DNA of 64,000 nt, from assembly GCF_003426735.1 (NCBI RefSeq), contig NZ_QVON01000004.1, positions 62,001 through 126,000 on the forward strand. The letters run 5' to 3'. This document shows positions 1 through 64,000 of this stretch, piece by piece. The stretch is from Arenibacter sp. P308M17 (GTDB lineage Bacteria > Bacteroidota > Bacteroidia > Flavobacteriales > Flavobacteriaceae). Both the position numbers and the translations under genes were made by a program. The notes under the pieces are model-generated. The model made no database searches. It had not been told where the DNA came from and worked only from the letters and a program-made list of their open reading frames with translations. Position 1 is the stretch's first letter; each line of letters opens with the position of its first letter.

Positions 1-356
1 TTTCTCTTAAAGAGGTGATAGGTGGTCCTTAGGAAATTCTCAATTTTCAAGCCCTTTACCCCGGTCTCCTCTTCCACTTCCCGCAATGCGCATTCCTCAA
101 TGCTCTCGCCCTTGTCCAATTTCCCTTTGGGAAGGTCCCATTTATCGTTACGGTAAATGAAAAGTACTTTCCCTTCCTTGTTGGTCACCACTCCTCCAGC
201 AGCGACAACCAAAGGTATTTTCTTTGAAAATTTCTTTAAAATTTCCTCATTGTTCGGATGATAAATAAAAGCTTCATCAAGTTTTTTACTGGCCAAGGAG
301 TCTATAGCTTCATTAATAGCGGACCCGTTCAACAAAAAATATTTATTATTTGCCAT
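1..356 (-). CDS. NUDIX hydrolase, C-terminus cut by window edge
   Basis: The reading frame runs off the left end of the window; the ATG at 356 gives about 118 residues. Residues 82-104 carry a full Nudix box, G-x5-E-x7-REVEEETG, which binds the metal and cleaves nucleoside diphosphates linked to another moiety. About 50 residues precede the conserved VVAAGGVV strand, so a short N-terminal extension is present. The gene is divergent from pyrE across 64 bases. The substrate cannot be told from this fragment; flavobacterial homologues beside pyrE are usually annotated only as NUDIX domain proteins. Confidence 0.9.
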   Translation of the reverse strand, partial: MANNKYFLLNGSAINEAIDSLASKKLDEAFIYHPNNEEILKKFSKKIPLVVAAGGVVTNKEGKVLFIYRNDKWDLPKGKLDKGESIEECALREVEEETGVKGLKIENFLRTTYHLFKR

Positions 357-408
357 ATCTGATAATTTATTTGTTAAAATCAGAGGTGACTCATTAACAA
401 AAACTTTA

Positions 409-416
409 TACATTTG
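409..416 (+). promoter_or_regulatory. TAnnTTTG -7 box of pyrE
   Basis: TACATTTG matches the Bacteroidota -7 consensus exactly and ends four bases before the pyrE ATG. If it is used, transcription would start at or next to the ATG and the mRNA would be leaderless. No TTG lies 18-21 bases upstream, so the -33 half is missing. Confidence 0.4.
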
Positions 417-420
417 CGTC

Positions 421-1062
421 ATGGTTTTAGACAAAGACACTGCAAAAAAAACTGCAGAGCTTCTGCTGCAAATTAATGCAATTAAGTTGAAACCTGAAAA
501 TCCATTTATATGGGCTTCAGGGTGGAAATCTCCAATTTATTGCGATAATAGGATAATCCTATCCTATCCGAGCATTAGAAATTATGTCCGAGAACAAATG
601 GGAAAGCAAGTAGAAAGCCTGTACGGGAAGCCCGATGTAATTGCCGGAGTGGCTACAGGTGCCATTGGCATTGGGATGCTGGTAGCCGAGTATTTGGGTC
701 TACCTTTTATCTATGTACGGCCGGAAGCCAAATCCCATGGTCGCCAAAACCAAATAGAAGGTCGTTTGGAGGCCAATCAGAGCGTTGTTGTTATAGAAGA
801 CCTTATCAGTACCGGTAAAAGTAGCTTAAATGCTGTAGACGCTTTAAAGAACAATGGTGCAAATGTAAAGGGCATGTTGGCCATTTTTACCTATGGATTT
901 GATGTTGCCAATGAAAACTTTAAGAAATACGGCTTGGATCTACATACTTTGAGCAATTATGATTTTTTAATCCAACAGGCTTCGGATACCAATTATATTA
1001 AGGAAAATCAATTAAAAACCTTATTGGAGTGGAAAAGTAGCCCATCTACCTGGCAATCTTAA
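421..1062 (+). CDS. pyrE: orotate phosphoribosyltransferase
   Basis: Catalyses transfer of phosphoribose from PRPP to orotate, giving OMP in cytoplasmic de novo pyrimidine synthesis. The 213-residue length fits the family. The PRPP-binding motif VVVIEDLISTGKSS lies near residues 121-134, and the N-terminal WASGWKSPIYCDNR segment is typical of PyrE. The ATG at 421 is kept because the conserved N-terminus begins immediately after it. Three bases separate its stop from the SRPBCC gene, suggesting cotranscription. Confidence 0.97.
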   Translation: MVLDKDTAKKTAELLLQINAIKLKPENPFIWASGWKSPIYCDNRIILSYPSIRNYVREQMGKQVESLYGKPDVIAGVATGAIGIGMLVAEYLGLPFIYVRPEAKSHGRQNQIEGRLEANQSVVVIEDLISTGKSSLNAVDALKNNGANVKGMLAIFTYGFDVANENFKKYGLDLHTLSNYDFLIQQASDTNYIKENQLKTLLEWKSSPSTWQS

Positions 1063-1065
1063 ATT

Positions 1066-1458
1066 ATGCATTTAGAAACACCCAAAAAAAAAGTAAATAA
1101 AAGTAGCAGGGAAGTTTTCGATTTTCTGAGCGATGTGAAGAATTTTGAGATCTTGATGCCCGAAAACATTAGCAAGTTCGAACTTATAAATGAAAATAGG
1201 TTTTTGTTTGCCCTTAAAGGAATGCCAGAAATTATATTGCAAAAAAAACAGCAAACACCTTATTCACAATTGGTCCTGGGGGCAGCAAGTGATAAATTGC
1301 CCTTTACCCTTACCGTCGATATTGCAACAATAAATGAACATGAAAGTGAGGTGACCCTCAGTTTTGAAGGGGAATTCAATGCCATGATGGCCATGATGAT
1401 AAAATCGCCTATCAATAATTTCATAGCTACCTTGTCCGAGAACCTTTCCAAAATATAA
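1066..1458 (+). CDS. SRPBCC-family (START-like) protein
   Basis: A 130-residue cytoplasmic protein with the outline of a small SRPBCC hydrophobic-ligand-binding fold: an opening strand, SREVFDFLSDVKNFEILMP helical segment, repeated beta strands, and a long C-terminal helix (NAMMAMMIKSPINNFIATLS). No catalytic motif is visible. It follows pyrE after three bases and is convergent with birA. Position beside pyrE is common in Flavobacteriaceae, but the ligand is unknown and a role in pyrimidine synthesis is not implied. Confidence 0.75.
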   Translation: MHLETPKKKVNKSSREVFDFLSDVKNFEILMPENISKFELINENRFLFALKGMPEIILQKKQQTPYSQLVLGAASDKLPFTLTVDIATINEHESEVTLSFEGEFNAMMAMMIKSPINNFIATLSENLSKI

Positions 1459-1494
1459 CGCTTTTATTTAAGGACTTATTTTTGAAATCCAGGT

Positions 1495-2226
1495 TCAATA
1501 CAGCAATTTCACCTCTTTTAGGTTGAATTCCTTCAATATGTTGTCCTCCAATAAAATCTTTAGTTTTCCCGAATCGGAAACACCTTTTATAAACCCCATG
1601 AACATTTCGTCGTCCGGGTTTGTAAATGTGGACGGTTTATCCTTTCTAAAAAGGGCCGTCTCATAACGTTCAACAAGGTGGCTCCTGTCCAATTTACCAT
1701 TCTTCCCCAGCAAACTTTTTAAATTTTCAACAATGTTCAAAAGTAATTCTTCCAGATCCAATGATCTTCCCAAAAGCAATTTAAGAGAGGACACATTGGG
1801 AAGCTTATTGAAGGCCATTTGGTTTACATTTAGACCTATTCCGACAACGGAGGCTTGAATTAGCTGTCCGGATAAAATATTTTCAATCAGAATTCCACAA
1901 ATTTTGGAGTGTCCTGACATAATGTCGTTAGGCCATTTAATCTTTAAATCAGGTACATGAAGTTGGGTCAATGTATCGTAAATGGCAAGGGAAACATATA
2001 TATTCAAAAGAAACTGATCGGTAACCGGACTCTTCAATGAATTTACTAAAACACTAAAAGTCAAGTTTTTACCCGGTTCAGAAAGCCAGTTTGTCCCCAT
2101 TTGTCCCCGCCCCTTCAATTGGGTATGGGCCATCACTACCGTAAAATCCTCGATCTTATTTTGGAAGATCAAATCTTTTAAATAGGCATTTGTTGAGTCC
2201 GTGGCACTAAGTTTGATTATTTGCAT
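1495..2226 (-). CDS. birA: biotin--[acetyl-CoA-carboxylase] ligase
   Basis: Activates biotin as biotinyl-AMP and transfers it to the biotin carrier domain of acetyl-CoA carboxylase. The 243-residue protein is the short class I type: it starts directly in the catalytic domain (DSTNAYLKD) and has no N-terminal helix-turn-helix, so it should not repress a bio operon. The GRGQMGTNW motif near residues 39-47 is the biotinyl-AMP loop, and KWPNDI follows near 98. A small C-terminal SH3-like domain (residues about 190-243) completes it. Divergent from rsfS. Confidence 0.95.
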   Translation of the reverse strand: MQIIKLSATDSTNAYLKDLIFQNKIEDFTVVMAHTQLKGRGQMGTNWLSEPGKNLTFSVLVNSLKSPVTDQFLLNIYVSLAIYDTLTQLHVPDLKIKWPNDIMSGHSKICGILIENILSGQLIQASVVGIGLNVNQMAFNKLPNVSSLKLLLGRSLDLEELLLNIVENLKSLLGKNGKLDRSHLVERYETALFRKDKPSTFTNPDDEMFMGFIKGVSDSGKLKILLEDNILKEFNLKEVKLLY

Positions 2227-2291
2227 TTACAATCTTATGATTAATATATAATGTATTGTTAAAAACAATAGTTAAAAAAACAAAAAAATAA

Positions 2292-2299
2292 TAACTTTG
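2292..2299 (+). promoter_or_regulatory. TAnnTTTG -7 box of rsfS
   Basis: TAACTTTG, an exact match to the Bacteroidota -7 box, ends 20 bases before the rsfS ATG in a very A-rich stretch. No well-spaced TTG is seen upstream. Confidence 0.5.
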
Positions 2300-2319
2300 T
2301 AAAAATTTAAAATTTTTGA

Positions 2320-2697
2320 ATGCAGAAAAGGAAAAGTAGCGCAGATGAGTTAATTGCCTTAATTTTAAGTGGAATAGAAGAGGTTAAAGGACATGACATA
2401 AATTTACTTGATCTTAGAGATATTGAGAATACTGTTTGTGATTACTTTATTATTTGTAATGGTACTTCCAACACACATGTAAATGCCATTGTGGGCTCCA
2501 TCCAAAAAACTGTCAGCAAAGCAATTCAAGACAAACCTTGGCATGTAGAAGGTTCGGATAACGGAGAATGGATTTTAATGGACTACGTAAACGTAGTCGT
2601 ACATGTATTTCAAAAACAAGTTAGGGAATATTATGATTTAGAAGGACTTTGGGGAGACGCCAAAGTAACCCCAGTTGAAAGTAGCTTCAATCAGTAA
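2320..2697 (+). CDS. rsfS: ribosomal silencing factor RsfS
   Basis: Binds ribosomal protein uL14 on the large subunit and blocks subunit joining when nutrients are short. The 125-residue protein has the family core: DLRDIENTVCDYFIICNG near residues 31-48, GTSNTHVNAI, and WHVEGSDNGEWILMDY near 73-88, ending with the HVF..VREYYDLEGLWGD segment. Full length for the family. It precedes ftsH, as in many Bacteroidota, but is separated from it by about 125 bases holding hairpins. Confidence 0.95.
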   Translation: MQKRKSSADELIALILSGIEEVKGHDINLLDLRDIENTVCDYFIICNGTSNTHVNAIVGSIQKTVSKAIQDKPWHVEGSDNGEWILMDYVNVVVHVFQKQVREYYDLEGLWGDAKVTPVESSFNQ

Positions 2698-2748
2698 ACT
2701 ACCTCGGGGCAAGCCCGCGAGGCATTGAAAGGAAATTCAAGTTTGATT

Positions 2749-2811
2749 TCGACGCCCGCCTGAACGGAACGGGCAGGCAAGTGTCGGAGCATTTAAATCT
2801 CGATTATCGAG
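2749..2811. repeat. short palindromic repeats between rsfS and ftsH
   Basis: The 126 bases between rsfS and ftsH hold an imperfect GC-rich hairpin (GCCCGCC near 2753 pairing imperfectly with GGGCAGGC near 2771) and a clean small palindrome, CTCGAT-T-ATCGAG at 2799-2811, followed by an A-run. The first resembles the GC-rich units found near 51.8, 55.4 and 57.0 kb. It may attenuate transcription into ftsH or simply be a dispersed repeat. Confidence 0.5.
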
Positions 2812-2823
2812 TAAAAAAAAATA

Positions 2824-4821
2824 ATGGCAAAAGAAAATAATTCAGGTCCCAAAAAACCCAAATTCAATACTTGGTGGATATATGGCGTTATAGCTATATT
2901 ATTAATTGGCTTTCAATTTTTTGGAAGTGGAAACTTCGCGAATACCAAAAAAGCGAGCACTTCAGAGCTTCAAGAATATCTAAGAAATGGGGACATCAGA
3001 AAAATATTGGTCATTACCAATACCAGACAGGCAAAAATTTTCCTCACGGAAGAAGCCTTAAAGAAGGACGTACACAAGGATGTATCCGATCAACCCTTTT
3101 CGTTGACGGCCACTGCTACTCCACAGTATGTAGTAAACTATGGAGATCAGCAGAACTTTGAAAATGAGATCAATGACATTAAAAAGGAAAATAATTTAGA
3201 CACGGAGCTTACCTACGACCAAGAATCGAATGTACTGACCGAACTCCTTTTAACCTTATTACCGTTTGTACTGATCATAGGCATTTGGATCTATTTAATG
3301 CGTCGTATGTCCGGCGGGGCCGGTGGTGGGGCCGGTGGTCAGATTTTCAATATTGGAAAGTCCAAAGCCAAATTGTTCGATGAAAAAACGGACACGAGAA
3401 CCTCGTTCAAGGACGTTGCAGGATTGGAAGGCGCCAAGGAAGAAGTTGAGGAGATTGTGGAATTCTTAAGAAATCCGGACAAATATACTTCCTTAGGGGG
3501 TAAAATCCCCAAAGGAGCCCTATTGGTAGGACCTCCGGGAACCGGTAAGACCTTATTGGCCAAAGCCGTTGCCGGTGAGGCAAAGGTACCTTTCTTTTCA
3601 CTTTCCGGTTCAGATTTCGTGGAGATGTTCGTAGGCGTAGGTGCCTCTAGGGTACGGGACCTATTTAAACAGGCCAAGGATAAATCACCTGCCATTATTT
3701 TTATCGATGAAATCGATGCCATTGGTAGGGCAAGGGGCAAGAACAATTTCACGGGATCCAATGACGAAAGGGAAAACACCTTGAACCAATTACTGACCGA
3801 AATGGATGGTTTTGGAACTAATACCAACGTTATTGTTTTGGCAGCGACCAACCGTGCAGATGTTTTGGACAAGGCATTAATGAGGGCAGGCCGATTTGAT
3901 AGACAGATATATGTAGATCTTCCCGACATTAGGGAAAGGAAAGAAATTTTCGAAGTGCACCTAAGGCCTATAAAAACGGCGGAAACATTGGATTTGGATT
4001 TTCTGGCCAAACAAACTCCCGGTTTTTCGGGTGCCGATATCGCCAATGTATGTAATGAGGCGGCATTGATAGCTGCACGTAAAGAGAAAAAAGCCGTCAC
4101 CAAACAAGACTTCCTGGATGCTGTAGACAGAATTGTTGGGGGACTTGAGAAAAAGAACAAAATAATTACGCCTGGGGAAAAGGAAACAATTGCATATCAC
4201 GAAGCCGGACATGCCACCGTAAGTTGGATGCTGGAACATGCCGCACCCCTGGTCAAGGTAACCATAGTACCCAGAGGACAATCCTTAGGTGCAGCATGGT
4301 ATTTACCCGAAGAACGCTTAATTGTTCGCCCGGAACAAATGAAGGATGAAATGTGCGCTACCTTGGGCGGTAGGGCTGCCGAAAAAGTAATTTTCAACAA
4401 GATATCAACGGGAGCACTCAGTGATTTGGAGAAGGTAACCAAACAGGCCAGGGCCATGGTAACCATATACGGACTGAACGATGAAATTGGGAACATTACC
4501 TATTACGACTCATCTGGCCAAAATGAATATGGTTTTTCCAAACCTTACAGTGAACATACGGCATTGACCATAGACAAGGAGATTTCCAAGCTTATTGAAG
4601 AGCAGTATAAAAGAGCCGTTGAATTATTGTCCAACAACAAAGATAAACTAACCGAATTAGCGCAACGTTTATTGGAAAAAGAAGTTATATTTAAGGACGA
4701 TTTGGAAAAGATTTTTGGTAAGCGCCCTTTTGAAAAGGATCTACGACTTGAAGCTGAGGAAGCGGCGGAAAAGGAAGAAAAAGCGAACAAAAATCTTCCT
4801 AAGACGGAAACGGAAAAATAA
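2824..4821 (+). CDS. ftsH: ATP-dependent zinc metalloprotease FtsH
   Basis: Membrane-anchored AAA+ protease that degrades misassembled membrane proteins and short-lived regulators. Order: cytoplasmic tail, transmembrane helix 1 (about residues 17-34), periplasmic domain, helix 2 (about 143-160), a Gly-rich linker, AAA domain with Walker A GPPGTGKT (about 237-244) and Walker B IIFIDEIDAIG (about 292-302), then the M41 peptidase with HEAGH near 459-463. The 665-residue length is normal, with a charged Glu/Lys-rich tail. It heads a block with the LUD gene, cdsA, psd and the ACBP gene. Confidence 0.98.
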   Translation: MAKENNSGPKKPKFNTWWIYGVIAILLIGFQFFGSGNFANTKKASTSELQEYLRNGDIRKILVITNTRQAKIFLTEEALKKDVHKDVSDQPFSLTATATPQYVVNYGDQQNFENEINDIKKENNLDTELTYDQESNVLTELLLTLLPFVLIIGIWIYLMRRMSGGAGGGAGGQIFNIGKSKAKLFDEKTDTRTSFKDVAGLEGAKEEVEEIVEFLRNPDKYTSLGGKIPKGALLVGPPGTGKTLLAKAVAGEAKVPFFSLSGSDFVEMFVGVGASRVRDLFKQAKDKSPAIIFIDEIDAIGRARGKNNFTGSNDERENTLNQLLTEMDGFGTNTNVIVLAATNRADVLDKALMRAGRFDRQIYVDLPDIRERKEIFEVHLRPIKTAETLDLDFLAKQTPGFSGADIANVCNEAALIAARKEKKAVTKQDFLDAVDRIVGGLEKKNKIITPGEKETIAYHEAGHATVSWMLEHAAPLVKVTIVPRGQSLGAAWYLPEERLIVRPEQMKDEMCATLGGRAAEKVIFNKISTGALSDLEKVTKQARAMVTIYGLNDEIGNITYYDSSGQNEYGFSKPYSEHTALTIDKEISKLIEEQYKRAVELLSNNKDKLTELAQRLLEKEVIFKDDLEKIFGKRPFEKDLRLEAEEAAEKEEKANKNLPKTETEK

Positions 4822-4881
4822 AACAACAAATAATTCGTTGTTCCTAAACAACTGGGGGCCCAAGGCTCCATTTAAAAATTA

Positions 4882-5493
4882 ATGGGACTATTTGATAAAC
4901 TTTTCGGGGGAGGAAAAAGAAAGGTTTCCAAGGAAACTGCGGAAACAAGAGGGCAACATATGCCCGATTTAAACATCCCTGTAGATGAAAAGTTCACCAT
5001 TAATTTTAAACACAATGGCGGCAAATTCCTTTATTGTGATTCCATTCATGAAGTGTTCAGCAATTTGGACAATATAATCATAGAAAATGAATGGCAGGAT
5101 CAAACCTTTTTTTCAATGGACAAAAGATTGGAGGAAAGGTTTGCCAAGCAGGAAATAAATTTTACCAACCTACCCAATAATAGTGAAATATTTTTCACCA
5201 CCTGTGAGCATTTAATTGCCCAAAATGGTTCCATTTTGGTCTGCTCCAACCAGTTGAAAGAGAGAAAACTTCACGAACTACCATCAAACGTTATCGTTTT
5301 TGCCACTACCAGCCAAATGGTCGAATCTATTGGAGAGGGATTAAAGACTATAAAAAAGAAGTATAAAAATGTAATTCCGGCCAATATTACTACCATTAAA
5401 CATTTCCAACCTACGGCTGAAAATTCAGACGATTTCTTAACTTACGGAAGTAGTTCTAAAAATCTTTATCTTTTACTTCTGGAAGACTTATAA
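4882..5493 (+). CDS. LUD-domain (LutC/YkgG-like) protein
   Basis: A 203-residue protein resembling the LUD domain of LutC/YkgG, here without any lutA or lutB neighbour. Visible family-like segments are the start MGLFDKLFGGGKRK, the central ITTCEHLIAQNGSILVCSNQ-like strand-helix region near 110-130, and the ending FLTYGSSSKNLYLLLLEDL. The lactate-utilisation context is missing; instead it sits between ftsH and cdsA, one base before the latter. Function in this setting is unknown, and I would not call it a lactate enzyme. Confidence 0.75.
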   Translation: MGLFDKLFGGGKRKVSKETAETRGQHMPDLNIPVDEKFTINFKHNGGKFLYCDSIHEVFSNLDNIIIENEWQDQTFFSMDKRLEERFAKQEINFTNLPNNSEIFFTTCEHLIAQNGSILVCSNQLKERKLHELPSNVIVFATTSQMVESIGEGLKTIKKKYKNVIPANITTIKHFQPTAENSDDFLTYGSSSKNLYLLLLEDL

Positions 5494-5494
5494 C

Positions 5495-6298
5495 ATGAGA
5501 GAAATTTTAAGGCGCTTACTTACAGGTGCGGTATATGTAATTCTGCTACTTTCCGCTGTATTCCTAAGCTCCGATGCATTTGACTTTTTGTTTATGACCT
5601 TCGGGCTCGCCTGCCTTTACGAGTACAAAAGAATGATTAAACTCCCAGGCTACCATATTTTTATCGCCTATTTGGCACTTTGGTGGGCATTTATCTATCT
5701 GATCAATGATAAGATTCCCATCAATATTTTGATGTTCATTACAATATCGGTTAATTTTATATTGTTGTACTACCTCTTTTCCGGAAAAGAAAAATTGTTC
5801 AACAATTTGCAAAAATTTATTATTGGCCTGTTTTATATAGGCGGAGGCTGCATATTCCTTACTATGATACCGTATAAAGACAATGAATTTGCCAAATTTT
5901 TGATCATGGGGGTGTTTACCCTCATTTGGGTAAACGATACTTTTGCCTATTTGGTAGGAAAAAGTATTGGCCGCAATAAATTATTCCCGTCCATTTCCCC
6001 TAAAAAAACTATAGAGGGAACAATTGGAGGTTTTGTTTTTGCCCTGGCCGCATCCTATTTTTTATCAAAGTATGAGACCAATATTTCATTGATACAATGG
6101 CTCATCCTGGCAACTGTAATCGTAATTACGGGAAGCTTGGGCGATCTTATAGAATCCAAGTTTAAAAGAGCCGCCGGGGTAAAGGATAGTGGGGCCATTT
6201 TACCGGGACATGGGGGTATGTTGGACAGATTGGACAGTTTGGTCTTTGCCGCACCTTTCGCATATTTAACTTTAATTATTTTTTCACATGTTTCATAA
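5495..6298 (+). CDS. cdsA: phosphatidate cytidylyltransferase
   Basis: Makes CDP-diacylglycerol from phosphatidic acid and CTP in the inner membrane, the branch point of phospholipid synthesis. The 267-residue protein has about eight hydrophobic helices and the CDS signature SKFKRAAGVKDSG near residues 222-234. The stop overlaps the psd start by 11 bases, so the two lipid genes are translationally linked. It begins one base after the LUD gene stop. Confidence 0.96.
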   Translation: MREILRRLLTGAVYVILLLSAVFLSSDAFDFLFMTFGLACLYEYKRMIKLPGYHIFIAYLALWWAFIYLINDKIPINILMFITISVNFILLYYLFSGKEKLFNNLQKFIIGLFYIGGGCIFLTMIPYKDNEFAKFLIMGVFTLIWVNDTFAYLVGKSIGRNKLFPSISPKKTIEGTIGGFVFALAASYFLSKYETNISLIQWLILATVIVITGSLGDLIESKFKRAAGVKDSGAILPGHGGMLDRLDSLVFAAPFAYLTLIIFSHVS

Positions 6299-6962
6299 AG
6301 AAGGACAAAAAATTATTATAACCACCTTTATTATAGCTTGTTCCCTTATAGTATTGGCCAATTATTTTGTAGATATAATTTGGCTGAGATATGGACTACA
6401 AATAATTTCCTTGGTTATCCTAGTTTCAATTCTACAGTTCTTTAGAAATCCCAAAAGAAGGGTTTCCAAGAATTTTGATGAAATATTGGCACCGGTAGAT
6501 GGCAGGGTGGTTGTTATTGAGGAAGTGGAGGAAACGGAATATTTTAGGGCAAAAAGGATCCAAGTATCCATCTTTATGTCCCCAATAAATGTGCATGTAA
6601 CCAGATTCCCTGCAAGTGGACTTGTTAAATTTTCAAAGTATCATGCCGGCAAGTACCTCGTGGCCTGGCATCCCAAATCCAGTGAGGAAAATGAAAGAAC
6701 TACCGTTGTTATAAATACGCCCAAGTTCGGGGATATTCTCTACCGCCAAATAGCCGGTGCCATGGCACGCCGTATCGTTAATTATGCGGAAGTAGGTGAA
6801 AGCGTTCAACAAGGGGAAGATGCAGGGTTTATAAAATTTGGCTCTAGAGTAGATTTGTTCTTACCTTTGGATAGTGCAATTACTGTAAAATTGCACCAAA
6901 AGGTGACAGGGGCAAAAACATGTATTGCAACTACAAGGGTTAAAAAGGAAAATGAAGACTGA
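6288..6962 (+). CDS. psd: phosphatidylserine decarboxylase, short proenzyme type
   Basis: Decarboxylates phosphatidylserine to phosphatidylethanolamine. The 224-residue form is the short (archaetidylserine-like) class, with two N-terminal membrane helices (about residues 9-48) and the PVDGRVV region. The FGSR motif near residues 184-187 is the self-cleavage site where the serine becomes the pyruvoyl group. It overlaps cdsA by 11 bases and the next gene by 11 bases, making cdsA-psd-ACBP one tightly coupled unit. Confidence 0.95.
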   Translation: MFHKEGQKIIITTFIIACSLIVLANYFVDIIWLRYGLQIISLVILVSILQFFRNPKRRVSKNFDEILAPVDGRVVVIEEVEETEYFRAKRIQVSIFMSPINVHVTRFPASGLVKFSKYHAGKYLVAWHPKSSEENERTTVVINTPKFGDILYRQIAGAMARRIVNYAEVGESVQQGEDAGFIKFGSRVDLFLPLDSAITVKLHQKVTGAKTCIATTRVKKENED

Positions 6963-7221
6963 TAAACTAAATAAAGATTTTATAGCAGCGGTCGATTTTG
7001 TTAATGATTATACAGAACCCCTGCCTGCCGATCTTCTATTAAAACTATATGCCTATTTTAAAATTGCCAACCGCAATTTTAGCCATCCAGGTAGCAGGAC
7101 GCCCTTAATAAATGCCTTTAAGGCCAATGCCCTGATCCAAGCAAAAAATGTAAGCATTGAGGAAGCCATGGAACGCTATATAGAATTGGTAGAAAAAGAA
7201 ATCAGAAATACCAATAAATAA
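6952..7221 (+). CDS. acyl-CoA-binding protein (ACBP) family
   Basis: An 89-residue protein with the four-helix ACBP outline: DFIAAVDFVNDYTEPLPADL, then LLLKLYAYFKIANRNF, KANALIQAKNVS and EEAMERYIELVEKEI. ACBPs hold long-chain acyl-CoA. The ATG at 6952 is chosen because it begins the ACBP fold and overlaps the psd stop by 11 bases; an upstream start would add unrelated residues inside psd. Coupling to cdsA and psd suggests delivery or buffering of acyl-CoA for membrane lipid synthesis, which is inference. Confidence 0.8.
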   Translation: MKTDKLNKDFIAAVDFVNDYTEPLPADLLLKLYAYFKIANRNFSHPGSRTPLINAFKANALIQAKNVSIEEAMERYIELVEKEIRNTNK

Positions 7222-7357
7222 ATTACATACCTCCGGCAAAGACAGGGATTTTTGAAAGGGAGGACAGTTGGCAGGGAGAAAGTTCAAGGTTCAAGGTTTC
7301 AAAAAAATAGATGTCACTGCCGCCTGGCATAGTCCTTAGCTATTTTATATCATCAAA

Positions 7358-7365
7358 TAGGTTTG
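7358..7365 (+). promoter_or_regulatory. TAnnTTTG -7 box of the hybrid kinase gene
   Basis: TAGGTTTG matches the Bacteroidota -7 box and ends nine bases before the ATG at 7375. The TTG inside the box is the alternative upstream start; if the box is the promoter, the ATG at 7375 must be the true start. Confidence 0.45.
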
Positions 7366-7374
7366 CGCCCTTAT

Positions 7375-10017
7375 ATGAACTTAAGACATTCCATAGTTAC
7401 CCGATTTGCGCTTTTCTTCACCGGTCTGATTATTTTCTCCATTCTTTTGTCCGGATATTTGGTTTTTAGAAAAGCTTCCCAAGTAATTACGGCGCATTCA
7501 AAAGAACGTATTATCCACGCCACCGAATTGGCACAACAGTCCTTTTACGCCTTATTGAACGAGGTGACCAATGACATTGCCGTAATAACTTTGAGTCCCA
7601 CCTTACAACAGCACATATTTGATCCCTCTGAAAAAACCGCTCAAGAGGTGGACCAACTCTTCCGAATTATATTGGAAAATAAAGAAGCCTATTTTCAGAT
7701 AAGATTACTCGACGCGGATGAGAACGGCAAAGAGATCATTCGTTTCGACAAATTGGAAGACCAAGTAATAAAGTCGACCAATCTACAGCAAAAAGGGGAT
7801 CGTAGATATTTTAAAGAGGCCAACCAAATAAAAAAAGGCGAACATTATTTTTCGAATATCAATTTAAATGAGGAATACGGTGTTATCAGTACCCCTTATA
7901 CCCCTACCCTACGCGTTGCCAGTCCCATATTTGATAATAAGAACAAAAAAGTAGGCATCTTGATCATTAATATAAATTTAAATCTACTATATCTGGATCT
8001 CGATCAAATTGCCGGTAATGACAGTCAGTTCTATTTAATAGATGCCCATGGCCAGTATTTATACTCAGGTGACAGATCCCGTCAGTTTGGCCAACAGACA
8101 GGTGAATTTTATAATTTTTATTCCGATTTCAATATTGAAAACAGGCCCCAAGAACCCCAAAAAAATGGTTTCCAACAACTAACAGGGCAGAATGGCAGTA
8201 GTTATTTAAGTTATTTTAAAGAATTGCCCTATTTTGATGGTAAGCGAAAAATATTTCTGATTTCCAATATGGATCAAAATGTATTATTGAAAAATGCCCT
8301 TAACGTACGTTCGGAAAGTATTCAGACATTGCTATGGGTGTGCTTATTTTCCATTCTATTGTCATGGTTTTTCACCAATTTATTTTCAAAAAAAATCACT
8401 AAAATTACCAAAGCCATAAGTAACTATGACCAGGGAATTCCAGATGATCAGGCCCTACCTACCAATAGAAAGGACGAAATAGGGATCTTGGCCAATACCT
8501 TCAACAAAATGAAGGTCAAAATTGATCAGAACGTCCATGAATTGAATACCGCTTTGGAGAAGGAACAGCTCGCAAGACAACAAAGGGACGAGTTTTTACA
8601 AAATATGAGCCACGAAATGCGCACTCCCCTAAACGCCATTCTGGGCTTTACAAAATTGTTGTACAAAAATGCTTCGGAGCCGCAATTACCAATTATCAAT
8701 TCATTGGAAAGAAGCTCCAATAGCTTGGCAGGCCTCGTATACGATGTTTTGGACCACCAAAAATTAGTTGAGGGAAAACTGCAAATTCAATGGGAACCTA
8801 CCAATATTGCGGAGCTCTTAAAGGGTATCCACTCCACCTATTTGTACGAAGCCGTTCAAAAAGGCCTTACTTTTAATATAAGTATAGATAAAAAGCTGGA
8901 AACTGCACTCTTTCAGACCGATGCATTAAGACTGACACAAATAGTTACCAATCTCGTGGTAAACGCCTTAAAATATACCCAAAAGGGTATTATAGGTCTT
9001 TCCGCCTCTATCAACGGCACTAATAATCATACCTTAAACATAAAGGTAAACGATACCGGTGGGGGGGTACTCCCCAAAAACCTCAACAGAATAAACGACC
9101 GTTTTTTTATGGAAAAAAATGATCTGTCAGGTAGGTATGGCAGCTATGGTCTGGGCCTCTCCATTGTTAAACAGTTGACTACACTATTTGGAGGAAGCTT
9201 AAAGGCTTCTTCGGAAAAAGGTAAAGGTTCCGAATTTTTGATCAGCCTTCCTACCCGATCCTCATCTATCCCAAAACTTACAAAACCTCTTCCCTCTTCA
9301 ATCCTGCCCTTTCCAAAACTAAGTGGCAACTATAATATCCTGCACATAGAGGACGATGCCCCCACTATGGAGCTGATAAGGCATATCCTTAATTTTGACA
9401 ACATCACCTTGTACCAGACCAACTCTATCGACACTGTTTCGAAACGTTTAAATTCGGGTACCCCAGATTTAATTATCAGTGATCTATTGCTGGAAACCGA
9501 AAAAATAAACTCCAGATTGGAACACTGGATAAGTACCAAAAAAATAAACTGTCCGCTTATTATTATTTCAGCCTCGGATGCCTCGGAAGCCAACACCCGG
9601 TGCTACGAGTATTTTCAGAAGCCCTTTGAAATAGACCATTTAAAAGATACCGTCTATAAAGTTTTGGGAAGTAATGAATTGCAGGCACCGGATTTTTCAA
9701 ATATCCACAATAGCTATGATCACGACATCCCTAAAATAAACAAGGTCCTAGAACTACTGGAGAAAGAATTTGAAAACTACCTCAAGGAAATAAACAAAAT
9801 TGCCAGGAGTAAGGATCAAATTAAATGGGAAGCTGTAATCCATAAACTAATAGCCCATATCAACAATCTTAAATTGACCGATCTTAAAGAGGTGCTCCCA
9901 GCTAAAATATCGACCCTAAATGCGGATCACTCCAATAAAATAAATACTGTTTTTTCTTATTATTTGTGCTGTATCAGAGTGGAAAGACACCTTAATTCAA
10001 AAGTTCGATCTTCCTGA
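7375..10017 (+). CDS. hybrid sensor histidine kinase with CACHE-like sensor and receiver
   Basis: About 880 residues. Transmembrane helix 1 (about 8-30) and helix 2 (about 316-338) enclose a periplasmic CACHE-like sensor (about 33-315), followed by HAMP, a dimerisation/phosphoacceptor domain with NMSHEMRTPLNAILGF (His near 412), a HATPase domain (about 450-625), and a receiver with Asp near 702 (IISDLLLE) and Lys near 747 (FQKPF). A roughly 100-residue helical tail follows. The ligand is unknown. It overlaps tail-to-tail by 26 bases with the LytTR regulator on the other strand, a plausible partner. Confidence 0.93.
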   Translation: MNLRHSIVTRFALFFTGLIIFSILLSGYLVFRKASQVITAHSKERIIHATELAQQSFYALLNEVTNDIAVITLSPTLQQHIFDPSEKTAQEVDQLFRIILENKEAYFQIRLLDADENGKEIIRFDKLEDQVIKSTNLQQKGDRRYFKEANQIKKGEHYFSNINLNEEYGVISTPYTPTLRVASPIFDNKNKKVGILIININLNLLYLDLDQIAGNDSQFYLIDAHGQYLYSGDRSRQFGQQTGEFYNFYSDFNIENRPQEPQKNGFQQLTGQNGSSYLSYFKELPYFDGKRKIFLISNMDQNVLLKNALNVRSESIQTLLWVCLFSILLSWFFTNLFSKKITKITKAISNYDQGIPDDQALPTNRKDEIGILANTFNKMKVKIDQNVHELNTALEKEQLARQQRDEFLQNMSHEMRTPLNAILGFTKLLYKNASEPQLPIINSLERSSNSLAGLVYDVLDHQKLVEGKLQIQWEPTNIAELLKGIHSTYLYEAVQKGLTFNISIDKKLETALFQTDALRLTQIVTNLVVNALKYTQKGIIGLSASINGTNNHTLNIKVNDTGGGVLPKNLNRINDRFFMEKNDLSGRYGSYGLGLSIVKQLTTLFGGSLKASSEKGKGSEFLISLPTRSSSIPKLTKPLPSSILPFPKLSGNYNILHIEDDAPTMELIRHILNFDNITLYQTNSIDTVSKRLNSGTPDLIISDLLLETEKINSRLEHWISTKKINCPLIIISASDASEANTRCYEYFQKPFEIDHLKDTVYKVLGSNELQAPDFSNIHNSYDHDIPKINKVLELLEKEFENYLKEINKIARSKDQIKWEAVIHKLIAHINNLKLTDLKEVLPAKISTLNADHSNKINTVFSYYLCCIRVERHLNSKVRSS

Positions 10018-10678
10018 GCAGATCCGGGACATAACCTTGACTCACGGGAACATGGTCCTTATTTATCTCCACGGCACCGGTCTGTATAACGTCTATCATA
10101 TTAAGGTTAATGATGTAAGAGCGATGCACCCGTTGAAAAAAATCGGGAAGTTTCGGTTCAAGGTCCTTAAGGGCCATTAATGTCAATATTTTCTTGTTTT
10201 TAAAAACAATGGAAATGTAATTCGCCTCCGACTTAAAATAGGCTACTTCCCGCAATTTTATTTTTACCAGTTTCCCCCCTTCCTTGATAAACAATCGTGC
10301 CTGCTTTTCCGGTACTTTCAGACTAGTGGAAATATATTCCTTCGCCCTTAAAAACCCTTTATAAAATCTAGGAAAATCAAGAGGCTTCACTAAATAATCG
10401 ACAATTTTGGGATAGTTATAGGAATCCAAGGCAAAATCCTTGTTCGAGGTAACCATAATCACTGCGGAATTGGGATTCAGATCCAGGATATCCTTACCGG
10501 TTATATCCGGCAAATTATAGTCCAACAATATTAGGTCAAAAGTTGAGCTGTTAATTAGGTTAATAGATTCGAAACCGGACACTGTTGTAGTTACACTTTT
10601 AATTTCACTGACCTTACTACAAAAGTGCTCAAGTAAATCACAAATCAACGGATCATCATCTACAATTAAACATTTCAT
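9992..10678 (-). CDS. LytTR-family response regulator
   Basis: Two domains: an N-terminal receiver with the acidic pocket IVDDDP (residues 5-10), phosphoacceptor Asp53 in LLDYNLPD and Lys in VKPLDFPRF, and a C-terminal LytTR DNA-binding domain (about 130-228) with IKLREVAYFKSEANY and FQRVHRSYIINL. The ATG at 10678 begins exactly at the receiver; the longer frame uses TTG and adds 15 unrelated residues. It is convergent with the hybrid kinase and shares its last 26 bases with it. Confidence 0.94.
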   Translation of the reverse strand: MKCLIVDDDPLICDLLEHFCSKVSEIKSVTTTVSGFESINLINSSTFDLILLDYNLPDITGKDILDLNPNSAVIMVTSNKDFALDSYNYPKIVDYLVKPLDFPRFYKGFLRAKEYISTSLKVPEKQARLFIKEGGKLVKIKLREVAYFKSEANYISIVFKNKKILTLMALKDLEPKLPDFFQRVHRSYIINLNMIDVIQTGAVEINKDHVPVSQGYVPDLLRKIELLN

Positions 10679-10789
10679 GATCTTATCCAATAAATTGCCT
10701 ATTTCATCAAGCAATATAATCAATTCAAATAAAAAACTATTTTTACACCATCTAAATTTATACTATTGTTCTATAGAAAACCAACTACC

Positions 10790-12307
10790 ATGTGCCCTAA
10801 GTCTTTTTTTATACCATTACTATCCATTTTGTTTTTAGGTTTAATGGGCTGTAAAGACCAATCCAAAGAGTCCAATACCATAGCAGACCATCAGGTAGCT
10901 ATGGCCAATGAACCCCGTGGAGAGGACAATATTGCCTACCAATGGGCCCATGTGGCCTTGGAGGCAACTGCCAACGACACGGATCGCTTTAAGCCTAGGC
11001 CAACCGTTACCTCCAGATATCTGGGATTAATCTTTACTGCCATGTTCGATGCCTGGACGCGCTTTGACAATAAGGCCCAACCGGTATACCTGAAAAATTT
11101 GGAACGATTCCCGGAAAATGAAAGATCCTTAAAAAATAAGGAAATAGCGGTGAGTTATGCGGCTTATAGGGCCCTTAATGAATATTATTATTCCGATAGC
11201 ACACTTTTTAAGAAGAAGATGATCGCATTGGGCCTTGATCCACAAAATAAATCGAAAGACCCCGGTACTCCGGAGGGAATTGGCAACCTGGCCGCGGATA
11301 TGGTGATTGCGGCCCGTAAAAATGACGGGGCCAATCAATATGGGGAAGTGGAAGGTTCCAATGGGCAGCCCTATTTTGATTATACCCATTATGTGCCCGT
11401 AAACGATATTGATAAAAATATTGATCTTAACAGATGGCAACCAAAATATTTCTTGGACGGGAAGGGCAATAAATACAATCCAGGATGCCTTACCCCCTAT
11501 TGGCAGAAGGTAAAACCTTTACTTTTGGAAACTGCCGATCAATTTAGACCCGGGCCGCCTCCTATGGTGGGTTCCGAACAATTGGCATTGGAAGTTAAGG
11601 AAGTAATTGACCTTCAGGCCAATTTAACCCCGGAAAATAAGGCCTTGGTAGAATTTATGCGAGATGGACCCAAATCTGTGCAACAGGCAGGACATTGGTT
11701 GAAATTTGCGCAAGACGTATCTGCCCGGGACAACAATACTTTGGACCAGGATATAAAGATGTATTTTTTGGTAGAATCCGTAGCCATGGATGCCTTTATC
11801 TCCTGTTGGGATTCCAAAATGTATTATGATTACACACGCCCATATGCCTTGGTGCACGACTACTATCAAGACCAGGTAATTAAGGCTTGGGGAGGTCCTG
11901 ATAAAGGTATGGTTGAAATGAAGGGAAAGGATTGGAGGCCATATTCCCCCGATGCCTTTCTTTGCCCACCTTTCCCAAGCTACGTTTCCGGCCACAGTAC
12001 CGTAAGCGCAGGATGTGCAGAGGCATTGCGATTATTTACTGGGGATGACCATTTTGGTGTAGAAGTGGAACTGGTTCCTGGAGCGCTTACAGAGCCCAAT
12101 AACCTGGGTGACCCCGTTGTCCTAAAATTTCCAACTTTTACGGAAACTGCAGAAATGGCCGGTATTTCAAGGGTTATGGGAGGCTATCATATTCAGGCCG
12201 ATAATGTGGCAGGCCTGGAATTGGGCAGACAGGTAGCAAGATACCATTATAAAAAATACCTTCAGCTCATTGGTGAGGATGAAGGAAAAAAAACGATGGA
12301 CCAATAG
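10790..12307 (+). CDS. vanadium-dependent haloperoxidase-family lipoprotein
   Basis: About 505 residues. An N-terminal signal with lipobox (LFLGLMGC, Cys about residue 21) predicts an outer-membrane or periplasmic lipoprotein. All three PAP2/vanadium-haloperoxidase motifs are present: K-x6-RP (KMYYDYTRP near 343), the SGHS loop (near 402) and SR-x5-H-x3-D (SRVMGGYHIQAD near 459), which hold vanadate or phosphate and the acid-base His. Halogenation versus phosphatase activity cannot be decided from sequence. ATG 10790 is chosen over an upstream TTG because it starts the signal peptide. A barrel gene follows. Confidence 0.88.
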   Translation: MCPKSFFIPLLSILFLGLMGCKDQSKESNTIADHQVAMANEPRGEDNIAYQWAHVALEATANDTDRFKPRPTVTSRYLGLIFTAMFDAWTRFDNKAQPVYLKNLERFPENERSLKNKEIAVSYAAYRALNEYYYSDSTLFKKKMIALGLDPQNKSKDPGTPEGIGNLAADMVIAARKNDGANQYGEVEGSNGQPYFDYTHYVPVNDIDKNIDLNRWQPKYFLDGKGNKYNPGCLTPYWQKVKPLLLETADQFRPGPPPMVGSEQLALEVKEVIDLQANLTPENKALVEFMRDGPKSVQQAGHWLKFAQDVSARDNNTLDQDIKMYFLVESVAMDAFISCWDSKMYYDYTRPYALVHDYYQDQVIKAWGGPDKGMVEMKGKDWRPYSPDAFLCPPFPSYVSGHSTVSAGCAEALRLFTGDDHFGVEVELVPGALTEPNNLGDPVVLKFPTFTETAEMAGISRVMGGYHIQADNVAGLELGRQVARYHYKKYLQLIGEDEGKKTMDQ

Positions 12308-12435
12308 TGCTATCCTATAAGAATTCTTTACACAATAGGTGAATCATCAAAAAACAAATCCCAATTAAAAAGGGTACCATAATTAAATTTTATCAATTAG
12401 CAATATTAAAACTAACCATACTTAAATTTATTCCC

Positions 12436-13584
12436 ATGAAGAAATTTCATTTAATTCCATTATTGAGTACTCTTTTAGTTATCCTTGCCATGAATTCGGA
12501 AAGGTTAAATGCCCAAGGATGTGTGGCCATTAGACACTTTTCTTCCTGTGTAGGAAATAGCTTGGAAAGTAATCTTTTGGGCAAGGGCGACCTTCAGGTA
12601 GGCATGAATTACAGGTATTTCAAATCCTTTAGACATTTTAAGGGTACTGAGGAAGAGGCCGATAGGGTTGCCAATAATACCGAAGTTATAAATCATTCCC
12701 ATGCATGGGACTTCTTTCTTACCTACGGCATCTCCAATAGGTTGTATACCAGTATCACCATCCCCACGGTAATCAATGCCAGATCTTCCCTTTATGAGCA
12801 CGGCAGGGAAGAAAGGTACAGTACTTTTTCCAGAGGTTTGGCAGATATAAGGGCAGGTGTAGGGTATTGGTTATTTGACCCGTCCATAAACCCCAATACT
12901 AATATTGCCGTTGGTCTGGGAATCAAACTACCAACGGGAAATTATAATGCCAGCGATATATTTTATAATGTAGGCCCGGAAGGAAGCCCGGAGACAAGAC
13001 CGGTCGATCAGTCCATTCAACCCGGCGATGGCGGTTTTGGCTTTACGGTCGATTTTCAATTCTACCAAAAAATAGCTACAGGTCTATTTGCCTATGGTGG
13101 TGGCTTCTACCTTTTTAACCCTAGGGAGACCAATGGCATCAGAACCTTTAGGGAAACATTGAGTCCTATTTTGGAAAATGAGGCCATTATGGCCGTACCG
13201 GACCAATATTCGGTGCGCACAGGTCTTAGTTATAGCTTGTCCAATGTTATTTCCACTTCCTTGGGAGCCAGATTTGATGCCGTACCTGTAAAAGATCTTA
13301 TTGGAGGTAATGAAGGTTTTCGTAGGCCAGGAAATGTCCTATCCTTGGAACCGGGCATAGCCTATATGCATCAGAATTTCACCTTAAATTTAAATGTACC
13401 TATTGCCCTTAGAAGGGATAGACCTCAGAGTGTAACGGATAGGCAAACGGAAATTAGCACTGGAACTCCTAGAAATGGAGATGCCGCCTTTGCGGATTAT
13501 CTAATAAATTTTGGTATATCCTATCGCTTCGCCAAAAACAAAACAATGGAAATAGACCCGTCGATCAAGAACACTTTTAATTAG
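12436..13584 (+). CDS. outer-membrane beta-barrel protein, transporter-like
   Basis: 382 residues with a cleavable signal peptide (cleavage after LNAQ, about residue 27) and amphipathic strand patterns with alternating aromatic residues throughout, such as DLQVGMNYRYF, NIAVGLGIKLPTGNY and FGISYRF at the C-terminus. The layout recalls the MetA-pathway-of-phenol-degradation outer-membrane family, but I cannot confirm the family. It lies 128 bases after the haloperoxidase-type gene in the same direction, so a role in passage of that enzyme's substrate or product is possible. Confidence 0.7.
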   Translation: MKKFHLIPLLSTLLVILAMNSERLNAQGCVAIRHFSSCVGNSLESNLLGKGDLQVGMNYRYFKSFRHFKGTEEEADRVANNTEVINHSHAWDFFLTYGISNRLYTSITIPTVINARSSLYEHGREERYSTFSRGLADIRAGVGYWLFDPSINPNTNIAVGLGIKLPTGNYNASDIFYNVGPEGSPETRPVDQSIQPGDGGFGFTVDFQFYQKIATGLFAYGGGFYLFNPRETNGIRTFRETLSPILENEAIMAVPDQYSVRTGLSYSLSNVISTSLGARFDAVPVKDLIGGNEGFRRPGNVLSLEPGIAYMHQNFTLNLNVPIALRRDRPQSVTDRQTEISTGTPRNGDAAFADYLINFGISYRFAKNKTMEIDPSIKNTFN

Positions 13585-13593
13585 AATTGTTGC

Positions 13594-15165
13594 TTACCAA
13601 TCTATTGGCCTATAGTCCTTAAGAAACTTACCGCACCAATGTTTGCCGGAGTTAATCCCGTCTATCAATGGATCCAACACCCTTGCGGCACCGTCAACAA
13701 TGTCCAATGGAGGTTGAAAATCATGGATTTCCTCCTTTCTTTTGGACAATTCAATAGGGTCCTCGTCCGTTACCCAACCGGTATCCACAGCGTTCATATA
13801 GACCCCATCTTTGGCAAAATCCAGGGCAGAAGTATGTGTCAACATATTAAGCGCTGCCTTGGCCATATTGGTATGGGGGTGCCGATCCTCTTTGTAAAAC
13901 CTATGAAATTTCCCTTCCATGGCCGATACATTGATAATATGTTTCTTGCCTGTATTCTCCTGCCGCATAAGTTTTGACAAACGGTTGCAGAGTACAAAGG
14001 GGGCTATGGCGTTCACCAATTGCACTTCTATCATTTCCGGGGTCTCAATTTCCCCTAATTTAAGTCGCCAGCTATTGGTTTTCCTTAGATCTACCTGTTG
14101 TAGATCGGCATCCAATTCGCCTTCTGGAAAAACTTCCTTGGCAGAAAGGGAACTATCAAAACTGTAGGGGATCTGGGATAGTTTTGCGGAGGCCCTAATA
14201 CCGATACCGGGTTCCGGGGCATGCCAATTAACGGGCAAGGCATTATTTTGGGCACTCGCCGTGCCCTTGGTAAGGCCGTTCAGCTCCTGTAGGCAAAAAT
14301 TGTGATCCATCAATACCTCCCGTACCCGTGGGGGCAGATCAGGGAAGGCCACCTCCTCATTCTTCATTAGGTGTTGGTAAAAACCTGCCGGCCTTCTTAC
14401 CGTTTGGGCGGCATTATTGATAAGGATATCCAATCGGTCATATTGCTGTTCTATAAAATTGCAAAAAATCTCTACGCTCGGGATATGCCTTAAATCCAAT
14501 CCATGTATTTTTAGTCTATGCCCCCATTCATTAAAATCCTCTTCCTTGGAGAAGCGAAGTGCCGCATCTACAGGAAACCTGGTAGTGGCCACCACCGTAG
14601 CCCCCGCCCTCAACATGATGAGGGTAATATGATATCCTATTTTCAATCGTGATCCCGTCACTATGGCCACCTGCCCCTCAAGGTCGGCCGTCTGAAAGCG
14701 CTTTGCATAATTGAAATCCCCACATTCGGGACACATGGCATCATAAAAATGATGTAGCTTGGTATATACCGTTTTACAGACATAGCAATTCCTCGGTGAT
14801 TCCAATTCCAGCTCTTCCAAGGTCTTGTTGATGGGGGCAGTCAACAATTTGGGGGCAACGAATACGGCGGCCTCCCTGGCACTTCTAATACCTGTTTCCT
14901 TGCGCGCATGCTTATCGCGCTCTATCATCTTGCGTTTGGCCGCCTTGGCCGCGTCCTTTTTACGCTGTTTAAATTCACTCTTGGCCGGTCTGGACAAATG
15001 GCCCGCCGCTTTTAGCAAGGCCACTCTTTTCTCCTCGGGAAGTTCAAAGATCCTATGCCCGTTCCCTACCAACTTATTAAGTAGAAAAATACACTGATCT
15101 ATCTCGTCCGAACTTATTGTCTCCGCAATATTCCCTTGCCTGTCCACCAGATTATTACCCCCCAT
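13594..15165 (-). CDS. SDR-family oxidoreductase with N-terminal zinc ribbon
   Basis: About 523 residues. A Lys/Arg-rich helical N-terminus (about 1-110) leads to a zinc ribbon (CYVC near 127 and CPEC near 143), then a short-chain dehydrogenase domain with the dinucleotide motif TGSRLKIG (about 168) and NNAA (about 251). The catalytic Ser is present in NVSAMEG (about 412), but the usual YxxxK reads TNMAK, so the tyrosine is replaced by threonine. A large insertion separates NNAA from the Ser. ATG 15165 is preferred to a TTG two codons upstream. Substrate unknown. Confidence 0.8.
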
Positions 15166-15274
15166 TTCCAAATATTTTCAGAAAATTAAAACCGTGCAAA
15201 TGTAAGGTTTAAATTAGATTGCACAAACAGCAGTATTTGCCATAGCGGCCATGGTAAAACACCACCATAGTTGT

Positions 15275-15862
15275 TTACGGGCCCACCATGATATGAGCCC
15301 TATGCGTGCCCGGATCCATTAACCAGGGCATCCCCGGGGCATGGGGCTTGTCCGGTAATCCCGTAGATTCCGTGGTTGCAAAAGGGGTGTAAATAACATA
15401 TCTGAATTTTCCATTCTGCAACTCTCCGGTGGAAATATCATAATCCTCGGATTTTCCATAGTACACATACATCATACTAGGTTCCTTGGGCATTTTTATT
15501 TTACCGGATGCTACCTCCTTGGCACGGATTTTTTCCCGCTCCTCCCCAGAAAGTTCTTTCGCGGAGAGTTCCCTTCCACGGGCCATAAAGGGTTCCAATT
15601 TTTTGGAATAACATGCCACATTTATTCCGTCCTTATCCGGATTATCGCCTATACACACCAAATTATTGGTTCCCTTTCTCAACACTACCAACGCTCCAGA
15701 GCTATTATATCCATAGACCATAGCGCCCTCCCTTTTCTCATTAGGGATGGGCAAAACAGCAGTTTTGATCTGTATTTCGTTTGGTGGAACTTCCATTTTA
15801 ATTCCTTGCGCCATAAAAGAAAAAAAGGACAATAGCGACATACCCAGCATTAGTTGTTTCAT
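15275..15862 (-). CDS. secreted protein of unknown function
   Basis: A 195-residue protein with an N-terminal signal peptide (MKQLMLGMSLLSFFSFMAQG) and no further membrane helix. The mature part has a VVLRKGTNNLVCIGDNP strand region with one Cys, a second Cys in NVACYSKK, a Lys/Glu-rich helix (about 100-120), and a Pro/Gly-rich C-terminus ending in HIMVGP. I do not recognise the family. It lies alone between the SDR and HopJ genes, with 145 bases of AT-rich DNA upstream. Confidence 0.7.
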   Translation of the reverse strand: MKQLMLGMSLLSFFSFMAQGIKMEVPPNEIQIKTAVLPIPNEKREGAMVYGYNSSGALVVLRKGTNNLVCIGDNPDKDGINVACYSKKLEPFMARGRELSAKELSGEEREKIRAKEVASGKIKMPKEPSMMYVYYGKSEDYDISTGELQNGKFRYVIYTPFATTESTGLPDKPHAPGMPWLMDPGTHRAHIMVGP

Positions 15863-16006
15863 ATGAAGTTATTTTATGTTCCGATTAATTATTTTCCTAA
15901 AGATAAAAAATATAGACCCAACCTATTAATAATTAACTTCTAAAATCCAACCTAATTCATGATAGGATGATCTAAATTTACCGGCAGAACTAAAACCTTT
16001 GGAACA

Positions 16007-16351
16007 ATGACGGTTTATGAATTTCTCGACAAACTTAGAAGGACTCCGGAAGAGATTACCTTTGGCGACACTATAGGTATTATTGACACCTATTATAGTT
16101 TTACGCCCTCAAGATTTACCAATGGAGCAATTATTTATGAGGCCGGCCAAAATTTAGGTTCCTGTAAAGTATTCTCTTTTGCGCAACATCACAAGTTGGG
16201 CAAGGAGGAAACCTTGGCCTGCTTTGGTTCCTATTACACCAAAGACGTTCTGGAAAATCCCAAAGGTACGGACCACCAAAACATTCGTAATTTTATGATC
16301 AGTGGTTGGGAAGGTATTTCTTTCGACAATGAAGCCCTTGGCATAAAGTGA
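16007..16351 (+). CDS. HopJ-family protein
   Basis: A 114-residue cytoplasmic protein that matches the HopJ family by eye: TPEEITFGDTIGIIDTYY, TPSRFTNGAI, NLGSCKVFSFAQHHKLG, TLACFGSYYTKDVL and HQNIRNFMISGWEGISF. HopJ was named as a Pseudomonas type III effector, but homologues occur in many free-living bacteria with no such system, and no secretion gene is present here. Its stop is followed at once by a perfect 15 bp stem shared with the end of nagB. Confidence 0.85.
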   Translation: MTVYEFLDKLRRTPEEITFGDTIGIIDTYYSFTPSRFTNGAIIYEAGQNLGSCKVFSFAQHHKLGKEETLACFGSYYTKDVLENPKGTDHQNIRNFMISGWEGISFDNEALGIK

Positions 16352-16383
16352 GATTAAATCCCGATAGTTATCGGGATTTAATC
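16352..16383. terminator. perfect 15 bp palindrome between HopJ and nagB
   Basis: GATTAAATCCCGATA (16352-16366) pairs perfectly with 16369-16383 around a 2-base centre. It lies between convergent genes and could end transcription in both directions, though no long T-run follows. The core CCCGATA..TATCGGG is a short palindrome seen widely in Bacteroidota. The last codons of nagB (MIKSR and stop) lie inside it. Confidence 0.6.
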
Positions 16384-17135
16384 ATGGAGGCCGATTCCTT
16401 GTCCAAAAAGAGGACCGTTTCTGGATGGGTCCTGAGTATTGAAGCCGGGCAAAAGGTGCCAATGTCACCGTAAAGGGTATTATAAACGGCCTGGGCCTTT
16501 CTTTGATCTGGCACCACACAACTAATGGCCTTACAGTTCATTATGGCGGTAATGGTCAGCGTAACGGCTTCTTTGGGTACATCGGCATAGGTTGGAAACC
16601 AGCCTTCCCCTAGCTGCTGATTTCTGCATGCCTCATCCAACTCCACCACCTTCACCAATTTGGGATCTTTAAAGTCGGCAACCGCCGGATCATTGAAGGC
16701 TATATGTCCATTTTCCCCTATTCCAATGCAGGCAATATCTATTGGATTTGTTTCTAACGCTTTTTCATAATTTTTGATCTCCATTTGCAAATTGGCTGCA
16801 TCTCCATTTAGGAAGAATATCTTTTTAGGGGCCACCCTATTTAAAATCCGCTCCTTGAGATATCTTCTAAAACTAGCGGGATGGGCTTCGGATATGCCCT
16901 TGTATTCATCCAGGTGAAATACGGTTATTTTTCCCCAATCGATTTCCTTGTTCTGCAATGCCTCTAAAAATGCAAACTGGGATGCTCCCGTGGCCAATAT
17001 AAGATTGGCCGCACCCCTATTAAGGATCGCAGCACTTAATTTTCCTTGAACATAATCAGCCGCCGCTGCACCCATTTCCTTTGTTTGTCCATAAACATGT
17101 ATGAACAGATTATCCATTTGAAACGACTTTTCCAT
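16368..17135 (-). CDS. nagB: glucosamine-6-phosphate deaminase
   Basis: Converts glucosamine-6-phosphate to fructose-6-phosphate and ammonia in the cytoplasm. The 255-residue protein has the family motifs FHLDEYKGI (about 73-81; catalytic Asp), and GIGENGHIAFNDP (about 138-150; catalytic His). No signal peptide. It is the last gene of the minus-strand LacI operon, nine bases after the Nramp-like transporter. Its final codons are built from a dispersed palindrome. A 6-phosphogluconolactonase is less likely given the ENGHIAFNDP motif. Confidence 0.92.
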   Translation of the reverse strand: MEKSFQMDNLFIHVYGQTKEMGAAAADYVQGKLSAAILNRGAANLILATGASQFAFLEALQNKEIDWGKITVFHLDEYKGISEAHPASFRRYLKERILNRVAPKKIFFLNGDAANLQMEIKNYEKALETNPIDIACIGIGENGHIAFNDPAVADFKDPKLVKVVELDEACRNQQLGEGWFPTYADVPKEAVTLTITAIMNCKAISCVVPDQRKAQAVYNTLYGDIGTFCPASILRTHPETVLFLDKESASMIKSR

Positions 17136-17144
17136 TGTATAGTT

Positions 17145-18386
17145 TTATATAAATTCGGATATAGCAAACCAGGTGGTCAGCAGTGAAAATAGGATAACCG
17201 CTATTAGCCCTAGATTGAGCTTAAGACCTGCCCTGTTATTCCCCATTAATTTTTGTCTATTGATCAATACAAACATTGGAACCGCTACTGCCGGCAGGAT
17301 ACAGGCTTGAAAAGCCTGGGAGAAAACCATTAGTGCCGGTGGCCTTTCCTCCAGAAAGACAGTTCCAAAGGCAAATACCATGGCTCCGAGCATTAAAGCT
17401 CTGGAAGATTTGGAATGAATATTTCTCGGAGTTCCCCTATAGTCTGCCAACAACCAGGGGGCTATGAGCACAATGGGAAAGATAGTGGAAAGTCCGGCTC
17501 CTGTAATCCCTATAATCAGTACAAAAGCCGCCAATTTACCTCCCAACGGCTCAAACAGGGATATCATTTCTACGGTATTGTCCAGTTTCATCCCGGAAAT
17601 ATGAAGGGTTCCTGCAGCAACCGCCATGATGATACCGCTCAAGAAAAGCATCATAAAAGCGGACACAAAGGCATCCGTCTTTTCCTTTTTTAAATCGTTT
17701 AAACCCCACCCCTTTTCTGCAACAACGGTACTTCTCATAACAAAAACAGCTGCAGAACAGGTGGTACCGGTAATGGCCGCAATGAGCCCCAATGCCCCGG
17801 GAGTGTTGGGAATACTAGGAATCATGCCCGATAGGATATCTGTCATGTCCGGACGGACCATGATAAAGACCACCATAAAGGAAAGTCCCATCAAGATGAC
17901 CAGAACGGTCAACACTTTTTCAAAAGCTTTATAACGTCCGAACCATAAAAAAAATGTCAGTATTGTTACAAAAAACAAGATGATCCATGCCCGGTGTATT
18001 ATAGTCCCGTTATACGCCAAGCGCACCCCTTCCTGCACCAGATCGGCCACTATGCCCATTACGCCCATAAGGGCCAATAATTCCCCTATGATCAATACAA
18101 GAATGATATAGAGCGAAAGTATCCAGCCCCATTTAAACTCCTGTTTAAAATTAAATAGCGCAGTCCTACCCGTCACCAAGGTTACTTTGCCATAGGCGAT
18201 CATTAGAACATAGGTAAAAATGCAGGAAAGCACTACGGCCCAAAAAAGGCCCATGCCAAACTCCGCGCCGGTCTTGGCCATGGTGGTAACGCTTCCCGTT
18301 CCAATATTGTACCCGATGAGGAATAAGCCGGGACCTACGGCACTTAGTCCCAAAAGGATTTTTTTAATTATCGATGTATTGCCCAT
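17145..18386 (-). CDS. Nramp-like transporter lacking the metal-binding motif
   Basis: 413 residues with about eleven hydrophobic helices and the Nramp start GPGLFLIGYN near residues 18-27. In metal-transporting Nramps helix 1 carries DPGN; here the aligned residues are GTGS (29-32). Helix 6 should carry MPH, but reads TTCSAAVFVMRS (about 204-215). Divalent-metal transport is therefore doubtful. It sits nine bases upstream of nagB and 80 after the nagA-like gene in a carbohydrate operon, so uptake of a sugar product is the better guess, by inference only. Confidence 0.8.
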   Translation of the reverse strand: MGNTSIIKKILLGLSAVGPGLFLIGYNIGTGSVTTMAKTGAEFGMGLFWAVVLSCIFTYVLMIAYGKVTLVTGRTALFNFKQEFKWGWILSLYIILVLIIGELLALMGVMGIVADLVQEGVRLAYNGTIIHRAWIILFFVTILTFFLWFGRYKAFEKVLTVLVILMGLSFMVVFIMVRPDMTDILSGMIPSIPNTPGALGLIAAITGTTCSAAVFVMRSTVVAEKGWGLNDLKKEKTDAFVSAFMMLFLSGIIMAVAAGTLHISGMKLDNTVEMISLFEPLGGKLAAFVLIIGITGAGLSTIFPIVLIAPWLLADYRGTPRNIHSKSSRALMLGAMVFAFGTVFLEERPPALMVFSQAFQACILPAVAVPMFVLINRQKLMGNNRAGLKLNLGLIAVILFSLLTTWFAISEFI

Positions 18387-18466
18387 AGTCTGCTATTTAT
18401 ATAATGAACCCATTTAATTTTCAACCAAGTACCCTAACATTCAACACTATAGAAATTCGCAACATG

Positions 18467-19684
18467 TTAATCTATGGAATGCACCAACTGTCCGGCTACA
18501 AATGTCTTTAGGATGACCATTTGATTATCCTCCATCTGAAAGAGAATAAGGTCTGCACGTTTACCCTGTCCTATTTCCCCCAGTCCGTCCAAAGAAAACA
18601 TCTTGGCGGGATTGGTACTTGCCATTTGTATGGCATCGGCCAGGGTACATTGTGTAAAATCCATAATTACCCCTACGCAAGCACTTATTGGTGACGCTGC
18701 CCCGGCCAGAACATTTTCCTTGGGTAATTTCACCACGTTGGGGGTCAGTAATAATGTACGTTCCCCACGGGTATACTCTCCCGGAGGCAGGCCCGCCAGA
18801 TCCAGGGCATCGGAGACCAAAATGGTTTTATCGGGGCCTTTTACCTTATAAAAACTCCGTACCTCTTCCTTGGTCAAATGAAATCCGTCCGCTATTAGAC
18901 TGGGAGCGATACGATCATCGGCCAATTGCGGCCAGATCGGGTTATGGTGCCTATTGATCTCGTTGGCACAGCCATTGCCCAAGTGGGTGGCCATTTTTGC
19001 CCCGGCATCTATGGCGCGTTTTATATCCTCTGCACTACCATTGTGATGTCCGAGTGCTACTACAATACCATTGGCCACACAATTGCGGATAAAGGGTATG
19101 GCCCCCTCCAATTCGGGAGCTAGGGTTATTATTTTTATACCATTGTTCGCTGCTTTCTGCAACTCCTTAAATTCCTCCCAGTCCGGGTTTTTAATATATT
19201 TCTCCAAATGTGCCCCCCTAAACCCTGAAATTGGCGATATATAGGGGCCTTCTAAATGGAACCCGGGAATGGATTTTCCTATCTCAGGATCCTTTTGTGC
19301 CTCGGCAAGAATTGTAAAATTCATTTTCATCCTATTGAAATCGCTGGTAATAATGGTCGGGAAATAAGTAGTTACGCCTGCCTTCCACAAGGCTTTTGTA
19401 GCCTTCCTTACCCCCTCCACCGTAAGATCCGGACCTGAAAAATCCACTCCCATATAGCCGTTGATCTGGACATCGACCAGACCGGGCGCTACATATACTT
19501 TGGAATCCCTGTCCCCATTGGCCAAGCGGTCGATTCCCGAAATTTTTCCGTCCGTAACCGATAGGGAGACCCAGCCCCCATCGGAATACAAAATACCCTC
19601 CATACCTTTTGGAGCAATAGACTGTGATATTCCCATATTATAAAAAAAGAAAAGTGCTAAAATTGATATATATTTAATTATCAT
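18467..19684 (-). CDS. nagA: exported N-acetylglucosamine-6-phosphate deacetylase-like amidohydrolase
   Basis: 405 residues, NagA-type TIM-barrel amidohydrolase. Metal and catalytic residues are visible: Glu in FHLEGPY (about 144), His in GHHNGS (about 211), His in THLGNG (about 230) and Asp in LVSDAL (about 289). Two features are odd. It begins with a signal-like peptide (MIIKYISILALFFFYNMGIS), placing it outside the cytoplasm, where GlcNAc-6-P does not occur. And the GREPG stretch that in E. coli NagA supplies a phosphate-binding Arg is replaced by INRHHNPIW. Its substrate may be an unphosphorylated acetamido sugar. Downstream of DUF1080 by 51 bases. Confidence 0.85.
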   Translation of the reverse strand: MIIKYISILALFFFYNMGISQSIAPKGMEGILYSDGGWVSLSVTDGKISGIDRLANGDRDSKVYVAPGLVDVQINGYMGVDFSGPDLTVEGVRKATKALWKAGVTTYFPTIITSDFNRMKMNFTILAEAQKDPEIGKSIPGFHLEGPYISPISGFRGAHLEKYIKNPDWEEFKELQKAANNGIKIITLAPELEGAIPFIRNCVANGIVVALGHHNGSAEDIKRAIDAGAKMATHLGNGCANEINRHHNPIWPQLADDRIAPSLIADGFHLTKEEVRSFYKVKGPDKTILVSDALDLAGLPPGEYTRGERTLLLTPNVVKLPKENVLAGAASPISACVGVIMDFTQCTLADAIQMASTNPAKMFSLDGLGEIGQGKRADLILFQMEDNQMVILKTFVAGQLVHSID

Positions 19685-19735
19685 AACAATATGTTGAATT
19701 AATAATTATCGGATCCTTGTCAATTCCATCGGAAA

Positions 19736-20563
19736 CTAACTTCCAGATTCAATTTTGCGAATCTTAATGTTCCGAAACCAGGCATCGTCCTTATGGTTTT
19801 GAAGGACAATATGTCCCTTTTTCTTATCCAAAAATCCTGGATAGTCCACAAACTTGCTTTTTTGGAAAAGGGAATCCAAATGTTGGGAACCAAATTCATA
19901 GGTAACCGCCATTTTCCCGTTGAGCCAGTGCTCTACCCTATTATTATTTACCACAATGCGACTGGAATTGAACATTCCGGCCGGCCTGACCTTTACATTT
20001 TCCGCAGCAATCATATCATAAAGACTAGCTGTATATTGGGAAGGCTTTAATTTTCCCGCGTAAAGTGTATCGGCATCATCCAATAACTGGTATTCAAATC
20101 CAAGGGCCGAATATGGGGAACCGAACTTTTTGGACATCTCTTCGGAAACATTGTACTTTAAACCTGTGTTGCCCGCTTTTAGTATTTTCCACTCAAAGTA
20201 CAATTCATAATTATCAAAGGTATCTACTGTCATTAGATCTCCCCCTTCCACGGGTTGGCCATCAGGTAGGGAAGGCACCTCTCCGCTATTCAATTTATGT
20301 ATGGCACCATCTTCAATTGTCCACAACTCGGTCTGAACATCATTCCTGCCCAAACCCCGCCAACCTTTAAACGATTCTCCATCAAATAGTAGTTCCCAAC
20401 CCTGCTGTTGCTCCAAAAAAGTTAAGTTATTGTGCAATTGCTCCCCAATCTTCATTGGTTCCTGCCTACTTTCCTCTTTATTTCTACAACCAATACATAA
20501 CAATCCCATTATGTAGACAATGGCAAATACACTACGCAGGCTATTCTTGTTATTCCCCATCAT
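19736..20563 (-). CDS. DUF1080 (3-keto-disaccharide hydrolase family) lipoprotein
   Basis: A lipoprotein (lipobox region MGLLCIGC) followed by a DUF1080 jelly-roll domain: WELLFDGESFKGWRGLGRN, the GGDLMTVDTFDNYELYFEW strand pair, NTGLKYNV, and C-terminal GHIVLQNHKDDAWFRNIKIR. Pfam links DUF1080 to hydrolysis of 3-keto-glycosides. The ATG at 20563 overlaps the stop of the upstream Gfo/Idh gene as TAATG; a second ATG follows at 20560. Tight coupling to a Gfo/Idh/MocA oxidoreductase supports an oxidise-then-cleave role in the periplasm. Confidence 0.88.
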   Translation of the reverse strand: MMGNNKNSLRSVFAIVYIMGLLCIGCRNKEESRQEPMKIGEQLHNNLTFLEQQQGWELLFDGESFKGWRGLGRNDVQTELWTIEDGAIHKLNSGEVPSLPDGQPVEGGDLMTVDTFDNYELYFEWKILKAGNTGLKYNVSEEMSKKFGSPYSALGFEYQLLDDADTLYAGKLKPSQYTASLYDMIAAENVKVRPAGMFNSSRIVVNNNRVEHWLNGKMAVTYEFGSQHLDSLFQKSKFVDYPGFLDKKKGHIVLQNHKDDAWFRNIKIRKIESGS

Positions 20564-21555
20564 TATAATACAACGGATTCCCAATTCCCTGAAACTATTG
20601 ATTTTTGAATGGCTTCCAATACCGCAATACCATGAATAATGCTCTCGTGGCTTCGCGGTTCCTTTCCGGTGCTGAACATATTTACCATATCCACATAATT
20701 CTTATCGGGATCAACGGGCTTTATACGCGACTTTAATTCCACCACCCCCTCATCGGTCTCCACAAAATTTTGCCAGCCGTACTTTTTGGTAGTAATCACC
20801 AAGGTGGCCATTCTTCCATTTTCAAATATTAAACTGGCGCTACTGTTCAAATTCTCCTTTTCATTCAGGTTGAATCTGGCGGAAACAATTTTTTCGTCAA
20901 AAAGATAGATCAGAGGCTCTACCAAATGCACTCCATAGAAAAAAAAGCCTCCATAAATGGAATTGATATCGGCCTTGCCGTAACTGGTTATTTGATTTAC
21001 CTCTTTCATTCCCGCCAATTGGCTACGCATATCGTCCGTAGCGTAGCTATGGGCTATGGAACTATAGGATGTTACCGGGGTACCAAGGGTCCTTGCCATT
21101 TCCAGAAATGTTCTTGCAGCCGCACTACTATAACAAAATGGTTTGTCTATAAAAGTAGGTATCCCCTTTTTGACAAAGGGGAGGGCGGCATCCAAGTGTA
21201 GGTCGCCATACCGATGATCAACGATCAATGCATCTATCTTTCCCATCATTTCCGATGGATCTTTTACAATAACGGGAATACTACCCTTGGTCTTGGCATT
21301 TTGGGCAAATTCCTCTTTTTCCCCCCAAACATATTTAACCTCCCAACCCGGAAATTTTTTATCCACATTGAACATTTTCCCGAAACCTATGGTATGTGAA
21401 TTTTCGGCACCAATGATACCAATTATCTTATTTTTTAGCCCCGGGGATTTTCCAGGCTTTAATTGGGAAAACAAAGTAGATGGTATGGACAGGGCCAAGG
21501 TTGAAAGTGCCGCCCCTTTTCCTATTTTCTCTAAAAATGATCTTCTGTTCGTCAT
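20563..21555 (-). CDS. Tat-exported Gfo/Idh/MocA-like protein, divergent active site
   Basis: 330 residues. A Tat-type signal (NRRSFLEKIGKGAALS) predicts folded export with cofactor. The Rossmann start reads IGIIGAENSHTIGFG rather than GxGxxG, and the usual EKP motif is IDKPF (Asp for Glu, near residue 138). Cofactor binding is therefore altered but may persist. It is ten bases downstream of the second Gfo/Idh gene and overlaps the DUF1080 start, so the three are one translation-coupled block. Probable sugar oxidoreductase or a partner subunit. Confidence 0.85.
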   Translation of the reverse strand: MTNRRSFLEKIGKGAALSTLALSIPSTLFSQLKPGKSPGLKNKIIGIIGAENSHTIGFGKMFNVDKKFPGWEVKYVWGEKEEFAQNAKTKGSIPVIVKDPSEMMGKIDALIVDHRYGDLHLDAALPFVKKGIPTFIDKPFCYSSAAARTFLEMARTLGTPVTSYSSIAHSYATDDMRSQLAGMKEVNQITSYGKADINSIYGGFFFYGVHLVEPLIYLFDEKIVSARFNLNEKENLNSSASLIFENGRMATLVITTKKYGWQNFVETDEGVVELKSRIKPVDPDKNYVDMVNMFSTGKEPRSHESIIHGIAVLEAIQKSIVSGNWESVVL

Positions 21556-21565
21556 ATATTTTTTA

Positions 21566-22918
21566 TTATAATTTCATTTCCCAGCCGTTTTCATAAGACC
21601 GGCTCCATAATTTCTGTGCATCGCTATCCTGCAAAATATGCCCGTTATCGGCATCTATATTCAAAGACCTCCCCGTACGCTGCGCAATATTCCCCAATTG
21701 CACCAACAAGGTACTTTTATGACCGGAGTCTATGTCCGCATTAAGGCTGGCCCCGTTTAGGATGGCATCGAACATATTTTGTATGTGCAGGGCATCCAAG
21801 AGTTCGGCCGGATTGGATTTATTCCTGGGATCTATTTCCTGGGTATTCTTAACTTCTTTCACCATTTTACCCTCCAAATCAAAAATGGTATAGCTATTGC
21901 CACCTGGTATTAGCATACTTCCGTTTTCCCCATAGAACATAACGCCGACCGCATTCCCTTCAATAGGCTTGCCATTACAGCTCCTACCTTCCCAGGACAT
22001 GGACAAGCCTTCGGCAAAATCCAAATTGATCACTTGGGTATCCGGTGTCTCCCAATCGTCCTGATATCTATACCTACCGCCATTGGAGCTAACCCTTATG
22101 GGATAGTCCACCTGCATGCCCCAACGCAGCAGGTCTATCATATGGGTACCATTGTTAAGGGCTTCCCCTGTTCCCCAATGCCATAACCAATGCCAATTAT
22201 AATGTACGATATTGTCCTTATACCTCATCCTAGGTGCCGGACCTTGCCAAAGTTCCCAATCCAACCAATCGGGTACCCCAACTTCCTTCCCGACCCCTAT
22301 GGACTGACGGTTATTGGTGTACCATCCTTTACCAAAATACACCCTACCAATGGCACCGGACTTCAAGGCCTTTATCCCTTCTACCACATTGGGCCATGAT
22401 CTTCGCTGGTTTCCCATTTGTATTACCTTCCCGTATTTTTTAGCGGCCTGTACCAAAATTTCCCCTTCATTGGGGTTGTGGCTACATGGTTTTTCCACAT
22501 AAACGTGTTTGCCTGCTTCCATGGCCAGGAGCGATGCAGGGGCATGCCAATGATCCGGTGCGGCGATCACTATGGCGTCTACGTCCCTGCTTTCCAAGGA
22601 TTTTCGAAAATCCGCATAGGTCTTCGGCTTCCTATCCTGCCTATCCTTTAAGGAATCCAAACATTTAAGGACAACTCTGCTGTCCACATCACAAAGATGG
22701 ATCACCTCGGAATTCTTCTGACTTGCAAAATTTTGGGCCAGGGCATTTCCCCTACTATTGACCCCCATCATGGAGACATTGATACGATCATTGGCCCCTA
22801 GAATACGGGCATAACTTTTGGCACTAAATTGGGGAAGGATTCCGGCCGTAGCTATGAAGGCGGAACTGGCTGCGGTTTTTTTAATAAAACTTCTTCTTGA
22901 ACTTGAATTTGATTTCAT
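21566..22918 (-). CDS. Tat-exported Gfo/Idh/MocA oxidoreductase
   Basis: 450 residues with a classic twin-arginine signal (SSRRSFIKKTAASSAF). The Rossmann domain starts VSMMGVNSRGNALAQ, a GxNxRG form common in exported members, with VEKPCSHNPNE as the EKP catalytic motif near residue 140 and the WHWLWHWGTGEALNNGTHMIDL segment typical of this Bacteroidota group. It should oxidise or reduce a sugar hydroxyl/keto group with NAD(P) carried through Tat. Upstream of the 330-residue paralogue in the LacI operon. Confidence 0.9.
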   Translation of the reverse strand: MKSNSSSRRSFIKKTAASSAFIATAGILPQFSAKSYARILGANDRINVSMMGVNSRGNALAQNFASQKNSEVIHLCDVDSRVVLKCLDSLKDRQDRKPKTYADFRKSLESRDVDAIVIAAPDHWHAPASLLAMEAGKHVYVEKPCSHNPNEGEILVQAAKKYGKVIQMGNQRRSWPNVVEGIKALKSGAIGRVYFGKGWYTNNRQSIGVGKEVGVPDWLDWELWQGPAPRMRYKDNIVHYNWHWLWHWGTGEALNNGTHMIDLLRWGMQVDYPIRVSSNGGRYRYQDDWETPDTQVINLDFAEGLSMSWEGRSCNGKPIEGNAVGVMFYGENGSMLIPGGNSYTIFDLEGKMVKEVKNTQEIDPRNKSNPAELLDALHIQNMFDAILNGASLNADIDSGHKSTLLVQLGNIAQRTGRSLNIDADNGHILQDSDAQKLWSRSYENGWEMKL

Positions 22919-22976
22919 GCTATCCAGATTTGATCGTTATTAACTTTATTTATTTCGTATGTCATTTAAAATGGGG

Positions 22977-24050
22977 CTAATATAGGCCCGAAAACTCCAT
23001 CCCTAGGGCATTGATCTCCTCATCGGAGATTTCTCCCGAGCACACCAATGTCCGAAAAGCAAAACGAACCGACTCCCCTTTCTTCAAACTCAGATCCATA
23101 GTTTCCTTGCCTTCCGAAAATACATTTTGACCCAGTGGATTTATGGCAAATAGACCGTAGCCCCTCGCGTGCCAATAGGCCGGATATCCCGGATTCTCTT
23201 TATGGTCCAGAATCACCACGGCAACTTTCCCCTCCTTATAGTTTCCAAAGAGTTTCATCCATTTGGCCCTGGTTCCCCATACATCTTCACCTCTAATACC
23301 TTCACTACTTAAATAATCCCCGGAAACCGCATCGTTGTTAATGACTTTGATCGTCTCCGGATTTCCGTGCGTATCGGTTAGCGTTAGCGGATCATCGGAT
23401 GGCAATTCCAGTTCACGACTTAGCCTAATGGCAAACATCCCCTCTTTGGTATCCTTGAACAGGATATCCTCCTGGGCCGTTAAGATACTGATCCAATCTA
23501 TAATCCTTATCCTCCCCTGGTCTATAAATTGAAGTTCAATTTCTTCCTTTATCTGGGTACGCCCCTGCGCTTCCCAATGGGTCCGGACCCGTATCGTTCC
23601 CTGGGCATCCTTGGCATGGGCCTCAACAACCTCCTGATGCCTGATAACACCACTAAATGGCTTGCGCTCTTCCGGGGTGGCTTCTGAATGCCCCCAATAA
23701 TCAATTCCGTTCACATCTCCATAATTCATCCACATCCCTATGTGGTGCGGATGGTCCGCACGTTCTCCGGCCACTGTCTTCAAAGGATATTTGCGTGTTA
23801 TCTCCGTGCCTTCCGAAGTCGTTATGGGCCATAAACACGGTTTCATAATATTGTCGGGATAGATGTAAGAAGTAAATAATTCATCCCCAAAGTAGACATT
23901 CACTTTTTGTTCCGACACCTTATTTTCTACCCTAACACCAGGTTTTTCGGTTTCCTGCAGGCCACTTACATCCTTCTTTTTGGACTTGCCATTTCCACAA
24001 GAAGCGAAAAAGAACAATAACACCAAATAACCAAGTTTTCGTATTCCCAT
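22977..24050 (-). CDS. DUF6807 (PmoA-like) lipoprotein
   Basis: 357 residues. The lipobox (VLLFFFASCGNGK) predicts a periplasm-facing lipoprotein. The mature domain matches DUF6807, which databases also call methane oxygenase PmoA: SYIYPDNIMKPCLWPITTSEG, DHPHHIGMWMNYGDVNGIDYWGH and NPGYPAYWHARGYGLFAINPLG. Methane oxidation is not implied; in Bacteroidota these genes travel with Gfo/Idh and DUF1080 genes in sugar clusters. The His-rich DHPHHIG stretch could bind a metal. First structural gene after the LacI regulator, 66 bases downstream of it. Confidence 0.85.
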   Translation of the reverse strand: MGIRKLGYLVLLFFFASCGNGKSKKKDVSGLQETEKPGVRVENKVSEQKVNVYFGDELFTSYIYPDNIMKPCLWPITTSEGTEITRKYPLKTVAGERADHPHHIGMWMNYGDVNGIDYWGHSEATPEERKPFSGVIRHQEVVEAHAKDAQGTIRVRTHWEAQGRTQIKEEIELQFIDQGRIRIIDWISILTAQEDILFKDTKEGMFAIRLSRELELPSDDPLTLTDTHGNPETIKVINNDAVSGDYLSSEGIRGEDVWGTRAKWMKLFGNYKEGKVAVVILDHKENPGYPAYWHARGYGLFAINPLGQNVFSEGKETMDLSLKKGESVRFAFRTLVCSGEISDEEINALGMEFSGLY

Positions 24051-24116
24051 AATATTTGTTTCCAGTTTAAAGAAAGTTACTTGACCCTTCCCAATTTATG
24101 CTATTTGGCAAGACCC

Positions 24117-25184
24117 TTATTGAAAATTAATATAATAATCCACGTTCTCTTTTATAATTATATCCAAAGGCACATACTGAATGGGGTTGGGCGACTTCTT
24201 GTAAACAAAAAAATCGAACAGCACCTTTACAGCGGTTACTCCCTGAAATACGGGTCTTTGTGAAATAATATAATCGATATTTCCATTTTTTAACTCGGCC
24301 ACATTCCCTGGAACAAGATCAAATCCGACCACCTTTAGTTCCAACCTGTGAAAGGCGTGGTACCTAGAAATAATGTGGGCCCTGGAGTTGGAAACAAAAA
24401 CACCTTTGGTCCCGGGATTCTTAATATAATAGGTGGTCAGTTCCCTGTTCACCTCGATCTCCGTGGTGGAGGGGATCGTAATGGAATTTATATTTCTCCC
24501 TGTCTGGGGTTCATTTTGCTTGAAATAATCCCTGAAACCGTTTTCCACAACGGCGGTATGGGCGCTATTCTCAAACCCCTTGACCATATTCACTATTAGG
24601 ATGTCGTCTGAAGGACCCAAGACCGAATTCAACAATTTTCCGGCTATGTATCCGCTGCCCTTTAGATCGGGCCCAATGTAGCTTAGATTTTTTTTGTTTT
24701 TGATGTTGGCATCTATAAAGACATAAGGAATATTCCTTTCTTCCAATTTCGTTATGAATTCCAGACTTTCCTTTTCAAACAGCGGTGCCAAAATTACGCC
24801 ACTTGGATTCTTGTCCAGAATGGCACTGGCATTTTTAACAAAACTGGATTCGTCGAACAAACTGTACTGGTAAGTGTATAGCTCCATACCAAAATCCCTA
24901 AATCCCTCCACTCCCTGATCTACCCCTATTTTTGGTAATGACCAATAACTTTCCGTGGTAACCGCTTCCGGAAACAGGCTGCACACCGTAAACTGCCTTC
25001 CCAAAGCCAAGGTTCTAGCCAGGAGATTGGGATTAAAATCCAATTTGTCTATGGCCTCTTCCACTTTTTTTCTTTTGGCATGGGACACCTTACCCCTATT
25101 GTGCAAAACCCTGTCTATGGTTCCTATGGAAACATTGGCATAGTTTGCCAGGTCCTGAATGGTGGTCTTTTTGTTTTTTGCCAT
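24117..25184 (-). CDS. LacI-family transcriptional regulator
   Basis: 355 residues: an N-terminal LacI helix-turn-helix (TIQDLANYANVSIGTIDRVLHNRG, residues about 8-31) and a periplasmic-binding-protein-like sensor (about 65-355) with GVILAPLFEKES, YVFIDANI and VVGFDLVPGN, of the subfamily that senses sugars. It is the first gene of the operon ending at nagB. A perfect TGTG-type palindrome and a -7 box lie 48-68 bases before its ATG, so autoregulation together with the whole operon is likely. Confidence 0.93.
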   Translation of the reverse strand: MAKNKKTTIQDLANYANVSIGTIDRVLHNRGKVSHAKRKKVEEAIDKLDFNPNLLARTLALGRQFTVCSLFPEAVTTESYWSLPKIGVDQGVEGFRDFGMELYTYQYSLFDESSFVKNASAILDKNPSGVILAPLFEKESLEFITKLEERNIPYVFIDANIKNKKNLSYIGPDLKGSGYIAGKLLNSVLGPSDDILIVNMVKGFENSAHTAVVENGFRDYFKQNEPQTGRNINSITIPSTTEIEVNRELTTYYIKNPGTKGVFVSNSRAHIISRYHAFHRLELKVVGFDLVPGNVAELKNGNIDYIISQRPVFQGVTAVKVLFDFFVYKKSPNPIQYVPLDIIIKENVDYYINFQ

Positions 25185-25231
25185 AGAAAATAAACTTACC
25201 TAATTATATGTGCTTAAATAAATTAAAAAAG

Positions 25232-25245
25232 TGTGTGCGCACACA
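25232..25245. promoter_or_regulatory. LacI-type operator, perfect 14 bp palindrome
   Basis: TGTGTGCGCACACA is a perfect palindrome with the central CG expected of LacI-family sites. It lies 48 bases before the lacI ATG and overlaps the end of the TATATTTG box on the minus strand, so a bound repressor would cover the transcription start. Confidence 0.75.
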
Positions 25246-25251
25246 AATATA
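25244..25251 (-). promoter_or_regulatory. TAnnTTTG -7 box of the lacI operon
   Basis: On the minus strand TATATTTG matches the Bacteroidota -7 box exactly and runs straight into the operator palindrome. No clear TTG is visible at -33. Confidence 0.6.
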
Positions 25252-25320
25252 AAAATAATTGCGATATGAGCGAGTTATTATGGAAATTTTAGATTCTGTT
25301 ACAGTGTTTATTTATATAAA

Positions 25321-25334
25321 TGTGTAAGCACACA
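25321..25334. promoter_or_regulatory. second LacI-type operator
   Basis: TGTGTAAGCACACA keeps both TGTGT and ACACA arms of the first site with a different 4-base centre, 89 bases away start to start. Paired sites at this spacing would suit repressor looping. A further half-site, TGTGCTTA, lies at 25209-25216. Confidence 0.6.
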
Positions 25335-25526
25335 CTTTTAATAAAACAATATAATTACATTTTACCTGACCGGGAAAGGCCCGTAGGAAGGGTTTTTGGA
25401 ACGGAATTAAATTCCTTGACAATAACCGTTCGATAAGTGGGCAGTGAAATCCATTTTTTTGCCGGTCGTAAACTGCCATTGGCAACTGAAAATACCCAAA
25501 GTTTCATGGAAACCAATCCCGATAAC

Positions 25527-26288
25527 CTACAATGACCTTCTAATGGCGATAAACAAAAAAATGAATAAAGAGTATATTATAAAAAAAGGAATTATGTATT
25601 CTGCCCACCCCAAAATCAGCATCACACTTATAAGTAGTAGTTGAAACCCAAGGCCAAAAGTAGATACGGCCGTCATAAGCCAATTGGGCAGATGTCTGCC
25701 GTTGGCAGCCTCGGCATCCAACTTATAAATAATTTGGTCAAAACTGCCGTAAAGTACTCTATACCACCAAAAAAGTACATTCACGTTTCGCTGCTGCTCC
25801 CCTGCCATTGCTACCGGAGTCCCAGATTCAAAAACTCGACTTGTAACATCGCCATGAAACTTATTTCTCAAAATTACATAGTAATAGTTATACAGGGTAC
25901 CCTGTAGTTGCAGCCCAAGAAATGCCAACAGGGCATAACCAAAACCCACATGGGTTATACGCCATAACACTAAAAATATCAGGATATTCAACACAAAATC
26001 AGAAAGGGAATCGAAATACCTCCCGGTATAGGAGGGCGCATCCTTGACCCGTGCCAACTCCCCATCGGCAGCATCCAAGATAGATTTTAAAATAAAAAAA
26101 AAGGCCGCATACCAATTATAGCCATAGTACATGCAGACCACCGCAATTACACCAGAGCAAAGAAAGCCAATAGTAACTTGAACGGGGGTAACGGCAGTTT
26201 CCTTTAATCCGTTTGCAATTACACTGGCCATTGGCCTCCCATAATCTGAAAGATCCAGGAATTTATGATCTTCAGGCAATTTAGACAT
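25527..26288 (-). CDS. CDP-alcohol phosphatidyltransferase family protein
   Basis: 253 residues, an integral membrane enzyme with about six helices. The signature DG-x2-AR-x8-G-x3-D-x3-D is complete (DAADGELAR...GRYFDSLSD, near residues 80-105), so it should transfer a phospho-group from a CDP-alcohol to an acceptor alcohol. The acceptor is not evident. It is upstream of the lacI operator region on the same strand and may be independent of that operon. An unusually long hydrophilic middle segment (about 165-205) is present. Confidence 0.88.
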   Translation of the reverse strand: MSKLPEDHKFLDLSDYGRPMASVIANGLKETAVTPVQVTIGFLCSGVIAVVCMYYGYNWYAAFFFILKSILDAADGELARVKDAPSYTGRYFDSLSDFVLNILIFLVLWRITHVGFGYALLAFLGLQLQGTLYNYYYVILRNKFHGDVTSRVFESGTPVAMAGEQQRNVNVLFWWYRVLYGSFDQIIYKLDAEAANGRHLPNWLMTAVSTFGLGFQLLLISVMLILGWAEYIIPFFIIYSLFIFLFIAIRRSL

Positions 26289-26487
26289 TTCCAGCTTTTT
26301 TTTGGAGCATTTTTAATGACTTAGCTACCTAAAATTAAAACAGCACACTTCGTTATTCCCACCAAATATACAACTAAAAAAAAGGAAATTGGTTAGGCCT
26401 GCCATACAAACGGATGACCTAAGGATCTTGGGAGGAAATAGGAAGGGCCACAACAAAATAAAATGAACCTATACAGACGGCCCAGCC

Positions 26488-27504
26488 TTACCCTTCCAAA
26501 ATCTCAAGCTGCCGAACAATGTCCTTTTCAGTTACGGGATACGGGATTCCCTCTGCAATGGATCTATAAACATCTTCGAACAAATTCATGTAGGACGATC
26601 TTACCGACTTTACTTTTTCAAGATGCCTTTCCCCATTCCCGTCAATAGTAGTGAGTACCCCATATTTATCGGCATCCTCAATTCCAAACAAAGGATTTCC
26701 CGGGCACATTCCCTCCAATAACTGCTGCTCCTGAATGTCCGTTCTTTGTTTAATAAAGGTCCCCTTGGTACCATTAAGGATAAAAGCGGCCTGCGGCTGC
26801 ACCACCAACATACTCATTGTTATAAACAGCTGAACTCCCTTCGGATACACTAAATGTATATGGGCATAGTCATCTACCTGGGTTTTAGGCCTAAACTTGC
26901 CGGTGTACTTTTTCCATTCCAATGGGTATCCAAAAAGTGCAATGGCGGCGTCCAACAAATGGGGGCCCAGATCATATAAAAGACCGCTGCCCGGCAAAGG
27001 GGTCTCCTTGGCTATTTTAGGGCCTATATGATACCGATATCTATCATAACGCATATGGGCTTCCACCATTGCTCCCAATTTACCGGAATCCAACACCTGT
27101 TTTACCGCCAGAAAATCACTATCGTACCTTCTATTCTGATAAGGTAGAATACAACGGTTCAGTTTTTTTGCCTCGGCAAAAAGTTCTTTGGCCTCAGCAC
27201 TACTTACACAAAAAGGTTTCTCCACCAAAACATGCTTCCCTGCTTTAAGCGACTTTAACGCAAATTCGAAATGCGTGTAATTGGGCGTATTCACCACTAT
27301 TAGATCCAAGTCCCTATCGGCTATAAGCTGATCAACGCTGTCGTAACTTTTTATGTCGGGATAACGTTTGCCCGCTGTTTTTTTACTCCGCTCTACAACC
27401 GCGGTTAACCGGAAACCAGAATGTTTGTTCAAAAATGGGGCATGGAACAAAGTACCCGACATGCCGTATGAAAGAATACCTGTTTTTATCATCTTCTTGG
27501 ACAT
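26488..27504 (-). CDS. cytoplasmic Gfo/Idh/MocA oxidoreductase
   Basis: 338 residues without a signal peptide. The N-terminus ILSYGMSGTLFHAPFL is the variant dinucleotide loop of the YvaA/YdgJ branch, and LVEKPFCVSSAEAKELF near residue 92 gives the EKP motif. GPKIAKETPLPGSGLLYDLGPHLLDAA carries the active-site His of the family. NAD(P)-dependent sugar oxidoreductase; substrate unknown. It is separated from valS by a repeat-bearing gap and from the CDP-alcohol gene by 199 bases. Confidence 0.9.
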   Translation of the reverse strand: MSKKMIKTGILSYGMSGTLFHAPFLNKHSGFRLTAVVERSKKTAGKRYPDIKSYDSVDQLIADRDLDLIVVNTPNYTHFEFALKSLKAGKHVLVEKPFCVSSAEAKELFAEAKKLNRCILPYQNRRYDSDFLAVKQVLDSGKLGAMVEAHMRYDRYRYHIGPKIAKETPLPGSGLLYDLGPHLLDAAIALFGYPLEWKKYTGKFRPKTQVDDYAHIHLVYPKGVQLFITMSMLVVQPQAAFILNGTKGTFIKQRTDIQEQQLLEGMCPGNPLFGIEDADKYGVLTTIDGNGERHLEKVKSVRSSYMNLFEDVYRSIAEGIPYPVTEKDIVRQLEILEG

Positions 27505-27940
27505 ATTTTAAGCTTTTTTTAGTACATGACAAAATTCAATTTCTCAAGATTTTCCTCAATTTTGGACCCCTGCCCTAAAGGGTGAAATTAAGGAAAATCA
27601 GGCTCCCTTTAGGGTTTGGGGTAAAACGGATTTTCCGAGAAACCTTGTTAAGACGATTTTTGTCATGTACTTAGGCTTCTTTTATAAAAAATCATTATTG
27701 CCCGATTAAAGACAAAAGACCACTTCGTTACAAGACTTAAGACTAAAGATCCGATTACAACCAGCTGATTTAAAGTATCCCTCTTTATCAAGATATATCA
27801 AATCAAAAAACAGGGTACAAAAGACGCCAATAACTCTAAATCATTGTTATCAATAGACTTATGATGATATATATAATTTTATCGGACAACAATAATAAAA
27901 ACCGGACATTTTGAGGCCAATAGGAACAGAGCCCCAGTTC
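27505..27940. other. 436-base gene-free region between valS and the Gfo/Idh gene
   Basis: Holds copy 1 of the AGTACATGAC inverted-repeat element (27521-27671), then AT-rich DNA with no open frame I trust. A 9 bp inverted repeat (AATAGGAAC 27919-27927 with 27937-27945) overlaps the valS stop and may form a weak terminator on the minus strand. Confidence 0.6.
27521..27671. repeat. AGTACATGAC inverted-repeat element, copy 1 (MITE-like)
   Basis: 151 bp bounded by AGTACATGACAAAA and its reverse complement. The interior carries GGATTTTCCGAGAAACC and CCCTTTAGGGTTTGGGGT, both shared with copy 2 near 52.1 kb in the opposite orientation. It encodes no protein. Terminal inverted repeats and dispersed copies suggest a non-autonomous mobile element. 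Confidence 0.75.
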
Positions 27941-30571
27941 CTATTTTAGACTGGCCAAACTCTTCTCCAGGGTATCAATCTTAGCAATGGCATCCGCCTC
28001 CTTTTGCCGTTCCAAGTCAATTACCTGTGCAGGTGCGTTGGCCACAAAACGTTCATTGGAAAGTTTCCTTCGCACGGACACCAAAAAGCCTTTTATATAT
28101 TCCAGTTCGTCTTCCAACTTATTAATTTCTGCATCGATATCAATAGCTCCTGCCATAGGAACAAAATATTCGTTGGACTTCACCCTAAAGGTCAATGCCC
28201 CATCCACCGCACGGTCAACATAGTCAATGGCCGACAAGTTGGTAAGTTTGGCGATAACCACATCCCAATCCCCGGAACTGCCACCATCGTTTAATACGGC
28301 CAATTGAAGGGCATCCTTCATTGGAATATTCTTTTCCTTGCGAATGGTCCGTATTCCGGCAATTACATCCGAAGCAAAGTCAAAACCTTCAATTAGATCC
28401 CCGTTTATAGACTGTAAGTTGGGCCATTTTGCAATGACCAATGCCTGCTCCGGACTACGCTCGGCAATGTGTTGCCAGACCTCTTCGGTAAGAAAGGGCA
28501 TAAACGGATGCAATAATTTTAGGTTTTCCTCAAAAATATGGATTACCGCATCAAATGTGATTCTATCTATAGGCTGTTGGTAAGCCGGTTTGATAATTTC
28601 CAATAACCAAGAACTATAATCGTCCCAGACCAATTTATAAATGGCCATTAAGGCATCCGAAATACGGTACTTGCCAAAATGATCCTCTATCTCGGTCAGT
28701 GTTTTGTTGAATTTTGAAGTATACCATTCAATGCCCAACCTGGAAGCCTCCGGCTGCGGAAGATCGGCTACTTCCCATCCTTTGACCAGGCGGAAACCGT
28801 TCCATATTTTATTGGCGAAGTTCTTTCCCTGTTGGCATAATGCTTCATCGAACATAAGATCGTTACCTGCGGCAGAACTCAGCAAAAGCCCTACACGAAC
28901 CCCATCGGCCCCGTAATCTTCGATCAATTGCAGGGCATCCGGCGAATTTCCGAGCGACTTGGACATCTTGCGCCGCTGTTTGTCCCGAACCAATCCGGTG
29001 AGATAAACGTTCTCAAAAGGCCTTTCATTGCGGTATTCATAACCGGAAATAATCATTCGGGCAACCCAAAAGAACAGGATATCCGGCCCGGTCACCAAAT
29101 CATTGGTAGGATAATAATACTCAATTTCCTCATTATGGGGCTCCAATATCCCATTAAAGACACTTATTGGCCAAATCCAGGAAGAGAACCAAGTATCCAG
29201 GGCATCTGCATCCTGCTTTAGATCGTCCAATTTTAAATCGGCATTCCCCGATTTTTTTCTGGCCAAATCCAATGCCACTTCCCTGGTTTCGGCTACTACA
29301 AAATCGTCCTGCCCATCCCCAAAATAATAGGCCGGGATTTGTTGTCCCCACCACAATTGTCTTGATATGTTCCAATCGCGTATGTTTTCCATCCAATGGC
29401 GATAAGTATTTTCGAATTTTTTGGGAAACAACTTAATATCCCCGTCTTCAAGAACCGACTTAATGGCAGGTTTGGCCAGATCTTCCATACTTAAAAACCA
29501 CTGGTCGGACAATCTTGGCTCAATGACGGCTTTGGTCCTCTCCGATGTACCAATTTTATTGATATGCTGTTCTGTCTTCACCAGATATCCCTTTTCCTCC
29601 AATTCCCTTGCAATGGCCTTTCTTACCTCAAAACGGTCCTTACCCTCATAATGCAGACCAAAACTATTAAGACTGGCATCCTCATTAAAGATATCAATGG
29701 TTTCCAAATTGTGTTTCTCCCCTAGGGCCTTATCATTAATATCGTGAGCAGGGGTTACCTTTAGACAACCTGTTCCAAATTCAACATCAACATAATCATC
29801 CTCAATGATAGGAATTACCCTGTTGCATATGGGAACTATGGCATTTTTACCCCTTAAATGGGCATAGCGTTCATCCTTGGGGTTTATACAGATAGCGGTA
29901 TCCCCTAAAATGGTTTCAGGCCTAGTGGTGGCAATGGTCACGGTCTCGTTGGACCCCTCTATTTTATAGGCCAAATAGTACAATAGGCCCTGTCTTTCCT
30001 CATAGATAACTTCTTCATCGGACAAGGTGGTTTTTGCTTCCGGATCCCAATTTACCATACGGTAGCCCCTGTATATCAACCCCTTATTGTAAAGATCCAC
30101 GAAGACCCTGATAACGGAAGCGGACATATTGTCATCCATAGTGAACTTGGTTCGTTCCCAATCGCATGAACAGCCCAGTTTCTTTAACTGTTCCAAGATC
30201 ACCCCACCATATTCATAGGTCCAATCCCACGCATGCTTCAAAAATTCTTCACGGCTAATATCCTTTTTATCTATGCCCTGTTCCTTCAGTTTGGCAACCA
30301 CTTTGGCCTCCGTAGCTATGGAAGCGTGATCGGTACCCGGTACCCAACAGGCATTTTTGCCCATTAAGCGCGCCCTACGGATAAGGACGTCCTGAATGGT
30401 ATTGTTCAGCATATGGCCCATATGCAATACCCCAGTTACATTGGGTGGCGGTATAACTATGGTATAAGGTTCCCTATCATCTGGTGTGGAATTAAAATAA
30501 TTATGTTGAATCCAATAGTCGTACCATTGGCGCTCCACCCTGTTAGGCTCATATTTTGAAGGAATTTCCAT
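27941..30571 (-). CDS. valS: valine--tRNA ligase
   Basis: Charges tRNA-Val with valine and edits threonine. 876 residues: class I catalytic core with the HIGH-type motif [14 protein letters not shown] (about 37-50), the CP1 editing insertion ([17 protein letters not shown]), [13 protein letters not shown] (about 525-537), an anticodon-binding domain, and a C-terminal coiled coil ending in [13 protein letters not shown]. The ATG at 30571 starts MEIPSKYEP, the normal N-terminus; the upstream TTG adds 12 residues. A TTG-N18-TATTTTTG promoter lies about 110 bases upstream. Confidence 0.97.
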
Positions 30572-30680
30572 TATTTGGAACAGTTTTTGCTTTCCCTTTA
30601 CGGGCAATTACTAATTGAGTGCAATATTAAGGTTTAACTTGAAATAATTCTAAGGTTTTTGTCCCTTTAGAAATACGAAA

Positions 30681-30709
30681 CAAAAATAAGTAACGTTCTT
30701 ACATAACAA
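30681..30709 (-). promoter_or_regulatory. valS promoter, TTG-N18-TAnnTTTG
   Basis: On the minus strand TTG (30709-30707), an 18-base spacer and TATTTTTG (30688-30681) fit the Bacteroidota -33/-7 consensus. It is back-to-back with the DUF1573 promoter. Confidence 0.6.
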
Positions 30710-30716
30710 AAGAATT

Positions 30717-30746
30717 TTGGAGGTTCACTAAAAACATTTACTTTTG
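30717..30746 (+). promoter_or_regulatory. DUF1573 gene promoter, TTG-N19-TAnnTTTG
   Basis: TTG at 30717-30719, a 19-base spacer and TACTTTTG at 30739-30746 give one of the cleanest Bacteroidota promoters in the window, 23 bases before the ATG. Confidence 0.65.
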
Positions 30747-30769
30747 AAATTCACCAAAAACTAAAAATA

Positions 30770-31156
30770 ATGAAAAAAATAGTACTGATTCTATTTGTTG
30801 GTCTCTTAGGTTTTGGCCTAACCGCTCAAGAAAATGCAGCGAAAATTAATTTCAAGACGGAAACCGTGGATTATGGTGAAATTGCTAAAGGCAGTGATGG
30901 TGTAAGGGTATTTGAATTTACCAATACCGGCAATGCGCCACTTGTTATCAGCAAAGTAAGCTCCAGCTGTGGTTGTACCATTCCCAAAAAACCGGAAGGT
31001 CCAATTTTACCTGGTAAAACTGGACAGATACAAGTAAAATATGATACTAACAGAGTTGGACCCATCGCAAAGGCGATTACCGTAATTTCCAACGCTGACA
31101 CCCCAACAAAAGTATTGAAGATCAAAGGAAAGGTATTGCCGGCAGAAGGCAAGTAA
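30770..31156 (+). CDS. DUF1573 domain secreted protein
   Basis: 128 residues with a signal peptide (cleavage after GLTAQ, about residue 20) and one DUF1573 immunoglobulin-like domain: TVDYGEIAKGSDGVRVFEFTNTG, SKVSSSCGCT and GKTGQIQVKYDTNRVGP. The SSCGCT pair of cysteines is the family hallmark. Exported; function unknown, perhaps structural or chaperone-like. Own promoter and a strong terminator make it monocistronic. Confidence 0.9.
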   Translation: MKKIVLILFVGLLGFGLTAQENAAKINFKTETVDYGEIAKGSDGVRVFEFTNTGNAPLVISKVSSSCGCTIPKKPEGPILPGKTGQIQVKYDTNRVGPIAKAITVISNADTPTKVLKIKGKVLPAEGK

Positions 31157-31176
31157 ATATCCCATAAGGAACACCT

Positions 31177-31220
31177 AAGCTTGTTAAGACCTTAATACGG
31201 TATTTAACAAGCTTTTTTTT
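31177..31220 (+). terminator. rho-independent terminator after the DUF1573 gene
   Basis: An 11 bp perfect stem, AAGCTTGTTAA (31177-31187) with TTAACAAGCTT (31204-31214), followed by a run of T. The loop is 16 bases. Confidence 0.85.
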
Positions 31221-31412
31221 TGGGTCCACATTGGTAAATTACTGGCCCTTCCTTGGAACCTTTACCTAAATTGAAATGGAAACCTTATCCGATACATTAA
31301 GTACAATTCTCTATCTGCAACATCAATTAACACATTAATAAGGAATCAAATAAGGCAGTTTTATTGTTTTGTCCGTATTGATTTCCCATTTTTGCCTAAA
31401 ATTATTATCCAT

Positions 31413-32603
31413 ATGCCATCAATTTCACGGAGAGGCGAAACAATGCCGGAATCCCCAATAAGAAAGTTAGTGCCTTTTGCCGAAGCTGCCATAAAGAGAG
31501 GTATAAAGATCATCCATCTTAACATTGGCCAGCCAGACATAAAAACACCCAAAGTTGCTTTGGAAGCGGTTAGGAACAATACTTTGGAGGTCTTGGCCTA
31601 TACCAGAACGGAAGGTTCCGAACCTTACAGGGAAAAGATTGCCAAATATTACGCAAAAAATAACATAGATGTTGATGCGGACCATATTATTGTCACTACA
31701 GGTGGTTCCGAAGCATTGTCCTTTGCAATGGGAAGTATAGCGGACACTGAGGATGAAATTATTATCCCCGAGCCCTTTTATGCCAATTACAACGGATTTG
31801 CCAACGCCTGTGGAATAAAGGTAGTACCTGTAGTCTCCAGTATTGAAAATAATTTTGCACTACCTCCCATTGATGAATTTGAAAAACTGATAACACCCAG
31901 GACAAAGGCAATCCTTATTTGCAATCCGGGCAACCCAACAGGCTATCTATATACAAGGGAAGAAATTAAAAAGCTTGCGACCATAATAAAAAAACATAAC
32001 CTGTTCCTAGTGGCCGATGAGGTATACCGCGAATTTATCTATGACGGCCGGGAACATTGTTCCATTCTTCAGGAAATAGGCTTGGAAGAACATGCCATTG
32101 TTATAGACTCGGTTTCCAAAAGATACAGTATGTGCGGGGCAAGAATTGGATATTTGGTCTCCAAAAATAAGGAGGTGATCCGCACAGCCCTAAAGTTTGC
32201 CCAGGCACGTCTTTCCCCTCCAACCTATGCACAGATTGCAAGTGAGGCCGCCTTGGACACCCCACAGTCTTATTTTGACGATGTAAAAAAGGAATACGGC
32301 GAACGCAGAAACTTACTTATCTCAGAATTGAACAAATTGGAAGGTGTGGTAGTAGGCCGGCCCCAGGGTGCGTTTTACTGTATTGCCCAACTGCCCATTG
32401 AAAATGCAGATACATTTGCCCAATGGCTATTGGAAGATTTCAATCTGGACGGGGAGACCGTAATGGTAGCACCTGCTGCTGGATTCTATGCCACCAATGG
32501 ATTGGGAACAAACCAGATCCGAATTGCCTATGTATTGGACAAGGAAGATCTAAGAAGGGCGGTACACATTTTAAAAGTGGCCTTAAAGGCATATGCACAT
32601 TAA
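31413..32603 (+). CDS. PLP-dependent aminotransferase (class I/II, aspartate-type)
   Basis: 396 residues, fold type I. Visible residues: LNIGQPDIKTP near the N-terminus, NPGNPTGYLY (about 170-179), VADEVYREFIYDG (about 200), and the Schiff-base lysine in DSVSKRYSMCGARIGY (Lys near 239). The branch resembles aspartate/aromatic aminotransferases; the amino donor is not resolved by sequence. ATG 31413 begins the usual SRRGETMPESPIRKL start; the longer frame opens with TTG. Its stop overlaps the murB start as TAATG. Confidence 0.92.
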   Translation: MPSISRRGETMPESPIRKLVPFAEAAIKRGIKIIHLNIGQPDIKTPKVALEAVRNNTLEVLAYTRTEGSEPYREKIAKYYAKNNIDVDADHIIVTTGGSEALSFAMGSIADTEDEIIIPEPFYANYNGFANACGIKVVPVVSSIENNFALPPIDEFEKLITPRTKAILICNPGNPTGYLYTREEIKKLATIIKKHNLFLVADEVYREFIYDGREHCSILQEIGLEEHAIVIDSVSKRYSMCGARIGYLVSKNKEVIRTALKFAQARLSPPTYAQIASEAALDTPQSYFDDVKKEYGERRNLLISELNKLEGVVVGRPQGAFYCIAQLPIENADTFAQWLLEDFNLDGETVMVAPAAGFYATNGLGTNQIRIAYVLDKEDLRRAVHILKVALKAYAH

Positions 32604-33619
32604 TGGAAATACTGAAAGACATATCCCTTAAAGGGTACAATACTTTTGGAATTGATGCCAAGGCCAAATTCTTTTGCGAAATCAATTCGATCACAGCGCT
32701 AAAAAAGGTACTCGCACTTAAGGGCTACCCCGATCTATTTGTTCTTGGGGGCGGTAGCAATCTACTTATCACAAAGGATCTGGAAAACCTGGTACTGCAC
32801 ATTAACTTAAAGGGAATTGAAGTAGTATCGGAAAATAATGAGGAGGCCATGATAAAGGTAAGTGCCGGTGAAAATTGGCACAATATGGTATTGTGGACCT
32901 TGGATCACGACTATGGCGGATTGGAGAATTTATCCCTTATTCCAGGAAATACGGGTACCGCGCCAATTCAGAACATAGGTGCCTATGGTGTTGAACTAAA
33001 GGACCGCTTTGAAAGTTGTGAAGCCATGGAAATTGATACACGGAAGCTAAAAACTTTTTCCAAGGACGAATGCCAGTTTGGCTACCGCGATTCCTATTTT
33101 AAAAATGAAGGGCTGGGAAAGTACATCATCACCTCGGTAAATTTTAAATTGACCAAAAAAAATCACAGGTTAAATGTAGACTACGGGGCCATTGTTTCCG
33201 AATTGCGGAACGGTGGCATTTCCGACCCCGGCATCAGGGACGTCTCCAATGCGGTGATTTCCATTAGAAAAAGCAAGTTGCCAGATCCGAAGGAACTGGG
33301 CAATAGTGGAAGTTTCTTCAAAAACCCGGTAGTGGACAAGCAGCAGTTTGATAACTTCGTCAAGTTGCACCCGTCGGCACCCTTTTATAAGGTTTCCGAA
33401 AATGAATTCAAAATTCCGGCAGGTTGGCTAATAGAGCAATGCGGATATAAAGGAAAGCGATTTGGGGATGCCGGAGTACACAAGGACCAGGCCCTGGTAC
33501 TGGTCAATTACGGTGATGCAACGGGAAGGGATATCATTGCCCTGGCCGAAAACATCATGGACAGTGTACAACAAAGGTTCGGAATCGTGATCGGCCCTGA
33601 AGTAAACATCATAAAATAA
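32603..33619 (+). CDS. murB: UDP-N-acetylenolpyruvoylglucosamine reductase
   Basis: Reduces UDP-GlcNAc-enolpyruvate to UDP-MurNAc with FAD and NADPH in peptidoglycan synthesis. 338 residues: FAD segment LGGGSNLLI (about 48-56), NLSLIPGNTGTAPIQNIGAY (about 110-129), the type I GYRDSYFK segment, and the proton-donor Ser in NSGSFFKNP (about 234-242). The ATG at 32603 shares one base with the aminotransferase stop, so translation is coupled; a longer frame would overlap that gene by 180 bases and lacks homology. Confidence 0.96.
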   Translation: MEILKDISLKGYNTFGIDAKAKFFCEINSITALKKVLALKGYPDLFVLGGGSNLLITKDLENLVLHINLKGIEVVSENNEEAMIKVSAGENWHNMVLWTLDHDYGGLENLSLIPGNTGTAPIQNIGAYGVELKDRFESCEAMEIDTRKLKTFSKDECQFGYRDSYFKNEGLGKYIITSVNFKLTKKNHRLNVDYGAIVSELRNGGISDPGIRDVSNAVISIRKSKLPDPKELGNSGSFFKNPVVDKQQFDNFVKLHPSAPFYKVSENEFKIPAGWLIEQCGYKGKRFGDAGVHKDQALVLVNYGDATGRDIIALAENIMDSVQQRFGIVIGPEVNIIK

Positions 33620-33817
33620 CCCCCGACACATAATGCCAGGGGCTATACCAAACCAAACTAACCAAAAATTAAATGCACAGTTACCAGCTGTCCATTTATC
33701 CAATTAAAACGCTAAGCATAACAATCAATTTTATAATTTAGCGTTTGTTTATATACGAGTAAAAAGAAGGTCTTGGATGATTGCCGAACCACTTTTTTTT
33801 GAGAACACACTAATTGT

Positions 33818-34387
33818 ATGAGCATATTACTGGAAAATCATATTGTTGAGCTTCTTCAAGAGCGAAATGACAAGGCCATTTCCCTCCTTTATGAACACTA
33901 CGGGGATACCTTGTACGGGGTTGCCTACAAAGTAGTGCGCGATGAGGAATTGGCCCAGGATGTTGTACAGGAAAGTTTCATTAAAATTTGGAAGAAATCG
34001 GATTCTTACGACCCATCAAAAGCTAAATTGTTCACTTGGCTTTTTAGGATCACACGTAATACGGCCATAGACAAATTAAGAAGTGTAAACAACAAATCCG
34101 ACAAGGAAATCCAAATGGACGTTTCGGACGTATATAAGCTAGGAACCGAAGGTATAATCCCTGACCTGATGGACGTTCAGGATAATTTGGACAAAATAGA
34201 TTCCAAATATCAAATTGTATTGGACGCCCTATTTTTTCAAGGAATGACCCAGCAGGAGGCAAGCGAAGAATTGGACATACCGTTAGGCACCATTAAATCC
34301 AGATTAAAGATCGGACTTAGGGAATTAAAGAAGATATACGGTCCAACAATGGTCCTTGCGTGTTTTTTAAATTTATTTATGAATTAG
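33818..34387 (+). CDS. ECF-type RNA polymerase sigma factor
   Basis: 189 residues. Region 2 (YEHYGDTLYGVAYKVVRDEELAQDVVQESFIKIW, about 22-56) recognises the -10 element and region 4 (MTQQEASEELDIPLGTIKSRLKIGLRELKK, about 143-172) the -35 element. No region 1.1 or 3. It lies 84 bases before a membrane anti-sigma factor, the usual pairing, so its activity is probably held at the membrane until a signal releases it. Confidence 0.93.
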   Translation: MSILLENHIVELLQERNDKAISLLYEHYGDTLYGVAYKVVRDEELAQDVVQESFIKIWKKSDSYDPSKAKLFTWLFRITRNTAIDKLRSVNNKSDKEIQMDVSDVYKLGTEGIIPDLMDVQDNLDKIDSKYQIVLDALFFQGMTQQEASEELDIPLGTIKSRLKIGLRELKKIYGPTMVLACFLNLFMN

Positions 34388-34471
34388 AGCACCTCGATTA
34401 AGACTTGGACCCAACTATGAAATTTAGGTTGCGGCATAGCCTTCCCAAATTGTGCTACAAACAATAAAGCC

Positions 34472-35230
34472 ATGAAAGAAAAGATTAAAATATTTTTGGA
34501 AACGGACCTCTTGGAAAACTATCTTGTGGGCACAACCTCCAAAGAGGAAAACCTACAGGTAGAGAGATATATTGCCATGTATCCCGAAGTTAGGAATACC
34601 TATATTGAGCTTCAGGAAAACCTGGAAATATTTGCCAAGTTACATGCCATTAAAACTCCGGAAGGCCTCAAGGAAAGAATTCAAACTAGGATCAAAAAGG
34701 AAAATTCCGGAAGAACAAAATTCTTTAGGTATGCCATTGCAGCCAGTTTTGCCGCCCTGCTCTTTGCAGGAGCATCGTATTTCTTTTGGAACCAGAACCA
34801 AAACTTGCAAGAGGAAAATGTTATTGTCAACAATAAGATCCAAAACTTGGAAAACAATATGCGTTTGCAGTTGGAGGATGTTAGGAACCAGTTTATTGTC
34901 CTTAACAATCCAAAAACGAAGCGACTTATGGTCAAGGGCAATAATAAGGCCAAGGAACTTAAGGCTGTGGCCTATGTTAATCCAGTAAAAAAGCTTTCCT
35001 ATATCAACGTAAGCAAATTACCCAACCTACCGGAAAACCAATGCTACCAAATGTGGGCGGAGGTCAACGGGCAAATGCTAAACCTAGGTATAATAGAAGA
35101 GGCCAGCAATAGTGAAAAACTAATGGCCCTGCCCTATGGCGAAAATGCCATTGGATATATTACCATAGAACCAACAGGAGGTAATTCCAAGCCTACCGTA
35201 GAGAATATAGTGGCCAATATCGCCTATTAA
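34472..35230 (+). CDS. RskA-type anti-sigma factor
   Basis: 252 residues. The N-terminal cytoplasmic helices (LLENYLVGTTSKEENLQVERY) should bind the upstream sigma factor; one transmembrane helix follows (FFRYAIAASFAALLFAGASYFF, about 86-106), then a short coiled coil (QNLQEENVIVNNKIQNLENN) and a periplasmic RskA domain with NLPENQCYQMWAEVNGQML and EPTGGNSKPT. No zinc-binding HxxxCxxC motif is seen, so it is not a ZAS anti-sigma. Confidence 0.9.
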   Translation: MKEKIKIFLETDLLENYLVGTTSKEENLQVERYIAMYPEVRNTYIELQENLEIFAKLHAIKTPEGLKERIQTRIKKENSGRTKFFRYAIAASFAALLFAGASYFFWNQNQNLQEENVIVNNKIQNLENNMRLQLEDVRNQFIVLNNPKTKRLMVKGNNKAKELKAVAYVNPVKKLSYINVSKLPNLPENQCYQMWAEVNGQMLNLGIIEEASNSEKLMALPYGENAIGYITIEPTGGNSKPTVENIVANIAY

Positions 35231-35260
35231 ACCGAAGACTTAAAGTAATCCCAATCCTTA

Positions 35261-35289
35261 TTGGGAAGGATATAAATTTCATATCTTTG
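35261..35289 (+). promoter_or_regulatory. promoter TTG-N18-TAnnTTTG of the small Cys-rich gene
   Basis: TTG at 35261-35263, 18 bases, then TATCTTTG at 35282-35289. It ends 9 bases before the first ATG (35299) and 18 before the second (35308), favouring the second as the start. Confidence 0.65.
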
Positions 35290-35307
35290 CACTAAATAAT
35301 GCAGGAT

Positions 35308-35511
35308 ATGAAATTATTATTTTTAACAATAGGTCTATTGGCACTTGCCTTTGTGGGTATAGCAATAAAGATCTGGTCTAAAAAGGACGGTAAATTTGCG
35401 GGGACATGTGCTAGCCAGAGTCCGTTTTTAAATAAGGACGGGGAAGCATGCGGCTACTGCGGAAAACTTCCCACAGAACAGGACTGTAGGAAGGATTCCC
35501 TTACCCAATAG
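35308..35511 (+). CDS. small Cys-rich membrane protein
   Basis: 67 residues from the ATG at 35308 (70 if 35299 is used). One N-terminal transmembrane helix (LLFLTIGLLALAFVGIAIKIW) is followed by a short soluble tail with four cysteines in the pattern C-x12-C-x2-C-x8-C (CASQSPF...ACGYCG...DC). The CxxC pair suggests metal or redox chemistry on one side of the membrane. I recognise it only as a recurring short protein in Flavobacteriaceae. It precedes a sigma factor gene by 36 bases and may regulate or be regulated with it. Confidence 0.7.
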   Translation: MKLLFLTIGLLALAFVGIAIKIWSKKDGKFAGTCASQSPFLNKDGEACGYCGKLPTEQDCRKDSLTQ

Positions 35512-35547
35512 AAACCTGCCTATTATCACCCTTTACAAACGCTCATC

Positions 35548-36114
35548 TTGGACAAAACCGAAGAACCACTTCCCAACCTTATTGAAAAGGCCAAATTAGG
35601 CAATCAGATCGCCTTCAGTGCGTTATTGGATAGCTTTTGGAACGACGTCTACGGATTTCAATTGATCAGAACCCGAAATGAGAACGATGCCGAAGACATT
35701 ACCATCCAGACTTTTTCGAAGGCTTTTGACAAAATACACACCTTTAACAAGGAGTATGAATTTAAGACATGGTTGATAGCCATTTCAAAAAATTTGCACA
35801 TAGACCTCATCCGTAAAAGCAAAAGAAACGTCCTGCAAGGCAACGCTGAAAATAGCAGCGAAGCCATTAAAAAGGTCTTGGACGATGCCCCTTCCCCTGA
35901 GGACAGTTTAATTACGGAACAAAATTTAGCCGCTTTATTGGGCTACATAAAAAGACTTAAACCACATTACCAGGAAGTAATAAATCTAAGGTATTTCCAG
36001 GAGCTTCCCTATACCGAAATCGCCGAAAAATTGGGTGAACCGGTAAATAACGTTAAAGTAAAACTACTAAGGGCAAAAAGATTACTTGCGGAAATTATTA
36101 AAAACAATAATTAG
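35548..36114 (+). CDS. sigma-70 family (ECF) RNA polymerase sigma factor, TTG start
   Basis: 188 residues. Region 2 (NDVYGFQLIRTRNENDAEDITIQTFSKAF) and region 4 (YQEVINLRYFQELPYTEIAEKLGEPVNNVKVKLLRAKRLL) are complete. The only in-frame start that keeps the N-terminus is TTG at 35548 (TTG GAC AAA), since no ATG precedes region 2. Unlike the sigma factor at 33.8 kb it has no anti-sigma gene; its upstream neighbour is the small Cys-rich membrane protein. Confidence 0.88.
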   Translation: MDKTEEPLPNLIEKAKLGNQIAFSALLDSFWNDVYGFQLIRTRNENDAEDITIQTFSKAFDKIHTFNKEYEFKTWLIAISKNLHIDLIRKSKRNVLQGNAENSSEAIKKVLDDAPSPEDSLITEQNLAALLGYIKRLKPHYQEVINLRYFQELPYTEIAEKLGEPVNNVKVKLLRAKRLLAEIIKNNN

Positions 36115-36244
36115 GGCATATACTTCGGCCGGTCCTCCATGCACTACGCCTTATAAACTAACATTATTTTGAAGGGCGTTCCAGATAGATCATTGCATAC
36201 CAATTCTTTGCCGTCATTTGGTATTTTAACAATCTCCCATTTCG

Positions 36245-36252
36245 TATATTTG
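36245..36252 (+). promoter_or_regulatory. TAnnTTTG -7 box of lipA
   Basis: TATATTTG ends 14 bases before the lipA ATG. The nearest TTG (36218-36220) is 24 bases upstream, longer than usual. Confidence 0.5.
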
Positions 36253-36266
36253 TACAAAATCATAGT

Positions 36267-37142
36267 ATGAGTATCGAAACTATAGACAGTGTCATCCCGC
36301 CAAAAGGCAAACCCAAATGGTTACGGGTCAAACTTCCGACGGGCAAAAAATACACCCAGTTAAGGGGATTGGTGGATAAATACAACCTTCATACCATATG
36401 CACCTCGGGCAGTTGCCCCAATATGGGCGAATGTTGGGGGGAAGGTACGGCCACCTTCATGATTTTAGGCAATATTTGCACCCGTTCCTGTGGCTTTTGC
36501 GGTGTAAAAACGGGGAGGCCGGAAGATGTAGATTGGGAAGAGCCTGAAAAAGTGGCCAGATCCATTAAAATAATGGAAATTAAGCATGCCGTAATTACTT
36601 CGGTAGATCGTGACGACCTAAAGGATATGGGTTCCATAATATGGGCCGAAACAGTGAAGGCCATTCGAAGAATGAACCCCACAACAACGCTGGAGACATT
36701 GATCCCCGATTTTCAAGGCATCACTACCCATTTGGATCGAATCCTAACCGTTGGGCCTGAAGTAGTTTCCCATAATATGGAAACCGTAAAACGATTAACA
36801 AGGGAGGTTCGCATACAGGCAAAATACGAAAGAAGTCTTGGTGTCCTTTCCTATTTAAAAGAGAATGGCGCCAACCGCACCAAGTCGGGAATAATGTTGG
36901 GACTTGGAGAAAGGGAAGAAGAAGTAATCAGGACCATGGAAGATCTTAGGACGGCCAATGTAGATGTGGTCACCATTGGCCAGTATCTGCAGCCTTCCAA
37001 AAAGCATTTACCTGTAAAGGAGTTTATTTTGCCGGACCAATTTAAGAAATATGAGGAAATAGGCCTTCAACTGGGCTTTAGACATGTAGAGAGCGGCGCT
37101 TTGGTCCGTTCCTCGTACAAGGCGCACAAACATATTAAGTAA
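36267..37142 (+). CDS. lipA: lipoyl synthase
   Basis: Radical SAM enzyme that inserts two sulfurs into octanoyl groups on lipoyl domains. 291 residues. The auxiliary cluster motif C-x4-C-x5-C (CTSGSCPNMGEC, about 46-57), the radical SAM motif C-x3-C-x2-C (CTRSCGFC, about 72-79) and the C-terminal RSSY (VRSSYKAHK) that caps the auxiliary cluster are all present. Full length; own -7 box; followed by gap. Confidence 0.97.
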   Translation: MSIETIDSVIPPKGKPKWLRVKLPTGKKYTQLRGLVDKYNLHTICTSGSCPNMGECWGEGTATFMILGNICTRSCGFCGVKTGRPEDVDWEEPEKVARSIKIMEIKHAVITSVDRDDLKDMGSIIWAETVKAIRRMNPTTTLETLIPDFQGITTHLDRILTVGPEVVSHNMETVKRLTREVRIQAKYERSLGVLSYLKENGANRTKSGIMLGLGEREEEVIRTMEDLRTANVDVVTIGQYLQPSKKHLPVKEFILPDQFKKYEEIGLQLGFRHVESGALVRSSYKAHKHIK

Positions 37143-37211
37143 GCATCCCTTACGCCCCAAAATTAGGATATAGATCCGTAATTGGGCGGATAAATTGGCT
37201 TTACCCTATTT

Positions 37212-38222
37212 ATGAAACAAATCCATATTGGTATAAACGGCTTTGGTAGAATAGGCCGTACCCTATTTAGACTTCTTAGCGAGCAAACCCATTTAAAAGT
37301 GGTGGCCATAAACGATTTGGCGGATGCAGCCACATTGTCCCATTTATTAAAATACGATAGTATCCATGGGGTATTTCAAAAAGAAATATCCCACAGCGGA
37401 GATCATATAATGGTCGACAATAAAAAGATCGCCCTATTAAATTACAGTTCCCCCGTAAACATCCCATGGTCCGATCATAAGGTCGATATTGTTGTTGAGG
37501 CCACCGGGAAGTTCAAGGACAGGGCCATCTTGGAGCATCACCTTAAAAATGGGGCAAAAAAAGTTATTCTATGTGTACCCCCCAACGAAGAGGACATTCC
37601 TATGGTGGTATATGGAATAAACCACGAGACCCTTGTCCCAACAGATGACATCATTTCCAATGCTTCCTGTACCACGAACAATGCCGCACCCATGATCAAG
37701 GTAATTCAGGATCTTTGCGGGATAGAGCAGGCCTATATAACCACCATCCATTCCTACACCTCGGATCAAAGTCTACACGACCAGCCGCATAAGGACCTAA
37801 GGAGGGCAAGGGCGGCCTCCCAATCCATTGTCCCGACCACCACCGGAGCGGCCAAGGCCTTGACCAGAATATTTCCCGAACTATCGGAGGTTATCGGAGG
37901 CTGTGGCATACGGGTCCCAGTACCCAATGGCTCCTTGACCGACATCACTTTTAACGTAAAAAGACAAACTACCATAGAGGAAATTAACGATGCTTTTTTA
38001 GAAATATCGCAAAAAGAACTCAAAAACATTCTATATTACACAAAAGACCCTATAGTTTCTATTGATATAAACAATACTTATTACTCTTGTACGTTTGATT
38101 CTCTGATGACATCCGTAATCGGCAAAATGGTCAAAATTATCGGATGGTATGACAACGAAACCGGATACAGCAGTAGAATTGTGGATTTGATTAACTATAT
38201 TATAAGTAAACGATACGTTTGA
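37212..38222 (+). CDS. gap: glyceraldehyde-3-phosphate dehydrogenase
   Basis: Oxidises and phosphorylates glyceraldehyde-3-phosphate with NAD. 336 residues: GINGFGRIGRTLFR at the N-terminus, catalytic Cys in SNASCTTNNAAPM (about 153), where the second Cys of the common CTTNC is Asn, and TTTGAAKALTRIFPEL. AINDLAD near residue 33 keeps the Asp that favours NAD. Its last four bases overlap the TTG start of the TPR histidine kinase, an unusual coupling of a glycolytic gene to a signalling gene. Confidence 0.95.
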   Translation: MKQIHIGINGFGRIGRTLFRLLSEQTHLKVVAINDLADAATLSHLLKYDSIHGVFQKEISHSGDHIMVDNKKIALLNYSSPVNIPWSDHKVDIVVEATGKFKDRAILEHHLKNGAKKVILCVPPNEEDIPMVVYGINHETLVPTDDIISNASCTTNNAAPMIKVIQDLCGIEQAYITTIHSYTSDQSLHDQPHKDLRRARAASQSIVPTTTGAAKALTRIFPELSEVIGGCGIRVPVPNGSLTDITFNVKRQTTIEEINDAFLEISQKELKNILYYTKDPIVSIDINNTYYSCTFDSLMTSVIGKMVKIIGWYDNETGYSSRIVDLINYIISKRYV

Positions 38223-40444
38223 AACCTATATTCTTACATATAAATTTGAACAAAAGACTGTGGCTCCCAACGGTCCTTTTATTTTTTTACTTTAGTCTTT
38301 CATATACACAGGAAAACAAAGCTGCTGATAAGGATATAGCATATTATTTTGAAAGTGCGAGGGAATTGGGCAATAGGAATAAAATAGAACCCGCCCTAGT
38401 GGACTTGAACATTGCAATGGAGATTGCCTTTAAGAACAATGACCAAAAGGCCCTAATTGATACCTATCACAAATTTGCCATATTATATTTACGCCTGCAA
38501 AAGGATGATAGCGCGGAATATTATGCAGACAGATCCAAAGCCCTTTTAAAGGATATTTCCTATCCTTATGGAGAAGCTACCCACAGATATATAGATGCCA
38601 TTATTGCCTATAGGGACGGCAAGAATTTCTTGGCCATCTCCATACTGAACGAGGCAAAACAGATCAATAATGACAGAAATCTACTGAACAACATTCTTTT
38701 TGTGGAGGGAACTATTTTCCAAAACCTGGAAAAATACGAAAGTGCCATAAAAAATTTCAATGCCCTGGCCGTAAATACGGACATCTACGAAAAGGACTAT
38801 CTGGCCTCCAAAGCCCATATAAAATTGGCGGAGATCTACAATGACACCGAAAATTACGAAGAGAGCATTAAAAGTGCACAGAGTGCCCTAAAATTGGCCA
38901 AAACGAACAACTTTTATTTAGAAGTTATGGAGGCCAATAAACTACTTTCGGAGACCAACGAAAAACTTGGCCTATTTGAAGCTGCCCTATCCTATAACAG
39001 AAGTATAGTAAACATCAAGGACTCTATATTTACCCTCGAAAAAAGTTTAGCGGAAACCAAAACGGCAGAGAATATCCAAACCAAATTTATGAAGGATGAA
39101 ATTGGTCGGCAGGAAGCCAAGATAGAAGAACTTAACCAATCCAAAAATAGAACGGAAATAACGGCTATATTGACGGCCGCCTTTTTAATAGTAATCTCCA
39201 TATTGGCCATTTCACTTTACCGTAACAACCAGATCAAGTTAAAAACAAACGATCTACTGCACACCAAAAACAATGAATTACAGGCGGCAAGGGACGCTGC
39301 GGTAATGGCTATGGAGGCCAAAACCAATTTCCTATCCACGGTAAGCCACGAATTGCGAACACCACTTTATGCGGTTACCGGTCTAACCCATTTATTGCTG
39401 GAGGAGAACCCGAGTGAAAATCAGAAGGAACACCTAAAATCCTTGAAGTTTTCAGGGGACTACCTATTAAATTTTATCAATGACATTCTTCAGATCAACA
39501 AAATAGACGCCGATAAACTGGAAGCCCTGCAAATTGATTTCAATCTTAAAAAGATACTTTCCGAGGTCATTAATTCCCTACATCAAAGCGCAAAGGCCAA
39601 CAAGACAAAAATTGTACTGGAATTTGATGAGGAAATTCCGTCCCACCTATTGGGCGATCCCCTTAAGCTTTCGCAAATTTTTATAAACCTTATCGGCAAC
39701 GGAATAAAATTCACCAGGGGAGGACAGGTTACGGTCATAGTCAAGTTGGCAAAAAAAGTGGAGGAGAACCTAACCATTTATTTTGAAGTAAAGGACAATG
39801 GTATCGGTATTGATAAAGAAAGACAGCTTACCATTTTTGACAGCTTTGAACAGGGCTCCATCCAAATTAATAGGGAATATGGAGGTACCGGTCTGGGGCT
39901 GACCATTGTAAAAAGCCTGTTGGGCCTATTTGGCAGTAAAATTGGACTTAAGAGCGAAATAGGCGTAGGGAGTTCCTTTTTCTTTGAGTTGGACCTAAAG
40001 AGCAAGGACGATCTTATTGATGATATCCCCTTTGAAATTACCGAAGTGGAATACGATTTTGCAGGACTCCATATATTGATTGTGGAGGACAACAAAATCA
40101 ACCAGGTAATTACAAAGAAAATGTTGAACAAAAAGGAAATAACCTGTGATATTGCCAACAACGGACTTGAAGCCGTGGCCATGGTCAGAAAAACGGATTA
40201 CGACTGTATCCTAATGGATATCCATATGCCGGGAATAAGCGGTGAAGAGGCTACTATAGAAATAAGAAAGTTCAATAGGCTGGTACCGATCATAGCCCTT
40301 ACGGCAATTTCCTTGGATGACAGTTTGGAAAGTTTTTATGCCGCCGGGTGTAACGACGTAGTTACCAAACCTTTTAAACCGGAGATATTCTATCAAAAAA
40401 TAGGCGAGAACATCTTTAATGTGAAAAAAAAAATTGAGGCCTAA
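38219..40444 (+). CDS. TPR-containing hybrid sensor histidine kinase
   Basis: 741 residues. Signal peptide (LPTVLLFFYFSLSYTQ), a periplasmic TPR array (about 35-270), a coiled coil, one transmembrane helix (ITAILTAAFLIVISILAISLY, about 313-335), a HisKA domain with TVSHELRTPLYAV (His near 376), HATPase (about 420-600) and a receiver with Asp near 666 (ILMDIHMPG) and Lys in VTKPFKP. No output domain. The start is TTG at 38219, overlapping the gap stop by four bases; it begins the signal peptide and no ATG lies close by. Convergent 4-base overlap with lpxK. Confidence 0.93.
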   Translation: MKPIFLHINLNKRLWLPTVLLFFYFSLSYTQENKAADKDIAYYFESARELGNRNKIEPALVDLNIAMEIAFKNNDQKALIDTYHKFAILYLRLQKDDSAEYYADRSKALLKDISYPYGEATHRYIDAIIAYRDGKNFLAISILNEAKQINNDRNLLNNILFVEGTIFQNLEKYESAIKNFNALAVNTDIYEKDYLASKAHIKLAEIYNDTENYEESIKSAQSALKLAKTNNFYLEVMEANKLLSETNEKLGLFEAALSYNRSIVNIKDSIFTLEKSLAETKTAENIQTKFMKDEIGRQEAKIEELNQSKNRTEITAILTAAFLIVISILAISLYRNNQIKLKTNDLLHTKNNELQAARDAAVMAMEAKTNFLSTVSHELRTPLYAVTGLTHLLLEENPSENQKEHLKSLKFSGDYLLNFINDILQINKIDADKLEALQIDFNLKKILSEVINSLHQSAKANKTKIVLEFDEEIPSHLLGDPLKLSQIFINLIGNGIKFTRGGQVTVIVKLAKKVEENLTIYFEVKDNGIGIDKERQLTIFDSFEQGSIQINREYGGTGLGLTIVKSLLGLFGSKIGLKSEIGVGSSFFFELDLKSKDDLIDDIPFEITEVEYDFAGLHILIVEDNKINQVITKKMLNKKEITCDIANNGLEAVAMVRKTDYDCILMDIHMPGISGEEATIEIRKFNRLVPIIALTAISLDDSLESFYAAGCNDVVTKPFKPEIFYQKIGENIFNVKKKIEA

Positions 40445-41442
40445 GGAATAGGGCTATCACCCAACAAATTTAACAGCACCTCTTCTCCCCTGTTCATAAA
40501 CTGATGCCTTACCCCTATATAATAAAAGTTCTCCCCCTTGCCCTCCAACCTTACATAATCTTTTTCGGTAGTAAGCACTATCTCCCTATTATTGAACAAA
40601 TCAATTTCCTTCTGCGTAAAAAAATGGTGGTCCGGATAGGCCAAATGTTCAAACACGATTCCTTGGGCGCTTAGGAAGCCCACCAACTGTTTCGGATCGG
40701 CTATCCCGGTCACCAAGGTCACTTTTTTATTTTTTAGTTCGGCCAAATCCATCTTCCCCATGCTACCCTTTAGCCATGTTTCATACTCCAAAAAACTAAA
40801 GACCACTTGCTGATTTGGGCCGGGATTCAATTTTCTCCGGATTATTTGTTGTTCTTCCACGCTTAATTGGGGAGGACACTTGGTAACTACAATTACATTG
40901 GCACGCTTTGCTTCGCGCTTGCTATCCCTTAAATTCCCGCTAGGTAAATACCAATCATCCACATATAATTTGGAATGGGCGGTCAATAGCACATATTGGT
41001 CACATCTTACTTTTCTATGCTGAAAGGCATCATCCAACAAAATAATACTCGGGCGGAAGGTTTCCACCAATGTGGAAATGCCATGCTGCCTGTCCGCATC
41101 TACCGCGATAAGGGCATCGGGGAATTTTTTATAGATCTGGAAGGGTTCGTCCCCCAGATCCTCTACACCTATACCGGGCCTGGCCAACAAATACCCTTTC
41201 GATTTTCGACCGTACCCCCTACTTAGGACCGCTATTTTATTTTGTTCATTTACCTTGGATAAAAAAAACTCTATCATAGGCGTTTTCCCGGTACCCCCCA
41301 CACTTAGATTCCCCACACAAATGGTCTTGGTCCTAAAGGACTTGGAAGGCAATAGCCCTAAATCATATAGATAGTTGCGCAGGTATACCACCATGGCGTA
41401 TATCAGGGAAATGGGAAAACCTAATTTTCTTAGTAGCTGCAT
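40441..41442 (-). CDS. lpxK: tetraacyldisaccharide 4'-kinase
   Basis: Phosphorylates the 4' position of the lipid A precursor at the inner membrane. 333 residues: an N-terminal membrane-binding helix (LGFPISLIYAMVVYLRNYLYDLG), Walker A in VGNLSVGGTGKTPM (about 45-58), SRGYGRKSKGY, and ILLDDAFQHRKV with the catalytic Asp pair. ATG 41442 starts MQLLRKLGFP; the longer frame would run into the Nif3 gene on the other strand. Confidence 0.95.
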   Translation of the reverse strand: MQLLRKLGFPISLIYAMVVYLRNYLYDLGLLPSKSFRTKTICVGNLSVGGTGKTPMIEFFLSKVNEQNKIAVLSRGYGRKSKGYLLARPGIGVEDLGDEPFQIYKKFPDALIAVDADRQHGISTLVETFRPSIILLDDAFQHRKVRCDQYVLLTAHSKLYVDDWYLPSGNLRDSKREAKRANVIVVTKCPPQLSVEEQQIIRRKLNPGPNQQVVFSFLEYETWLKGSMGKMDLAELKNKKVTLVTGIADPKQLVGFLSAQGIVFEHLAYPDHHFFTQKEIDLFNNREIVLTTEKDYVRLEGKGENFYYIGVRHQFMNRGEEVLLNLLGDSPIP

Positions 41443-41463
41443 TAGAACGAAAATATAATATTT

Positions 41464-41471
41464 TATCTTTG
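41464..41471 (+). promoter_or_regulatory. TAnnTTTG -7 box of the Nif3 gene
   Basis: TATCTTTG ends 20 bases before the ATG at 41492, between divergent lpxK and the Nif3 gene. No -33 TTG at normal spacing. Confidence 0.5.
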
Positions 41472-41491
41472 GAAGACCATAATTTTTAAAA

Positions 41492-42586
41492 ATGATCATA
41501 AAACAAGTTATAGATACCCTGGAGGATTTGGCACCACTTGATTATGCCGAGGATTTTGACAATGTTGGACTTTTGGTGGGGAATGAAGATAATACGGTAA
41601 GCGGTATCCTGGTAACGCTGGACACTTTGGAAAATGTAGTAGAGGAAGCCATAGCCAAAAAATGCAACCTAATAGTTAGTTTCCACCCTATTATTTTTGG
41701 CGGATTAAAGAAAGTAACCGGTTCCAATTATGTACAAAGGGTGGTCATAAAGGCCATAAAGCACGATATAGCAATATACAGTATGCATACCGCCCTGGAC
41801 AATAGCAATAAAGGGGTCAACGCCAAAATCTGTGAGGTCTTGGGGCTGGAAAATACAAGTATCCTAATCCCACAGAAAGGCACCATTAAAAAGTTGACGA
41901 CCTATGTGCCCAAAGAGAACGCCAAGACCCTTAAAACCGCCCTGTTCCATGCCGGGGCAGGGAATATAGGCAATTATAGCCATTGCAGTTTTACGGTAGA
42001 TGGCACTGGAAGTTATCAGGCCAATGAGGAGGCCAATCCCTATTTGGGAAAAATTGGGGAAACACATTATGAGGCCGAATCCCAGATAAGCATTACCTAT
42101 GCCAGGGCGGATGAACAAAAAATTTTAAAAGCCCTTTTTAGCAACCATCCCTATGAGGAGATTGCCTACGAGCTACAAACTTTGGAAAATAAAAATCAAA
42201 ATATTGGTATGGGCATGGTAGGAAATCTGGAAAAACCTATGGGCGAAGAGGATTTTTTTGAGTTTTTGAAGAAAAAAATGAACGTTTCCTGTATAAGACA
42301 CTCCGATTTTCTTGGAAAAAAAATAAAAAAAGTGGCACTTTTGGGAGGAAGCGGCTCGTTTGCAATATCGGCCGCAATTGCCGTAAATGCTGATGTTTAT
42401 GTAACATCGGATTTAAAATACCATCAATTCTATGAAGCGGAAGGCAGAATACTTTTGGCAGATATTGGGCACTATGAAACAGAGCAGTTTACAAAAAATC
42501 TCTTAGTTGATTATCTTACGAAAAAAATTCCTAATTTTGCAGTCTCTTTATCGGAGAGCAAAACAAATCCCATCAAGTATTTTTAA
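41492..42586 (+). CDS. Nif3-like dinuclear metal centre hexameric protein
   Basis: 364 residues, the longer Nif3 form with a middle insertion (about 130-235). Metal-ligand segments are DFDNVGLLVGN (about 22-32), VSFHPIIFGG (about 64-73), IYSMHTALDN (about 94-103) and, near the C-terminus, DLKYHQFYEAEGRILLADIGHYETEQF. Related proteins have been linked to GTP cyclohydrolase-like or phosphatase activity, but the function is unsettled. Two bases separate it from the DUF164 gene, a conserved pairing. Confidence 0.92.
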   Translation: MIIKQVIDTLEDLAPLDYAEDFDNVGLLVGNEDNTVSGILVTLDTLENVVEEAIAKKCNLIVSFHPIIFGGLKKVTGSNYVQRVVIKAIKHDIAIYSMHTALDNSNKGVNAKICEVLGLENTSILIPQKGTIKKLTTYVPKENAKTLKTALFHAGAGNIGNYSHCSFTVDGTGSYQANEEANPYLGKIGETHYEAESQISITYARADEQKILKALFSNHPYEEIAYELQTLENKNQNIGMGMVGNLEKPMGEEDFFEFLKKKMNVSCIRHSDFLGKKIKKVALLGGSGSFAISAAIAVNADVYVTSDLKYHQFYEAEGRILLADIGHYETEQFTKNLLVDYLTKKIPNFAVSLSESKTNPIKYF

Positions 42587-42588
42587 AT

Positions 42589-43368
42589 ATGGCAACAAAG
42601 ACAGAAACAACAGTAGAAGAAAAGTTAAGAGCACTATACGATCTGCAATTAATTGATTCTAGAGTTGATGAGATAAGAAATGTTAGAGGGGAACTTCCTC
42701 TAGAAGTAGAAGATTTGGAAGACGAGGTTCTGGGCCTTAAAACTAGAATGGACAAGCTTAAAACCGATGTTGAAACCATTAACTACGAAATAGGCGCCAA
42801 GAAAAATCTTATTGACGAGGCCAAGGTCTTGATCAAAAAATATGCGGAACAACAAAAGAACGTCCGTAATAGCAGGGAGTTCAATTCTTTGACCAAAGAG
42901 GTGGAATTTCAGGAACTTGAAATTCAATTGGCCGATAAGAACATCAAAGAATTCAAAGCCCAAATAGAACAGAAAAAGGAGGTTATTGCTTCTACCAAAG
43001 AACGATTGACAGAAAGGGAACTGCACCTTAAGCACAAGAAAAGTGAATTGAACGCTATTCTGGCCGAAACGGAAAAGGAAGAAAAGGCGCTTTTGAAAAA
43101 ATCGGAAGAATACCAATCCCAAATTGAAGACCGTTTGGTAAAGGCCTACAATAGAATCCGAAACAATGTAAAAAACGGTTTAGCAGTTGTTCCTATTGAA
43201 AGAGGCGCTTCAGGTGGATCTTTCTTTACCATTCCGCCACAGGTTCAGGTCGAGATTGCTTCCCGCAAAAAAATAATTAGCGACGAACACAGTGGAAGAA
43301 TTTTGGTAGACCCTATCTTGGCCGAAGAGGAACAAGAGAAAATGCAAAAGCTTTTTTCTAAATTATAG
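42589..43368 (+). CDS. DUF164 coiled-coil protein with degenerate zinc ribbon
   Basis: 259 residues, mostly a long antiparallel coiled coil (about 10-180) followed by a C4-type zinc-ribbon-like domain. In the usual family the ribbon has CGGC and a second CxxC before GR. Here the first pair reads SGGS (about 207-210) and the second DEHSGR (about 231-236), so all four zinc ligands are gone while GG, IPPQ and GRILVDP remain. It is cotranscribed with the Nif3 gene. Family function is unknown; a nucleic-acid-associated role has been proposed. Confidence 0.88.
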   Translation: MATKTETTVEEKLRALYDLQLIDSRVDEIRNVRGELPLEVEDLEDEVLGLKTRMDKLKTDVETINYEIGAKKNLIDEAKVLIKKYAEQQKNVRNSREFNSLTKEVEFQELEIQLADKNIKEFKAQIEQKKEVIASTKERLTERELHLKHKKSELNAILAETEKEEKALLKKSEEYQSQIEDRLVKAYNRIRNNVKNGLAVVPIERGASGGSFFTIPPQVQVEIASRKKIISDEHSGRILVDPILAEEEQEKMQKLFSKL

Positions 43369-43383
43369 AAAAACCTACCCATA

Positions 43384-43426
43384 AAAACAAAAGCCATCTT
43401 TTTAAGTTAAGATGGCTTTTGTTTTT
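43384..43426. terminator. bidirectional terminator between the DUF164 gene and kmo
   Basis: AAAACAAAAGCCATCTT (43384-43400) pairs with AAGATGGCTTTTGTTTTT (43409-43426) around an 8-base loop. A-rich on one side and T-rich on the other, it suits both convergent genes. Confidence 0.85.
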
Positions 43427-44791
43427 CTATACTTCGTCATTTTTTCTCCCCCCCAGCAGACTTAGGATCCTTTGGTCTACCTCTTCACTATCCCAAATCC
43501 CTTCAATATTGGGCATCCGCATTATTTGCTTCATTATCTCTTCCTGGGCATCCCCATTGGCCAAAGCTTCCACATAGGGCTTATTGGAAAACGTAACCCG
43601 CGAGTAGGCAGGGATCCATTTGTCGGGATATTTTTTGGCAAAACGTTTTTCTATCTTTTTCTGTAGGATAAATTTGGGGTCGGCCGTCATACTGCTCATC
43701 TCCACAAAGTTCCTATAACTAAGCTCTGCTATGGCATCGGCATTGGGCTTACGTTCTTCTTGGTAGGTACTAAAAATTTGCTCCCAATTGTCCCCATATT
43801 TGGCAATAATCTTATTAAGGGCATAGATATCCTCAAAACCGGCATTCATTCCCTGGCCATAAAATGGTACAATGGCATGGGCGGAATCACCTACCAAAGC
43901 CACTTTATCACTATGCGTCCATGGGTAGCACTTAATGGTCACCAAAGCGCTGGTAGGGTTGTTGAAAAAATCCGTAGTCAGGTCTTCAATAACTGGGGCA
44001 ACATCCGGGAAATAGGTGTTAAAGAAGCTTTTTGCCTCTTCTTTACTCTGTATCGCCTCAAAGGAAACCTCCCCTTCAAAGGGCAGGAAGAGGGTACAGG
44101 TAAAACTACCATCTATATTGGGCATGGCAATAAACATAAACTTCCCCCTTGGCCAAATGTGAAAGGAATGTTTGTCCAATTTATGGGTCCCATCCCCATT
44201 GGCCGGTATGGTAAGTTCCTTGTAGGCTACATCTATAAACTCCTGAACATAATCAAACCTACTTCTACGTTGCATTTTGTGCCTCACCCGGGAAAAAGCA
44301 CCGTCACAGCCAAATACAATATCGTACCGATATTCCTTCCAATTCCCTTTCTCCGTTGCGCCGGTATATATTTTTCCTTCGGGAAGGTCTACATCCCACA
44401 CCTTTTCGTTAAAACGAAAAACTACCCCTGCATCTTCGGCCAGATCTATCATCCTACGATTCAATATTCCACGGGAAATAGACCATATGGCCTCCCCTTC
44501 CTTCCCATATTTTTGGTAATACTCCGGTTTTCCGGCAACATGAATGGCACGTTTGTCCAAAGGAATGGCAATTTTCTTTACTTCATCCTCAACACCTACC
44601 TCCCTCAGAGCTGTCCAGCCCCTATTGCTCATTGCCAAATTGATGGATCTTCCGGAAAACTCGACATTTCGGATATCGGGCCGGCGATCGTATACCGTTA
44701 TCCCGTGACCTAACTTCCGAAGGTAAATTGCCAATAGGGATCCTACCAATCCTGAACCGATAATAGCAATTTTTTTAGGAGTTTGTATCAT
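43427..44791 (-). CDS. kmo: kynurenine 3-monooxygenase
   Basis: FAD-dependent hydroxylase that converts L-kynurenine to 3-hydroxykynurenine with NADPH and oxygen. 454 residues: FAD motif IIGSGLVGSLLAIYLRKLG (about 10-28), YDRRPD, SINLAMSNRGWTALREVG typical of KMO, and the second FAD motif VALVGDSAHAIVPFYGQGMN (about 305-324). Together with kynU at 48 kb it covers two steps of tryptophan degradation toward NAD. No tryptophan dioxygenase or hydroxyanthranilate dioxygenase is in the window. Confidence 0.95.
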   Translation of the reverse strand: MIQTPKKIAIIGSGLVGSLLAIYLRKLGHGITVYDRRPDIRNVEFSGRSINLAMSNRGWTALREVGVEDEVKKIAIPLDKRAIHVAGKPEYYQKYGKEGEAIWSISRGILNRRMIDLAEDAGVVFRFNEKVWDVDLPEGKIYTGATEKGNWKEYRYDIVFGCDGAFSRVRHKMQRRSRFDYVQEFIDVAYKELTIPANGDGTHKLDKHSFHIWPRGKFMFIAMPNIDGSFTCTLFLPFEGEVSFEAIQSKEEAKSFFNTYFPDVAPVIEDLTTDFFNNPTSALVTIKCYPWTHSDKVALVGDSAHAIVPFYGQGMNAGFEDIYALNKIIAKYGDNWEQIFSTYQEERKPNADAIAELSYRNFVEMSSMTADPKFILQKKIEKRFAKKYPDKWIPAYSRVTFSNKPYVEALANGDAQEEIMKQIMRMPNIEGIWDSEEVDQRILSLLGGRKNDEV

Positions 44792-45097
44792 ACTGATTTA
44801 AATAGGGAAAAGTAATAAATGTAATAAAATAAAGTAACTTGTATAATAAGGGGACAATTACAACACCGCATATCGGCAATGCCCTTATCCAGGCACCGGA
44901 CCTAAGCTTTGGCAAAAACACCTTTTTTTTTAAAAAATTCTTTCCAGAACATCCAAACAATACATTTATCTCGTATATATAACACATACCGCTTAGGCGT
45001 CCATATATAAAAAAGTCCTTCACATTAAGATTGTGAAGGACTTTTCCCTTTCTTTAATATGCCAATTATTCACAATTTTAAACAAGCTAGTATGGAA
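44792..45097. other. 306-base gene-free region between kmo and clpP
   Basis: AT-rich DNA with the clpP terminator at 45011-45045. I see no other feature. Confidence 0.6.
45011..45045 (-). terminator. terminator of the clpP paralogue
   Basis: AAAAGTCCTTCACA (45011-45024) pairs perfectly with TGTGAAGGACTTTT (45032-45045). Read on the minus strand the stem ends in a T-run, so it terminates clpP about 50 bases after its stop. Confidence 0.85.
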
Positions 45098-45646
45098 TTA
45101 TTTCAGAATTCCGTCTACAATACCATAGGTAAGGGACTCCTCTGCGTTCATCCAATAATCCCTATCAAAATCCTTCATGACCTTTTCAAAATCCTGACCA
45201 CAGTTTTCCGCCAATATTTTGGCACTTAGTTCACGGGTCTTAATAATTTCTTTGGCCTGAATCTCTATGTTAGATGCCTGCCCCCTTGCGCCGCCGCTAG
45301 GCTGATGTATCATTACCTGGGCATGGGGCTGAATAAAACGTCTTCCCTTTTCCCCTACCGATAACAAAATGGACCCCATTGAAGCTGCCAAACCGGAGCA
45401 TATGGTAGATACCGGACTCTTTAATGCCTTAATGGTATCGTATATGGCAAAACCGGAAGTAACATAACCTCCAGGACTATTAATGTACAATTGAATTTCT
45501 TTGTTGTTTTGCATATCCAAATACAACAAACGATCGATTACATGCTTAGCGGTATTATCATCTACCATTCCCCATAGAAATACTTTTCTTTCGCCCAACA
45601 ATTTTTCGTCTATGGCCTCTTGTATCTTTCCTTTTTTTGAACTCAT
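45098..45646 (-). CDS. clpP: ClpP-family serine protease subunit
   Basis: 182 residues, the proteolytic subunit fold of Clp protease. The triad is visible: Ser in GLAASMGSILL (about 88), His in HAQVMIHQPSGG (about 113), Asp in KDFDRDYWMNAEE (about 160). It is shorter than the usual 190-220 residues, with a short N-terminal region, and is not beside clpX or tig, so it is probably a second ClpP rather than the main one. A -7 box lies 22 bases upstream and a strong terminator follows. Confidence 0.9.
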   Translation of the reverse strand: MSSKKGKIQEAIDEKLLGERKVFLWGMVDDNTAKHVIDRLLYLDMQNNKEIQLYINSPGGYVTSGFAIYDTIKALKSPVSTICSGLAASMGSILLSVGEKGRRFIQPHAQVMIHQPSGGARGQASNIEIQAKEIIKTRELSAKILAENCGQDFEKVMKDFDRDYWMNAEESLTYGIVDGILK

Positions 45647-45668
45647 TTTTTAATTTCTTATTAAGTTT

Positions 45669-45676
45669 CAAAAATA
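45669..45676 (-). promoter_or_regulatory. TAnnTTTG -7 box of clpP
   Basis: TATTTTTG on the minus strand, 22 bases before the clpP ATG. No TTG at -33 spacing. Confidence 0.45.
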
Positions 45677-46014
45677 ATGAATTTATTGCGAATTATGGCA
45701 GCTAAATTATTGGCCCGTACGGATGGCTTCAAACAATGAACAATTAACAATGAGCAATGAGCAATGGATGCTGGATATTAGATTCTAGACATTAGACTTT
45801 GGATACTAGATTTTAGAATTGAGATATTTAGAAATGTGATACTGGATGCTAGATGCTAGACGTTAGACTTTGAACCTTGAACTTTCAACTTTGAACTTTT
45901 TCCCTGCCAACTGAAAACTATCCAAACCTCAATACTCAATACTATGTACTCCATTCTAAGTTGAACCTCGAACTTTAAACTGTTGTAAGTATAAGGATTT
46001 TGCCAAAAACCTTT

Positions 46015-46022
46015 TATCTTTG
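46015..46022 (+). promoter_or_regulatory. TAnnTTTG -7 box of the lipoprotein gene
   Basis: TATCTTTG ends 13 bases before the ATG at 46036. No properly spaced -33 TTG. Confidence 0.5.
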
Positions 46023-46035
46023 ATAAAAACCGAAC

Positions 46036-46722
46036 ATGAAAAAATCAGTACTGGCCGTTATTTGCTTTACGCTTCTCCTTACCGGCTGTAAAACGGATAA
46101 AAAAACAGAAGTGGCCGCTCCAAAGGCGGAACTTTCCATATTGGACAAGGTGGCCAATGCACATGGCTTTGAAAAATTCCGAAATGTTAAGGAAATTGCC
46201 TTTACTTTCAATGTGGATCGCGCAGACAGTCATTCTGAGCGCAGTTGGGTGTGGAACACCATTACCAATAACATAACCTCCATCAACAAAGGGGATACCA
46301 TTACGTACAACCGTAATACAATGGACAGTACGGCCACAAAACTGAACGGTGGTTTTATTAACGATAAATATTGGTTGATGGCCCCATTTAATCTGGTCTG
46401 GGACAAAAACAATATTACCTACGACCATAAAAGTGACGTGCCCGCCCCCATCAGCAATAACCCCATGCAAAAACTGACCATTGTTTATGGAAACGAAGGG
46501 GGCTATACTCCCGGCGATGCCTATGATTTTTATTTTGGGAACGACTATATGATAAAGGAATGGGTATTTAGAAGGTCCAATCAGCCAGAGCCTTCCCTTA
46601 TCACGACCTGGGAAAATTATGTGGATATCAACGGCTTAAAAATTGCGGAGATGCACCAGAATGGGGACGGGAGTTTTAAGCTGTATTTTACCAACATTAA
46701 AGTCACTTCAAAAACCCCGTAA
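46036..46722 (+). CDS. lipoprotein of unknown function, LolA-like outline
   Basis: 228 residues with a lipobox (FTLLLTGC, Cys18). The mature protein opens with VANAHGFEKFRNVKEIAFTFNVDR and continues in long beta strands (WLMAPFNLVWD, KLTIVYGNEGGYTPGDAYDFYF, NYMIKEWVFRR and a C-terminal KLYFTNIKV), an outline like the LolA/LolB half-barrel. Function is unknown. It stands alone between clpP and the MFS gene. Confidence 0.75.
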   Translation: MKKSVLAVICFTLLLTGCKTDKKTEVAAPKAELSILDKVANAHGFEKFRNVKEIAFTFNVDRADSHSERSWVWNTITNNITSINKGDTITYNRNTMDSTATKLNGGFINDKYWLMAPFNLVWDKNNITYDHKSDVPAPISNNPMQKLTIVYGNEGGYTPGDAYDFYFGNDYMIKEWVFRRSNQPEPSLITTWENYVDINGLKIAEMHQNGDGSFKLYFTNIKVTSKTP

Positions 46723-46748
46723 AATTTAGAGACTGTCCAAGCCCACTA

Positions 46749-47897
46749 TTACCCTTTTTTTCTATGCATCCTTAAAATGGCCATAAGTACTATTATGGTG
46801 CATAGCAAAAGAATTATAAAGGTGTACTTCAGGGAATAGCTCTCGGCTACAAATCCCAGCACTACCGGACCGATCAAGAAGCCGGAATAGCCCGTACCGG
46901 CTATAAAGGATACCCCTTGGGAAGAATCCACCCCCTTTACGGTTCCCCCGATCCTAAAAAGCTCCGGAACAATTACGGAAAAGCCAAGTCCTATCAGCGC
47001 AAATCCAAGAATGGCCATATAGATATAGGTAGTAAGGACAAAAACAAAACCTACAATGGCAATAGAGGCCCCCAAGGCCACTATTTTAACAGGTCCTATG
47101 GCCGCACTAATACTATCTCCCAAGAACCGCCCCAAGGTCATCATTACGGAAAAGGCCAAAAACCCGGTACCTATCAATGATTCCGGGGCCATACTTATTT
47201 CCTGGAGAAACAATCCACTCCAATCCACGATGGCCCCCTCCCCTCCCATTACCACAAAGGAAATGATACCCAGGACCAAGAGCGGTCTAAATAGTTTAAG
47301 GCTAAAAGGTTCTTTTTCAACCGGGGACGCTATAATATGAATATAATGCCTATGGAAAATAAAATTGATCAGAAGTACCAAAATAACGGCATATAGCATA
47401 TGTAAAGCCGGATTATTGATCGTAAATATCAAAAAACTGCCCAGGCCGGCAATTACGCCTCCCAAGCTAAAAAAACCATGGGAGGCCGACATAAAATTTT
47501 GTCGGTCTTCCTTTTCAATTTCTGTGACCAAGGTATTCATGGCAATATCGGTAAAGCCATTGCCGGCCCCCAATAAAAAAAGTCCGCCCATTAAAGAATA
47601 ATAATTGGGCGCCAACAAGGGGAACAAAGCCGCCAAGCTGCTACAGATTATTCCATACCAGGTAGCCCTGCCCACCCCTAGCCGGTTAATGATTTTGGCA
47701 GCCACGGGAAAGACGATGAATACGCCCAAAGACAGGAAAAATAGGGCGATTCCCAAATCGGCCTTGTTGATGCCCAATTTTTCCTTGACAGCAGGAATAT
47801 AAATAGCCCAGGTACCGAACAAAATATTAATACTGGCAAATACCCATGAAGGCGCAAAATATCTAGGGTTGGAAAGAATAAGACGAAGTGACTTCAT
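46749..47897 (-). CDS. MFS transporter
   Basis: 382 residues with twelve predicted membrane helices; the loop after helix 2 reads AAKIINRLGVGRATWYG, a variant of the MFS A-motif. The IPAVKEKLGINKADLGIALFFLSLG start resembles the YbjJ-like branch. It is 90 bases downstream of kynU on the same strand, so it might move a kynurenine-pathway compound, but such proteins also carry sugars and drugs; substrate is not determined. Confidence 0.85.
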   Translation of the reverse strand: MKSLRLILSNPRYFAPSWVFASINILFGTWAIYIPAVKEKLGINKADLGIALFFLSLGVFIVFPVAAKIINRLGVGRATWYGIICSSLAALFPLLAPNYYSLMGGLFLLGAGNGFTDIAMNTLVTEIEKEDRQNFMSASHGFFSLGGVIAGLGSFLIFTINNPALHMLYAVILVLLINFIFHRHYIHIIASPVEKEPFSLKLFRPLLVLGIISFVVMGGEGAIVDWSGLFLQEISMAPESLIGTGFLAFSVMMTLGRFLGDSISAAIGPVKIVALGASIAIVGFVFVLTTYIYMAILGFALIGLGFSVIVPELFRIGGTVKGVDSSQGVSFIAGTGYSGFLIGPVVLGFVAESYSLKYTFIILLLCTIIVLMAILRMHRKKG

Positions 47898-47987
47898 AAA
47901 GGGGTCTGGCGGTTATAGTGCATTAAGGTTTGAGACCGGAAATTTAGCAATTAAAATGAAAAACGTAGGAGGTTCGTGCAACTAAAC

Positions 47988-49259
47988 TTAACCCTTGGCC
48001 AAAATTCCCGATTTAAGAATCTGGCCAAAATTGTACATATCGGCAAAGGAACAATAAAAAGGCGCGGGAGCCAGACGAATTACATTGGGTTCGCGCCAAT
48101 CGGTAATTACTCCGTTTTCCATTAGAAAGTGGAACAGGTCCTTTCCCTGACCGTGCAAAAATACGGAGAGTTGGCAGCCCCTATCCGGTGGGGTAATAAT
48201 TTGGAAGGATCCTTCGGTCTCCTTATCTATCTCCTGAAGAATAAATTCCAAATAGGCCACAATGAAATTTCTTTTGGAAATCAGAGCCTCCATGCCTACT
48301 TCCTCGAACATTTCCAAAGAAGCCAGGTAAGGTGCCAAGGACAGCACGGAAGGATTGCTCACCTGCCATGCATCCGCATTTTCCATAGGTTCAAACTCTG
48401 GCTTCATTAAAAATCTGGTCTCTTTTTTAGCGCCCCACCAACCTTCAAACCTAGGAATATGGTTGTTATTTAGATGTATCTCATGAACAAAAATCCCAGA
48501 AGCGTTGCCGGGACCACTGTTCATATATTTATAACTGCACCAAGCGGCAAAATCAGCCCCCCAATCGTGTAGATTTAGGGCAACATTGCCCACTGCATGT
48601 GCCAAATCCCATCCTACGAATGCCCCCTGTGCCTTGGCCGCCCTGGTAATGGCCTCCATATTAAAGACCTGCCCATTGTAGTAATTAACTCCGCCTATGA
48701 GCACTACCGCCAGTTCCTCCCCAACCTCATTAATTTTATCGATAATATCCTGGGTATGCCAAAAATTTTCTCCCGGTCTTTTCCTGACTTCCACTATGGC
48801 GGTATTGGGGTCAAAACCATGAAATTTAACCTGACTGGCCAACATATATTGATCGGAAGGAAACGCTTTTTCCTCACAAATAATCTTAAATCTCCTTTGG
48901 GTAGGCCTGTAAAAGGAGACCATGAGCATGTGAAGGTTTACGGTCAAGGTATTCATTACGGAAACTTCTTGGGTCTTGGCCCCTACCACTTTGGCCAAGG
49001 GTGCTGCCAACCGCTCATGATAATCCCACCAAGGTTTTTCAGCATGGAAATGGCCTTCTACGGCCATATCCTTCCAATCCTTCATTATGGCGTCCACAAA
49101 CTTTTGGGTACGTTTAGGCTGTAATCCGAGGGAATTCCCTGTAAAATAAATAACATCCTTGCCCTTTGTTTTGGGAAAATGGAATTCGTCGCGATATTTC
49201 CTTAGAGGATCCACTTTATCCAATTCCTGGGCGAACGCTAACGAATTTTTAAATTCCAT
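47988..49259 (-). CDS. kynU: kynureninase
   Basis: PLP enzyme that splits kynurenine or 3-hydroxykynurenine to anthranilate or 3-hydroxyanthranilate plus alanine. 423 residues: [13 protein letters not shown] near the N-terminus, the PLP-pocket segment [20 protein letters not shown] (Asp contacts the ring nitrogen), and the Schiff-base Lys in [18 protein letters not shown] 49259 begins [19 protein letters not shown], the usual start; the longer frame opens with TTG. A -7 box and a heptamer array lie directly upstream. Works with kmo. Confidence 0.95.
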
Positions 49260-49274
49260 ATCAAAAAATTTATG

Positions 49275-49282
49275 CAAAAATA
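49275..49282 (-). promoter_or_regulatory. TAnnTTTG -7 box of kynU
   Basis: TATTTTTG on the minus strand, 15 bases before the kynU ATG. The candidate -33 TTG at 49297-49295 is only 12 bases away; the next TTG lies in the adjoining heptamer array. Confidence 0.5.
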
Positions 49283-49302
49283 CAATTTACGAACCAAACT
49301 TT

Positions 49303-49372
49303 TAGGCAATAGGCAATAGGCAATAGGCAATAGGCAATAGGCAATAGGCAATAGGCAATAGGCAATAGGCAA
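49303..49372. repeat. tandem heptamer array, 10 x TAGGCAA
   Basis: Ten uninterrupted, identical copies of TAGGCAA (TTGCCTA on the kynU strand), beginning 20 bases upstream of the kynU -7 box. Perfect short arrays of this type change length by slipped-strand pairing, and here each unit adds a TTG on the kynU strand. Confidence 0.9.
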
Positions 49373-49528
49373 AAAAACGGATTTCATTTTTTAGACCTCA
49401 GCCGGAACTGCTGAAAAACGTTAGACGCATCCTAAATATAGCCTAACCGTAGTTTCCTTTTCAAAGGACAACAGAAAATTTAAATCGGCCAAAGTGACCT
49501 TTCTAACAGTATATTGTTGCATGATGAT

Positions 49529-49536
49529 TATATTTG
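49529..49536 (+). promoter_or_regulatory. TAnnTTTG -7 box of the O-methyltransferase gene
   Basis: TATATTTG, 27 bases before the ATG at 49564. Confidence 0.5.
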
Positions 49537-49563
49537 AACGCTTAAATATACAAAGTAATACCA

Positions 49564-50205
49564 ATGCACTTTTTATCTCCCATCCTGGAACAATATATTA
49601 GCGACCACTCCCAATCGGAACCCGAACTACTTCAAAGACTTACTCGGGAAACCCATTTAAAGGTACTTCAACCTAGGATGATTACCGGGCATTTCCAAGG
49701 TAGGGTATTGAGCCTTTTATCCAAAATAATTTCCCCAAAACATATTTTGGAAATAGGCACCTATACCGGTTACTCTGCCCTTTGCCTTGCCGAAGGCCTG
49801 CAAAAGAAGGGAACACTGCACACTATTGATATTAATGCAGAACTCCATGCCATGCAACGGCGGTATTTTGACGAAAGTGGTTATGGGCCACAAATTGTAC
49901 AGCATACCGGTGATGCCCTGGAAATAATACCTCAGCTGGAAGAAGTTTTTGATATTGTTTTTATTGATGCAGAAAAAACAAGTTACGACCACTACTTTGA
50001 GACTGCCTTAAAAAAATGTCGCTCCGGCAGTGTAATCCTATCGGACAATGTTCTGTGGTCCGGGAAGGTTGTGGAGCCCTTGGAACCCAAGGACAGGGCT
50101 ACCAGAATATTGCTCGAATACAATAAAAAATTGAGGAACGACCCCAGGGTAGAAACCGTATTGTTGCCCATTAGGGACGGACTAACACTGAGCAGGGTGT
50201 TGTAA
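49564..50205 (+). CDS. class I SAM-dependent O-methyltransferase
   Basis: 213 residues of the caffeoyl-CoA/catechol O-methyltransferase type: SAM motif ILEIGTYTGYSALCLAEGL (about 59-77), DINAELHAMQRRYFDESGYG, and the metal-binding IVFIDAEKTSYDHYFETAL (Asp near 139). A catechol-like or CoA-ester substrate is likely. It diverges from kynU by about 300 bases; methylation of a kynurenine-pathway phenol is possible but not supported by more than proximity. Ends in a strong terminator. Confidence 0.9.
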   Translation: MHFLSPILEQYISDHSQSEPELLQRLTRETHLKVLQPRMITGHFQGRVLSLLSKIISPKHILEIGTYTGYSALCLAEGLQKKGTLHTIDINAELHAMQRRYFDESGYGPQIVQHTGDALEIIPQLEEVFDIVFIDAEKTSYDHYFETALKKCRSGSVILSDNVLWSGKVVEPLEPKDRATRILLEYNKKLRNDPRVETVLLPIRDGLTLSRVL

Positions 50206-50239
50206 TACCTCCCCCTTGCCCATTTGGACCTCCCCCTAA

Positions 50240-50269
50240 CCCCCTCCCAAGGAGGGGGAATTGTTTTTT
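50240..50269 (+). terminator. terminator of the O-methyltransferase gene
   Basis: CCCCCTCC (50240-50247) pairs with GGAGGGGG (50251-50258) around CAA, followed by AATTG and six T. A related stem on the other strand lies at 50300-50316. Confidence 0.8.
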
Positions 50270-50299
50270 GCACCAATACAATCCTAAGGAACAACATCA

Positions 50300-50316
50300 C
50301 CTCCCCTTGAGGGAGG
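50300..50316 (-). terminator. terminator of the PAP2 gene
   Basis: CCTCCC (50300-50305) pairs with GGGAGG (50311-50316), just beyond the PAP2 stop. It belongs to the same CCCTCC..GGAGGG hairpin family as 50240-50269, in the opposite orientation. Confidence 0.55.
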
Positions 50317-50338
50317 GTTAGGGAGGAGACCCTTTCCC

Positions 50339-50893
50339 CTAATTTGTCCGTTCCATTTTATGGTACAATCGGTGGAAAAAAATCGCGAAGAAAATTCCCG
50401 CCAAAGCACCTACGATCAGGTCCAACGGATAATGTACGCCCACATAAATGCGACTTAAGGCAAATAATAAGGGCCAAATATAGAAGAGCCAGGACCATTT
50501 CCATTTATTCTTAAGAAATAGAAAAACACTGGTAGTAATACTAAACGAACTGGAAGAATGGCCAGAAAAAAAACTATATCCGTCCGGACTTTTAAGGATC
50601 CGGATCAAGGTATTGATTTCCTCCGTATTGTTTGGTCTTAAACGGGCCACCCATTCCTTGACCAAATAGGTGGTCATCCCCACAACGATCAAGGTGATCA
50701 GCACCGTTCCCAACACCCAAAAGGCTTCCTTTTTAGGATATGCCTTAAAAATAAGCACTATAAATAAAATAAATAAGGGGATCCAAGTACTGAAATTGGT
50801 AACGTAAGACCAAAAGACATCATGATTTTCGATGCCCAAACTGTTCAAATAGATAAAGGTATCACGGTCCCACTGTAACAGTTGGTCCAGCAT
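50339..50893 (-). CDS. PAP2-family membrane phosphatase
   Basis: 184 residues with about five transmembrane helices and the three lipid-phosphatase motifs: K-x6-RP (KEWVARLRP, about 83-91), SGH (SFFSGHSS, about 109-116) and SR-x5-H-x3-D (SRIYVGVHYPLD, about 149-160). It should dephosphorylate a lipid phosphate or undecaprenyl diphosphate on the periplasmic face. One base separates it from tatA, so the two are cotranscribed. Confidence 0.93.
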   Translation of the reverse strand: MLDQLLQWDRDTFIYLNSLGIENHDVFWSYVTNFSTWIPLFILFIVLIFKAYPKKEAFWVLGTVLITLIVVGMTTYLVKEWVARLRPNNTEEINTLIRILKSPDGYSFFSGHSSSSFSITTSVFLFLKNKWKWSWLFYIWPLLFALSRIYVGVHYPLDLIVGALAGIFFAIFFHRLYHKMERTN

Positions 50894-50894
50894 A

Positions 50895-51176
50895 TTACTT
50901 TCTTTTGACTACGCCGGTTACCTCATCAACGTTCTGCTTTACTTTATTGATCTCGTTCTTGATATCATCCGTAAAGCTGGTGTCTATACCCTGTTTTTCG
51001 GCACTTTTCTGTATCTCCTTCTTAATATCCTCTGTGGCATCCTTCAGTTGTCGCATGCCCTTTCCCAATCCCTTGGCTATGCCAGGAATTTTATCGGCGC
51101 CAAAAACCATTACCACGATAAACATGATAAAAAAGATTTCCCCCCCGCTAATGAATAGAATTATCGTACTTAACAT
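50895..51176 (-). CDS. tatA: Sec-independent translocase subunit TatA/TatE
   Basis: 93 residues: an N-terminal transmembrane helix (FFIMFIVVMVFG), the hinge and amphipathic helix FGADKIPGIAKGLGKGMRQLKDATEDI, and a charged tail. The usual FG-x-x-KIP motif is clear. Forms the pore for folded Tat substrates, which in this window include the exported Gfo/Idh proteins. tatC is not here. A -7 box ends four bases before the ATG. Confidence 0.94.
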   Translation of the reverse strand: MLSTIILFISGGEIFFIMFIVVMVFGADKIPGIAKGLGKGMRQLKDATEDIKKEIQKSAEKQGIDTSFTDDIKNEINKVKQNVDEVTGVVKRK

Positions 51177-51180
51177 AACA

Positions 51181-51188
51181 CAAATATA
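51181..51188 (-). promoter_or_regulatory. TAnnTTTG -7 box of tatA-PAP2
   Basis: TATATTTG on the minus strand ends four bases before the tatA ATG, the same geometry as at pyrE. Confidence 0.45.
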
Positions 51189-51543
51189 ATGAGAAGTTTG
51201 ACAGGGACATAAAAAATATGGTTAACTTTTTATAGCCTTCGCATACCCCATAGAACAAAACTAAAACAGTAGCTAAACCCATCAAAACAAGCCAAATACC
51301 ATTAAATTTCGGAATAACAGGATACTTCCTTATCGTGAGTTCGAAATAAAAAAATTATCAACACATTGATTTAGCGTAAATTAAAATAAATGCTACGGTC
51401 CCCTCGAGACCCAAGAAATTTCATTTTTCAAGCGGATAAAATGACATAATTTCAAAAAGTTTATTTTGGGTTACATATTAAATATGGTATAGGTAGAGAG
51501 AGATATTTATAGGTTTCTGTTAAAAATTGAAGATTTCAAGGTC

Positions 51544-51704
51544 GTCATTTCGAATGCATATGAGAAACCGAAGGTTCAGCGAAGCTAAACCGAAGGTTCA
51601 CAAATACCCCTAAAATAATATTGCATGAGCTAAATCGCACCTCCAGCTCCCGGCCAGTATTTGTGACTTCTCGTCGTCCCGAAAAGGGACTCTGTCGAAG
51701 TGAC
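51544..51704. repeat. 161 bp fold-back element
   Basis: Bounded by GTCATTTCGA and TCGAAGTGAC, a 10 bp inverted repeat with one mismatch. An inner arm CACAAATAC (near 51599) pairs with GTATTTGTG (near 51657), and GAGAA pairs with TTCTC, so most of it can fold into one long hairpin. ACCGAAGGTTCA occurs twice inside. No coding potential. Confidence 0.65.
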
Positions 51705-51833
51705 TAACGTTACCGAATTCATATCATTCATATTGAGGCTCTTAATAAACACGTCAATGGTAGCCTGCCCTTGCCGTTCAGGCGGGCGGAGTCGAGAGGT
51801 TATTGGACTGTAACCTATTTACAGTGAGGCCTT

Positions 51834-51883
51834 GATCCCCGCCCGAACGGACCGTTCGGTACGGGCGGGCGCTCGACCGGACA
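51834..51883. repeat. GC-rich 50 bp palindromic unit, copy A
   Basis: Starts GATCCCCGCCCGAACGG and ends GCTCGACCGGACA. CCCGCCCG pairs with CGGGCGGG, with an inner CGAACGG-A-CCGTTCG hairpin. Identical to copies B, C and D by eye. Confidence 0.9.
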
Positions 51884-52104
51884 GATGTCATATAAACATC
51901 TGATTTTTAATAAAATATATATCGAACTCACGTTTCCTTTTGATTAGGACTTCAACAGAAAAACCTGCAAAAACCAAAACCCCGATACCAAATAGACCGT
52001 TAGGCAATCCGGTATCGGAGCATTATTTTGGATAACATTTGTGACGTAGAATTAATTTAGGGCCAATTCCAATTTAAGGTCAAAACAAATTGTATAAACT
52101 TTAT

Positions 52105-52276
52105 AGTACAAGACAAAAATCGTCATAACAAGGTATCTCGGAAAATCCGTTTTACCCCAAACCCTAAAGCCCGCCTGTCCGGTAGGCAGGGGTGCTTGAT
52201 TTTCCTCGATTCCCCCCTTTAGGGTCGGGGTCTAAAATCGAGGAAAATCATGCGGAATTGAATTTTGTCATGTACT
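52105..52276. repeat. AGTACATGAC inverted-repeat element, copy 2
   Basis: 172 bp, inverted relative to copy 1. Ends AGTACAAGACAAAAATC and GAATTTTGTCATGTACT. The interior matches copy 1 except for an extra GC-rich palindromic stretch of about 21 bp (GCCCGCCTGTCCGGTAGGCA), apparently a second repeat inserted into it. Confidence 0.75.
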
Positions 52277-52286
52277 AAGAAAAACC

Positions 52287-54596
52287 TTATTTCCCCTTTA
52301 TATTCTCCTTAAAGATCTCAAAGTCGGATTTCACCTCTTGGGCGGGCCATGAATTATTGGTAGTATCTATATCTGCTGTTTCCGCTTTCGGATCTACCAT
52401 AATTCCTACCAATTCCTTGGCAGAAGCAACCACCCTTTTTACCTCCTGGTCATTTTTCCTCCATATTTCCGGTGGGTAGGTAACATTTTCCTTAGTACCA
52501 TCGGCATAGGTATATTCTACGATCAATGGCATAGGTATACCTCCCGGTTTGTTAAAAGTAACCTCATAGAAATATTTGGGTTCCTTAATCGCATTTCTCT
52601 CGGCCACGGACAAATTGTCCATCATAAACTCTTTTAGGGTTTTGGAATTTTCCGATGGGGCCTTTCCCTTTAAGTTGGCATCGGCATCCTCCGATTCCTC
52701 TTCCTCCAAATAGACCAAGGGAGGCAAATCCTCTTCCTTAATATTCCTTGCCGCCATTATTTCCCGCATTTGTTTGGAAGGCTTGTCCGACACATAATAT
52801 TTCTTTACTCCCTTAACCCCAATATCCACATAATCCGTAGTATAGAACCAACTTCTCCAATACCAATCCAAATCTACGGCAGAGGCATCCTCCATGGTCC
52901 TAAAGAAATCTTCCGGGGACGGATGCTTAAACATCCATCGTTTTGCATAGGTTTTAAAGGCGTGATCGAACAATTCCCTTCCCATTACGGTCTCCCTAAG
53001 AATATTTAAGGCGGTGGCAGGTTTTGCATAGGCATTGTTCCCCAATTGATATACATTCTCCGGATTGGACATAATTGGCGCTATGGTACTTTGATCGCCG
53101 GACATATAGGGTATTATCTTGGATGCCTCCCCCCTCCCGGAAGGGTATTTGCTATTTGGGGCAATGGCCTCGGGAAAGGCAACGCCAAATTCCTGCTCTG
53201 CCATATACTGCATAAAGGTATCCAAGCCTTCATCCATCCAACCCCATTGGCGCTCATCGGAATTAACGATCATAGGGAAAAAGTTGTGCCCCACCTCGTG
53301 GATAATTACCGAAATCATACCATATTTCACCCTATCCGAGTAGGTACCGTCCTCATTGGGCCTCCCGTAGTTCCAGCAGATCATAGGATATTCCATTCCC
53401 TGATTCTTGGCGTGGACCGATATGGCCTTGGGATAGGGATAATCAAAAGTATGGGCCGAATAGGATTTCAACGTATGCACAACCGCCTTGGTAGAATACT
53501 CCTCCCATAACGGATTGCCTTCCTTTGGATACATGGAAATGGCCATGACATCCCTATTGCCTATTTTAACGGCCTGCATATCATAAATAAACTTACGGGA
53601 ACTGGCAAAACCAAAATCCCTTACATTTTCAGCCTTAAGCTTCCATGTTTTCTTCTTGTCCGAAAACCCTTTCTCCGCTTCTTCGGCCTCGGCCTGACTC
53701 ACTATGATTACAGGTTTGTCATAGGACTTTTTTGCCTTCTCGTACCGACTTAGCATTTCTTTGGAAAATACTTCCTTCATGTTCTGAAGCTCTCCCGTAC
53801 CGTCCAAAATATGATCGGCCGGAACGGTAATATTTACCTCGTAATTACCGAAGGGAAGGGCAAACTCCCCACTGCCCCAGAACTGATGGTTCTGCCAGCC
53901 TTCTATATCGCTATAGACCGCCATTCTCGGGAAGAACTGTGCAATTACATAGGCCCTGTTACCGTCCTTTGGAAAATATTCATATCCGGAACGTGCCCTA
54001 TTAACGGTATGGTCCGGAATATTGTACCACCACTTTATGGAAAAAGATACCTGCCCCTTACTTTTTAAAACTTCGGGCAGGTCTATCCGCATCATGGTCT
54101 GGTTAATGGTATAGGGCAAGGCCTTTCCGTTGGCGTCCCTAACATATTCTATATTGAATCCGCCATCAAAAGGCGCTGTCATATATTTATTGGCAAAACT
54201 GGCCACCGGCTCGGCCACCGGCACGCCCTCATCATCGCGCAAGGGCGATTTGGAAGTTTTGGAACGTACGTTCTGATCCAATTGCACCCACAAAAACGAA
54301 AGGTCATCGGGCGAATTGTTGGTATAGGTTATGGTTTCCGAACCGTAAATCCTGGCATTTTTATCATCCAGCTCAATATCCATTTTATAATCTGCCTGCT
54401 GCTGATAATAATCCGGCCCTGGAGCCCCTGAGGCCGACCTATAGGTGTTCGGGGTAGCAAACTCTTCATAAAGCTGCTTAAATTTACTCTGGTTTAGATG
54501 TCCGGGTTCCCGTTCGTTCTTTACTTCTTCCTGGGCCACCGTCACGGCCGCACAAAGGAATAATAGTGAAGCAAAAACATGTTTCATTCCAATCAT
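52287..54596 (-). CDS. M1-family zinc metallopeptidase
   Basis: About 769 residues with a signal peptide (HVFASLLFLCAAVTVAQ). The N-terminal beta domain (about 60-300) precedes the gluzincin catalytic domain with GMEYP substrate motif and the zinc site HEVGHNFFP followed 18 residues later by Glu in WMDEGLDTF (HExxH-x18-E). A C-terminal extension includes an acidic stretch. Exported aminopeptidase. ATG 54596 or 54587 both suit the signal peptide; the longer frame opens with TTG. Followed downstream by repeats; DUF6702 is upstream by about 60 bases. Confidence 0.93.
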   Translation of the reverse strand: MIGMKHVFASLLFLCAAVTVAQEEVKNEREPGHLNQSKFKQLYEEFATPNTYRSASGAPGPDYYQQQADYKMDIELDDKNARIYGSETITYTNNSPDDLSFLWVQLDQNVRSKTSKSPLRDDEGVPVAEPVASFANKYMTAPFDGGFNIEYVRDANGKALPYTINQTMMRIDLPEVLKSKGQVSFSIKWWYNIPDHTVNRARSGYEYFPKDGNRAYVIAQFFPRMAVYSDIEGWQNHQFWGSGEFALPFGNYEVNITVPADHILDGTGELQNMKEVFSKEMLSRYEKAKKSYDKPVIIVSQAEAEEAEKGFSDKKKTWKLKAENVRDFGFASSRKFIYDMQAVKIGNRDVMAISMYPKEGNPLWEEYSTKAVVHTLKSYSAHTFDYPYPKAISVHAKNQGMEYPMICWNYGRPNEDGTYSDRVKYGMISVIIHEVGHNFFPMIVNSDERQWGWMDEGLDTFMQYMAEQEFGVAFPEAIAPNSKYPSGRGEASKIIPYMSGDQSTIAPIMSNPENVYQLGNNAYAKPATALNILRETVMGRELFDHAFKTYAKRWMFKHPSPEDFFRTMEDASAVDLDWYWRSWFYTTDYVDIGVKGVKKYYVSDKPSKQMREIMAARNIKEEDLPPLVYLEEEESEDADANLKGKAPSENSKTLKEFMMDNLSVAERNAIKEPKYFYEVTFNKPGGIPMPLIVEYTYADGTKENVTYPPEIWRKNDQEVKRVVASAKELVGIMVDPKAETADIDTTNNSWPAQEVKSDFEIFKENIKGK

Positions 54597-54654
54597 ATTT
54601 GATATTGATTTTTTAGCGCAGAAATTTAACAATTATATAATGGATTGTTTTAAA

Positions 54655-55164
54655 TTATTTTAACTTTAACATTCCTTTATTATTCCCACGGATAAGTACA
54701 AAGCTCTTCTTCTGATTCCCTAGTCTAAAGTGGACCACATTTTTCTGTTCCTCAAAAATATCCATGAGTACCTCGTTCCTTAAGGAAATGGTGGAGGTGG
54801 TTTCCAAACTAATTTCAGGAACCTCCACATAACAGATCATAATGTCGTTGTCATACACTTTCCCCAAGAAATCATAATCCACCTGCTTACCGTTGATTTC
54901 AACAATAAACTTTTCCTTTAAATACTTTTCTATATAGGTATCGGCCATTGCAGACTCCTCTTTGCTGGCCAAATTGCCCTCAATGCCATACCTCTCCAGT
55001 AAAACCTTTTCAAAATCGTCTATAAATATCCTGGTCGTAAGTTGAATTGCCCTATACCGGTCCGAGTATTCCACACTGGTTACACTGAGGTAGAATTTAT
55101 GGGCCACCGTGAACGCCAGCAGCGGCAACAATAGTATTAAAAGAGTCTTCTTTATTGGTTGCAT
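54655..55164 (-). CDS. DUF6702 family secreted protein
   Basis: 169 residues with an N-terminal signal or anchor (TLLILLLPLLAFTVA) and a beta-rich domain: HKFYLSVTSVEYSDRYRAIQLTTRIF, KEKFIVEINGKQVDYDFLG and HFRLGNQKKSFVLIRGNNKG. It matches the DUF6702 outline and its usual position next to an M1 peptidase gene in Flavobacteriaceae. Function unknown. Confidence 0.85.
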   Translation of the reverse strand: MQPIKKTLLILLLPLLAFTVAHKFYLSVTSVEYSDRYRAIQLTTRIFIDDFEKVLLERYGIEGNLASKEESAMADTYIEKYLKEKFIVEINGKQVDYDFLGKVYDNDIMICYVEVPEISLETTSTISLRNEVLMDIFEEQKNVVHFRLGNQKKSFVLIRGNNKGMLKLK

Positions 55165-55877
55165 GATTTTCTTTATCCGTCAAAAATAAGCAATGACTGT
55201 GCCATTTGCATGACTATTAATGTGAAAAATAGATGTTAGATGTTAGAATTGAGATACTAGATTTTAGACATTAGACATAGACATCAGACTTTTGAACATT
55301 CAACTTTAAACTTTATAACTTTAAACTTTATAACTTTGAACTTTTTCCTGCCCACTGCTACTGCCGACTGAAAACTGTCACTGCCAACTCCACTTAATTA
55401 GGTCTCGATCCCCGCCCGAACGGACCGTTCGGTACGGGCGGGCGCTCGACCGGACAACTTTCAACTTTCAACTTTATAACTTTCAACATTCTAACTTTCA
55501 ACCCGGCTACTGCCCCCTGAAAACTATTCAATCTCAATACTCAATACTATGTACTCAATTCTAAGCCAAACTTTAAACTTTGAACATTATAAATTGATCA
55601 TTGTTTATTGTTAATTGATCCAGAAACTTTTCCCTGCCAACTGTCACTGCCAACTCCACTTAATAAGGCCTCTCCCGATAGCTACCAGGATCCGCTCAAT
55701 ACACACCCCTAACCCCTCTCAAGAGGGGAATGTTATTCTTCAAAATTAAGCACTTTGAATATTAAACATTGAACTTTCTCCCTGCCCACTGAAAACTATC
55801 CAACCTCAATACTAAATACTAAGCCAAACTTTAAACTTTGAACATTATAAATTGACACATTGTTCATTGTTCATTGT
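55165..55877. other. 713-base low-complexity, repeat-filled region
   Basis: No gene. Contains TTAGA/TTGAAC/ACTTTAAAC words, copy B of the GC-rich unit (55407-55456), the phrase AACTGTCACTGCCAACTCC twice, CCCGATAGCTACC near 55676, a CCCCTC-TCAA-GAGGGG hairpin at 55713-55728, and four tandem TGTTCATTGTTCAT-type units near 55858-55892 running into the next gene's end. Confidence 0.7.
55407..55456. repeat. GC-rich 50 bp palindromic unit, copy B
   Basis: Same 50 bases as copy A, here preceded by AGGTCTC as in copies C and D. Confidence 0.9.
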
Positions 55878-56678
55878 TCATTGTTCATTGTTCTTTCTGT
55901 AAACGACACTTTTTTGTTTTATAAATTCCCAAATGGCGAATAGGTCCTGGCTATCCACTATAGTGTTGAAATTGGCATCGACCTCACAGAAATAGAGGAA
56001 ATCGTCTATTTTTCCCAAGGGAATCTTAAGTTGCAGCACAAAAAGACTATCGGCAAATTGGGTGCGCAACTGTTGGGATTTGTTGTATTTAATATCCCGT
56101 GCCACCCGTTTCTTCAACATCTTGGTGCGGCCGGTTATGGCATTGATCATGGGATTAAAAGGGATAGTGGTGAGCATTCCTAAATTGAAAGGACCCATAG
56201 AAGCTTCCCTTAGCAATCTTTCACTCTGCATCAAGGGCTTAACATGGGCGTTGGGAAGCCCCAAACTGCTGGCGGAAATTACAGGACCCACATCCATATT
56301 GTTCATGTCCCTTCCCAACTCCCCCGTTAGGTTATAGGGCATCACGATCACCTCGTCCAAAGCAATATTGGATTCCTCCAAGGGAACCGATAAAAATGTA
56401 CTCTCCAGGATACCGGCATGGACCACTATTTCTTTGCGCTTATATTGTACGGCAGAAAAGACCAAGGTATCGTTTAGGCTTACAACAATGGAGAAATACC
56501 CATTAATATCGGTAATAGCGGCTTTTTTGGTGGTGGTATTGAGCACATGGGTGGCCGCCACATCCCCATCCTCACTATACACCTTTCCCTCCATAGTCTT
56601 GGAAAGATCCTGTGCCATTAGTGTCTGGGCAAATACACCAAATAGGATGAAGACCACATGTATGGGGATAGTACGCAC
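55878..56678 (-). CDS. carboxypeptidase-regulatory-like domain protein, paralogue 1
   Basis: 266 residues, GTG start at 56678 (no in-frame ATG nearby). Signal peptide (VVFILFGVFAQTLMAQ), then a CarboxypepD_reg-like beta domain (MEGKVYSEDGDVAATHVLNTTTKKAAITDINGYFSI, about 30-105) with ALDEVIV. The C-terminal half is helical and ends with SLFVLQLKIPLGKIDDFLYFCE. That last segment is shared with the paralogue at 57146, which identifies them as a pair. Function unknown; periplasmic or surface. Confidence 0.82.
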   Translation of the reverse strand: MRTIPIHVVFILFGVFAQTLMAQDLSKTMEGKVYSEDGDVAATHVLNTTTKKAAITDINGYFSIVVSLNDTLVFSAVQYKRKEIVVHAGILESTFLSVPLEESNIALDEVIVMPYNLTGELGRDMNNMDVGPVISASSLGLPNAHVKPLMQSERLLREASMGPFNLGMLTTIPFNPMINAITGRTKMLKKRVARDIKYNKSQQLRTQFADSLFVLQLKIPLGKIDDFLYFCEVDANFNTIVDSQDLFAIWEFIKQKSVVYRKNNEQ

Positions 56679-56857
56679 TAGGTTCTGTTTATTTGGATGT
56701 GGGAAGTTAGATGTTAGAATTTAGATATTAGATGTTAGATGTTAGATTCAAGACGTTAGATGTTAGATTCAAGACGTTAGACTTTGAACATTGAACATTG
56801 AACTTTAAACCTGAAAACTGCCCACTGTCACTGCCAACTCCACTTTATTTAGGTCTC

Positions 56858-56907
56858 GATCCCCGCCCGAACGGACCGTTCGGTACGGGCGGGCGCTCGA
56901 CCGGACA
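56858..56907. repeat. GC-rich 50 bp palindromic unit, copy C
   Basis: Identical by eye to copies A, B and D; first block of the 155 bp tandem pair. Confidence 0.9.
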
Positions 56908-57012
56908 ACATTGAACTTTGAACATTGAACTTTGAACATTGAACATTGAACATTGAACTTTAAACCTGAAAACTGCCCACTGTTCACTGCCCACTCCACT
57001 TAAATAGGTCTC

Positions 57013-57062
57013 GATCCCCGCCCGAACGGACCGTTCGGTACGGGCGGGCGCTCGACCGGACA
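57013..57062. repeat. GC-rich 50 bp palindromic unit, copy D
   Basis: Exactly 155 bases after copy C; second block of the tandem pair. Confidence 0.9.
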
Positions 57063-57145
57063 ACATTGAACTTTGAACATTGAACTTTGAACATTGAACA
57101 TTGAACATTGAACTTTAAACCTGAAAACTGTTCACTGCCCTCTGT

Positions 57146-57907
57146 TCACTTTTTTCCCTCTTCCATTTGCTCCAGATAGGTCTTGCTATGGGTAACCAGG
57201 AAATCGATGAGCTGAAATTCATTGCGCTTTTGCAACAATGACCTTTCCGGCAATTGGGTATCGCAATACAGTAAAAAATCGTCTATCTTATCTTGTGGCA
57301 GTTTCAGGTCCAGCACAAAAAACTCGTCGTCGTAAACCTGTCGCAATACCTCACTTACCTTCAACGGTTCGCGCTCCACCTCGGTACTGTTTCCTTTGGC
57401 GGCCAGCATCAGGGCCTTAAATATATTCACGAAATTAAGTCCGTCCTTCATGCCCTTGTCCGCATCGGACAGAGCTATATTTTCCACTGCCGTTAAGCGG
57501 TCCGTTTCGTAATTGTATTCCCTATCCAGGAATTCCTTGTTTTGGGCCTGAAGAAATTTTTCCTGATTCTCCGGGCTTACCACTACCTCGTCCAATTCGG
57601 TCACTTTTTCGGTCACCTCCACTACCAACCTGTTCTTTTCCAATATTTCATCGGTAATATCGACTACCATCAACTGGTAATTTATGGCCGTAAATACCAA
57701 TTGGTCCCCCGCTTTTACCATAATTCCGAATTCCCCCTTCTCATTGGTAATCGTAGCCCTTTCCGTAGTTACGTTAATGACATTCTCATTGGGAACGTTT
57801 ACATTTCTATACAGTACCTGTCCCCTTAAATATTGGCGATCATCGTCCTGTGAATAAGAGATTGCGACGCATAGGAAGAAAAGCAGGAAAAGAATTCTAT
57901 TTTGCAT
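57146..57907 (-). CDS. carboxypeptidase-regulatory-like domain protein, paralogue 2
   Basis: 253 residues with signal peptide (LFLLFFLCVAISYSQ), a CarboxypepD_reg-like domain (LRGQVLYRNVNVPNENVINVTTERATITNEKGEFGI, about 25-100) with ELDEVVV, a charged helical middle, and the C-terminal EFFVLDLKLPQDKIDDFLLYCD block shared with the gene at 55878. ATG at 57907. Both genes are on the same strand as the M1 peptidase and DUF6702 genes but are separated by repeats, so cotranscription is doubtful. Confidence 0.85.
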   Translation of the reverse strand: MQNRILFLLFFLCVAISYSQDDDRQYLRGQVLYRNVNVPNENVINVTTERATITNEKGEFGIMVKAGDQLVFTAINYQLMVVDITDEILEKNRLVVEVTEKVTELDEVVVSPENQEKFLQAQNKEFLDREYNYETDRLTAVENIALSDADKGMKDGLNFVNIFKALMLAAKGNSTEVEREPLKVSEVLRQVYDDEFFVLDLKLPQDKIDDFLLYCDTQLPERSLLQKRNEFQLIDFLVTHSKTYLEQMEEGKK

Positions 57908-58393
57908 TTTTTTTATTTAAAATTAGAGAAATTAAGCGTCAAATATCCTATTTTTCCCAAATAAGTGATTTTAACTTTTGCGAATTGTCCAAAAATTTAA
58001 ATCACTTCAAAGAAATAAACCTAGGTGCTGCCTTTATCCCAAGATGGGATAAAGAAAAAGCAAGTTGGGTTTATAAAAAAGATAAAGACCTTTAAACTTT
58101 TGTTAATTTGTGTTTACCTCACCCGGAAGTGGACAGTAAGCAGTAGGCAGTAGGCAGTAAACGGTAAACAGTTTTCAGTAAACAGTTTTCAGTAAGCAGT
58201 AAGCAATAAGTAGTTGACAGTGAAATCCATTTTTTGCCAACTGTAAACTGCCACTGCCAACTATGTACGCCCCGAAGTTACTGGGTACTAATGCCGATAA
58301 TTATCTGGAGGGGAAAGCGGATTTTCAGATAAACTTTTAAAGGATGATTTTTGTCATGTACTAATCCTTATAGCTAGATATAAACACCAACAC
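57908..58393. other. 486-base region: coding-like remnant, CAGTA repeats and partial inverted-repeat element
   Basis: 57936-58097 holds an open stretch whose tail (GAAFIPRWDKEKASWVYKK) reads like protein but lacks a credible start. 58130-58215 is built of GCAGTAG / AACAGTTTTCAGTAA words. 58218-58262 repeats the GTGAAATCCATTTTTTGCC phrase also found at 25.4 kb. 58309-58362 is a partial AGTACATGAC element. Confidence 0.6.
58309..58362. repeat. AGTACATGAC element, partial copy 3
   Basis: Matches only the right-hand third of copy 1: GGATTTTC, AGATAAACTTTTAA, then GATTTTTGTCATGTACT. The left end is missing, so this looks like a decayed copy, 31 bases before pepE. Confidence 0.6.
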
Positions 58394-59086
58394 ATGAAAA
58401 AAATACTATTGGCCAGTACCTCTACCCTATACGGACAGGGTTATTTGGAGTATCTCCTAGAAGAATTACAGTCCTTTTTTGAGGGCTGCACTACCATTAC
58501 CTTTATCCCCTACGCCAGGCCCGGTGGAATTTCCCATGATGATTATACGGCCCTGGCGGCCAAGGCCTTTTCCAAAATAAACAAAAAAGTGGCGGGACTC
58601 CATACCTTTACCGACCCTCTGGACGGACTTGCCCGTGCGGAAGGCTTTTTTACGGGTGGGGGGAATACCTTTCTCCTGGTGCAGCAATTGCACCAAATAC
58701 GGCTTATGGATCCCTTAAGGGAAAAAATTGCTTCCGGCACCCCCTATCTGGGAAGCAGCGCAGGCAGTAATATAGCGGGCCCCAGTATGAAGACCACCAA
58801 CGATATGCCCATAACGTACCCTCCCAGTTTTGATACCTTGGGCGTGGTCAAATTTAATCTTAACCCCCATTATCTGGACCCTGACCCCAATAGCCAGCAC
58901 AAAGGGGAAACCAGGGAGACCAGGATCCGTGAGTTCCATTGCTTAAACAATACCCCCGTAGTAGGCCTCCGGGAGGGCAACTATATCTTGGTAGACGGGG
59001 ACCGTACAATTCTTAAGGGAGAGGGTACTGCCCGCATCTTTGAAGCTGGGAAAAAACCCTATGAAAGCAGGAATATTCCCTTTTAA
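58394..59086 (+). CDS. pepE: peptidase E (alpha-aspartyl dipeptidase)
   Basis: Cytoplasmic S51 serine peptidase that hydrolyses dipeptides with N-terminal aspartate. 230 residues: GFFTGGGNTFLLVQQL (about 90-105) and the nucleophile Ser in LGSSAGSNIAGPSM (about 120), with the catalytic His/Asp region in KFNLNPHYLDPDPNS (about 155-169). Full length. It is divergent from the carboxypeptidase-regulatory pair and isolated by repeats on both sides. Confidence 0.93.
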   Translation: MKKILLASTSTLYGQGYLEYLLEELQSFFEGCTTITFIPYARPGGISHDDYTALAAKAFSKINKKVAGLHTFTDPLDGLARAEGFFTGGGNTFLLVQQLHQIRLMDPLREKIASGTPYLGSSAGSNIAGPSMKTTNDMPITYPPSFDTLGVVKFNLNPHYLDPDPNSQHKGETRETRIREFHCLNNTPVVGLREGNYILVDGDRTILKGEGTARIFEAGKKPYESRNIPF

Positions 59087-59274
59087 CGGGGATACATTTC
59101 AGTTCACCTAGTAGTAAGGTATTTTACCCGATTAAACTGTGAATATCTTGGGATAATTTTACATTTGATAGCCCATTTTTTTAAGTTTGGATTCAAGGTC
59201 AAACTTTGAACTTTGAACTTTGAACTTTCAACTTTGAACCTTGAACAATAGGGGGAACACTAAAAAAATTGAAA

Positions 59275-61998
59275 ATGAAATATATCCACTTCTTTTTTTG
59301 CCTGCTATTGGGAATGGCCGTGCAGGCGCAGATCAAGATAGGCGACAACCCGCAAAATATAGACCCCAGTTCGGTGCTGGAGCTGGAAAGCAGTTCCAGG
59401 GTATTGGTCATAACCCGTGTAAACACCGCACAAATGAACGCCATAACGCCTTCCTCAGGCGCCTTGGTGTACAATACGGACATAGAATGCATCCATTACT
59501 ATACGGGAACGGAATGGAAGGATATCTGCGATGCCGTAGCCGGTTCCATCACCTTTACTTCGGACGATGCCACGGTGGTCATTACTTCCACCGGCGGCAA
59601 TAACTTCGACCTAAAAGTAGGGCAGATTACAGGGATGAACATTGTTAACGAAACTATCTTTGGTGCCGATATTGCCACTGCCACCATTGGGGAGCGGCAA
59701 TTGGCCCCCAATTCGGTAAGTGCCTCGGAATTACAGGACAATACCGTAGGGAAAGACGAAATACAGGAAGCTGCTGTGGGCACCCTTGAAATTATTGATG
59801 GTACTATTCAGCCGAGCGACATGCAGCCGGGTGCCTTTGACCAGCTATTGACCACCGATGCTGCCGGCAATGTGGTATGGGTCAACAAGAACGAACTGGG
59901 CGCCACCCAGGCGGACCAGACCACCATTACGGGGGCCGGTACGGCTGCAGACCCCATTAAGGTGGCCGATACGGTCATAGGCGACATTCTGGCCAATGCC
60001 AATGCCATAACCGTAAACTCCAACAATATTGCTCAGAACAGTAACGACATTGGGGCCAACACTACTTCGATCAACGATCATATTACTGCTGATGGGGATT
60101 TGGATGACCAAAATGAAATCCTAACTGGAGCTGAAATCCAAGGAAATGAATTGGTCATTACTGAATCTGGAAATGAAACCAGAGTAGACTTGGGAGCTTT
60201 TAATAATACTGGTTCCGATAACCAAAATTTGGGCCCAGCGAATTTAACGGGACAAAACCTGACCATTAACATTCAAAATGGAAATCCTACTACGGCAAAT
60301 TTAAGTGCCTTTGCAACGGATACCGAAATGGCGAATGCCATTACCACTTCAGAAAATGCGGATAACGACAAGGCCGAGGACAATGAACTTATCACCAATG
60401 CCGTTTTAACTGGCACCGATTTGGTAATTACGGAAGCCGGTAATCCGTGGACCGTACCCTTGGCAAGTTTAAGCGGAAGTAATGGAGCAGATGGTAGTAT
60501 TATTGACCCTAACGGAGGTACCTTTATTAACATCACAGGGGCAGGGACGGCTGCAAGCCCTTATGTTATCAATAATACGTTTACGGAAGTGGATGGGAGT
60601 TTAAGCAATGAACTTACTGACATCGCATTTAATACCACTACCAACATTCTCTCATTAACCAATCCAGCAACTGTCTTGGGTGGCAGTGTTAATTTAAGTA
60701 GTCTTGCCGGAGGCACCGATGACCAGACCGCAGCAGAGGTGACATACGACAATACTACTTCACTGCTCAGCGCAACAGATACCCAAGCTGCAATTGATGA
60801 ACTCGCAGCAAGCGGAGGCACCGACGACCAGACCGCAGCAGAGGTTACATATGACAATACCACGTCACTGCTAACCGCAACCGATACACAGGCAGCAATT
60901 GATGAACTCGCGGCAAACGGAGGGACCGACGACCAGAATATTGAAAGCCTGGGATTGGTCGGGACCACCCTTACCGTAGGGATCGAGGATGGAACCGCTC
61001 AGACCGTAAATCTGGCCGCCCTACTCGGCACCGACGACCAGACCGCAGCAGAGGTGACATACGACAATACCACGTCACTGCTAACCGCAACCGATACGCA
61101 GGCAGCAATTGACGAACTTGCGGCAAGCCCAGCCACGGATGACCAGAATATTGAAAGCCTGGGATTGGTCGGGACCACCCTTACCGTAGGGATCGAGGAT
61201 GGAACCGCTCAGACCGTAAATCTGGCCGCCCTGCTCGGCACCGACGACCAGACCGCCGCAGAGGTGACATACGACAATACCACATCACTGCTAACCGCAA
61301 CCGATACACAGGCAGCAATTGACGAACTCGCGGCAGCATCTGGCGAAGAAAACCTATCAAACACTGACCTTACACAAACCACAGGTCAAGTCAGAACTTA
61401 TGACCTAAATGGTTCTGATTTAATATTTAGAGATAATTCCGGACTACCTACTACAGGAAATGTAGGTATTGGAAATTTACCAGGCGCGCCCCAAAGTCAA
61501 TTAGATGTAAATGGACAAATACAAGCAAGTGATGGTTTTGCAGCTACAGAAGGAACAGCTGGACAACCGTCTTACGGCTTTTACACGGATGGAGATACAA
61601 ATACTGGAATGTTCAGAGCCGATGAGGATCAAATAGGTTTTTCAACAAATGGTCAAGAAGCTATAAGAATAGATGCCAGCCAAAACGTTGGAGTAGGAAC
61701 AATTGCACCTAATTCTACATTACATACTGGAGGTTCCTTTTCTACTGCAATTTTAATAACAAATTCGGATCTTACTTTAGATAACTCTCATCATACAATA
61801 ATCCTTGGAGATAATCACAATATTACTTTACCATCAGCAACTTTATTCACTGGTAGAATTTATATCATCAAAAATAATACAGCCTTTACCCCAACTATTT
61901 CAACATATTTAGATTCAGATGGAGCTCCAACTAACGCAATTGCTTTAGGAGTTATACAACTTCAAAGTGACGGAAGTGTTTGGCAACAAATAAATTAA
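59275..61998 (+). CDS. large secreted repeat protein, tail-fibre-like adhesin
   Basis: 907 residues from ATG 59275 (a TTG lies two codons upstream). Signal peptide (FFFCLLLGMAVQAQ), a conserved head IKIGDNPQNIDPSSVLELES...VLVITRVNTAQMNAI...GALVYNTD (about 19-85) shared with the gene at 63523, a beta/Ser-Thr-rich middle, and about four TDDQTAAEVTYDNTTSLL..TQAAIDELAA units (about 480-690). The C-terminus (SQLDVNGQIQAS, TDGDTNTGMFR, NVGVGTIAPNSTLHTGG) resembles phage tail-fibre knobs. No T9SS sorting domain is seen. One base before the T9SS type B gene. Confidence 0.85.
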   Translation: MKYIHFFFCLLLGMAVQAQIKIGDNPQNIDPSSVLELESSSRVLVITRVNTAQMNAITPSSGALVYNTDIECIHYYTGTEWKDICDAVAGSITFTSDDATVVITSTGGNNFDLKVGQITGMNIVNETIFGADIATATIGERQLAPNSVSASELQDNTVGKDEIQEAAVGTLEIIDGTIQPSDMQPGAFDQLLTTDAAGNVVWVNKNELGATQADQTTITGAGTAADPIKVADTVIGDILANANAITVNSNNIAQNSNDIGANTTSINDHITADGDLDDQNEILTGAEIQGNELVITESGNETRVDLGAFNNTGSDNQNLGPANLTGQNLTINIQNGNPTTANLSAFATDTEMANAITTSENADNDKAEDNELITNAVLTGTDLVITEAGNPWTVPLASLSGSNGADGSIIDPNGGTFINITGAGTAASPYVINNTFTEVDGSLSNELTDIAFNTTTNILSLTNPATVLGGSVNLSSLAGGTDDQTAAEVTYDNTTSLLSATDTQAAIDELAASGGTDDQTAAEVTYDNTTSLLTATDTQAAIDELAANGGTDDQNIESLGLVGTTLTVGIEDGTAQTVNLAALLGTDDQTAAEVTYDNTTSLLTATDTQAAIDELAASPATDDQNIESLGLVGTTLTVGIEDGTAQTVNLAALLGTDDQTAAEVTYDNTTSLLTATDTQAAIDELAAASGEENLSNTDLTQTTGQVRTYDLNGSDLIFRDNSGLPTTGNVGIGNLPGAPQSQLDVNGQIQASDGFAATEGTAGQPSYGFYTDGDTNTGMFRADEDQIGFSTNGQEAIRIDASQNVGVGTIAPNSTLHTGGSFSTAILITNSDLTLDNSHHTIILGDNHNITLPSATLFTGRIYIIKNNTAFTPTISTYLDSDGAPTNAIALGVIQLQSDGSVWQQIN
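60715..61344 (+). repeat. in-gene repeat block of the adhesin, including a 210 bp tandem duplication
   Basis: Four copies of a roughly 105 bp unit (ACCGACGACCAGACCGCAGC start) and two of a second unit (GACCAGAATATTGAAAGCC start). The compound unit 60931-61140 is repeated at 61141-61350 with only a few base differences, indicating recent duplication. All units are in frame. Confidence 0.85.
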
Positions 61999-61999
61999 A

Positions 62000-63148
62000 A
62001 TGAAGAATTTTCTTTTCTTATCGTTCTTCTTATTAGGTGTTTTTGTTAACGCCCAAACGGCCCTGTACAATAGCGGCAACATCCGTATCCACGATGAGGG
62101 ACAGATAGGGTTCCATACCGATCTAATCAACAATGCGGCCTTCGACCAGAACTTGGGCCTGGCCGGTTTTTATGGCAGTAGTATGATAAATGTTTCCGGC
62201 GCCTTTATGCCGGTGTTCTTCGATGCTGAGATTGCCAACGACCAGGGGGTACTGCTCAACACCGGGATGAGTGTTGCCTCGAACACTAATTTTGTGGCGG
62301 GCAACTTTATTACCCCAAGGCAACAACAGGACATTTATTTCAATTTTCTGCAAAATGCCTTTTATGTGGGCGAAAGCGACCCCTCCAAGGTAGATGGCTA
62401 TGTCTCCATCAACAACGAACAAAATTTTACTTTTCCGGTGGGCGATTCAGAGCAATTGCGTTCCCTGACCCTGAATAGCAGCGGCACCAACAGCTTTGCC
62501 AAATGCGCCTATTACCTGGAGAGTCCCACCAACCCCACCACCTTTCCCGAAAGTTTCGATCCCACCAAAAAGCCCAGGACCATGGGAAGTATCAGTGAGG
62601 TGGAATTTTGGCATTTGGAAGGCGGTGTTTCCTCCAACATACAGATCAGCTGGAACCCACGCAGCAATATGGCCGCCCTGACCGAGGAGGTGGAAAAGAT
62701 CATCCCCGTAGGCTGGAGCATTGCGGGCAGATCCTGGGTAAATCTGGGCGCCGCCTCCGTGGTGGGCGACCTAAGCCAGGGATTTTTGATTTCGGAAAAT
62801 TTTATCCCGGACGATTATGCCGTTATCACCTTTGCTTCGGAAGCCACGGCCAAGGAACTGCTTACGCTGGACAACTACCTGGTAACTCCCAATGGGGATG
62901 GCGTAAACGATGCGCTCTATATAGCCGAACTGGAACTCTCCAATGACGATACCATCAGCATTTTTAACCGTCAGGGACAAAAAGTATATGAGGAGGACAA
63001 TTACACCAACGGCTTTACGGGCTATTCCAATGTGGACAATTTGGTCATCAACCGCGCCGCCGGATTGCCCAATGGGGTCTATTTCTATGTCATTGCCATG
63101 AAGGACCTAAAGTTGAATTACCAGGGGTTTCTGTATTTGGAAAACTAG
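62000..63148 (+). CDS. secreted protein with T9SS type B (gliding motility-type) sorting domain
   Basis: 382 residues. Signal peptide (FLFLSFFLLGVFVNAQ), a beta-rich body (about 20-285), and a C-terminal type B sorting domain (about 290-382): TPNGDGVNDALYIAEL, ISIFNRQGQKVYEE and LPNGVYFYVIAM...YQGFLYL. It should cross the outer membrane by type IX secretion and stay cell-associated or be released. Its ATG follows the adhesin stop by one base, so the two are one operon and may form a surface complex. GC content is visibly higher than in flanking DNA. Confidence 0.9.
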   Translation: MKNFLFLSFFLLGVFVNAQTALYNSGNIRIHDEGQIGFHTDLINNAAFDQNLGLAGFYGSSMINVSGAFMPVFFDAEIANDQGVLLNTGMSVASNTNFVAGNFITPRQQQDIYFNFLQNAFYVGESDPSKVDGYVSINNEQNFTFPVGDSEQLRSLTLNSSGTNSFAKCAYYLESPTNPTTFPESFDPTKKPRTMGSISEVEFWHLEGGVSSNIQISWNPRSNMAALTEEVEKIIPVGWSIAGRSWVNLGAASVVGDLSQGFLISENFIPDDYAVITFASEATAKELLTLDNYLVTPNGDGVNDALYIAELELSNDDTISIFNRQGQKVYEEDNYTNGFTGYSNVDNLVINRAAGLPNGVYFYVIAMKDLKLNYQGFLYLEN

Positions 63149-63522
63149 GCCCCTCCCTAACCCTCCCCCAAGGGGAGGGAACGTTGAAAGTAATGCTTAG
63201 TATTCAGTACATAGTATTGAGTATTGAAATTGGATAGTATTCAGTAGGCAAAAAAAGTTCAATGATCAAGGTTCAAAGTCTATCAAGTATCTCATTTCTA
63301 TTATCTAGCATCTCATTTCTCAATTCTAACATCTCGCATCCACTATCCTGTACGTATTCACCTACAAACGCCCCATCGATAAACGGCACATTCCATAGCC
63401 CAAATTTTCCTAACTACCGGTACGCAACAGCTTTCATCCTGTTCACAACATAAATTTAACATTACTTTATAAGTAGGTTAAATTTGGATCCATATAGGTC
63501 ATTGCACCCCAAATACCTTTCA
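63149..63522. other. 374-base gap with a terminator-like hairpin and low-complexity words
   Basis: CCCTCCCC (63161-63168) pairs with GGGGAGGG (63172-63179) around CAA just after the T9SS gene stop, a probable terminator of the CCCTCC..GGAGGG family. The rest has AGTATTCAGTA, TTGAGTATTGAAA and ATCTCATTTCT words and no gene. Confidence 0.65.
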
Positions 63523-64000
63523 ATGGACTTTAAAAAATTACTCCTATTATTAACTTTGATGGGTTGCACCTTTGCAACCGCCCAAGTAAAAATTGGTGAA
63601 AATCCGAACAGTATCGATGCGGCTTCCATAGTTGAATTGGAAAGCAGTACCAAAGCATTTGTACTTACCCGGGTTTCCAATACCCAAATGCAGGCCATTA
63701 AACCCCTTCGTGGGGCAATGGTCTTTAACACGGATGCGCAGTGTATTTTCTTCTACAATGGAACCCAATGGAACAACCTATGTACAGGGGGATCCACTGC
63801 TACGGGGGGTGTCGGCATTCAATCAACCTTGGATAATGGCAACGGGACAATTACTTTCAATTATACCGACGGAACAAAATTTACGACATCCAACCTAAGG
63901 GGACCGCAAGGTCCTGCGGGTGTTGATGGTACTGATGGAGCCAATGGTGCCATTGGGCCCAAAGGTGATACCGGGGCTACCGGAGCGACCGGAGCGCAAG
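63523..64000 (+). CDS. collagen-like secreted protein, C-terminus cut by window edge
   Basis: 159 residues are visible from ATG 63523. Signal peptide (LLLLLTLMGCTFATAQ), then the same head module as the adhesin at 59275 (VKIGENPNSIDAASIVELES...FVLTRVSNTQMQAI...GAMVFNTDAQCIFFYNGTQW), a GxGTITFNYTDGTKFTT strand segment, and Gly-x-y triplets (GPQGPAGVDGTDGANGA...GATGATGAQ) running off the end. Probable surface fibre with a collagen-like stalk. Confidence 0.88.
   Translation, partial: MDFKKLLLLLTLMGCTFATAQVKIGENPNSIDAASIVELESSTKAFVLTRVSNTQMQAIKPLRGAMVFNTDAQCIFFYNGTQWNNLCTGGSTATGGVGIQSTLDNGNGTITFNYTDGTKFTTSNLRGPQGPAGVDGTDGANGAIGPKGDTGATGATGAQ

What the first reader, a model, noticed from the sequence alone, without database searches (positions are those of the whole stretch)
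16368..25334. LacI-controlled operon for oxidative (3-keto) breakdown of an acetamido-sugar glycoside
Seen: lacI, DUF6807, two Tat-exported Gfo/Idh/MocA proteins, DUF1080, a secreted NagA-like enzyme, an Nramp-like transporter and NagB lie on one strand with gaps of 80 bases or less and one-base overlap at the core. Known: DUF1080 domains are associated with 3-keto-disaccharide hydrolysis, and gut Bacteroides are reported to cleave glycosides after oxidising C3 with Gfo/Idh enzymes. Inference: here that chemistry is joined to deacetylation and deamination, giving a periplasmic route for GlcNAc-type glycosides. The combination with an exported NagA and a metal-motif-less Nramp protein is one I do not know as a described pathway. 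No TonB-dependent receptor, sugar kinase or TIM-barrel lyase is in the cluster.
Basis: partly seen in the sequence, partly recalled or inferred. Interest (0 to 1): 0.85.

Follow-up and report, generated by a model that had tools for sequence, protein, structure and literature searches.

The report
Amino-sugar operon with metal-less Nramp transporter
A marine bacterial operon appears to cut, deacetylate and take up amino sugars using a membrane carrier from a family known mainly for moving metals, so a sugar carrier may be hiding under a metal-transporter label.

Summary
In detail: eight genes (lacI, DUF6807, two Gfo/Idh/MocA with twin-arginine starts, DUF1080, exported-type NagA, Nramp-like, NagB) lie on the minus strand at 16368-25184, with gaps of 80 bases or less. 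Two operator-like palindromes (TGTGTNNNNACACA) sit upstream; the pattern is in all 22 fetched loci with a LacI over 48% identical and in none of 2.47 Mb of other loci. Among relatives the recurring core is NagA-Nramp-NagB; DUF1080 is optional (7 of 55 non-Arenibacter loci). The Nramp-like protein has GTGS for the metal motif DPGN, as do all 65 aligned sequences of its context at the two ligand positions. Sister clades sit in GH20/GH84, alginate-lyase and (one locus) glucuronate clusters. In three same-genus genomes the locus (same lacI, palindromes, NagB) carries a sodium:solute symporter plus a signal-less NagA in place of the Nramp-like protein plus exported NagA. Best explanation: HexNAc glycosides are cleaved in the periplasm (3-keto chemistry, inferred), deacetylated there, and the free amino sugar enters through the Nramp-like carrier. 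No activity is shown.

The parts
25321..25334 (.). operator-like near-palindrome TGTGTAAGCACACA (distal)
   Evidence: Pattern TGTGTNNNNACACA; a second site 89-90 bp from the proximal one is also seen in L039-L049 and in L058 (= L192), and 101-111 bp away in L189-L191.
25232..25245 (.). operator-like perfect palindrome TGTGTGCGCACACA (proximal), upstream of lacI
   Evidence: pattern in 22 of 22 fetched loci with a LacI over 48% identical (21 distinct, L058 and L192 being one locus), 0 hits in 2,472,108 bases of the other fetched loci (overlaps counted).
24117..25184 (-). LacI-family regulator
   Evidence: PF00356 52.7 bits, PF13407 94.2 bits.
22977..24050 (-). DUF6807 protein, lipobox-like N-terminus
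   Evidence: PF14100 238.4 bits; homologues also in the runs of L082, L087, L105.
21566..22918 (-). GfoA: Gfo/Idh/MocA oxidoreductase with twin-arginine start, BT_2158-like
   Evidence: PF01408 and PF19051; NF058561 161.6 bits; PDB 8tdf/8tdh.
20563..21555 (-). GfoB: divergent Gfo/Idh/MocA oxidoreductase with twin-arginine start
   Evidence: PF01408 34.1 bits; best PDB match only E 0.0046.
19736..20563 (-). DUF1080 (3-keto-disaccharide hydrolase domain), lipobox-like N-terminus; ORF extends to TTG 20584
   Evidence: PF06439 135.0 bits; PDB 4jqt, 3hbk, 8rr2, 8tda; start codons.
18467..19684 (-). NagA-like deacetylase with signal-type N-terminus
   Evidence: TIGR00221 221.5 bits against cut-off 225.65; E131, H195, H216, H251, D273 kept in 52 of 52 aligned.
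17145..18386 (-). Nramp-related transporter without the metal motif (GTGS in TM1, GTTCSAA in TM6)
   Evidence: PF01566 196.3 bits; motif; AF2 model and Foldseek; tree.
16368..17135 (-). NagB-like deaminase/isomerase, CRxQQ..GEGWF clade
   Evidence: TIGR00502 139.3 bits against cut-off 236.9; residues; AF2 model best matches NagB 2ri1, 2ri0, 2bkv.

Best explanation
The operon is a LacI-regulated route for N-acetyl-hexosamine (GlcNAc/GalNAc-type) glycosides. In the periplasm GfoA (with GfoB) oxidises C3 and DUF1080 cleaves the 3-keto glycoside (inferred from families). The exported NagA removes the acetyl group outside the cytoplasm (inferred from its signal-type N-terminus and kept active site). 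The free, positively charged amino sugar enters through the Nramp-related carrier, which has lost its metal site (inferred from motif, context and gene replacement). Inside, the NagB-like enzyme removes the amine. Shown here: gene order, motifs, co-occurrence, clades that follow pathway context, and the replacement of carrier plus exported NagA by a sodium:solute symporter plus signal-less NagA at the same locus. Not shown: any activity, the exact sugar, or whether the NagB substrate is phosphorylated.
For: NagA immediately upstream of the Nramp gene in 46 of 66 loci, NagA or NagB within 6 kb in 53 of 66 (42 of 55 without Arenibacter). In phylum draws of 395 genomes the Nramp (21) and NagB (32) overlap in 15, Fisher p 4.6e-14 if the two draws are one panel; 13 of 13 genomes with the Nag or hexosaminidase clade have NagB against 2 of 8 with other clades. 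TM1 ligand positions D to G and N to S in 65 of 65 Nag-context, 15 of 15 alginate-context and 9 of 9 hexosaminidase-context sequences (near-copies included). Tree: clades follow context. Same-genus replacement in G494, G498, G491: lacI, palindromes and NagB (66-67% identity) kept, SSF symporter plus signal-less NagA instead of Nramp plus exported NagA. NagA has a signal-type start in 42 of 44 Nramp-linked rows and 1 of 19 rows linked to MFS or SSF (MFS or SSF confirmed by Pfam for those scanned, the rest by BLAST). GfoA keeps a twin-arginine motif in 13 of 14 NagB-anchored loci without the carrier. Precedent: PxpT of C. glutamicum, NRAMP family, is needed for growth on 5-oxoproline (PMC13274462, passages).
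Against: The link of NagA export with the carrier rests on few independent events: 4 contrasts, same direction 1.9 on average, opposite 0.0, no difference 2.1; with fewer rows 3 contrasts, 1.0 same, 0.4 opposite, 1.6 no difference; neither is significant. Exceptions: L097 and L099 have the Nramp with signal-less NagA; L210 has exported-type NagA with another MFS; L195 has exported-type NagA and no carrier in the locus. 13 of 66 loci have neither NagA nor NagB nearby. Other sugar-type carriers coexist with the Nramp in 5 of 15 alginate-context loci (MFS: L131, L132, L146, L180, L181), in L169 (SSF), L060 (SSF) and, by eye, L099, so the Nramp is not always the only candidate. YcsG, an Nramp-related protein of another group, is reported to import Mn (PMC10448178, passages); the closest fold is EleNRMT, a Mg carrier. 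A Glu in TM3 (E102) is nearly invariant in the clade and could bind a cation. NagA keeps N219 and R227, which I recall as phosphate contacts. DUF1080 is absent from most relatives.
Confidence: 0.6

Rival explanations
1. The Nramp-like protein is still a divalent metal carrier (Mg or Mn) that serves the metalloenzymes of the pathway, and sugar uptake uses a carrier encoded elsewhere.
For: Fold nearest to EleNRMT and DraNramp; YcsG/MntG is argued to be a Mn importer (PMC10448178); a gene of an Alteromonas alginate cluster is labelled Nramp, metal-ion transporter (PMC6431674, one legend passage); a nearly invariant TM3 Glu (E102), which one HMMER alignment puts at a DraNramp acidic position.
Against: The DPGN and MPH ligands are lost in these contexts; the NRMT motif DxxG is not met. 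Import would move metal away from a periplasmic NagA. The carrier is replaced by SSF or MFS symporters in loci with the same NagB. The same branch sits with alginate lyases and, once, with UxaC/UxuA.
Confidence: 0.17
2. The carrier moves the acetylated sugar or a 3-keto sugar rather than the free amino sugar; NagA export is incidental or acts on oligosaccharide.
For: L097 and L099 combine the carrier with a signal-less NagA; loci without NagA exist; sister clades sit in uronate contexts, so the branch is not tied to amines.
Against: NagA has a signal-type start in 42 of 44 carrier-linked rows and lacks it in 18 of 19 MFS/SSF-linked rows, though mostly by common descent.
Confidence: 0.18
3. The Nramp-like protein exports or imports the acetate freed by NagA.
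For: Tight NagA-Nramp adjacency.
Against: Related clades occur with alginate lyases, UxaC/UxuA and PxpABC, where I would expect no acetate release; replacement by SSF and MFS symporters.
Confidence: 0.03

Closest known systems
Bacteroides thetaiotaomicron 3-keto disaccharide pathway (BT2157/BT2158)
   Same: Periplasmic glycoside 3-dehydrogenase BT2158 and the DUF1080 3-ketotrehalose hydrolase BT2157 (PMC11300592 and PMC9007349, passages).
   Different: Here joined to exported-type NagA, NagB and an Nramp-related carrier; GfoA is far below the BT_2158 equivalog cut-off (161.6 against 750).
PxpT/YcsG with 5-oxoprolinase PxpABC (Nramp-related, organic substrate)
   Same: An Nramp-family protein encoded with the catabolic enzymes of an organic solute (PMC13274462); the Pxp-linked Nramps fetched here also lack the metal motif (18 of 20 loci).
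   Different: Different clade and TM6 motif (VVPY against SAA), different substrate class; in the passages I read transport itself was not measured.
EleNRMT, NRAMP-related Mg transporter
   Same: Best fold match (TMq 0.86) and best PDB sequence match (68.3 bits).
   Different: NRMT signature DxxG-TxxA/T (PMC8806188); here the aspartate is glycine.
Classical GlcNAc catabolism (NagP/NagK or PTS, cytosolic NagA and NagB; NagX for glucosamine)
   Same: NagA and NagB chemistry; the MFS/SSF versions of this cluster resemble it (background from PMC9007349).
   Different: Here NagA is of exported type and no sugar kinase was matched in the operon.
GH109 NAD-dependent N-acetylgalactosaminidases
   Same: Gfo-fold enzymes for HexNAc glycosides (activity recalled); PF21252 found in L103, homologues by clustering or BLAST in L067, L082, L106, L167, L168, L202, L205.
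   Different: GfoA and GfoB show no PF21252 domain.

Membership tests
Canonical Nramp (SLC11) metal transporters | DPGN in TM1 and MPH in TM6 | tested here: not met
   GTGS and SAA in the window protein; D to G in 65 of 65, M to S in 64 of 65 and H to A in 60 of 65 Nag-context sequences.
Canonical Nramp (SLC11) metal transporters | TM3 acidic residues of the proton pathway | tested here: inconclusive
   MAFFT puts hydrophobic residues at both positions in nearly all; HMMER puts the nearly invariant E102 at one of them.
Canonical Nramp (SLC11) metal transporters | TIGR01197 curated cut-off 272.5 bits | tested here: not met
   27.7 bits.
Nramp superfamily (PF01566, LeuT fold) | Pfam cut-off and fold with broken TM1 and TM6 | tested here: met
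   196.3 bits against 29.8; AF2 model with helix breaks at 28-29 (low-confidence stretch) and 210-211; Foldseek 7qia TMq 0.86.
NRMT Mg transporters | DxxG-TxxA/T signature | tested here: not met
   TM1 aspartate absent, TM6 threonine present; signature from PMC8806188.
3-keto glycoside pathway (BT2157/BT2158 type) | DUF1080 domain protein, exported | tested here: met
   PF06439 135.0 bits; lipobox-like N-terminus by eye.
3-keto glycoside pathway (BT2157/BT2158 type) | Dehydrogenase in the BT_2158 equivalog family | tested here: not met
   161.6 bits against cut-off 750.
3-keto glycoside pathway (BT2157/BT2158 type) | Formation and cleavage of a 3-keto glycoside | not testable with these tools
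   Needs enzyme assay.
NagA deacetylase | Metal and catalytic residues E131, H195, H216, H251, D273 (E. coli numbering, roles recalled) | tested here: met
   52 of 52 aligned.
NagA deacetylase | TIGR00221 equivalog cut-off 225.65 bits | tested here: not met
   221.5 bits, just below.
NagB GlcN-6-P deaminase | Catalytic D72 and H143 (E. coli numbering, roles recalled) | tested here: met
   47 of 47.
NagB GlcN-6-P deaminase | Phosphate ligands R172 and K208 (recalled) | tested here: inconclusive
   R172 absent in 47 of 47, K208 kept in 47 of 47; a nearly invariant Arg (R212) precedes that Lys and could compensate.
NagB GlcN-6-P deaminase | TIGR00502 cut-off 236.9 bits | tested here: not met
   139.3 bits.
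GH109 | PF21252 C-terminal domain | tested here: not met
   No PF21252 match for GfoA or GfoB at E 0.001.

The most novel reading that the evidence does not exclude
One branch of the Nramp superfamily (TM1 GTGS), annotated as divalent metal transporters, is a family of sugar carriers: one clade for free amino sugars made by exported NagA, a second for hexosamines from GH20/GH84, others for alginate-derived and hexuronate sugars. Periplasmic deacetylation followed by amino-sugar import is an alternative to the kinase- or PTS-first GlcNAc route.
Probability: 0.6. Interest if true: 0.87.

Novelty: new variant of a known kind. Interest (0 to 1): 0.78.

Why it matters
A 2026 preprint on Nramp evolution says in a figure legend that, apart from the NRMT-like group and the group of B. 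[quoted passage not shown] I did not place the window protein in that paper's tree. Whether such proteins carry metals or organic solutes is disputed for YcsG/PxpT. This operon offers a candidate substrate, a regulator with operator-like sites, and a same-locus replacement by a sodium:solute symporter, so the question becomes directly testable. If right, genes labelled metal transporters in alginate and amino-sugar clusters are sugar carriers, and the order of steps in amino-sugar use (deacetylate outside, then import) would be new as far as my searches go.

Tried and rejected
Metal-transport and acetate-transport readings were considered and ranked low (see rivals). The idea that NagB clearly works on an unphosphorylated sugar was reduced to inconclusive: R172 is lost, but K208 is kept with a nearly invariant Arg beside it, and NagA keeps N219 and R227. 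No ROK, BadF or PfkB kinase is among the 25 commonest Pfam families of 86 neighbour proteins of 230-470 aa (66 families matched, 25 shown, so single hits are not excluded; the 86 were chosen from 114 of that size out of 194 unlabelled neighbours); the genome has three ROK matches elsewhere. The phylogenetic test of carrier against NagA export was underpowered. A canonical-Nramp neighbourhood control was not possible in the family: TIGR01197 at E 1e-60 matched 1 of 100 genomes; the PxpT-type loci served instead (18 of 20 beside PxpA, none of the 20 with NagA or NagB among the genes shown). A promoter and terminator consensus scan was at chance level (19 against a mean of 23.7, 12 against 11.7). 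A first claim that the TM3 acidic residues are lost was withdrawn on checking, because two alignments disagree.

Rows dropped or overridden: one search used 75 loci, 74 with the Nramp called, 66 with 1.5 kb upstream; its Gfo-pair counts use best-hit labels without an identity floor and are upper bounds. In some searches I dropped L040-L048 and L143 as near-copies, L081, L092, L098 as truncated, L213 as a fragment, and L195 (signal-type start), L204, L207, L208 (no signal) because no carrier could be assigned in the same cluster. Signal calls are a hydrophobicity rule plus reading by eye. For carrier-linked NagA the rule gave 51 exported; L168 I scored exported by its twin-arginine start against the rule. 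For the 19 others I assigned the state by eye: the rule gave no signal for L205 and L206, called L199 and L209 exported because the called start lies inside the overlapping upstream MFS gene (overridden), gave no verdict for L197, L200, L210, L211 and L212, and was not run on L189-L191, L215-L218, L221, L222, L224. The tree carries warnings about long end branches (among them EcMntH, L186, L140, L183); I rely on the main clades only. Literature searches list only the top papers (12 of 50, 15 of 73).

Full report
Observation. From lacI to nagB the gaps are 66, 58, 10, overlap, 51, 80 and 9 bases. The window lies in a 5.04 Mb genome close to Arenibacter: the Nramp-like protein is 94% identical to that of A. 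troitsensis. The genome holds 27 DUF1080 matches, one NagA that matches TIGR00221 over most of its length beside 7 partial weak matches, four PF01182 proteins and no match to the canonical Nramp model at E 1e-60.

Conserved unit. A scan of named genomes with the Nramp-like protein alone gave 75 loci; their record titles name Bacteroidota, candidate division KSB1, Calditrichota, Planctomycetota or Phycisphaerales and one bin labelled Actinomycetota, many being metagenome bins. In the 66 with at least 1.5 kb upstream, NagA is the immediate upstream gene in 46, NagA lies within 6 kb in 49, NagB in 41, either in 53, a Gfo pair in 31 and DUF1080 in 18. Without the 11 Arenibacter loci the counts are 35, 38, 30, 42, 20 and 7 of 55; 13 of 66 have neither NagA nor NagB. 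Other partners in some loci are GH109-like proteins, an Amidohydro_2 protein with a twin-arginine or lipobox-like start (L082, L085, L088, L097, L106), sulfatases (L071, L078, L083, L094) and, in L070 and L095, a class III aminotransferase with another Gfo and no NagB called there. The core is therefore NagA-Nramp-NagB, often with Gfo proteins; DUF1080 is an accessory.

The Nramp-like protein. In a MAFFT alignment of 135 sequences (E. coli MntH, one canonical relative, the window protein and 132 others, near-copies included) its TM1 motif is GTGS in place of DPGN; the aspartate is glycine and the asparagine serine in 65 of 65 sequences of Nag context, 15 of 15 of alginate context and 9 of 9 of hexosaminidase context, and the methionine of MPH is serine in 64 of 65 of Nag context. 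HMMER alignments to solved structures place the TM1 residues one column differently but agree that the ligands are gone. The state of TM3 is unsettled: E102 is nearly invariant in the clade. The AF2 model (mean pLDDT 83.5; residues 1-30 average below 60) breaks TM1 next to GTGS, in a low-confidence stretch, and TM6 at its motif, and matches EleNRMT and DraNramp best.

Clades follow pathways. In a tree of 117 sequences with two canonical Nramps as outgroup (quick IQ-TREE, SH-aLRT only), a 68-row clade holds 53 rows of Nag context and 15 other; a 19-row clade holds 15 of alginate context (PL6, PL7, PL17, KdgK or gluconokinase) and 4 other; a 10-row clade holds 9 with GH20 (some also GH84) and 1 labelled by NagB, which also has GH20; the 9 PxpABC-linked rows fall together with one other row (domains). 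Loci of the Nag clade were fetched by carrier similarity, not by context. One locus (L138) is UxaC, SDR, Nramp, UxuA with no other carrier noticed. MFS genes lie beside the Nramp in 5 of 15 alginate-context loci and an SSF gene in L169, so there the Nramp is not the only candidate carrier. In the phylum draws, 21 of 395 genomes have the Nramp at E 1e-60 and 32 of 395 have this NagB at E 1e-45; 15 have both, p 4.6e-14, treating the two draws as one panel; 13 of 13 genomes with the Nag or hexosaminidase clade have NagB, 2 of 8 with other clades.

A natural replacement. Of 18 genomes of the genus, 12 carry the orthologous Nramp and the same 12 the orthologous exported-type NagA. In three others (G494, G498, G491) the locus keeps lacI (about 64%), the palindromes and NagB (66-67%), two of them keep GfoA (63-64%) and one DUF1080 (65%), but they have an SSF symporter and a NagA without a signal. 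NagB-anchored loci elsewhere in the phylum often carry an MFS protein (Pfam MFS_1 in all 9 scanned; that they resemble fucose- or NagP-type symporters is my reading) or an SSF with signal-less NagA. In the reduced set a signal-type start is present in 42 of 44 carrier-linked NagA and in 1 of 19 others. Because NagA export is mostly one clade, only 4 independent contrasts exist and the test is not significant. The exceptions are listed under evidence against. GfoA keeps a twin-arginine motif in 13 of 14 such loci, so glycoside attack seems to stay outside whichever carrier is used. The simplest reading is that deacetylation before import goes with the Nramp-like carrier and deacetylation after import with the symporters.

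Enzymes. NagA keeps its metal and catalytic residues. NagB keeps D72 and H143, has D for E148 and lacks R172 in 47 of 47, with K208 kept; its AF2 model (pLDDT 95.6) matches NagB structures best. GfoA resembles the solved dehydrogenases 8tdf and 8tdh and DUF1080 resembles 4jqt, 3hbk, 8rr2, 8tda and 8v31; that the 8td and 8v31 entries belong to work on the 3-keto glycoside pathway is recalled. GfoB has no close solved relative. The oxidative step on an acetamido sugar is therefore inference.

Regulation. TGTGTNNNNACACA occurs at 25232-25245 and 25321-25334, in all 22 fetched loci that carry a LacI over 48% identical (21 distinct, L058 and L192 being one locus), and 0 times in 2,472,108 bases of the other fetched loci. 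By simple arithmetic about two chance hits would be expected there, so the zero is unremarkable; the 22 of 22 is the point. Sharing of the sites between the Nramp and SSF versions suggests one inducer. Binding is not shown.

Literature. I read passages of PMC13274462 (PxpT and 5-oxoproline), PMC10448178 (YcsG as Mn importer), PMC8806188, PMC10606218, PMC12873925 (one section and passages), PMC9007349, PMC11300592 and one legend in PMC6431674; PMC10628242 only as a search listing with the start of its abstract. Searches for an Nramp protein with NagA/NagB, chitin, sugar transport or uronates, and for an exported NagA route, showed no description of this system in what was listed; the library lacks most subscription journals, so this is weak evidence of novelty. 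In PMC6431674 a gene of an alginate cluster is called Nramp, metal-ion transporter.

Verdict.

Noticed in passing
G000 (window genome): 27 DUF1080 matches in one genome, 26 above the Pfam cut-off, some in double-domain proteins; a large set of 3-keto hydrolase-like enzymes.
   Followed up: no
L097 1701-3581 and L106 6563-8446: NagB-like ORFs of about 627 aa; the one in L097 matches both NagB and NagA (a fusion without signal), beside an Nramp and an Amidohydro_2-family protein.
   Followed up: partly
L147-L166 (18 of 20): In this family most of the other Nramp-labelled genes fetched lie beside PxpABC (5-oxoprolinase), and canonical metal Nramps are rare (1 of 100 genomes at E 1e-60).
   Followed up: yes
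L127-L129, L131-L136, L139, L146, L180-L182, L185: Nramp-related genes inside alginate-lyase, KdgK or DEH-reductase-like clusters.
   Followed up: yes
L070 11285-13931 and L095 453-3133: A class III aminotransferase and a Gfo protein beside the Nramp, with no NagB called next to them; possible alternative amine removal.
   Followed up: partly
L143 4396-7796 (same locus as L059): A second, distant Nramp-like protein with two proteins without a Pfam match at E 1e-8 next to the NagA-Nramp pair.
   Followed up: partly
window 25527-27504: CDP-alcohol phosphatidyltransferase and another Gfo/Idh/MocA protein, kept upstream of the operon in the 11 Arenibacter loci, not seen in the other runs.
   Followed up: no
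window 10766-12307: A 513 aa protein that resembles vanadium haloperoxidase/PAP2-like enzymes by eye only.
   Followed up: no
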